The notes under the pieces are model-generated. The model had not been told where the DNA came from. It did no database searches and saw only the letters and a list, made by a program, of their open reading frames with translations. From an uncultured Ruminococcus sp. (GTDB lineage Bacteria; Bacillota; Clostridia; Oscillospirales; Ruminococcaceae), in assembly GCA_947174365.1 (NCBI GenBank), contig CAMWIR010000016.1:1-34646 (forward strand): a stretch of DNA of 34,646 bases, in the 5' to 3' direction. The position numbers were made by a program, and so were the translations under genes. Shown piece by piece: positions 1 to 34,646 of this stretch (the stretch's first letter is position 1; each line of letters begins with the position of its first letter).

Positions 1-578
1 TCATAGCCCTCTTTGTCGGACAGCTCCTTCAGAGTGCCCCTTGCCTTGTCGGTGGTGGCAAAAATACGTTCCCTTGCGCCGTCCTTGCCGTATCTCTTTT
101 CGGCAAGCTCTCTGAATACCCTGAAAGCCAGCGCAGGCTCGGTGGTAGTGCCCGATTTGGATATAACATTTACGGAAAAATCCCGACCCTCCACCAAAGA
201 GATTATCTCATTAAGGTAAGTGGGGGAAATGCTGTTGCCCACATAGTAAATGTCGGGCGTGTCCTTTTTAAGATTATTGTACAAAGGGGACTTCATCAGC
301 TCAATAGCCGCCCTTGCCCCAAGATAAGAGCCGCCTATTCCGATAACTATAAGAACCTCGGAATTTTTGCGGATCTTCTCGGCAGCCGCCTTTATCCGTG
401 CGAATTCCTCCTTGTCGTAATCCACAGGCAGGTCGATCCAGCCGAGAAAATCATTTCCCGCACCCGTGCGCTCCGCAAGCGTCTTTGCCGCCAGCTCTGC
501 CTGGGGTTTGATGTTTTCCATTTCCTCGGTGCTCACAAAGCCCTCCAGATATTTGGTGTTAAGCTTCAGATATGACAT
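1..578 (-). CDS. pgi: Glucose-6-phosphate isomerase (5' part, truncated by window edge)
   Basis: Reverse-strand translation starts [34 protein letters not shown] and contains [17 protein letters not shown] and [16 protein letters not shown], typical of phosphoglucose isomerase. Confidence 0.9.
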
Positions 579-789
579 AATTTTTATCCTCCTTGAAACA
601 GCCCCGCACTGCGCATTTCTTAAATAATGCACACCGCAGCGCCGTGTAGATCCTTGGCTCACAAACAGATCGTTCTATTAGTTTTCACCTTTTAAAAATA
701 CGCCTTATTTATATGATACAATATTTTTTGGAAATTTGCAAGATTTTTTCCAAACATTATAACTTTTCTCAAAAAATTAGTCACTTTAA

Positions 790-1959
790 CTAAAAACTCA
801 CAAGGAATTTCATTAACTTCCACAATACATTTTTGATATTTTTTGTCTCAATATCATCCGCCGAGTTGATATTGCAGCTTTTGAGCAGCCTGCCGCCCAG
901 ATAATAGCGCATTTCTCCCGCCTTGTCACCCCTTTTGAGAGGGGCGTAAATGTATGAGGGCAGGTAGATCTCCGCTTTTATATCATCTCCGCTGCCTTTC
1001 GGCACTACGATCGCCCCGGGAGCTTCTACGGAAAGCCTCGCCTCGGGCTTAACGCCCTGTTTTACCTTGATCGTGCCGGGCATTTTTTCGGGCAGCTCGG
1101 GGGTAACAAGAGTGTACCCCTCAAAGGCAATGCCCAGCAGCTCCTTCGCCAAAGCAAGAGCCGTATCTTCATCCTTGCAGTCCATCACGCAGCAAACATA
1201 AGTGACCCCCTCCCGCATAGCCCCCTCCGCGGCAAAATATCCGGAAGCGGGTCCCGTGCCGCATTTAAACCCCACAGAACCTTTGTAGTTATGCCCCATA
1301 GGGTTGGAGGTCACCAGCTGCACGCCCCCGTCCTTCAGTTCATCAAGCCTCGTGGTGAACAGCTCCGTCAAGAAATCAAACTCCGACAGCCTGCACAGCA
1401 GCTTTGCACCGTCGGAAGCGGTGGTGTGCTGGTTTTGGTCATCATAGTAGCCTGTGCATTCGGTAAAGACCGTGTCGTTCATCATAAGCTCACGGGCACG
1501 ATTGTTCATAAGCTCCGTGCAGCCCGCCTCGCTGCCGCCCAAGGCCTCTCCCACAGCGCAGCAGGCGTCGTTGGCATTGCCTATGATTATGGCTTTCATA
1601 AGATCGCCCAGAGTCATTTTTTCACCGGGCATGAGCCATATCTGCGCTCCTTGCTTGGAGTTGGCGTTTTCGCTGGCAGTTATCACAGTGTCAAAGGACA
1701 TTTCGCCCCGTTCCACAGCCTCGGCAGCCAGAAGTACCACCATAAGCTTGTTAAAGCTGCCCATATTAACGGGCACATCGCCGTCATGGCTGCGTATCAC
1801 CGAGCCTGTGGACGCCTCCATAAGCACATAGCTTGCCTTGTATTCCCGCTTCTTGTCCTTTTGAAGAGTATTTGCCGATGATGCCGCCGTGAACAGCATA
1901 CTCACCGCAAACGCCGTAATCACAGCAATCAAACGTTTTATTATAAATTTTCCCGACAT
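790..1959 (-). CDS. D-alanyl-D-alanine carboxypeptidase (PBP5-type) family protein, divergent active-site motifs
   Basis: 416-aa ORF. The start chosen at MSGKFIIKRLIAV gives a signal-peptide-like N-terminus. SFNK (SxxK), NAN and KCGTG occupy the PBP5 motif positions, followed by a C-terminal PBP5-like beta region. Confidence 0.8.
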   Translation of the reverse strand: MSGKFIIKRLIAVITAFAVSMLFTAASSANTLQKDKKREYKASYVLMEASTGSVIRSHDGDVPVNMGSFNKLMVVLLAAEAVERGEMSFDTVITASENANSKQGAQIWLMPGEKMTLGDLMKAIIIGNANDACCAVGEALGGSEAGCTELMNNRARELMMNDTVFTECTGYYDDQNQHTTASDGAKLLCRLSEFDFLTELFTTRLDELKDGGVQLVTSNPMGHNYKGSVGFKCGTGPASGYFAAEGAMREGVTYVCCVMDCKDEDTALALAKELLGIAFEGYTLVTPELPEKMPGTIKVKQGVKPEARLSVEAPGAIVVPKGSGDDIKAEIYLPSYIYAPLKRGDKAGEMRYYLGGRLLKSCNINSADDIETKNIKNVLWKLMKFLVSF

Positions 1960-2024
1960 ATTATCACCCAATATTATATATGCCGAAAAACGGCTGTAAA
2001 TGAATGGGACAGCTAAAAAGCCAC

Positions 2025-2081
2025 CAAGAGTACACTCCACTTGGGTTCCCCCTTTGGAAACCCAAGTGGAGTGTACTCTTG
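2025..2081. repeat. Perfect 23-bp inverted repeat (11-nt loop) made of two inverted copies of a dispersed repeat end
   Basis: CAAGAGTACACTCCACTTGGGTT (2025-2047) and AACCCAAGTGGAGTGTACTCTTG (2059-2081); also shares ACTCCACTTGGGTTTCCAAAGGG with 7918-7939. Confidence 0.85.
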
Positions 2082-2147
2082 AAATTCGTTTATTTGCACG
2101 TTAATGAATTTGTAAATTTTCTGTAAATTTTTCTTTTGTCCCGATAC

Positions 2148-2193
2148 AAAAAATCGGGAAACAAATCCCTCCGCAAAGGAATCTGTCTCCCGA
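2148..2193 (-). terminator. Rho-independent terminator downstream of HPr-like gene
   Basis: Minus strand TCGGGAGACAGATTCC-tttgcgga-GGGATTTGTTTCCCGA followed by TTTTTT; 16-bp stem allowing G-U pairs. Confidence 0.8.
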
Positions 2194-2232
2194 CTATTAT
2201 CCTATCAAAAAGGACAATGTGCCGATAATACC

Positions 2233-2463
2233 TCAGTCAATGATATACTGCTTGATATTCTCAAAAAACTCGGACGCATCATCGGTATGAGCCTCCAAAG
2301 CAATGGGCTTCGACAGGTCAAGGCTGAATATACCCATAATGGACTTTGCGTCAACAGCATATCTGCCGGAAAGCAGGTCAACATCATAGTCGCACAGGGA
2401 AACCTCGGATACAAAGTTCTTTACATCATTGATAGTAGCCAGCTGAATCGTAGTCTTTTTCAT
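2233..2463 (-). CDS. HPr-family phosphocarrier-like protein lacking the catalytic His
   Basis: 76 aa; KSIMGIFSLDLS matches the HPr Ser46 region. The expected GxHARPA segment is replaced by ATINDVKNFV. Confidence 0.75.
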   Translation of the reverse strand: MKKTTIQLATINDVKNFVSEVSLCDYDVDLLSGRYAVDAKSIMGIFSLDLSKPIALEAHTDDASEFFENIKQYIID

Positions 2464-2697
2464 AATAAGATCTCCTTTTCATATGTGATATTTTTCATAG
2501 AAACGCCAATGCAGCGCCCCTTTGCGAATCTTGCAGAGGATAACGGAAATTTTATCCGTTTCATATATAATAACAGGTTTTTGACCGCAAGTCAAGGGGG
2601 TTTGCAATTTTTTTATTTTTATTGTATAATAATTATAAGCTTATTTTTGGCAAAGGGGATCATTTTATGCACCTTGCCTATTTATTGGAGATTTTTT

Positions 2698-4092
2698 ATG
2701 AAAATTTGCTTTATCACATTCGGCTGCAAAGTCAATATCTGCGAGACCGAGGCTATGTCGGAGTGCCTTGCGGCGGCAGGTTATGAAATTGTCACAAAGC
2801 AGGACAAAGCCGAAATATTCGTTGTCAACTCCTGCACCGTCACCGCCGAAAGCGACAGCAAGCTTATGCAGACCCTAAGACGGCTCAAAAGGGATCACCC
2901 GGGCACTGTCACCGTTCTTACGGGCTGCTTTCCCCAGGCATTTCCCGAAAGGGCAGCAGCAGTCGACTTCCCTGCGGATATTGTTTCGGGAAACACCGAC
3001 CGATCCTCTCTCCCCCGCCTTATCGAAGAATATTTCGGCACAATACGCACATCTCCCCGCCTGCCACTTCGCCGTATAATTCCCCATTCACCAAAGGAAG
3101 CCTTTGAGGAAATGCCGACAGCCCCATGCCATGCCTCCTGCCTCCGGCAGCATACAAGGGCATTTTTAAAAATACAGGACGGCTGCCCCGGAGGATGTGC
3201 ATACTGCATTATTCCAAAAGCAAGAGGAAATATCCGTTCCAAGCCCATTGACAATATAATTGCAGAGTCGAAAAAGCTTGCTGCGCAAGGCTATAGAGAG
3301 ATAGTCCTCACAGGAATAAACCTTGCCTTTTACGGCTGCGGCCATTGTGAGCCTGACGGTCACAACAGAAAACTGCGGCTCATTGACGCAGTAGAGGCAG
3401 TCTGCGAGACAGAGGGTATCGAGCGGGTGCGCCTCGGTTCTCTTGAGCCGGAGCGGATCACCGAAGAGGATATTTCCCGGCTTGCCGCCCTGAAAAACTT
3501 CTGCCCCTGCTTTCACCTTTCCCTCCAAAGCGGCTGCGGCAAGACCCTTGCGGCAATGAACAGGCGGTACACTCCCGAAATGTACAGCAAGCTTGTCAAT
3601 AAGCTGCGCAGTGCATTTCCAGATTGCGGTATTACTACAGATATTATGACAGGCTTTCCCGGCGAGACCGAGGAGGATCACAGGGAATCTATGGAATTTG
3701 CCCGAAAAATAGGCTTTTCCGACATTCACGTATTCCCCTATTCCGTAAGAGAAGGCACGCCTGCGGCAAATATGCCCCAAGTGCCGGTCGATGTAAAAAA
3801 GCGCAGGGCAAAGGAATTTTCCGAACTTGCCGCAGCCTGCGCACGAAAATTCCGTGAAAGCCTTATAGGAAAAAGCTTTCCCGTGCTTTTCGAGCGGGAA
3901 GGATCCGACAGTATCCCTCATGGATATACGCCAAATTATGTCCATGTAAAAATTTTAACAAAAAATTCAGAAAAAAGTTTGCGTAATTCGATTTTTTATG
4001 TTACAATAGATAAGATAGGGGATGATTGCTGCATGGGTCATCTTGACCCATATGGTCAGCTTGACCGTCAATTTTTCCCAAAAGCGGAATAA
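2698..4092 (+). CDS. mtaB: tRNA t6A37 methylthiotransferase MtaB (radical SAM methylthiotransferase)
   Basis: MKICFITFGCKVNICETEAM; CPGGCAYCIIPKARGNIRS (CxxxCxxC); LHLSLQSG-like, TDIMTGFPGETEEDH; C-terminal TRAM-like region. Confidence 0.9.
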   Translation: MKICFITFGCKVNICETEAMSECLAAAGYEIVTKQDKAEIFVVNSCTVTAESDSKLMQTLRRLKRDHPGTVTVLTGCFPQAFPERAAAVDFPADIVSGNTDRSSLPRLIEEYFGTIRTSPRLPLRRIIPHSPKEAFEEMPTAPCHASCLRQHTRAFLKIQDGCPGGCAYCIIPKARGNIRSKPIDNIIAESKKLAAQGYREIVLTGINLAFYGCGHCEPDGHNRKLRLIDAVEAVCETEGIERVRLGSLEPERITEEDISRLAALKNFCPCFHLSLQSGCGKTLAAMNRRYTPEMYSKLVNKLRSAFPDCGITTDIMTGFPGETEEDHRESMEFARKIGFSDIHVFPYSVREGTPAANMPQVPVDVKKRRAKEFSELAAACARKFRESLIGKSFPVLFEREGSDSIPHGYTPNYVHVKILTKNSEKSLRNSIFYVTIDKIGDDCCMGHLDPYGQLDRQFFPKAE

Positions 4093-4195
4093 ACATATAC
4101 TGCCGCACCGTAAAAATGCGCTATGCGTATTATTGCCTGTGCAACAAAGCTAAGGAGCAAGGTCACGGCGCTGCTTAAAAAAGGGAGTTTTACTT

Positions 4196-7100
4196 ATGTC
4201 AGTTTATCGGATCTATGTTGAGAAAAAGCCCGAATTTGCCACTGCCGCACAGGCGCTGCTGGGCGATATCAAAACAGCCCTGCGGCTGGAGGGCTTGAAG
4301 TCCCTGCGGATCATCAACAGGTATGATGCGGAAAATATTTCGGCGGAGGATTTCGAGTATGCCCTGCCAAGAGTATTTTCCGAGCCTGTGGTAGATATTG
4401 TCACCCGTGACACTCCGCAGATAAGCGGCTGCCAGCGTATCTTTGCTGTCGAATATCTGCCCGGGCAGTTCGACCAGCGGGCGGATTCCTGCGAGCAGTG
4501 CATTCAGATACTTATAGGCGGCGAGCGGTGCAGGGTGAAAAACGCCCGTATCTACATCACCGACGGAGTCATCACCGATGAGGAATTTGCGGCGCTGAAA
4601 AAATACATCATCAACCCCGTGGAAAGCAGGGAGGCTTCTCTTGCCGAGATCAAGACCCTGGCGGTGAACTATGACATTCCCACAGAGGTAAAGACATTGA
4701 CCGGCTTTATTGATATGGACGAGGCAGCCCTGGAGGGCTTTGTCAAGGAATACGGCCTTGCCATGGATGAAGACGATCTGAAATTCTGCCGTGATTATTT
4801 TAAGAATGAAGAAAAGCGCGACCCCACCATTACCGAGATCCGCATGATAGACACCTACTGGTCCGACCACTGCCGCCACACCACATTCTCCACCATTATC
4901 GACAGCGCAAATATCAATGCAGATTATATCCGCAGGACTTATGAGGATTATCTAAACGTCCGCCGTGAACTGGGTCGGGAGGACAAGCCCGTGACTCTTA
5001 TGGATATGGCCACCATTGCAGCACGCAAGCTTAAAAATGACGGCAAACTCACCGACCTTGACGAGAGCGAAGAGATCAACGCCTGCTCGGTAAAAATAAA
5101 AGCAAATGTAAACGGCGAACCGAAAGACTGGCTTTTGATGTTCAAGAACGAGACCCACAACCACCCCACCGAAATAGAGCCTTTCGGCGGCGCAGCCACC
5201 TGCCTCGGAGGGGCAATAAGAGACCCTCTTTCGGGACGAAGCTATGTTTACCAGGCAATGAGAGTTACGGGTGCTTCCAACCCCTTAGTGCCTGTGGAGG
5301 ACACCATTCACGGAAAGCTTCCCCAGCGTAAGATAACCGTAGGTGCTGCCAACGGCTACAGCAGCTATGGCAATCAGATAGGCCTTGCCACAGGGCACGT
5401 ATCCGAGGTATATCACCCGGGGTATGTGGCAAAGCGGCTTGAAATAGGCGCTGTAATAGGCGCTGCTCCCTATGAGAATGTTGTAAGGGAGACTCCCCTG
5501 CCGGGAGACGTTATCATTCTGCTGGGCGGCAAAACAGGACGTGACGGCTGCGGCGGAGCTACAGGCTCGTCAAAGTCCCACACCGAGCAGTCCCTTGAAA
5601 GCTGCGGCGCAGAGGTGCAGAAGGGCAACCCACCCGAGGAAAGAAAGCTGCAAAGGCTGTTCATGAATCCCGCCGTCACCCATATGATAAAGCGCTGCAA
5701 CGACTTTGGCGCAGGAGGCGTTTCGGTTGCCATAGGCGAGCTTACGGACGGGCTTGTGATAAACCTTAACGCCGTGCCCAAGAAATATGACGGACTTGAC
5801 GGCACGGAGCTTGCGATCTCGGAAAGCCAGGAGCGTATGGCGGTAGTCGTAAGCAAGGAAAATATGAAGGACTTTATAAAGGCAGCCGCCAAGGAGAATC
5901 TGGAAGCCACAAAGGTAGCTGATGTAACGGAAGAACCCCGCCTTAAAATGAAATGGAACAACAAGGTGATCGTGAACCTTTCCAGAGAATTTTTAAACTC
6001 CAACGGCGCACCCAAGCACACTTCGGCTGTGATACAGCTTCCCATAACCACCCAGCCCCGCTCCTACACCGACAGCGCAGACAGCTGGTTCACCCTTATG
6101 ACAAATCTTAACGTATGCTCGCAAAAGGGGCTTGTGGAGCGGTTCGACAGCACTATCGGCGCAGGCACGGTGCTTATGCCCTACGGCGGCAAATATCAGC
6201 TGACACCCACGCAGGCAATGGCGGCAAAGATCCCTGTGCAGAAGGGCGAGACCGACACGGTATCGGTAATGGGCTGGGGATATAACCCCTATGTCAGCGA
6301 CAAAAGCCCATACCACGGCGCAATATCCGCTGTTATCGAGTCAATTTCCAAGGTCATTGCGGCAGGAGGCAGCTATAAAAAATGCTGGCTCACTTTCCAG
6401 GAATATTTTGAGAGAACGCAGAACAATCCCACCCGCTGGGGCAAGCCCATGGCAGCGCTGCTGGGCGCATACAAAGCACAGCTGGAGCTTGGGTGCGCAG
6501 CTATCGGCGGCAAGGATTCCATGTCGGGAACATTTGAAAATATCGACGTTCCCGCAACCCTTGTTTCCTTTGCGGTAAGCGTTACAAACAGCGGCAGGAT
6601 ACTTTCTCCCGAGTTCAAAAAAGCGGGCAGTAAGGTAATTTACATTGCACCCGAATATGACGAAAACGAACTGCCCAAGTGGGATTCCGTGCGAAGCGTA
6701 TTTGAGAAAGTCGAAAAGCTTACGGACGAGGGCAGAGCAGTTTCTGTATGGTCGGTAGGCTTCGGCGGCATTGCAGAGGGTATTGCAAAAATGGCTTTGG
6801 GCAACCGTATCGGCTTTAAGTTCACCAATAAACCCCATAGAGACAGACTTTTCTACTCCCGCTACGGCTCATTCATCATTGAACTGGAGGGCGAGGCAAA
6901 AGAGGGCGAAAATGTTATAGGCGAAACTATCCCCGAATACAAAATAGACTGCGGCGAATACACCGTGGACGGCGCAGAGCTGCAAAAGGCATGGGAGGAC
7001 AAGCTCGAACCCGTGTTCCCCTGCAACATCAAGACCGAGAAAAAGGCTGTGCGCACCTTTAACTATACAGGCGGCAGCTCATTGCAGCACGCATCCTCCT

Positions 7101-7903
7101 TTGCAAAGCCAAAGGTGCTTATCCCCGTATTCCCCGGCACGAACTGCGAGCTGGATTCGGCGGCAGCATTTGAAAGAGCGGGAGCAGTGCCCGATGTGCA
7201 GGTCATCAGGAACCTTACCCCCTCCGCTCTGGAGGACAGCGTAAAGGCATTTGAAAAGGCTGTGAAGAAATCCCAGATAATCATGATCCCCGGAGGCTTC
7301 TCGGGAGGCGACGAGCCTGACGGTTCGGCAAAGTTCATTACAGCATTTTTCCGCAATCCCCGTATAAGCGCAGCCGTTACCGAGCTGCTTGAAAATCGTG
7401 ACGGGCTTATGCTGGGCATTTGCAACGGCTTCCAGGCGCTTCTGAAGCTGGGTCTGCTGCCTTACGGCAAGATCGTAGATATGCAGGATGATTCCCCCAC
7501 GCTTACGTTCAACAGCATTTCCAGACACCAGTCCATGATGGTAAATACCCGAATTGCTTCTAATCTTTCGCCATGGCTCACGGGCTGCGCAGTGGGTGAT
7601 GTTCACAGGATAGCCATATCCCACGGCGAGGGACGGTTCATAGCCTCCGAAAAGCTTATCAAGGAAATGGCGGAAAAGGGGCAGATCGCCACTCAGTATG
7701 TGAACCTTGAGGGCACGCCTACTATGGACATTCGCTTTAATCCCAACGGCTCATTTGACGCTATCGAGGGCATTACCTCTCCCGATGGCAGGATATTCGG
7801 CAAAATGGGACACAGCGAGCGCATGGGCACAGACATCTGCAAGAATGTCCCCGGCGAAAAGGATCAGAAGATATTTGAAAGCGGAGTAAATTACTTTAAG
7901 TAA
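4196..7903 (+). CDS. purL: Phosphoribosylformylglycinamidine synthase, single-chain (synthetase plus glutaminase)
   Basis: 1235 aa; TYWSDHCRHTTF, FKNETHNHPTEIEPFGGAATCLGGAIRD; C-terminal amidotransferase PVFPGTNCELDSAAAFERAGA and LGICNGFQALLKLGLLP. Confidence 0.95.
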   Translation: MSVYRIYVEKKPEFATAAQALLGDIKTALRLEGLKSLRIINRYDAENISAEDFEYALPRVFSEPVVDIVTRDTPQISGCQRIFAVEYLPGQFDQRADSCEQCIQILIGGERCRVKNARIYITDGVITDEEFAALKKYIINPVESREASLAEIKTLAVNYDIPTEVKTLTGFIDMDEAALEGFVKEYGLAMDEDDLKFCRDYFKNEEKRDPTITEIRMIDTYWSDHCRHTTFSTIIDSANINADYIRRTYEDYLNVRRELGREDKPVTLMDMATIAARKLKNDGKLTDLDESEEINACSVKIKANVNGEPKDWLLMFKNETHNHPTEIEPFGGAATCLGGAIRDPLSGRSYVYQAMRVTGASNPLVPVEDTIHGKLPQRKITVGAANGYSSYGNQIGLATGHVSEVYHPGYVAKRLEIGAVIGAAPYENVVRETPLPGDVIILLGGKTGRDGCGGATGSSKSHTEQSLESCGAEVQKGNPPEERKLQRLFMNPAVTHMIKRCNDFGAGGVSVAIGELTDGLVINLNAVPKKYDGLDGTELAISESQERMAVVVSKENMKDFIKAAAKENLEATKVADVTEEPRLKMKWNNKVIVNLSREFLNSNGAPKHTSAVIQLPITTQPRSYTDSADSWFTLMTNLNVCSQKGLVERFDSTIGAGTVLMPYGGKYQLTPTQAMAAKIPVQKGETDTVSVMGWGYNPYVSDKSPYHGAISAVIESISKVIAAGGSYKKCWLTFQEYFERTQNNPTRWGKPMAALLGAYKAQLELGCAAIGGKDSMSGTFENIDVPATLVSFAVSVTNSGRILSPEFKKAGSKVIYIAPEYDENELPKWDSVRSVFEKVEKLTDEGRAVSVWSVGFGGIAEGIAKMALGNRIGFKFTNKPHRDRLFYSRYGSFIIELEGEAKEGENVIGETIPEYKIDCGEYTVDGAELQKAWEDKLEPVFPCNIKTEKKAVRTFNYTGGSSLQHASSFAKPKVLIPVFPGTNCELDSAAAFERAGAVPDVQVIRNLTPSALEDSVKAFEKAVKKSQIIMIPGGFSGGDEPDGSAKFITAFFRNPRISAAVTELLENRDGLMLGICNGFQALLKLGLLPYGKIVDMQDDSPTLTFNSISRHQSMMVNTRIASNLSPWLTGCAVGDVHRIAISHGEGRFIASEKLIKEMAEKGQIATQYVNLEGTPTMDIRFNPNGSFDAIEGITSPDGRIFGKMGHSERMGTDICKNVPGEKDQKIFESGVNYFK

Positions 7904-7914
7904 TTCAAGCGAAC

Positions 7915-7952
7915 ACACTCCACTTGGGTTTCCAAAGGGGGGACCCCTTTGG
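7915..7952. repeat. Dispersed repeat copy: ACACTCCACTTGGGTTTCCAAAGGGG plus hairpin
   Basis: Matches arms of the 2025-2081 palindrome and the window end (34628-34646). Includes CCAAAGGGG-gga-CCCCTTTGG stem at 7932-7952. Confidence 0.75.
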
Positions 7953-8030
7953 CGGGTCAGAGGGCAATATGTTTTTTCAAAACGGCCCTTGCGGGGGTCG
8001 GGGGGCAATGTGTTTTTACAAAACGACCCC
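7952..8030. repeat. Two imperfect tandem ~40-bp units
   Basis: GCGGGTCAGAGGGCAATATGTTTTTTCAAAACGGCCCTT (7952-7990) and GCGGGGGTCGGGGGGCAATGTGTTTTTACAAAACGACCCC (7991-8030). Confidence 0.75.
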
Positions 8031-8077
8031 CTCTAACAGCCGCCGAAAATAAACGCACTTCAAGAGCACCCCCAAAA

Positions 8078-8240
8078 CCGCCGCCCGACGTCAAGAAAAG
8101 GGGACAAGTTAACTAACGTCATACAAGCACAGTTACAACTTCAAACAAACCCACGTCGGGCGGCGGTGCAGTATAGAACGTGCGGCGAATGCCGTGCGTT
8201 CATGCTGCCGCCCGTAAGGGCGAAGTCGCTCACAGCTGCA
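8078..8240. other. Structured intergenic region, possible 5' leader or ncRNA
   Basis: CCGCCGCCCGACGT (8078-8091) pairs with ACGTCGGGCGGCGG (8153-8166). It is followed by hairpin GAACGTGCGGC-gaat-GCCGTGCGTTC and by CGCCC-gtaa-GGGCG. Confidence 0.5.
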
Positions 8241-8359
8241 AACAAAGTAAAGCAATATGCCAAACAAATCAGCAAATAAAGGCACAGCTGTAACAATGCA
8301 TTATGTTCACATCAGCCTTAAAATATCCCCAAAAATTCACAACAGACAAGGAGCTTATT

Positions 8360-9277
8360 ATGAGAATCAGATTTCATCTTCCGGATTTTTACAACTTTGC
8401 CTATTTAAATCTGGCGCTTATCGACATGATAAAGGAGAACCCCGAATATTTCCGTGAGGGAGTGGAGATAGCCTCCGTCTACGGATGCTTCCCGCCCTCC
8501 CCATGGAACGGCGGCAGGAATATAAACGGTTTGGCCAACGAAAAGGTAATGGAGGAGATACTCCATGAATTCAACTCCCGCGGCGTTCCCTGCCGTTTTA
8601 CCCTTACAAATCCCCTGCTTGAAGAAAAGCACATGAGCGACAAATTTTCCAATACCATGCTAAGGCTTGCGGATAACGGTCTTAACGAGGCGATAGTCAA
8701 CACACAGGTCATGGAGGACTATATGCGGAAAAATTTCCCGAAATTCAAGCTCACCTCCTCCACCTGCAAGCAGATACGCACCATGGAGGGCGTTATCGCC
8801 GAGCTGGAAAAGGACTACAGCCTTGTGGTGCTGGACTATAACTGGAATAATAAATTCGATGAACTGGAAAAGATACCCGAAAAATACCGCAGCCGCATAG
8901 AAGTGCTGATAAACGCCTACTGCTTCCCCGACTGCAAACGCAGAGGCGAGCATTACAGGTACCTGGGAGACCAGCAGATACGGCGGTCGACCATAAACGC
9001 TATGGGAAGTATGCCCGGGGTCAGCGTGCAGTACGAGCAGTTTGAATGCCCCGCACTGGAAAAAACGTTCCTCGAGACCCTCGAATATTCCACCCATGTT
9101 CCCCCTGAAAATGTTTTCGGGAAATATGCCGAAATGGGCTTTGAGCACTTTAAGATAGAGGGTCGGGCAATGCACCCGCTGAACGTTATCGAAAGCTTTG
9201 TTTATTACATGGCAAAGCCCGAATACAAAGACTTGGTGCGGCTTAAACTGGGGCTTATGTTCTTCAGACAAAGATAA
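8360..9277 (+). CDS. Uncharacterised protein, possibly peptidase U32-like TIM barrel
   Basis: RBS AAGGAG before ATG at 8360. VEIASVYGCFPPSPWNGGRNINGL and INAYCFPDCKRRGEHYRYLGDQQ are U32-like in feel, but only weakly matched. Confidence 0.5.
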   Translation: MRIRFHLPDFYNFAYLNLALIDMIKENPEYFREGVEIASVYGCFPPSPWNGGRNINGLANEKVMEEILHEFNSRGVPCRFTLTNPLLEEKHMSDKFSNTMLRLADNGLNEAIVNTQVMEDYMRKNFPKFKLTSSTCKQIRTMEGVIAELEKDYSLVVLDYNWNNKFDELEKIPEKYRSRIEVLINAYCFPDCKRRGEHYRYLGDQQIRRSTINAMGSMPGVSVQYEQFECPALEKTFLETLEYSTHVPPENVFGKYAEMGFEHFKIEGRAMHPLNVIESFVYYMAKPEYKDLVRLKLGLMFFRQR

Positions 9278-9298
9278 TATGCGTTAACCGACAGGGCA

Positions 9299-9323
9299 GC
9301 GGCTTTCTTCATCGGAAAGCCGC
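9299..9323 (+). other. Hairpin between the U32-like gene and queD
   Basis: GCGGCTTTC-ttcatcg-GAAAGCCGC, 9-bp stem; short T-run only at 9333-9337. Confidence 0.5.
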
Positions 9324-9365
9324 CCCATACTGCTTTTTAGCACCATATTGCAAGGAGCAATGTAT

Positions 9366-9785
9366 ATGTATATTTTAAAAGCCGAGGCAGCCTTTGATTC
9401 GGCGCATTTTTTAGCAGGGTATGAGGGCAAATGCAGGAATATCCACGGTCACAGGTGGAAAATAGAGGCGGAAATCGCCTCGGAAAAGCTTATATCAAGC
9501 GGCAAACTTCGGGGAATGGTCACGGATTTCGGCGATATAAAACGTGATCTTAAAGCCCTTGCGGACGAGTTTGACCATGCGCTGATATATGAAAAGGGCA
9601 CTTTGCGCGCTGCTACCGTCGCCGCACTGAAAGAGGAAAATTTTCATTTGATAGAAGTGGAATTCCGTCCCACTGCGGAGAATTTTGCGGAATATTTCCA
9701 TAACCGCCTTTCTCAAACAGGCTACACCGTCAACAGCGTGACAGTTTACGAGACCCCAAACAACAGCGCAACATTCATTGATTAA
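9366..9785 (+). CDS. queD: 6-carboxy-5,6,7,8-tetrahydropterin synthase QueD
   Basis: AAFDSAHFLAGYEGKCRNIHGHRWKIEAEI (PTPS/QueD Zn-binding motifs); PTAENFAEYFHNRL; VTVYETPNNSATF. RBS AAGGAG spacing favours ATG 9366 over 9360. Confidence 0.9.
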   Translation: MYILKAEAAFDSAHFLAGYEGKCRNIHGHRWKIEAEIASEKLISSGKLRGMVTDFGDIKRDLKALADEFDHALIYEKGTLRAATVAALKEENFHLIEVEFRPTAENFAEYFHNRLSQTGYTVNSVTVYETPNNSATFID

Positions 9786-9790
9786 TAAGG

Positions 9791-10459
9791 ATGATCCACG
9801 TGAATTTTAAAACAGCCGAAAAATTTATAAGCCTTAACGGAGAAGGGCCGCTGGCGGGACAGCCTGCGGTGTTTATACGCTTTGCAGGGTGCAACCTCCG
9901 CTGCGGCTACTGCGACACCGCATGGGCGCAGGAGTTTGACACAGGCGAGGATATGTCCCTTGAAGAGATAGTCCGCTATGTGCGGGAAAGCGGCGTGCGC
10001 AATGTGACCCTTACCGGGGGCGAGCCGCTGATGAGAGATAATATGGGCGAGCTTATTGCTGCGCTGCTGCGTATACCATGTCATGTGGAGATAGAGACCA
10101 ACGGCAGTATGGATATTTCGGATATTGCAAAAATGTCCCCCCGTCCTGCGTTTACCCTTGATTACAAGCTGCCCGGCAGCAGCATGGAGGGGGCTATGCT
10201 TACGTCAAATTATGAATATCTCCAAAAGGACGATGCCGTGAAATTCGTTGCGGGAAGCAAGGACGACCTGCTGCGGGCGGAGGAGATCATACATAAATAT
10301 AAACTGACCGAAAAATGCAGGGTGTATTTCAGCGTGGTTTTCGGACAGCTGGAGCTTCGGGAGGCGGCGGAATTTATCATAAGCCATAAAATAAACGGCG
10401 CTGCCTTACAGCTGCAAATGCATAAATACATATGGGACCCGAACAGGAGAGGAGTTTGA
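9791..10459 (+). CDS. queE: 7-carboxy-7-deazaguanine synthase QueE (radical SAM)
   Basis: [34 protein letters not shown] (CxxxCxxC), [19 protein letters not shown]. Confidence 0.9.
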
Positions 10460-10460
10460 A

Positions 10461-11045
10461 GTGAAAAAGGAAATAGACCAAGCTGCCATTGAGGCGCATA
10501 TCAGAGGCATTCTTGAGGCGCTGGGGGACGACCCCGACCGTGAGGGTCTGGGAGAGACCCCCGCAAGAGTTGCACGGATGTACAGTGAGGTTTTCGAGGG
10601 AATGCGCTACACAAATAAGGAGATCGCCGAAATGTTCGGCAAGACCTTTGAGGCGGAGTGGCAGGGCGAGGACTTTGTGCTGGTAAAGGACATAGAAGCC
10701 TTTTCCTACTGCGAGCACCATATGGCGCTGATGTATAACATGAAAATCTCCGTGGCGTATATCCCGGACGGCAAGGTGCTGGGGCTGTCGAAAATAGCAC
10801 GTATAGCGGATATGGCTTGCAGGCGGCTGCAATTGCAGGAGCGGATAGGAGCGGACATTGCCGAAATAATGGAGCTTGCTTCGGGCAGCGGCGATGTGGC
10901 AGTGATAATAAGGGCAAACCACAGCTGCATGACCGCAAGGGGCATAAAAAAGCCCTCCGCAGAGACCTCTACGGTAACTCTGCGGGGGCGGTTCAGGGAC
11001 GATACTGCGCTGCAAAACCGTCTTTTTATGCAGCTTGGGAGCTGA
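10461..11045 (+). CDS. folE: GTP cyclohydrolase I
   Basis: [80 protein letters not shown]. Confidence 0.93.
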
Positions 11046-11049
11046 CGAT

Positions 11050-11072
11050 GGGTAACTGCGGAGCAGTTACCC
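11050..11072. other. Perfect 10-bp stem hairpin after folE
   Basis: GGGTAACTGC-gga-GCAGTTACCC, between convergent folE and the DUF4358-like gene; no clear T-run. Confidence 0.6.
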
Positions 11073-11124
11073 TGCAATTGCCCCGCAACGGCTGACGGTC
11101 AACAACGGATGACCATTTTATGCG

Positions 11125-11835
11125 TCAGTCATTATCCCATACGCCGAAATCGGTAGCAGGAAAATTCGCATACAAATAATTTGTTATGGATTCCTCGGCT
11201 GCCTCGGCGTTCACTCCGATAATGAAATAAACATAATTACCGCAGCGGTTCACTATAGAAGCGTCTGCAAGTTCCTTGTCGGCGGGATACCATGCGTCGG
11301 TCTCGATAGCCTTTCTTTGGCGGTCGTTCAGGGTCTCCCAGGCGGTTTTTTCGTCAAGGTCGCCGTCTCCTGCCTTGATTATGATGATCTCGCTCATCTG
11401 TGCGCTCATGGGGCACTGCATAACTATAAGCTGCTCAAAGCATTCGCTTGCGGGGTCGATAAGGAAATAATCCTTTAAGATCATTTCATCGGTGACCTCC
11501 GCCATTACGGGCCACTCGCTTTCCGCAAGCACTGCGTCGATTATGGGCATAAGCGGATTTGCGGCTTCTTCTTCGGTATCGCCGTTTTCGCCTGTGACCT
11601 CTGCCTCGCCGCTGTTATCGGGAACGCCATTGGGGAAAAGCTCGTCAATGTCTATTTCCTCTTCATCGTCGATAAGGTCGCCCTCGGTATCGGCAGGCTC
11701 TTCGGGTGTTTCCTCCCCTGCGGTGATAAGAGATGAAGTCTCCTCGGGAATACTGTCCGATTCATTTCCGCATGCAGTAAGAGCCGCAACGGTCAAGATT
11801 GCCATTATTACAGAAAATATCTTTAATTTATTCAT
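11125..11835 (-). CDS. Lipoprotein with DUF4358-like domain
   Basis: MNKLKIFSVIMAILTVAALTACGN lipobox, acidic linker, then SEWPVMAEVTDEMILKDYFLIDP...AQMSEIIIIKAGDGDL. Confidence 0.65.
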   Translation of the reverse strand: MNKLKIFSVIMAILTVAALTACGNESDSIPEETSSLITAGEETPEEPADTEGDLIDDEEEIDIDELFPNGVPDNSGEAEVTGENGDTEEEAANPLMPIIDAVLAESEWPVMAEVTDEMILKDYFLIDPASECFEQLIVMQCPMSAQMSEIIIIKAGDGDLDEKTAWETLNDRQRKAIETDAWYPADKELADASIVNRCGNYVYFIIGVNAEAAEESITNYLYANFPATDFGVWDND

Positions 11836-12223
11836 AATAATTTTACTTCCTTTCTTTCGGAACGGTCGCAATATGTTTCGCACTGATAATTATATCATAA
11901 AAAAATAAAAAATCAATAGCTGCCGTTAAAAATTCATTGTTATGTCACAGTTTCAACATAATTGGAGTGCATATATGCCCATTTGTTGGAATGTGTGCAA
12001 AATTTTTGAATTTATGGGATACGTTGGCTTTTATGTGCAGCAATTTTTTGGAATGATTTACTAAAAAAGCGCTGTAAAATGCATTTAATAATTAGTGCAT
12101 TCTGACATAAATTCGTCACCGGTAACAGGACAATTTGGTGAAATTTACCGATTGATATAAACTATGAAAATATGTTATCATAAAATAAGACAGAAATTTA
12201 CGGAAAAGCCAAAAAAACGCAAA

Positions 12224-12277
12224 GCTCCGAATTATCTATATACTTTATACTTCGAGTCGGAGCGGCGGCACGCCGCC
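12224..12277 (+). other. Two adjacent hairpins in the 5' leader of the 12304 gene
   Basis: GCTCCGA (12224-12230) / TCGGAGC (12257-12263), followed directly by GGCGG-cacg-CCGCC (12264-12277). Confidence 0.5.
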
Positions 12278-12303
12278 ATGTTGTCAAGCCGGGAGGGCTG
12301 AAA

Positions 12304-13401
12304 ATGAACAGTCGCAGAAGAAAAAAATACCGTGCAGATGAAAGCTACCGCCGCAAGGTGCGGCAGGGGCGGTTTTATCTGCTGCTTATAGCGCTGCTGG
12401 GGGGCGGCTGCATATGGCTGACAGTATCGGCGCTGTCCCAGATAGAGACGGTGACGGAGCTTACTGTGGACGCTTCGGGCTACAAGGTCTTAGCGGCGCT
12501 GCCCTCGGAAAGCGAGCTTGCCGAGGAACGGCGTGCGGAGGAGATAAAGGAAGAAAACGAGATCTTCACGCAAAAGGACTCCTACCCCATTGACATGATA
12601 ATCCAGACTCCCTACTGCGTAATGTACGACGTGCAGGCAAGAGAGGTACTGTACTCGAAAAATGCCGAAGAAAAGGCATTTCCCGCAAGTACCACGAAGA
12701 TCCTCACGGCGGCGCTGATGATGGAATATGCGAGCGAGGACACTATCTTCGAGGCGGGAGATGAACAGGCGCTTGTTAATCCCGGATCGAGCCTTGCCTA
12801 TGTAAATGCAGGGCAAAGCAAACTTGACAGGGATATGATGCTTGACGCCATAATGCTACCCTCGGGCAATGACGCCGCCTACTGCGCTGCTGCGGAGGTG
12901 GGCAGGATAATTGCGGAGAATGAAAATTTACCCGCCGAGGAAGCAGTGAATGTGTTCATCAACAAGATGAACGAGAAAGCGGCGGAGATAGGCTGCAAAA
13001 ACAGCAACTTCACCTGCCCGGACGGCTTCCACAACGACAACCATTACACCACTGCCATGGATCTGCTGCGGATAACGCTGCATTCGCAGAAATTCCCCGA
13101 AATAGCCGCCTCGGGAAAGAAGTCCTACAGGGAGCTTACATACCTTTCGGGGGAGAATGTTTTCTGGAATAATTCCAACAAGATGATACAGCCCGACAGC
13201 GAATATTTCTACACCTATGCCACAGGGCTTAAAACGGGCATGACGGATATGTCGGGCTTCTGCGTGGTGGCAACGGCGGAGCGTTTCGGACATCAGCTGA
13301 TACTTGTGTGCCTGGGCAGCGAAAGCTCGGCTATAAGATGGAATGATACCATTGCGCTGCTGGACGCGGGGTTTGTGTATATTAAGAATAATGATAACTG
13401 A
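12304..13401 (+). CDS. D-alanyl-D-alanine carboxypeptidase (canonical motifs, N-terminal membrane anchor)
   Basis: STTK, SGNDAA and GLKTGMTDMSGF motifs; single N-terminal hydrophobic segment. Confidence 0.9.
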   Translation: MNSRRRKKYRADESYRRKVRQGRFYLLLIALLGGGCIWLTVSALSQIETVTELTVDASGYKVLAALPSESELAEERRAEEIKEENEIFTQKDSYPIDMIIQTPYCVMYDVQAREVLYSKNAEEKAFPASTTKILTAALMMEYASEDTIFEAGDEQALVNPGSSLAYVNAGQSKLDRDMMLDAIMLPSGNDAAYCAAAEVGRIIAENENLPAEEAVNVFINKMNEKAAEIGCKNSNFTCPDGFHNDNHYTTAMDLLRITLHSQKFPEIAASGKKSYRELTYLSGENVFWNNSNKMIQPDSEYFYTYATGLKTGMTDMSGFCVVATAERFGHQLILVCLGSESSAIRWNDTIALLDAGFVYIKNNDN

Positions 13402-13562
13402 CAGGCAACAGTGCCCCATGGGAACGAAAAAATGCGGCAAAATTAAACAAAAAACTGCCGTCAAAATCACAAGTCACAACCAGGGAAATGTCAAAAAAAT
13501 TTGTAAAAAATACCCCGTGACAAATTACCGAAAATATGGTAAAATAAATAATGTCGAACAGC

Positions 13563-13608
13563 AAATAAGGCGTAGAATCACGACAGATTTTACGCCTTAT
13601 TTTTTTGT
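13563..13608 (+). terminator. Rho-independent terminator
   Basis: AAATAAGGCGTAGAA / TTTTACGCCTTATTT 15-bp stem (one G-U), followed by a T-run. Confidence 0.85.
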
Positions 13609-13669
13609 TCTGACGTAGTTTTCAGGCAGCTTTTTCTCCGATAAAGACTCCGCCAGTTTTATATAAAAA

Positions 13670-13703
13670 GGAAATGCCGTCAATTTCAAAAGCAGGCATT
13701 TCC
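13670..13703 (+). other. Inverted repeat just upstream of the MATE-fusion RBS
   Basis: GGAAATGCC (13670-13678) / GGCATTTCC (13695-13703), 9-bp perfect arms. Confidence 0.55.
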
Positions 13704-13723
13704 GTAATTCCGGGAGGTATTTT

Positions 13724-15724
13724 ATGTCACAGGAAAACAGTAATTTTCTGGGCACGGAGAAAATCTCAAAGCTTATGGTAAAATTCTCCGTCCCCTGCGT
13801 GCTTTCCCTTTTGGTGAGTGCGCTTTACAACATTGTGGATCAGATATTCATAGGCAACAGCGAGCTTTCCGCTTTGGGAAACGCTGCAACGGGAGTGGTG
13901 TTCCCCATATTCATTATTGCGCAGGCCTTTGCATGGTGCGTGGGAGACGGCTGCGCTGCATACCTTAACATCTGCCAGGGGCGGAGCGATTCGGAAAACG
14001 CACACAAGGCCATAGGCACGGGAATTACAGTGACCTTTATTTGCAGCCTTATCCTTATGGCAATTTTCTATCCCTTTAAGACGGATATACTCACCCTTTT
14101 CGGGGCTTCCGAAAACAGCATAGGCTATGCGGTGGAATACTTTAATCTGATACTGGCGTTCTTCCCTCTTTATATGCTTTCAAATATGATGAACGCCGTT
14201 ATCCGTGCCGACGGCACGCCTGCATGGTCAATGGCTTCCATGCTGGCGGGGGCGCTGGTGAACATCATACTCGACCCCGTGTTCATTTTCGGGACAAAAT
14301 GGGGAATGTTCGGGGCTGCCCTCGCGACCGTTATCGGGCAGACGGTTTCCTTTGTTATCTCGCTTGTCTACTTTTTCAGAACAAAGACATTCAGGCTGTC
14401 CGCAAAAAGCCTTATCCCGAATTTCAGGGTATTTTCGGGGGCTTTGCAGCTGGGAGCGTCCTCATTCATTACACAGATGACTATTGTTATAATTTCACTT
14501 GTGTGCAACATTATGCTGGCTAAATACGGCGCTGTATCCAAATACGGCGTGGATATTCCCATTGCCATAATCGGAATTGAAAGCAAGGTTTTTACGGTGG
14601 TGATAAACCTTGTGGTGGGGATAGTCCTCGGCTGCCAGCCCATTATCAGCTACAATATGGGCGCAAGGCGGTTTGACAGGGTAAAGGAATTATATCGGAA
14701 GATACTCGCAAGCACGGTCATAATAGGTCTTGTTTCCACTCTTATTTTCGAGATTACTCCCGGGACTGTGGTGGGAATGTTCGGCACGCCCACAAATATC
14801 CCCAATCCAGAGGATTACTGGGAATTCGGTGCGCTTACTTTCAGAATTTTCCTCAGCCTTGTTACATTCACCTGCACAGTTAAAATGACCTCCATTTTCT
14901 TCCAGGCGGTGGGAAAGCCCCTGCGGGCGGTCATTGCCTCAATGATAAGGGATATTATCTGCTTTATCCCGCTGATAATCATTCTGCCGTCATTTTTCGG
15001 GATAAGGGGAATTTTGTTTGCAGCCCCCTGTGCCGACCTTATTGCAATGACAGTGGCGGCGGCGCTTACGGTAACGTTTATGAAAACTCTTAAAGAATCG
15101 CCCGCAAAGGCGGAGGAAGCGGTCACCCTCAAGCCCTCGACAAAGGGTGTTATCATCACCATTGCAAGAGAACACGGTTCATCGGGCAAGCAGATAGGAA
15201 AGCTGGTTGCCGAGAGGCTGGGCATACCCTTTTACTATAAGGAAATGACTGCTCTTGCCGCAAAGGAAAGCGGACTTGACAGGGAGTTCATTTCCGATAT
15301 AAACCGCAGCTCCCCCGATCATTTCCACAGCCTTTATTTAAGCACGGACGTGGTGCAGCAGGCGGTGACGGCGCAGGATAAGATCATACGCAAGATAGCC
15401 GACAACGGCAGCTGCGTGATAGTTGGCAGAGCCGCCGATTATGTGCTTAGGGGGTATGAGGACGTGGTGCGCATATTCGTATATGCAAACGACGACTACA
15501 AAGCAAAGCGCATTATGGAAATTTACGGCGACGACCCGCAGAAGGCAAAGGAAAATATCCGCCGCTCCGACGAGGCAAGAGCCTCCTATTACAAAAATAT
15601 CTCGGGTCAGAGCTGGGGCAGCCGCCACAATTACGAGCTGCTGATAGACGGCTCTGTGGGAGTGGACGCCAGCGTGAACATTGTCTGCGACTATGTTGCG
15701 GGAAAGGCGAGAAGCGGTAAATAA
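13724..15724 (+). CDS. MATE family efflux transporter fused to C-terminal cytidylate-kinase-like domain
   Basis: 666 aa. N-terminal MATE: KLMVKFSVPCVLSLLVSALYNIVDQIFIGN. From about residue 475: GVIITIAREHGSSGKQIGKLVAERLGIPFYYKEM...VIVGRAADYVLR, as in Cytidylate_kin2-type proteins. Continuous frame. Confidence 0.88.
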   Translation: MSQENSNFLGTEKISKLMVKFSVPCVLSLLVSALYNIVDQIFIGNSELSALGNAATGVVFPIFIIAQAFAWCVGDGCAAYLNICQGRSDSENAHKAIGTGITVTFICSLILMAIFYPFKTDILTLFGASENSIGYAVEYFNLILAFFPLYMLSNMMNAVIRADGTPAWSMASMLAGALVNIILDPVFIFGTKWGMFGAALATVIGQTVSFVISLVYFFRTKTFRLSAKSLIPNFRVFSGALQLGASSFITQMTIVIISLVCNIMLAKYGAVSKYGVDIPIAIIGIESKVFTVVINLVVGIVLGCQPIISYNMGARRFDRVKELYRKILASTVIIGLVSTLIFEITPGTVVGMFGTPTNIPNPEDYWEFGALTFRIFLSLVTFTCTVKMTSIFFQAVGKPLRAVIASMIRDIICFIPLIIILPSFFGIRGILFAAPCADLIAMTVAAALTVTFMKTLKESPAKAEEAVTLKPSTKGVIITIAREHGSSGKQIGKLVAERLGIPFYYKEMTALAAKESGLDREFISDINRSSPDHFHSLYLSTDVVQQAVTAQDKIIRKIADNGSCVIVGRAADYVLRGYEDVVRIFVYANDDYKAKRIMEIYGDDPQKAKENIRRSDEARASYYKNISGQSWGSRHNYELLIDGSVGVDASVNIVCDYVAGKARSGK

Positions 15725-15769
15725 AGATTTGCGGCAGACAGTTTGCAGGCGGCAGCAGGCAGTAAACAG

Positions 15770-15810
15770 CCCGTCGGGGAATCCTTCGGATATCCCCAGC
15801 GGGATTTTTT
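15770..15810 (+). terminator. Rho-independent terminator after the MATE fusion gene
   Basis: CCCGTCGGGGAATCC-ttc-GGATATCCCCAGCGGG followed by ATTTTTT. Confidence 0.75.
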
Positions 15811-16126
15811 ATTTCCCGAATTTTTCCGTAATTTTCAAAAGCAGCTCAATATCATCATCGGAAAGTGCACCGACAGCATCAAGAAGCTTTTGCACAAGTG
15901 CGGGATTTTTCCTGCCGCTGTCAAAAAAATCCCTCGGCGTGATCTCAAAATAATCGCAAATGGCGATAAATTCATTCATTGACGGCAGCGCCCTGCCCGA
16001 TGTAATGCCTTGGATATAGCTTTTGCTGTGCCCCAGATCAAGACTCATCTGATATTCCGAAACGTTCTTGGCTATCCTCAGATCTGTAATCCTGTTTCTG
16101 ATAAATCCTGCATAATCCGATTCCAT
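15809..16126 (-). CDS. XRE-family helix-turn-helix regulator
   Basis: RITDLRIAKNVSEYQMSLDLGHSKSYIQGITSGRALPSMNEFIAICDYFEITPRDFFD; start at MESDYAGF (MRRYI at 16141 is an alternative). Confidence 0.82.
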   Translation of the reverse strand: MESDYAGFIRNRITDLRIAKNVSEYQMSLDLGHSKSYIQGITSGRALPSMNEFIAICDYFEITPRDFFDSGRKNPALVQKLLDAVGALSDDDIELLLKITEKFGK

Positions 16127-16300
16127 AATATACCTCCGCAATTATTGATAATATTATTGTATTACAAATTTAAAAAGTATATTACATATTATTTTATGAA
16201 TTTTAATTTAATTATACCGATATAATGAGTTATAATTAAATTAAGAGAAATAAAACGTTTTCTCGTCTGTGGGATGATTTTTATTTTATCGGGAAAGGAT

Positions 16301-16618
16301 ATGAATTTAATAAGATATTATTTTAAAAAAATTGCCGTAATTTTTGTATGCGTTATGCTGTTTTTGGCTTTTACGGGCTGCAACAGAAAAACCGAAAGTG
16401 TTTCCGACGTAAAAATCGTGGATATTACAACAACTTCCGAAACAGAAACATCAGCCCCCGAAATAACCTATATCATAAACAAAAATACCAAAAAATTTCA
16501 TGACCCCGACTGTCCAAGCGTATATCAGATATATGAAAAAAACAAAAGCGAATACACCGGCGACAGGGACAGTCTTATTTCAAAAGGATACAAACCATGC
16601 AAAAAATGTGAACCGTAA
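16301..16618 (+). CDS. Small lipoprotein with C-terminal Ada-type Zn-binding-like motif
   Basis: MNLIRYYFKKIAVIFVCVMLFLAFTGC lipobox; YIINKNTKKFHDPDCPSVYQIYEKNK...SKGYKPCKKCEP resembles the Ada-like four-Cys/His domain. Confidence 0.72.
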   Translation: MNLIRYYFKKIAVIFVCVMLFLAFTGCNRKTESVSDVKIVDITTTSETETSAPEITYIINKNTKKFHDPDCPSVYQIYEKNKSEYTGDRDSLISKGYKPCKKCEP

Positions 16619-16651
16619 AAATTATGAAAATCCCACGTATCTTTTGCCCCG

Positions 16652-16675
16652 AGGGATTTTTCCGCAAAAATCCCT
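16652..16675. other. Perfect 10-bp stem hairpin
   Basis: AGGGATTTTT-ccgc-AAAAATCCCT downstream of the small lipoprotein gene. Confidence 0.6.
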
Positions 16676-16833
16676 AAAAATAAGGTTGTAAAAGTATTGT
16701 ACGAAAAAAATTTACAAATTAAAATTTCTCACGAATTTAATATGTCAAATTAACAAAACAGGTCAAAAAGCCCTGTACACAGCCTTTTTTGACCATTGCA
16801 ATAAAATCTTGGGGCAATTTGCCCAAAAAATAA

Positions 16834-16860
16834 TTAGCACTCAAAGCAAATATTTGCTAA
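16834..16860. promoter_or_regulatory. Degenerate second CIRCE-like element
   Basis: TTAGCACTC-N9-ATTTGCTAA: left half perfect, spacing exactly 9, right half 6/9 match to GAGTGCTAA. Confidence 0.55.
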
Positions 16861-16878
16861 AAAATTTTGAAAAACCCC

Positions 16879-16906
16879 TTGACAAGTTGCAAAAAAGGTG
16901 TATAAT
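16879..16906 (+). promoter_or_regulatory. Sigma-A-type promoter of heat-shock operon
   Basis: TTGACA (16879-16884), 16-bp spacer, TATAAT (16901-16906). Confidence 0.85.
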
Positions 16907-16910
16907 ATAA

Positions 16911-16937
16911 TTAGCACTCAATGAGAATGAGTGCTAA
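16911..16937. promoter_or_regulatory. CIRCE element (HrcA operator)
   Basis: TTAGCACTC-AATGAGAAT-GAGTGCTAA, exact consensus with N9 spacer. Confidence 0.97.
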
Positions 16938-17075
16938 CAGAGTAAGTACAAAAGTGCTAATGAGCCGAAATAAAAAGCTGCAACGTAAAGGCACAGCGCA
17001 GATGATCCCCGCAGAAAAAGCGGAAGAAACCGCAACAGCATTATCCCGAAAGCCAAAAGGAAAGGAGCGACAGGC

Positions 17076-18128
17076 TTGCTGGACGACAGGAAACTGAAAA
17101 TTCTTGCCGCTGTTGTCAGCGAATATATAGTCACGGGCGAGCCTGTAGGCTCAAAGGCTATAGCGGCAATGCCCGATATAAAGGTATCCTCGGCGACCAT
17201 ACGCAACGATATGGCGCTTCTGGAGCAGCTGGGATATTTGGAGCAGCCTCACACCTCGGCAGGACGTGTGCCCACTTACAGCGGCTATAAGCTTTACATT
17301 GAACAGCTTATGCCGAGGGTAACGCTGACGGAGGAGGAAAAGCTGCTGCTGGACACGGCTGTGGAATCGGGCGGCAGCGGTGAAGCGGTCATAGAAAACG
17401 CCGCAAAGGCGCTGGCGGATATTACCCACTGCGCAGCGGTGGTGTCCGACTTTTCCCCGCAGTTTTCGGTGATAACAAAGGTAGAGGCGATCCCCACGGG
17501 AAAGCGGATGTATGTTCTGCTGATGATAACCTCGTCGGGGAATATCCGCAACAAGGTGTGCAGGCTGGAATTTGACCTTTCGGGAGAGCAGCTTCACTTT
17601 TTCACCGAGTACATGACAAGCAATCTCAGCGGAATGAGTGTGGAGAGCCTTTCGGAAGAGACCATTGAAAAGCTGGCGGCTGCCATGGGGGCGTACACGG
17701 TCACCCTCACTCCACTGCTCAACGGCGTTACCGAGCTTGCGAGGAGCTTTAAAAAGAGCGATGTTCACGTAAGCGGCGAGCGGAATCTCATTACCCGGAA
17801 TGACATTGACGCAGGAGATATTGCGAAGTTTCTGGAAGAACAGCAGGAATTTGCAAGGCTGCTTGACGACAGCTTCAGCGGTCTCAGGGTTCTTTTCGGA
17901 GAGGATGACAGCCTTGTTATCAGCAACTCCAGTCTTATTGTTTCGCCCTTTAAAAAGGGCGGCAAAACAGCGGGGAGTCTGAGCGTTATAGGCCCTGTGC
18001 GGTTGGACTATGCAAAGATAATCCCGTATATCGAATATTTAACAGGCAAGATCAGTGCGGTGTTGAGCGGAGATGAAGATGAACCTCCCCCATATCTCCC
18101 GCCGCAGATTGAAGATAAAAGCAATTAA
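17076..18128 (+). CDS. hrcA: Heat-inducible transcription repressor HrcA (TTG start)
   Basis: LDDRKLKILAAVVSEYIVTGEPVGSKAIA...SSATIRNDMALLEQLGYLEQPHTSAGRVPTYSGYKLYI; RBS AAAGGAG upstream. Confidence 0.96.
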   Translation: MLDDRKLKILAAVVSEYIVTGEPVGSKAIAAMPDIKVSSATIRNDMALLEQLGYLEQPHTSAGRVPTYSGYKLYIEQLMPRVTLTEEEKLLLDTAVESGGSGEAVIENAAKALADITHCAAVVSDFSPQFSVITKVEAIPTGKRMYVLLMITSSGNIRNKVCRLEFDLSGEQLHFFTEYMTSNLSGMSVESLSEETIEKLAAAMGAYTVTLTPLLNGVTELARSFKKSDVHVSGERNLITRNDIDAGDIAKFLEEQQEFARLLDDSFSGLRVLFGEDDSLVISNSSLIVSPFKKGGKTAGSLSVIGPVRLDYAKIIPYIEYLTGKISAVLSGDEDEPPPYLPPQIEDKSN

Positions 18129-18145
18129 AAGGAGGCAGTAAAACA

Positions 18146-18715
18146 ATGGCGGAAAATGAAACACCTGTAGAGGAAACCGTTTCCGAGACCCCGGAGGCGG
18201 AGGAAGGTCCCGATGAGGAAGTTCCCGCAGAGGAAACCGCAGCCGAGGAAAAATCCCCCGAGGATGAGGCGGCAGACAGACTCGCGAAGCTCGAAAAGGA
18301 GCTTGCGGATGAAAAGGAAAAGTATCTGCGGCTGGACGCGGAATACTACAACTACCGCAACCGCTCGGTAAAGGAAAAGTCCGAGGCTTACGAAAACGCC
18401 ACGATCGCAGCGGTGACGGACATTCTCTCGGTAATAGACGATTTTGAAAGGGCGCTGGCTGCGGAATGCTCCGACTCCAATTTCAAAAAGGGCATTGAGA
18501 TGATCTACACCCGTTACAAGGGCATATTGGGCAAGCTGGGAGTCTGTGAGATAGAGGCGCTGGGGCAGCCCTTTGACCCGAACATTCACAATGCTGTGAG
18601 CAGCACGGAGGATGAAAACTTAGGTGAAAACACCGTTGCTGTGGTTCTTCAGAAGGGCTACACGATTGGGAAAAAGGTTATCCGTCCCGCAATGGTAACG
18701 GTGGCAAATCCTTAA
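18146..18715 (+). CDS. grpE: Nucleotide exchange factor GrpE
   Basis: RLDAEYYNYRNRSVKEK...VIDDFERAL...LGVCEIEALGQPFDPNIHNAV...VVLQKGYTIGKKVIRPAMVTVA. Confidence 0.95.
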   Translation: MAENETPVEETVSETPEAEEGPDEEVPAEETAAEEKSPEDEAADRLAKLEKELADEKEKYLRLDAEYYNYRNRSVKEKSEAYENATIAAVTDILSVIDDFERALAAECSDSNFKKGIEMIYTRYKGILGKLGVCEIEALGQPFDPNIHNAVSSTEDENLGENTVAVVLQKGYTIGKKVIRPAMVTVANP

Positions 18716-18798
18716 AAAAGCATGATATAAAGCTTGTAAAAAACATTGTTTAAAATATGAACGCCCCATAGGGGCAATTACAGAAAGGAAGAATTTAT

Positions 18799-20634
18799 AT
18801 GTCAAAAATCATAGGTATAGACCTGGGTACGACCAACTCCTGCGTAGCGGTAATGGAGGGCGGCGACGCTGTTGTTATCGCCAATGCGGAGGGCGCAAGA
18901 ACAACTCCCTCGGTAGTGGGCTTTACCAAAACGGGCGAGCGCCTTGTGGGACAGGTGGCAAAGAGACAGGCGGTCACCAATGCAGACCGCACGGTTTCCT
19001 CTATCAAGCGCCATATGGGTTCGGATTACAAGGTTTCCATTGACGACAAGAAGTACACCCCTCAGGAAATTTCCGCAATGATCCTCCAGAAGCTCAAAGC
19101 CGATGCGGAAAGCTATCTGGGCGAAAAGGTAACTGAGGCGGTAATCACCGTTCCCGCATATTTCACCGACGCTCAGAGGCAGGCTACAAAGGACGCGGGT
19201 CAGATAGCGGGACTCAACGTTAAGCGTATCATCAACGAGCCTACTGCCGCTGCCCTCTCCTACGGCATTGACAAGGAGCAGGATCAGACTGTTATGGTTT
19301 ACGACCTGGGCGGCGGTACATTCGATGTATCCATTATCGAAATGGGCGACGGCGTGCAGGAGGTACAGGCAACAGCAGGAAACAACCACCTGGGCGGCGA
19401 CGATTTCGACCAGAGGATAATCAACTGGATGATAGAGTCCTTCAAGGCCTCCGACGGCATTGACCTTTCCTCGGACAAAATGGCTATGCAGAGACTTAAA
19501 GAGGCAGCGGAGAAGTCTAAGATAGAGCTTTCTTCCACTCCCTCCTCAATGATAAACCTCCCCTATATCACGGCGGACTCCTCGGGTCCAAAGCATCTGG
19601 AGCTTACTCTTACAAAGGCTAAGTTTGATGAGCTGACCCACGATCTGGTAGAGGCTACCATGGGCCCCGTGCGCCAGGCACTTTCCGACGCTGGTCTCAA
19701 GCCCTCGGATATAAACAAGGTTCTTATGGTTGGCGGTTCTTCCAGAATACCCGCTGTTCAGGAGGCTGTTAAAAAGCACATGGGCACTGAGCCTTTCAAG
19801 GGCATTAACCCCGACGAGTGCGTTGCTCTGGGTGCGGCGCTTCAGGGCGGCGTGTTCACGGGCGATGTTACGGGAATGGTTCTGCGTGACGTAACTCCAT
19901 TGTCTCTCGGTATCGAGACCGCAGGCGGCGTTTGCACAAAGATGATCGAGAGAAACAAGGCTATTCCTATCAAGCATTCTCAGGTATTCTCCACCTATGC
20001 GGATAATCAGACCGCCGTTGACATCAACGTTCTTCAGGGCGAGAGAGAATTCGCCAAGGATAACAAGCAGCTGGGTATGTTCAGGCTGGACGGCATTGCT
20101 CCCGCACCCAGAGGCGTTCCTCAGATCGAGGTAACCTTCGATATCGACTCCAACGGTATTGTTCATGTATTTGCAAAGGATCTGGGCACAGGCAAGGAGC
20201 AGAACATTACCATTCAGTCCTCCACAAATATGTCCAAGGAGGATATAGACAAGGCTGTGGCAGACGCAGAGAGATACGCCGAGGAGGATAAGAAGCGCAA
20301 GGAAGAAGTGGACATCAAGAACCAGGCAGAGAGTCTTGTATTCCAGAGCGAGAAGGCGCTGACCGACTTCGGCGACAAAGTGACCGACAGTGACAAAGCC
20401 CCCATTCAGGCTAAGATTGAAGAGCTTAAAAAGGCTATCGAGGCAAATGACACTGCGCAGATGAAAGCTAAGACCGAGGAGCTTCAGAAAGCAATTTACG
20501 AGCTTTCCTCCAAGGTATATCAGGCAGCGGGCGCAGCAGCAGGGGGAGACCCTTCGGGCGCACAGGATATGGGCGCAGGTGCGGCCGGCGGCAATGACGA
20601 CGGCTTTGTAGATGCGGAATTTACCGAAAACTGA
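18799..20634 (+). CDS. dnaK: Molecular chaperone DnaK
   Basis: [42 protein letters not shown]; full-length Hsp70 with acidic C-terminal tail. Confidence 0.98.
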
Positions 20635-20652
20635 TAAGTTTATATAAACCTA

Positions 20653-20690
20653 CCGCATACAACGGAAATGAACAAATCCGGTGTATGCGG
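20653..20690 (+). other. Hairpin in dnaK-dnaJ intergenic region
   Basis: CCGCATACAACGGA / TCCGGTGTATGCGG, 9 + 4 bp with one mismatch, loop AATGAACAAA. Confidence 0.6.
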
Positions 20691-20747
20691 CATAGGATTT
20701 TATTAAGCAATAAATACAGGCAAAAAAGCAAACAGAGCGGCGGCAAT

Positions 20748-20781
20748 ATCCTGCCTCCTGCCTCTTGCCTCTTGCCTCTTA
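20748..20781. repeat. Short heptanucleotide tandem repeat (GCCTCYT)n
   Basis: ATCCTGCCTCCTGCCTCTTGCCTCTTGCCTCTTA, immediately before the dnaJ RBS. Confidence 0.8.
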
Positions 20782-20797
20782 CAAGGAGAGCTTTTGT

Positions 20798-21946
20798 ATG
20801 GCTGATAAGAGAGATTATTATGAGGTGCTCGGGCTGCAAAAGGGCGCAAGCGAGGACGAAATAAAAAAAGCGTACCGCGCCAGCGTTAAGAAATATCACC
20901 CCGATCTGCACCCGGACGACAAGGAATGCGAGGAGAAAATGAAAGAGGTCAACGAGGCATACGAGTGCCTTTCCGACCCGGACAAAAAATCCCGCTACGA
21001 CCAATTCGGCCATGCAGGAGTTGATCCCTCCTACGGGGGAGGCGGCGGCTTCGGAGGCTTTTCGGGCTTTGGAGATATGGGCGATATCGGGGATATTTTC
21101 AGTTCGTTCTTCGGAGGCGGCTTTGGCGGCAGCAGCAGGAGCAATCCCAACGCACCCAGGCGGGGGCAGGATATTCAGACGGAGGCAACCATTGATTTCA
21201 TGGATGCCTGCAACGGCAAAAAGCTGGATATAAAGATTTCCCGCATGGAAAAATGTCCCGATTGCAGCGGCTCGGGAGCTGCCCCCGGTTCATCTGCACA
21301 GACCTGCTCGGAATGCGGCGGCTCGGGTCAGGTAAAGACCGCCCAGCGCACGCCTTTCGGCATGATCTCCAGCCAGCGCCCCTGTACACGCTGCGGCGGC
21401 AAGGGCACGGTAATATCCAATCCCTGTCCCAAGTGCAAAGGCGTGGGAAGAATATCCGTTCCAAAGACCGTTACCGTGACTGTGCCTGCGGGCATTGATG
21501 ACGGACAGACCCTCCGTGACAGGGGCAACGGGCACAACGGCATAAACGGAGGTCCCTCGGGCGACCTGCTTGTTACCATAAATGTACGCCCCGATCCTAT
21601 TTTTGAACGGGACGGCTTTGACATACACACGAAAATACCCATTACCTACAGCCAGGCTGTTCTGGGGGACAGCATTAAAGTGCCCACCATTGACGGAAGC
21701 GTTAATCTGACTGTTCCCGAAGGAACACCCTCCGGAAAGGTGTTCCGCGTCAAGGGCAAGGGCGTGAAAAAGCTCAACAGAAATGAACGGGGCGATCAGT
21801 TTGTTACCGTTAATGTTGAGATACCCAAGGGGCTTAACAAGACTCAGAAGGACCTGCTGAAAAAATTCGAGGAAAGCCTCGGCGACGGCAACTACAACAA
21901 CCGCAAAAGCTTTTTTGAAAAGGTGAAAAATATTCTTCAGCAGTAA
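20798..21946 (+). CDS. dnaJ: Molecular chaperone DnaJ
   Basis: MADKRDYYEVLGLQKGASEDEIKKAYR, HPD, G/F region, four CxxCxGxG zinc repeats. Confidence 0.97.
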   Translation: MADKRDYYEVLGLQKGASEDEIKKAYRASVKKYHPDLHPDDKECEEKMKEVNEAYECLSDPDKKSRYDQFGHAGVDPSYGGGGGFGGFSGFGDMGDIGDIFSSFFGGGFGGSSRSNPNAPRRGQDIQTEATIDFMDACNGKKLDIKISRMEKCPDCSGSGAAPGSSAQTCSECGGSGQVKTAQRTPFGMISSQRPCTRCGGKGTVISNPCPKCKGVGRISVPKTVTVTVPAGIDDGQTLRDRGNGHNGINGGPSGDLLVTINVRPDPIFERDGFDIHTKIPITYSQAVLGDSIKVPTIDGSVNLTVPEGTPSGKVFRVKGKGVKKLNRNERGDQFVTVNVEIPKGLNKTQKDLLKKFEESLGDGNYNNRKSFFEKVKNILQQ

Positions 21947-21963
21947 ATATTAATAATACATTA

Positions 21964-21990
21964 ACTCCCCCGCCGTTTCGGCGAGGGAGT
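21964..21990. terminator. Terminator between convergent dnaJ and minus-strand small ORF
   Basis: ACTCCC-c-CGCCG-ttt-CGGCG-a-GGGAGT followed by AATTTTTAA. Confidence 0.7.
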
Positions 21991-21995
21991 AATTT

Positions 21996-22364
21996 TTAAC
22001 CTTGTTTAATAACTTCATTGTAATAATCAATGTCTATCATTTTCAAAAGCTCCAAAGCCCTTTTGCGGGAATTATACCCGCCCGCCCTGTAGGCATAGTC
22101 CGTAATCCCGTCACAAATGATCCGAAACACGACCTCGTCCTCGGTGCTTAGCTTCTTAACGCTCTCAATGCCGCGAATGCCAAGATGATATATCTCATAG
22201 CCGTTTTTCCTGCGGACAATGTAGATCCCTGTGGGATCGGTAAATTTATCGCCGTAATGCAAATGTCCGCGAAACAGGTCGTCTGCCGTCAGGTCTGCAC
22301 CCGCAAGCTTTTTTTCAATGTTCGATGATATAATTTTATATTCAATCGGTTCACGTACATTCAA
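21996..22364 (-). CDS. Small uncharacterised protein (122 aa)
   Basis: Intact ORF 20 nt downstream of the nuclease-like gene; GIYIVRRKNGYEIYHLGIRGIESVKKLSTEDEVVFRII vaguely resembles small immunity-type folds. Confidence 0.6.
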   Translation of the reverse strand: MNVREPIEYKIISSNIEKKLAGADLTADDLFRGHLHYGDKFTDPTGIYIVRRKNGYEIYHLGIRGIESVKKLSTEDEVVFRIICDGITDYAYRAGGYNSRKRALELLKMIDIDYYNEVIKQG

Positions 22365-22383
22365 AGCCGTTCACTTCCTTGGA

Positions 22384-23151
22384 TCAATTCATCAGCTCTT
22401 CATTAAATCTGTATGTAAACGCCCTGCCCTTTTTTCCCGTCCGCAGGAGAACATTCCCGCGGAAAAGGGCGGAAAGAGCAAGCTGTGCTGTTTCTCGGGG
22501 AATAGCCGCAGCCTCCGAAAAATCCGCCGTGGTAAAATCCTCCTCATAAATGCAGGGGATAAGCTGTCGCCATTCATCGGGGGAATTTATCCGCATTTCG
22601 GAAACCAGCGCCGTGGGCATTCGGTCAATTACCGAGAACCGCCCTCTGCGGTTTTTCTTTTTCCCGATAAATTCGGGGTTTATCCGATATTCCTCGCATT
22701 CCAGCGACATCACCGAAAATCGCAGATTAGGGTGGGTGAGAAACTCTGCAATGGGAAAAAGCTCACGGAATATCTCATAGGGAGTCTCCTTTAAAGGGGA
22801 CGTTCTCGGCTTGCCCAGCACACCCTCGCCGTCAATGATAACTATCCGCTTTTTCACGTACACGGGATAGACCACCGTCACCGCCGCCGCAGGGAGAAAA
22901 GCCGCCAGCTTGTCCTTTAAATGGGAAAACTGCCCCGTCTGTATCTCGATGATACCGTCCTCCCCCACAATGTCTGCAACATATCCCCCAAGCTTCATCT
23001 CCTGGGATTCCTGAAAAGGCTCGAAATAATTTTTCAGCACCGCATGAACAGAGCTTTCTCCCATAGTCCCTATGCCGCTTTTAAGCCTGCCTCCCGATGA
23101 TACCAGGCGGCAGGCTGTTTCAAAGCGTTCTTTATCGCAAAGACCTGTCAT
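22384..23151 (-). CDS. Uncharacterised protein: PD-(D/E)XK-like N-terminal fold plus C-terminal winged-helix-like region
   Basis: GESSVHAVLKNYFEP...GGYVADIVGEDGIIEIQTGQFSHLKDKLAAFL shows an E...D...ExQ pattern; DFTTADFSEAAAIPRETAQLALSALFRGNVLLRTGKKGRAFTYR is winged-helix-like. ATG at 23151 lies two bases past the GH5 stop. Confidence 0.6.
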   Translation of the reverse strand: MTGLCDKERFETACRLVSSGGRLKSGIGTMGESSVHAVLKNYFEPFQESQEMKLGGYVADIVGEDGIIEIQTGQFSHLKDKLAAFLPAAAVTVVYPVYVKKRIVIIDGEGVLGKPRTSPLKETPYEIFRELFPIAEFLTHPNLRFSVMSLECEEYRINPEFIGKKKNRRGRFSVIDRMPTALVSEMRINSPDEWRQLIPCIYEEDFTTADFSEAAAIPRETAQLALSALFRGNVLLRTGKKGRAFTYRFNEELMN

Positions 23152-23153
23152 TA

Positions 23154-24383
23154 TTAGTCCCATTCGCCGCCGCGGGCTTCCATCATGGCGGTGATTATTT
23201 CGGGGTATCTCCATTCGTAGCTCTTTCGGTCAATAAGTCCGAAATTCTCACCGTTGCCGACGAATGCGTTGTTGTCCCACCATACGCAGGGAACGCCTGC
23301 TTCGGTTGCCTTGGTGATATAGTAACGTGCGCAGTCGGCTCTGGCGGCGGTGTTCATACGGTTTCTCGAACCGAATTCGCCCATAATGACCGCCTGTCCC
23401 TTGTCAATATATCTGTCTTTGAGATCCGCAAAAAGAACGTCAATATCCCGTGTATCCCCTGCATTGTCAGAACTCCATTCGCTGACAGCCGATTCGGGTC
23501 CTGCCAGGGCAAAGTTATAGGGAAGATATGCATGAACGGACAAGATCACCTTGTCATCGTCGGGTATCACCGTTTCGTTCAGCACCTGCCCCGAGGTGGA
23601 GGCGGCATAGGTGGGCACCATAAGGTGACGGTTTGCGTTATTGCCCCCGGTAGCACGAACGGTCTCCACAAAGGCGGCATTCCAATGGTTTATTACCTCC
23701 CTTGCCTCGGCATTGCCTCCTGTCCATTCCATGGGAGTGCCCTTAAGGCGAGGCTCGTTCATGCCCTCAAAAATAAGCTTTTCATTGTAATCCTTGAAGT
23801 ATTCGGCGATCTGCTTCCATATGGCACGCAGTATCTCATCCGCAGCCGCTTCATTATCGGCAGTGGGATTGTTCCACTCTTCATGGTGAGCGTTCAGGAT
23901 AACGAACATATCATTGGCATAAGCGTAGTCAACGACCTCCTTGACCCTTGCGAGCCAGTCCTCACGGATAGTGTAATCGGGAGCTTCGCCGAACTTACCC
24001 TCCCATGTAACAGGCAGCCGCAGAACATTAAAGCCCTGTGCCTTAACGCTGTCAATAAGCCGCTGCGTGGTAACGGGCTGCCCCCAGGCGGTTTCCCACT
24101 GTTCTGCGGTTTCGTTGCCGTCGGGATTTTCTATCAGCGAATCAAAGGTATTGCCCAGATTCCAGCCCACACGCATTTCCTTGACCAACTCAATTGAAGG
24201 AATGTCCCTCATGGGGGTCATTTCATAAAGCGCCTCGGTGACTTCTGCCTGTGTGTCCTCGGGAGTCACGGCGTCGTCCGAATTACTGTCCTTGCACCCT
24301 GCAAGGCAGGAAATACACATAGCCGCTGCCAATGCAGCCATTGCAATTTTCTTCATTGCTGCAATTTTCTTTATTTTTATCAT
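23154..24383 (-). CDS. Glycoside hydrolase family 5 cellulase/endoglucanase, lipoprotein
   Basis: MKKIAMAALAAAMCISCLAGC lipobox; MRVGWNLGNTFDS, GFNVLRLPVTWEG, ILNAHHE, FEGMNEPR (acid/base), VIMGEFGS (nucleophile), VPCVWWDNN. Confidence 0.92.
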   Translation of the reverse strand: MIKIKKIAAMKKIAMAALAAAMCISCLAGCKDSNSDDAVTPEDTQAEVTEALYEMTPMRDIPSIELVKEMRVGWNLGNTFDSLIENPDGNETAEQWETAWGQPVTTQRLIDSVKAQGFNVLRLPVTWEGKFGEAPDYTIREDWLARVKEVVDYAYANDMFVILNAHHEEWNNPTADNEAAADEILRAIWKQIAEYFKDYNEKLIFEGMNEPRLKGTPMEWTGGNAEAREVINHWNAAFVETVRATGGNNANRHLMVPTYAASTSGQVLNETVIPDDDKVILSVHAYLPYNFALAGPESAVSEWSSDNAGDTRDIDVLFADLKDRYIDKGQAVIMGEFGSRNRMNTAARADCARYYITKATEAGVPCVWWDNNAFVGNGENFGLIDRKSYEWRYPEIITAMMEARGGEWD

Positions 24384-24409
24384 TGTTATTTGATCCTTTC
24401 TTATAAGTA

Positions 24410-25087
24410 TCACTCCTGCTCCGCACGAAGAGAATCCGTACTCAGGCTGCCTGTGTCGATAACGTTGATATCCCCGCGGACAAACTCATCCGGGTGGAGC
24501 GTTTTGTCTCTGAGACCCTCGGTGTCGATGTTTTCCGCAGTTCCTGCGATACGGATAACGGCAGGAGCGGCAGGCCCTTCCCGCAGCCCCGTGACCTCGG
24601 GCACAGCAATGTTGGGGTCGACTCTTCCCCTGCGGTTCTTGCGCCTGTCGATATCGCTGAAAAAGTCCTCCGCACTGGAAGGGTCAAGCACCTTTTTGGC
24701 ACGCCGCTGCTCTTCCTTTTCCTCCGACCAGGGAGTAACATCTGCTGTTTTGTCGGGCAGAACTTCTGTGTCCACGCTGCTTTCCCCGGCCCCGACAATA
24801 TCGCCGCGAACAAATACGTCTGGATCGGCGATCTTATCCCGCAGACCGTCCGTATCGGGAGTGTCCATATCCTTCAAGGTGCTTTTGGGAGGAGGGGGCG
24901 GAGACTCTCTCAGTCCCGTTACCTCTGGCACTTCTATGGTATCGTCTACTTTTTTGGGCCGCTTTTTCCTGTTGTCAATATCCTTGAAAAAATCTTCTGC
25001 GCTCACATTTGCTGCGGGAGCAGGGGCCGCCTTTTGCACCGGTACGGGTGCGGGAGTTTTCGGTTTGCCTATATTAAATAAAGCCAT
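24410..25087 (-). CDS. Uncharacterised internally duplicated proline/acidic-rich protein
   Basis: 225 aa from MALFNIGKPKTP. Two copies of SAEDFFxDIDxRKxRxxxVDxxIxVPEVTGLRExP...DTxGLRDKxxxPDxFVRGDI, offset 109-110 aa. Confidence 0.75.
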   Translation of the reverse strand: MALFNIGKPKTPAPVPVQKAAPAPAANVSAEDFFKDIDNRKKRPKKVDDTIEVPEVTGLRESPPPPPKSTLKDMDTPDTDGLRDKIADPDVFVRGDIVGAGESSVDTEVLPDKTADVTPWSEEKEEQRRAKKVLDPSSAEDFFSDIDRRKNRRGRVDPNIAVPEVTGLREGPAAPAVIRIAGTAENIDTEGLRDKTLHPDEFVRGDINVIDTGSLSTDSLRAEQE

Positions 25088-25320
25088 TTGTGAGTCCTCC
25101 TTAACCTTAAATCCCGTCCCGCCGAAGCTCTCGGCAGACGGTTTTTTCATTTACATATTTTAATTATACCATATAATCCCCCGATTGTCTATAATTTTTG
25201 GAGAAAAAGTTGATTTTTTTGGTGGATTTTTATAGCACATCTTGCTTTTCAAAGCCTGCTTTGCTAAACAGGTATGATAAAATGAATATCCAAACACGGA
25301 TACAAGGCTGCCGCCGAACC

Positions 25321-26799
25321 TTAACCGCCAAGCGCTGCCTCTGCCGTCCCTACTCTGTCCCCGAAAGCCCCGTCGTGCTCGGCAAAAATGAGCGTGGGAG
25401 AATATTCCGTGACCAGCCTCTCTATCTGCATTCGGGATAGCACGTCCACAAAATTCAGCGGCTCATCCCAGATATACAAATGCGCTCTCTGACAAAGACT
25501 GCGTGCAATGGCTGCCTTTTTCCGCTGTCCGCAGCTGAGGCTTTCCAAAGGCAGTTCAAAATCGCTCCGCCCGAAGTCCAGCTTCCGCAGAATTGTCAGA
25601 AACAAGCTGTAGTCAATATCAAAGCTGTCCGCATATTCACGCAGGCTTCCACACAAACCCTCAGCGTCCTGCTCCACACGGGAAATTATTACTCCGCTGC
25701 CAAGGCTCACCTTCCCCTCATAAGGTACATCTTCCCCGCAAATCGCCCGTAAAACCGAGCTTTTTCCGCTGCCGTTGCCTCCTGTCAAACGCAGCCTGTC
25801 TCCTCTGTGCACCTCAAAGGAAATATCCCTGCAAACGCCCTCGCCGTACATCAGAGAAAAATGCTCTACCCTGCATATCACATCCGAATGATATTTCATG
25901 CCGCTGATTTTAAGGTCATCGCTTTTCTCAATATTTTTAAGAAGCTTCGACTTTTCCTCCAGCGCATTTGCTGCACGGTTCTCAAAAGCCTTAGCCCTTG
26001 CCGCCGCTTTCCTCGCCTTTTCTCCGTAATAAGCCCGCCTGTTTGCAGCAAGCTCCCCGTCTGTACGCGTCTTTTTCTTCTCCGCATTTGCCGACCATTC
26101 CGCAGCACGTTTGGCGGACTTCTCCAAAGACTTTATTTCCTTTTTCAGCTTCTCATTTTCCGCCAGTTCATATTCGTCACGCCGTCTGCGTTCTTCTTCC
26201 CAGGCAGAAAAATTGCCCTTTATCATCTCGATATCATTGCGGTTAATGGAAATAACATGGTCAATTACCCTGTCCAGAAACATTCTGTCATGGCTGACTA
26301 AGATAAATCCCTTTTTCCCCCGCAAATACTCCGCAAGCGCCTCCCTGCCGCCGCTGTCCAGATGATTTGTAGGCTCGTCTATGAGCAAAAAGCTGTTTTC
26401 TTTCAGAAACATGGCGGCCAGCAAGCACTTCGTTCTCTCCCCCATGGAAAGGGTGCAGAAGGGTCGGTACAATATATCCTCCCTCGCCCCCAAAAGGGAA
26501 ATTTCCCTGCAAATCTGCCAGTCCTGCGCCCCCGAAATTTCGCGGATAATATCCATTACAAATTCATTTTCATCCAGCGGCGTGTAGGGAAAATATTCAA
26601 AATCCACCGACGCATTTATGCTGCCCTTATATTCAAATTCACCCATAAGCAGCCGCAGAAAGGTAGTCTTTCCCCTGCCGTTGCGCCCGATAAAGCCCGT
26701 TTTCCAGTCCGTGTCCAGATTCAGTGAAACGTCCTCGAAAACATTTTCAAAGCTCCCCTCATACCCAAAAGTAAGCCCCGATATTTTTATAATTGACAT
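25321..26799 (-). CDS. ABC-F ATPase, Lsa/CplR-like ribosomal protection type
   Basis: Two ATPase cassettes (GRNGRGKTT, GGNGSGKSS; LSMGERTK, LSCGQRKK), no TM segments, charged linker; WDEPLNFVDVLSRMQIERLVTEYSPTLIFAEHD is characteristic of Lsa-type proteins. Confidence 0.85.
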   Translation of the reverse strand: MSIIKISGLTFGYEGSFENVFEDVSLNLDTDWKTGFIGRNGRGKTTFLRLLMGEFEYKGSINASVDFEYFPYTPLDENEFVMDIIREISGAQDWQICREISLLGAREDILYRPFCTLSMGERTKCLLAAMFLKENSFLLIDEPTNHLDSGGREALAEYLRGKKGFILVSHDRMFLDRVIDHVISINRNDIEMIKGNFSAWEEERRRRDEYELAENEKLKKEIKSLEKSAKRAAEWSANAEKKKTRTDGELAANRRAYYGEKARKAAARAKAFENRAANALEEKSKLLKNIEKSDDLKISGMKYHSDVICRVEHFSLMYGEGVCRDISFEVHRGDRLRLTGGNGSGKSSVLRAICGEDVPYEGKVSLGSGVIISRVEQDAEGLCGSLREYADSFDIDYSLFLTILRKLDFGRSDFELPLESLSCGQRKKAAIARSLCQRAHLYIWDEPLNFVDVLSRMQIERLVTEYSPTLIFAEHDGAFGDRVGTAEAALGG

Positions 26800-26825
26800 A
26801 ATATATGCACCACCTTTAATAGAGG

Positions 26826-26852
26826 CAAGAAGCAGGAGGCAAGAAAAGTTTT
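26826..26852. repeat. Heptanucleotide-like repeat in ABC-F leader
   Basis: AGGCAAGAAGCAGGAGGCAAGAA (+ strand); reverse complement TTCTTGCCTCCTGCTTCTTGCCT resembles 20748-20781. Confidence 0.6.
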
Positions 26853-26899
26853 CCCCGACTGCTGCTTATTGCCTGTTATTTGATTTTGATTTGATAAAC

Positions 26900-26935
26900 A
26901 AAAACGGCTGCGGGAAACTCATTTCCCACAGCCGT
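26900..26935 (-). terminator. Rho-independent terminator inside the ABC-F leader (candidate attenuator)
   Basis: Minus strand ACGGCTGTGGGAAA-tgag-TTTCCCGCAGCCGT-TTTTG; 14-bp stem with one G-U, 105 nt before the ABC-F start. Confidence 0.85.
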
Positions 26936-27103
26936 CCGCAAAGATGCATATGCGCAGTGCACATTGCACCGACCGAGACCGCAAAAGCCTCGGCGCAAAA
27001 CCCGATCAGACAAAAAAAGCCGTGAAAATATGCGTATTCCCGCAAAAAAAGCACCTGCAAACCGACACACCGAACAAAGCCGCAATAACCAACGCAGCCG
27101 GAT

Positions 27104-27157
27104 TCAACCTATCCGATCTTGCAAATACTTACAGGGAATATTTACGCATCTTCTCAC
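27104..27157 (-). CDS. Candidate leader peptides upstream of ABC-F gene
   Basis: GTG-start 17-codon ORF (M)RRCVNIPCKYLQDRIG (27157-27104). It overlaps ATG-start MRKYSL (27149-27129). Both lie about 20-30 nt from the predicted TSS. Confidence 0.4.
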   Translation of the reverse strand: MRRCVNIPCKYLQDRIG

Positions 27158-27182
27158 GCTCGCTTTCTTTAAATTATTTTTG

Positions 27183-27211
27183 ATTATATCACAAAAAATC
27201 AGCCTTGTCAA
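27183..27211 (-). promoter_or_regulatory. Consensus promoter for the ABC-F leader
   Basis: Minus strand TTGACA (27211-27206), 17-bp spacer, TATAAT (27188-27183). Confidence 0.88.
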
Positions 27212-27220
27212 GTGTTTTTG

Positions 27221-27254
27221 AAAAAAAGATCCGCAAATCTTTCGACTGCGGATC
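27221..27254 (-). terminator. Terminator downstream of the PrsA/SurA-like gene
   Basis: Minus strand GATCCGCA...TGCGGATC followed by TTTTTTT. Confidence 0.8.
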
Positions 27255-27310
27255 CAAAATATATAAATTTCCGTATCCGGCAAGCAGTAACCGCATTGCC
27301 GCACCCATTA

Positions 27311-28750
27311 TCAATTATTAATTAATTCCTTCGGGTCATATCTCTTATACGATTCCTCATTCTTAGCAACATTCTGCACTGCTGTCCAGCCGTCAAGAAC
27401 CGAATCGTAATCCGCCTCCTTCATCTCAAAAAGCAGAGAAGTTCTTGCCGCCTCAAAATAGCTTTCATCCTCCAGAATATCCAGCTTTACAACTATATAA
27501 TAATGCTCGCCGTCAGGGGTCTCAACGATCTCGATGTCTCCATTCTTCATCTCTCCGAAAACCTTTTCGGAAACGGTCGCATTAGGCACGCTGCCGTCCT
27601 TTTCAATGATAGTGCGGTTGCTGTCAACAGTGTTTACGGATATAAGATCGTCCAGGTTAAAATCGCTTAAATCAAAATCCTCGCCGTCCTCGGCATTGTC
27701 GGAAGTATTTTCGCCCTCAGTTCCGACAGCATTGTCTGCCGTCACGGAAGCTTCGCTTTCGGCGTTATCCGTATTATCAGGCTCGGAAGCCTCCGCAGCG
27801 TCTCCCTCGCCGCCAATATCGGCAGCCGCCGAAACAGCCTCACCCTCCGCAGTCTCTTCTTCCTCATCGGCAGCTATCTCATCACCGTCTCCCGAATCGG
27901 AAGCCTGTGCATCGGATACCTCGACCTCTGCCAGTCCTCCGAAAAGATTATCGCCCTCGGCTTCAATGCCGTCAATGCCGAAACTGTTATCGGCAGAGTT
28001 TGCCGCAGCCTCCTCCTGAAGATCCTGATAATATGTCACATACTCCGCATTAAGCTCGTCAAAATCCTCTCCGTTTTTGAACCGCTCCACGTATTCCTGT
28101 GCCATAGCCATTCTCTCTGCCTTGCCGTCGGATTTCAGAAGATTGCCCTCGCCGTCTTTCAGCTCCATATCAATGTAATTTATAAGAGCGTAATTTTCAT
28201 CAAGATAGCTTTTTATATCGCTGTTCGGAACGCCGTATTCTCCCTCCTCGGAAAATAAATGCTCAAAAAGCTTGCTGCGCTTTGCATTATTCAGGTAAAT
28301 GGACATATAGGACTTTTTGCTTATGCCCATTTTATTGTAATATTCCTCAGCGTTTTCCCAAAGCTGGTCGCAGTAAAGCTGTGCCGAATCAAGCTCCTCG
28401 CTTGTCAGCGACAATCCGTATTCGTTAAATTTGCTCTCCACCGCAGCATATATCTGCATTTGCTTTGTGGCGTCATCATAAACCCAGTCCTTGCCGTTTT
28501 TCCCCTCAATGTCAGAGGTGTAAACATCCAAAACAGCCGTATCATCGGCATTTTCCAAGTTCTGCTCGTAAAGCTTGGACTGAGCGTCATAATAGGAGGT
28601 CTGCAAAAAATATATCAGCACCCCCGCAGGTATCCGCGCACCGTCAATATCCGCTCCCCAGGTAGTATTTTCTCCGCAGCCGGTCAGCCCCGCCGCCATG
28701 ACCGCCGCAATTGCCCCGGCAGCAAACCTTTTTATATTGATCCTCTTCAT
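27311..28750 (-). CDS. PrsA/SurA-like foldase lipoprotein with long acidic low-complexity insert
   Basis: MKRINIKRFAAGAIAAVMAAGLTGCGE lipobox, helical SurA_N-like segment, C-terminal KVFGEMKNGDIEIVETPDGEHYYIVVKLD (rotamase-like). Confidence 0.65.
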   Translation of the reverse strand: MKRINIKRFAAGAIAAVMAAGLTGCGENTTWGADIDGARIPAGVLIYFLQTSYYDAQSKLYEQNLENADDTAVLDVYTSDIEGKNGKDWVYDDATKQMQIYAAVESKFNEYGLSLTSEELDSAQLYCDQLWENAEEYYNKMGISKKSYMSIYLNNAKRSKLFEHLFSEEGEYGVPNSDIKSYLDENYALINYIDMELKDGEGNLLKSDGKAERMAMAQEYVERFKNGEDFDELNAEYVTYYQDLQEEAAANSADNSFGIDGIEAEGDNLFGGLAEVEVSDAQASDSGDGDEIAADEEEETAEGEAVSAAADIGGEGDAAEASEPDNTDNAESEASVTADNAVGTEGENTSDNAEDGEDFDLSDFNLDDLISVNTVDSNRTIIEKDGSVPNATVSEKVFGEMKNGDIEIVETPDGEHYYIVVKLDILEDESYFEAARTSLLFEMKEADYDSVLDGWTAVQNVAKNEESYKRYDPKELINN

Positions 28751-29001
28751 TTTTATTCATCCTTTCACAGGCTAAAGCAGTGTTGCTGCATTGCAGCGTC
28801 TGAGCACCGCATAAACAATATAATAAATACAATATATTATACCACATTCCCGATCAAAAGTCCATACCCCGAATATTTTTCTGTAAAATTCATCAAAATT
28901 CCACCGAAGGCAAACAAAAATTTGTCAATAAATACCATTAATTCCCATATTTTTTCTGTGCGCAATACCACTCCGCCAAAAAATCACGTTCAGAAATGTA
29001 T

Positions 29002-31392
29002 TCACTTCAGTTCTGCCACCGTAACCCCGTCCTCGCCCTCGCCGAAAACGCCGCTGCGGAAGCTTTTGACCGACGGATGTCCCTTTAAATGCTGCCTTAT
29101 GCCCTGCCTCAGAAGTCCCGTTCCCTTGCCGTGGATAATGGTAACAAAGCAAACTCCCGAAAGCACCGCATTGTCAATAAATCTGTCCGTTTCGATTATC
29201 CCCTCGTCCACAGCGCAGCCCCGTATGTCCAGTTCAAGAGAGCTTTTCCGCTCCATTTTCCCCGTGACCTTGGCTTTTGAAACGCCGCCTTGCTTACGTC
29301 CCGCCGTCTTTGCCTGCGGCTTCTCCTCTTCAATAAGCCGCAATGCGGAAACATTCACTCTCGTTTTCATTATCCCCACCTGCACAAACAAACTGTCGCT
29401 GCCGTCGGGCTTCCCTGCAACTATCCCCTTTTGATTCAGAGTAGTCACAAATACTCTGTCCCCCTGCCTGTAAGGACGGGGCGGCTTGTACTCCTCCTCT
29501 TCCCTGCGGCGCACAGGACTTGCCTCGTCAAACATTCTGTTAAGAGCATTCTTGCTGGCGGACTTTGCCCCCAGGGAGCGCTGCTCGAATTTTTCCTTGT
29601 TGTTCTCCCGCCGTATATCCGCCAGTTCGTCCAAAAGCTTCTCCGACTGCATACGGCAGCTTTCCACTATCCTAAGAGCCTCCACCCGGGCTTTTTCAAA
29701 TTCGGCGTCCTTTTTCGCCTCAAATTCCTGTCTGGCTCTGTTGTTTTCTTCTATCAGTCTCTCTTGCTCCGCCTTTAATTCACGCAATTCACTTGCCTGC
29801 CTGTCCATCTCCCGACGCGCATTCTCCAGCTGCTCCACAACCTCCTCAAACCGCCTGTTTTCATCGGAAACCATGGACTTTGCCTCGCTTATCACATCAT
29901 CGGGGATCCCCAGTCTGGACGATATATAAAATGCATTGGATTTTCCCGGCGAGCCGATAATGAGCCTGTAGGTGGGCTGCAAGGTATTAATGTCAAATTC
30001 ACAGGAAGCGTTCTCTACATTTTCTTTCTCTATGGCAAACATTTTAAGCTCCTGATAATGGGTGGTCACCAGCAGCCTGCTGCCCTTTTGCAGCATATTT
30101 TCGATCAGCGCCACAGCCAGCGCCGCCCCCTCAACAGGGTCCGTACCGGACCCCAACTCGTCCAGCAGAATAAGCGAACGCTCTCCCGCAGTTTTCAGTA
30201 TATCCGAAACATTCCCCATGTGTGAAGAAAATGTGGAAAGGCTCTGCTCAATGCTCTGCATATCCCCTATGTCCACTAAAATGTGGTCAAATACGGAGAT
30301 CTTGCTGCCGTCCCCCGCAGGTATCATCATTCCGCACATAGCCATAGCCGAAAGCAGCCCCGCCGTTTTCAGCAGCACTGTTTTTCCTCCCGTATTGGGT
30401 CCCGTAACAATAAGCGCATTGTAATCCACGCCTAACTCAATATCCACCGGCACAGCCGTTTTCGGGTCAAGCAGCGGGTGACGGGCTTTCTTTAATATCA
30501 GCTCCCCGTCCTCGGAAATCTCGGGTACACATCCCTTCATCTTCGCTCCGAGCCCCGACTTTGCAAAATATAAATTAAGCTCCGCCGCCGTCTCGAAATC
30601 CCTTATCATAGCCTCTCCGCAAGCTGCGCAATCGGCGGAAAGCTCAGCAATTATCCTTTCGATCTCCTCCTGCTCCAGACCCTGCAAGACCCTTATGTCA
30701 TTATTGGCCTCGACTACTGCCTCGGGTTCGATAAAAAGAGTTGAGCCCGTAGCAGAGGACGCGTGCACGATACCTCTTACATTCCCCTTGTGCTCCGCCT
30801 TAACGGGAAGAACGTACCGCCCGTCACGCACCGTCACAATGCTTTCCATAAGGCTTTTCTGAACCTCGGCCGAGCGTATCATCTTATCAAGGCTTTCTCT
30901 TATCCGCACCCCTGCCCGCGCAATTTTTCTGCGGATATTCATAAGCTCGGCGCTTGCCGTGTCCGCAATCTCGTCCTCGGAAAGTACGGCATTCCTGATC
31001 TTTTCCTCAAGCCATTTGTTTGGCGATAGACTCTCAAAAAATTCATCAAGACAGCTGCTTATATCCCCGCAGCATATACGGTAATCGGAAAGTCCCCTCA
31101 CCTGCCGCAGCAAAACTTCAATATCCAAAAGCTCCCGCAGCGTAAGGCTTGCCCCGGACATAGCCCTTTTGAGGGAATTTGTCACGTCCTTGAAATTGTA
31201 AAAAGGAGGCGTTCCGAACTTTACCGAAAAATCAAAAGCGCATGAGGTTTTGTCAAGCTCCCTTTTCACCTTGTCAATATCGGACAACGGCTTCAGCACC
31301 GCCGCCATTTCCTTTGTTTTCTCATTTGAAGCCTGTTCGCTTAACATATCCATTATCTTGTATAATTCCAATGTTCTGTAATATTTATTCAT
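29002..31392 (-). CDS. mutS2: Endonuclease MutS2
   Basis: VTGPNTGGKTVLLKTAGLL (Walker A), LILLDELGSGTDPVEGAALA, C-terminal Smr domain LELDIRGCAVDEGIIETDRFIDNAVLSGVCFVTIIHGKGTGLLRQGI. RBS spacing favours ATG 31392. Confidence 0.95.
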   Translation of the reverse strand: MNKYYRTLELYKIMDMLSEQASNEKTKEMAAVLKPLSDIDKVKRELDKTSCAFDFSVKFGTPPFYNFKDVTNSLKRAMSGASLTLRELLDIEVLLRQVRGLSDYRICCGDISSCLDEFFESLSPNKWLEEKIRNAVLSEDEIADTASAELMNIRRKIARAGVRIRESLDKMIRSAEVQKSLMESIVTVRDGRYVLPVKAEHKGNVRGIVHASSATGSTLFIEPEAVVEANNDIRVLQGLEQEEIERIIAELSADCAACGEAMIRDFETAAELNLYFAKSGLGAKMKGCVPEISEDGELILKKARHPLLDPKTAVPVDIELGVDYNALIVTGPNTGGKTVLLKTAGLLSAMAMCGMMIPAGDGSKISVFDHILVDIGDMQSIEQSLSTFSSHMGNVSDILKTAGERSLILLDELGSGTDPVEGAALAVALIENMLQKGSRLLVTTHYQELKMFAIEKENVENASCEFDINTLQPTYRLIIGSPGKSNAFYISSRLGIPDDVISEAKSMVSDENRRFEEVVEQLENARREMDRQASELRELKAEQERLIEENNRARQEFEAKKDAEFEKARVEALRIVESCRMQSEKLLDELADIRRENNKEKFEQRSLGAKSASKNALNRMFDEASPVRRREEEEYKPPRPYRQGDRVFVTTLNQKGIVAGKPDGSDSLFVQVGIMKTRVNVSALRLIEEEKPQAKTAGRKQGGVSKAKVTGKMERKSSLELDIRGCAVDEGIIETDRFIDNAVLSGVCFVTIIHGKGTGLLRQGIRQHLKGHPSVKSFRSGVFGEGEDGVTVAELK

Positions 31393-31414
31393 ATCCATAT
31401 CCTTTCGCAGATAA

Positions 31415-31559
31415 TTAAGGAAGCTCTGATTAAAGCATTTACCAAAAAATATGCCGTTCGTTAAACGGCAATTCGGCGAGGCTTTCTCCGCTGCCATCGT
31501 CATATATGACGGGCAATTTATGCCCTCGGGGAGAAAGCCTGTGATCAGCAGTTCCTTAA
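31415..31559. repeat. 145-bp multi-hairpin element with terminal inverted repeats (MITE-like or structured RNA)
   Basis: TTAAGGAA...CTGAT / ATCAG...TTCCTTAA ends; internal AGGCTTTCTCC/GGAGAAAGCCT (11 bp), TGCCGTT/AACGGCA, CGTCATATATGACG and GGGCA/TGCCC. Confidence 0.75.
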
Positions 31560-31654
31560 AGAAAAACAGATAAAATCAAATCATCATAAATTTTAATTTT
31601 ACATATAGCTGTGAGCGGCGGCACTGTGCCGCAAATCCCAAGGAGAAACCGATA

Positions 31655-34423
31655 TTACTCCTCGACTTTTTTAAGCTCGATACTGTGTACCGTAAGTCCG
31701 CTCTGAGCAAAGTACAGCCGCAGCGTGGTGAAGCGGGAGAAGAAGAATATCTTTCCGCTTTCCATTGAAACGGGCTTGCCGTTTGTGCCCCTCCATGTAA
31801 ATGCGGCGCACGGACTGCCCATAGAGAAGAGGGTAACGGGAAGCTGCGCCAGCTCGCCCGCTGTGGACGAGGCGGTTACGATCACCTTGTAATAACCCGT
31901 GGGAGAAACGTCTGCAATGAAAATATAATCCTTACCCTTGTCGGTGCAGATGTCGTCGGGGGATATAACAAGCCCGCCCTTGCAGTCGTAGCATTTTACC
32001 TCCCTGTCGTCATTGCCGTCGGCGTCCTTGGGACGGTTTATAACCTCGACCTTTTCTTCCCTGCCCTCTATTCTGTCCATGGCATGAGTTTTCATCAGAA
32101 CGGCACAGATGTTGGCGGCGTTTCTTTGAAGCTCACCTCGGGAAATAAATCCGTTGTTAAGCTCCGCAAGAGTGTTGTCGTCATTATCCGCACCGTCTGC
32201 GCAGACCATGTAAACATCATTCTGAGCGGCTGCCATTGCCGCAAAATCCGTGTGATTTTGGTGACCTTGAGGGGTGTTCCTGCGGTTTATATCAGCCCAC
32301 CAGTCAGTCATGACAAGTCCCTCAAAGCCCCATTCGTCACGCAGGATCGTTGTGGTAAGATCATAGCTTGCAGCTGTCCACAGACCGTTTACCGAACCGT
32401 AGGTGGTCATTACTGTGTATGCCCCGCCTTTTTTAACGGCTGTTTCAAAGCCTTTAAGATAAATTTCCCGCAGGGCGCGCTCGGAAATTACCGAATCTAT
32501 AGTGTGTCTGCCTGTTTCCTTGTTGTTGCCGCAGAAGTGCTTTACAGTGCCCGTAACTCCTGCGGAATGCAGCCCCATAAGCTCTGCTGCCGCCATTTCA
32601 CCCGTAAGCAGAGGGTCTTCGGAAAAGTATTCAAAATTTCTGCCGTTTAAGGGGTGGCGATGAATGTTCATGCCCGGGCCTAAGAGGCAGTCCACCTTAT
32701 TTGCGGACATTTCAAGACCTGTGAGGGCAAAAAGCTCCGTAAGCAGCTGTTTGTTGAATGTTGAAGCGATAAGCGTTCCATTGGGCAGGCTGAACGCCTT
32801 TGTGCCGCAGTCAAGGCGCATTCCCGAAGGGCCGTCAGAGCAGCAGCCGCAGGGAATGCCCATATTTTTAAGACTTTCCGAAACGCCCCCGAATGCGGCG
32901 GCTGTACCGGGAGTTACCTTGGGGCTGCTCATGCCCTCGCCCCTGATTATGCAGGCAAGGTCGTTATCGCTAAGCTGTGCGATAAATTCGGACATATCCG
33001 CTTTGCCGTTTTTAACATCTGCAAGCTTTATCCCCTTATCGCCTGTCTGGGGGATATCTTTCGGGAGATTCTTTTGACGGCGGACGTCCTCATATTCCTC
33101 CATAAGAGGAACATTTTCCATGGATATCTTATATCCGCCATTTTCGTGAACGGGTTTTATCCTTTCAAAGCCCATAACGGGAGCAAGGGCATGGGTGCAC
33201 TGCTTTATCACCCTTGTTTCTGGGATATTAAAGGAGAGTGCGGGAGACAGACTGCGGCAGCAGTTTCCCGCCAAGATTTCGTAATCTCCCGCTTCAATGA
33301 CAAAGCAGCTTTTGTGCCCCGTTATCCCCGAATCGTCAAAGGAGGAAAGGGTGTACAGGTCAATTTCAAAGGAGATCATCTCGGTCTCACCGGGGGCTAA
33401 AAGCTTTGTTTTTTCAAAGCCGCAGAGGGTCACTGCGGGCTTGCCCAGCTTGCCTTGCGGCGCACGGGAGTAAAGTTCTACAACTTCCTTGCCGCTGCAA
33501 TTGCCCGTATTTGTAACGGAGATATTTATAACTGCCCTATCCCCCATAAACTCTGACGATTCCGTCCTGATCTCAAAGGTCGTGTAAGAAAGCCCGAAGC
33601 CGAACGGATAGAGGACTTTTTCGGGAGCAAAGGTTTCAAAATAGCGATAGCCCACATAGATATCCTCATTGTAAAAGCTGCGTATCTCGTCCCCGAAATA
33701 TTTTGCAGAAGGGTAGTCGGAAACATTTTTGGCAATGGTATCGGGCAGCTTGCCCGAGGGAGAGACCTTGCCTGTGAGCACATCGGCTGTGCCGACGCCT
33801 CCCACCATTCCCCCCTGCCACACATACAGCACAGCGTCGGGGGAATATTTTTCCACGAAATCCATATTCATAATATTGCCTGTGTTTAAAAGGACAGCTA
33901 CTTTTTTGAAGTGATCGCGAACGGTTTTCAGCATTTCCTCCTCGCCCTCGCTCAAAGCAAAAGAGCCTTTTTCGTCGGAGTTGTCGTTTTCCTCTCCGGC
34001 AGTCCTGCCGATTATTACAAGGGCGGTGTCGGAGGTACGGGCAATTTTTTCCGCAAGGGCGCTGTCTACGGGCATTTCCTTTTGACACCAAGGCTCGCCG
34101 CTCCAGCCGCCGCCGTTGTCAAAAGGGTTTTCCTCCTGCCAGTCCCTGTAGACCTGAAGCAGTTCGGTGTTGATGTTCACTCCCGCCTCAATAAGTCCAT
34201 CGATAATGCCCACAACGCGGGAAACGTTCACCAGCCCTCCCGAGCCTGTGCCGCTTTTGTAATAATTCAGCTGGATACGCCCGAATACGGCGACTTCCTT
34301 GTTCGGTTCAAGGGGGAGGGCAGGCTCACCGTGTGAGCTATTATCATTTTTCAGCATTACAATGCCCTCGCTTACCGTTTCGGCGGATTTTTTCAGATAT
34401 TCATTCCAGTCGAGAGTTTTCAT
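31655..34423 (-). CDS. Glycoside hydrolase family 3 beta-glucosidase with permuted domain order
   Basis: The GH3 C-terminal-type region (VLLNTGNIMNM, YPFGFGLSYTTF, fibronectin-like) precedes the GH3 N-terminal-type catalytic barrel (GPGMNIHRHPLNGRNFEYFSEDPLLTGEMA, VKHFCGNNKE, LVMTDWWA). Confidence 0.93.
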   Translation of the reverse strand: MKTLDWNEYLKKSAETVSEGIVMLKNDNSSHGEPALPLEPNKEVAVFGRIQLNYYKSGTGSGGLVNVSRVVGIIDGLIEAGVNINTELLQVYRDWQEENPFDNGGGWSGEPWCQKEMPVDSALAEKIARTSDTALVIIGRTAGEENDNSDEKGSFALSEGEEEMLKTVRDHFKKVAVLLNTGNIMNMDFVEKYSPDAVLYVWQGGMVGGVGTADVLTGKVSPSGKLPDTIAKNVSDYPSAKYFGDEIRSFYNEDIYVGYRYFETFAPEKVLYPFGFGLSYTTFEIRTESSEFMGDRAVINISVTNTGNCSGKEVVELYSRAPQGKLGKPAVTLCGFEKTKLLAPGETEMISFEIDLYTLSSFDDSGITGHKSCFVIEAGDYEILAGNCCRSLSPALSFNIPETRVIKQCTHALAPVMGFERIKPVHENGGYKISMENVPLMEEYEDVRRQKNLPKDIPQTGDKGIKLADVKNGKADMSEFIAQLSDNDLACIIRGEGMSSPKVTPGTAAAFGGVSESLKNMGIPCGCCSDGPSGMRLDCGTKAFSLPNGTLIASTFNKQLLTELFALTGLEMSANKVDCLLGPGMNIHRHPLNGRNFEYFSEDPLLTGEMAAAELMGLHSAGVTGTVKHFCGNNKETGRHTIDSVISERALREIYLKGFETAVKKGGAYTVMTTYGSVNGLWTAASYDLTTTILRDEWGFEGLVMTDWWADINRRNTPQGHQNHTDFAAMAAAQNDVYMVCADGADNDDNTLAELNNGFISRGELQRNAANICAVLMKTHAMDRIEGREEKVEVINRPKDADGNDDREVKCYDCKGGLVISPDDICTDKGKDYIFIADVSPTGYYKVIVTASSTAGELAQLPVTLFSMGSPCAAFTWRGTNGKPVSMESGKIFFFSRFTTLRLYFAQSGLTVHSIELKKVEE

Positions 34424-34627
34424 ATATTTATTTCCTTTCGTTAAGGCTTGCCGTCGGGCGCATTTTAGCCTGTAGTTTTTTGTTGATATTTTACCTATAT
34501 GTTACCATATCCGGGAAATTTTTGCAAGGGTTTTTTCGTTAATTTTTAAAAAAGTCAGCGGAAAATTTCAGAGCACTTATAAATAACGGCATACCGTGCA
34601 AAAAAAGCACAACAAGCGCACACACAT

Positions 34628-34646
34628 CACTTGGGTTTCCAAAGGG
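34628..34646. repeat. Partial copy of dispersed repeat at window edge
   Basis: CACTTGGGTTTCCAAAGGG identical to 7921-7939. Confidence 0.8.

Follow-up and report, generated by a model that had tools for sequence, protein, structure and literature searches.

How the expression of the ABC-F gene at this locus is controlled, and which element of its leader might sense the ribosome, is the question addressed here. The window analyzed is a stretch of 34,646 nucleotides from an uncultured Ruminococcus sp., and both the gene and its leader lie on the minus strand. The gene (25321-26799, ATG start codon at 26799) encodes a ribosomal protection protein of 492 amino acids, assigned by profile and structure matches. 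It scores 426 bits with the ribo_prot_ABC_F profile (cut-off 380) and 645 bits with the NCBIfam Lsa profile (NF000167), and among solved structures Lsa(A) comes nearest to it (7nhk, 428 bits). Since the match to the Lsa profile far exceeds all others, yet remains under the curated cut-off of 750 bits, we name the protein Lsa-like.

A sequence-only reading had proposed that the leader possesses its own promoter, two short overlapping upstream ORFs (uORFs) and an internal intrinsic terminator, all separated from the upstream gene by another terminator, and these elements were all recovered. The TTGACA-N17-TATAAT promoter at 27211-27183 matches in 12 of 12 positions and is extended by a TG before its second hexamer. 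It is 93% identical in the leader L002, which belongs to a genome of the same genus and is the sole close orthologue found (ABC-F 91% identical). Directly before the promoter, a hairpin followed by a T run (27227-27255), also found in L002, terminates the upstream gene and sets the leader apart from gene 27311-28750. A GTG ORF of 17 amino acids (27157-27104) overlaps MRKYSL, a uORF of six codons (27149-27129). The terminator preceding the ABC-F gene, T-A (26936-26903, -25.5 kcal/mol), consists of a stem of 15 bp followed by a T-rich run, and contains in its 3' arm, at 26912-26905, the 8-nt complement CGCAGCCG that had been announced. A promoter of its own, a short 5' uORF with a Shine-Dalgarno sequence (SD) and an intrinsic terminator between uORF and gene are characteristic of a vmlR-type attenuator, and the window presents all of them.

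The whole leader folds at -149 kcal/mol (z = -7.0 against its own shuffles), and is dominated by a large hairpin, SL-1 (27171-27012), that was missing, as were two U7 runs, from the sequence-only reading. The 5' arm of SL-1 is formed by the SD region and the uORF at the start of the transcript and the 3' arm is the antiterminator strand; GUGAGAAGAUGCGUAAAUAUUCCC pairs with GGGAAUACGCAUAUUUUCAC, and the inverted repeat covers 27158-27143 and 27036-27021. Its role as anti-antiterminator is suggested by folding, by equivalents in the family and by the covariation reported below. The base of SL-1 forms with a probability of 0.97 in the absence of a ribosome and of 0.0 when a ribosome is masked at the AUG (positions -14 to +15 around the AUG of the uORF). 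The pairing that would sequester the SD amounts to -10.2 kcal/mol in the window, compared to a family median of -10.6. An inner hairpin (27130-27049; AAGUAUUUGCA...UGCAGGUGCUU) forms irrespective of the masked ribosome. The U7 run within SL-1 opposite the uORF (27050-27044) is likely a pause site by analogy, as it resembles those opposite the vmlR uORF and fits programmed pausing of the RNA polymerase (NusG). Efficient termination at the inner hairpin and U7 would make induction fail, because this hairpin is present in both states. The other U7 run lies directly behind the SL-1 base (27018-27012) and is a U6 in L002.

The uORF was placed in its context by gathering the leaders of Lsa-like genes through genome searches and from GTDB genomes, which yielded 161 distinct leaders. 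A conserved uORF with the consensus M-x-x-x-S-C* occurs in 87 of them, preceded by the consensus GAGGTGAAAAG and with TTTCTTGC as nucleotide core. It has exactly six codons in 62 leaders (mostly MxxxSC*) and seven in 19, and a few are MRK*. Among leaders outside the set that built the motif, 38 of 84 score above all 60 of their own shuffles. The strict uORF pattern was matched 16 times in 398 genomes (reversed control, 0), with 14 matches located before Lsa-like genes and the remaining two before a second Lsa-type gene and an ABC exporter, respectively. The core is kept in two leaders where the stop precedes it (L066 and L170), and thus counts as an RNA element, not as a peptide. With a PSSM score of 21.5, MRKYSL stands near the bottom of the family range (18-57) and its core has diverged (UAUUCCC), and none of 60 shuffles reaches its score. 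Like its relatives, the window exhibits a six-codon uORF after an SD, whose core is complementary to a downstream segment and repeated in the 3' arm of the terminator. The uORF is base-for-base the same in L002 (100% identity), and the comparison with this orthologue shows 95-100% identity for the uORF, the SL-1 arms and region 2, a value that falls to 71% in the SL-1 tip, 72% in the linker and 68% at four-fold codon sites. These sequence comparisons support MRKYSL* as the probable sensing ORF and as a divergent member of the MxxxSC* family.

The alternative pairing is visible across the family. In the relatives, region 1 (the uORF core) resembles region 4 (in the terminator 3' arm), and each of them is complementary to region 2 (in the SL-1 3' arm). 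More broadly, the whole segment containing SD and uORF and the whole terminator look like direct repeats of each other (score 10.6, against 6.0 when shuffled). Over 62 leaders, pairing of the SL-1 3' arm is strongest with the terminator of the same leader, at -24.5 kcal/mol, compared to -19.6 with terminators taken from the others (p 3e-10, related leaders being treated as independent without correction for phylogeny, as in all our own-versus-cross tests) and -13.6 with shuffled terminators; in 89% of the leaders, the native pairing is stronger than the terminator hairpin. Covariation between regions 2 and 4 amounts to 15 two-sided cells against 5.3 in shuffled data, a value reached by 0 of 500 shuffles, region 4 having been picked by its likeness to the family consensus, independently of its own region 2. 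For regions 1 and 2, there are 16 such cells against 2.6, with the reservation that the choice of region 2 was itself guided by how well it fits region 1. In both cases, the family rows are related to each other. Permutation of the 8-mer cores gave a value as high in 0 of 2000 cases.

In the window, region 1 (27140-27134) lies within the uORF and ends at +16 from the A of the AUG, approximately the position of the initiation toeprint in vmlR, which lies 16 nt from that A (PMC9226507). The antiterminator strand (27045-27009), made of the SL-1 3' arm, is able to pair with 26936-26908 if SL-1 is blocked. The resulting duplex of 28 pairs (-32.6 kcal/mol) spans the whole terminator. Masking the ribosome in an equilibrium fold was rejected as sole evidence of switching, because at full length T-A remains at a probability of 0.99 under the mask; we therefore used explicit antiterminator energies together with folds of growing transcript prefixes. 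According to the former, the terminated state is ahead by 17.7 kcal/mol without ribosome and by 2.3 with the AUG masked, and it is still favored under the mask in 84% of the family leaders. In prefix folds with the mask, the inner antiterminator helix (27028-27019 with 26932-26923) reaches a probability of 0.94 once the T-A 5' arm exists, and the outer helix 0.83 when the RNA ends at 26909, with T-A still incomplete. When the mask is removed, the prefix folds contain SL-1 (0.97) and T-A, and the antiterminator remains at 0. In silico, the antiterminator hence excludes both SL-1 and the terminator, the latter regaining the edge at full length. Since T-A is favored at full-length equilibrium even with the ribosome, the switch must be kinetic and occur during transcription.

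We consider it likely that the Lsa-like gene is controlled by a transcription attenuator that depends on the ribosome as in vmlR, by means of MRKYSL in SL-1 and of the SL-1 3' arm. From the promoter, uORF family, SL-1, T-A, alternative pairing, covariation and predicted folding order computed here, we infer uORF translation, drug stalling, termination, read-through and the range of drugs as follows. Without drug, a ribosome would translate MRKYSL and depart, so that the uORF region would pair with its downstream complement to form SL-1 and lock the antiterminator strand away. T-A would then form and end transcription, and SL-1 with its own U7 may terminate too. Under a lincosamide, a streptogramin A, a pleuromutilin or a similar peptidyl-transferase drug, the ribosome would be held on the start of the uORF and would cover exactly the 5' arm of SL-1. 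The 3' arm of SL-1 thus freed (27045-27009) would take up the two arms of T-A in the order of their emergence, 5' before 3', and the RNA polymerase would continue into the ABC-F gene. More tentatively, with less than even confidence, we suggest that a single leader family precedes the Lsa-like ABC-F genes of Clostridia and Bacilli, with SD and uORF resembling a direct repeat of the terminator and one strand locking either of them. The uORF could then be a mere landing site for an initiating ribosome, reducible to AUG-stop, and in the lineage of the window the locking hairpin could also be a terminator, one stalled ribosome thus disabling two terminators.

In an alternative, SL-1 with the U7 at 27018-27012 is the main terminator, blocked by any ribosome on the uORF, and T-A a secondary checkpoint. 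The U run directly behind the SL-1 base in both the window and L002, and the inability of SL-1 to form under the masked ribosome, fit this view, and SL-1 may indeed be a terminator as judged from its sequence. However, a U6 or longer run near the end of SL-1 is found in just 5 of 63 leaders (window, L002, L149, L153, and L182), whereas the family generally has T-A and the antiterminator pairing. Moreover, the A-rich 5' base of SL-1 offers a pairing partner to the U run itself, and the stem would be very long for a terminator. We thus regard a second terminator directly blocked by the ribosome as a local variant, given the rarity of these runs, and its predominance as unlikely.

Another alternative is the switch initially proposed, with the GTG ORF as sensor and CGGCUGCG (27100-27093) as antiterminator strand. 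The ORF does exist in the window, as do the element CGGCTGCG at 27100-27093 and its exact 8-nt complement, and L002 contains a comparable complement, GGCUGCGG:CCGCAGCC, in a slightly shifted position. However, the stop codon expected 3 nt before CGGCTGCG is lost in L002, where the frame stays open for dozens more codons, and the GTG frame is not what the leader family conserves. In addition, CGGCUGCG is located in the tip of SL-1, which is variable (71% identity, while the arms reach 95-100%), the CGGCUGCG:CGCAGCCG pairing has a probability of 0.0 in all states, with or without masked ribosome, and a complement of at least 8 nt is present there in 2 of 62 leaders, the window being one. The proposal of a ribosome-sensing attenuator with promoter, internal terminator, uORF and antiterminator therefore holds, but the 17-amino-acid sensor and the CGGCUGCG:CGCAGCCG switch are highly improbable, a minor auxiliary role of the CGGCUGCG pairing being just conceivable given its shifted version in L002. 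A constitutive leader, whose hairpins would be relics and whose strong promoter would express the gene with partial termination, is highly improbable as well. In its favor, T-A is stable in equilibrium folds despite the masked ribosome, but relics would be expected neither to keep arms conserved over tip and linker nor to show covarying alternative pairings.

The vmlR-type attenuator that we favor belongs to a type that is already known from vmlR, cplR and other ABC-F leaders, of which it represents a well-defined sub-family with local variation. The leader of vmlR in Bacillus subtilis, whose attenuation logic is supported by mutants, similarly encloses its uORF in an SL-1 acting as anti-antiterminator, draws the antiterminator from SL-1, places an intrinsic terminator before the ABC-F gene, adds an SD-sequestering layer and pauses opposite the uORF, and MRK is among its natural uORF variants (PMC9226507). 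The window differs by its six-codon uORF, by the U7 behind SL-1 and by a predicted antiterminator that is able to engage the terminator hairpin over its whole length. The ABC-F leaders of cplR in Clostridioides difficile and of lmo0919/vgaL likewise have a short uORF and an anti-SD element and undergo premature termination, the uORF of cplR being MR[I/M] (PMC10201436); the window differs by its Lsa-like subfamily, its uORF and its weakly supported anti-RBS element. The lsa(A) leader precedes a gene of the same ABC-F subfamily and has a short uORF, with uORF4u consensus MAGN (PMC10201436) as opposed to MxxxSC or MRKYSL in the present, wider leader family, which fell outside the uORF search of that study due to an 80% identity cut-off for LsaA relatives. 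Ribosome-mediated attenuation through uORF stalling was also described for msrD and the Streptomyces ARE5 genes tiaA and are5sc (PMC10314930, PMC12421871), but their leaders are unrelated and msrD responds to macrolides.

A search of the literature for MRNFSC, MINFSC, MYNFSC, MRKFSC, and MRKYSL, which covered few subscription journals, returned nothing relevant; no description of the leader family was found in the literature searched, and an earlier one may exist. No known Rfam family was matched by the window leader at gathering score or at E-values up to 1, nor by the leaders of ten relatives. The leader was also considered as a repeated or mobile element, an idea abandoned after 0 leader-length matches in 299 family genomes and no plasmid match. 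The account given here is testable at the sequence level: in a broad range of gut and environmental Firmicutes, Lsa-like resistance proteins may be kept silent as long as no ribosome-targeting drug is present, which predicts an inducible resistance invisible from genotype alone. The direct-repeat design, with a sensor copy of the terminator, and the AUG-stop uORFs raise the question of whether a peptide is needed or merely a stalled initiating ribosome.

Several variants of the leader are worth reporting. In Cohnella, Brevibacillus, and Paenibacillus (L035, L037, L040, L046, and L048), the uORF has apparently shrunk to AUG-stop (ATGTGA or ATGTAA), whereas SL-1 and the terminator are retained, as is the CTTGC portion of the core; the energies with masked ribosome favor the antiterminator in four of these five leaders. 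Diverged leaders of the same genus as the window (L006, L007, L008, and L012) harbor three-codon uORFs, MRK* or MRR*, with a TTTCC core, a similar pairing logic and a weaker computed switch. The energies obtained in this way for L002 were set aside, as the U run of SL-1 was taken there for the terminator in place of T-A. Genome G164 encodes a second Lsa-type ABC-F gene (L199, 1501-2574) with the same leader uORF. In L205 (1600-1240, minus strand), a leader of this same kind, with promoter, uORF MIYVSC*, SL-1 3' arm and terminator, precedes an ABC exporter with an MsbA-like match in place of an ABC-F gene, an arrangement that recalls the bmrCD attenuator of B. subtilis.

Downstream of SL-1, a possible anti-RBS element (AAUGUGCACUGCG, 26965-26953) pairs with GGUGGUGCAUAUA at the ABC-F RBS. 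Such pairing is supported across the family (own -13.1 versus cross -10.9, p 5e-6), but weak in the window itself, where 7% of shuffles are equally good, and sequestration of the RBS is thus possible in this leader. Between T-A and the RBS (26822-26845, minus strand), two copies of TTCTTGCCTC carry the TTCTTGC core of the family, and may derive from a former terminator or provide region 2 with an additional partner. Neighbors of the ABC-F locus include a GH5 cellulase-like protein (23154-24413, minus strand) and MutS2 (29002-31503, minus strand). Neither gene 27311-28750, directly upstream of the leader, nor a protein of 246 amino acids (24410-25150) has a Pfam match, and the latter exhibits an apparent duplicated segment, FF.DID.RK...VPEVTGLRE...D..VRGDI.
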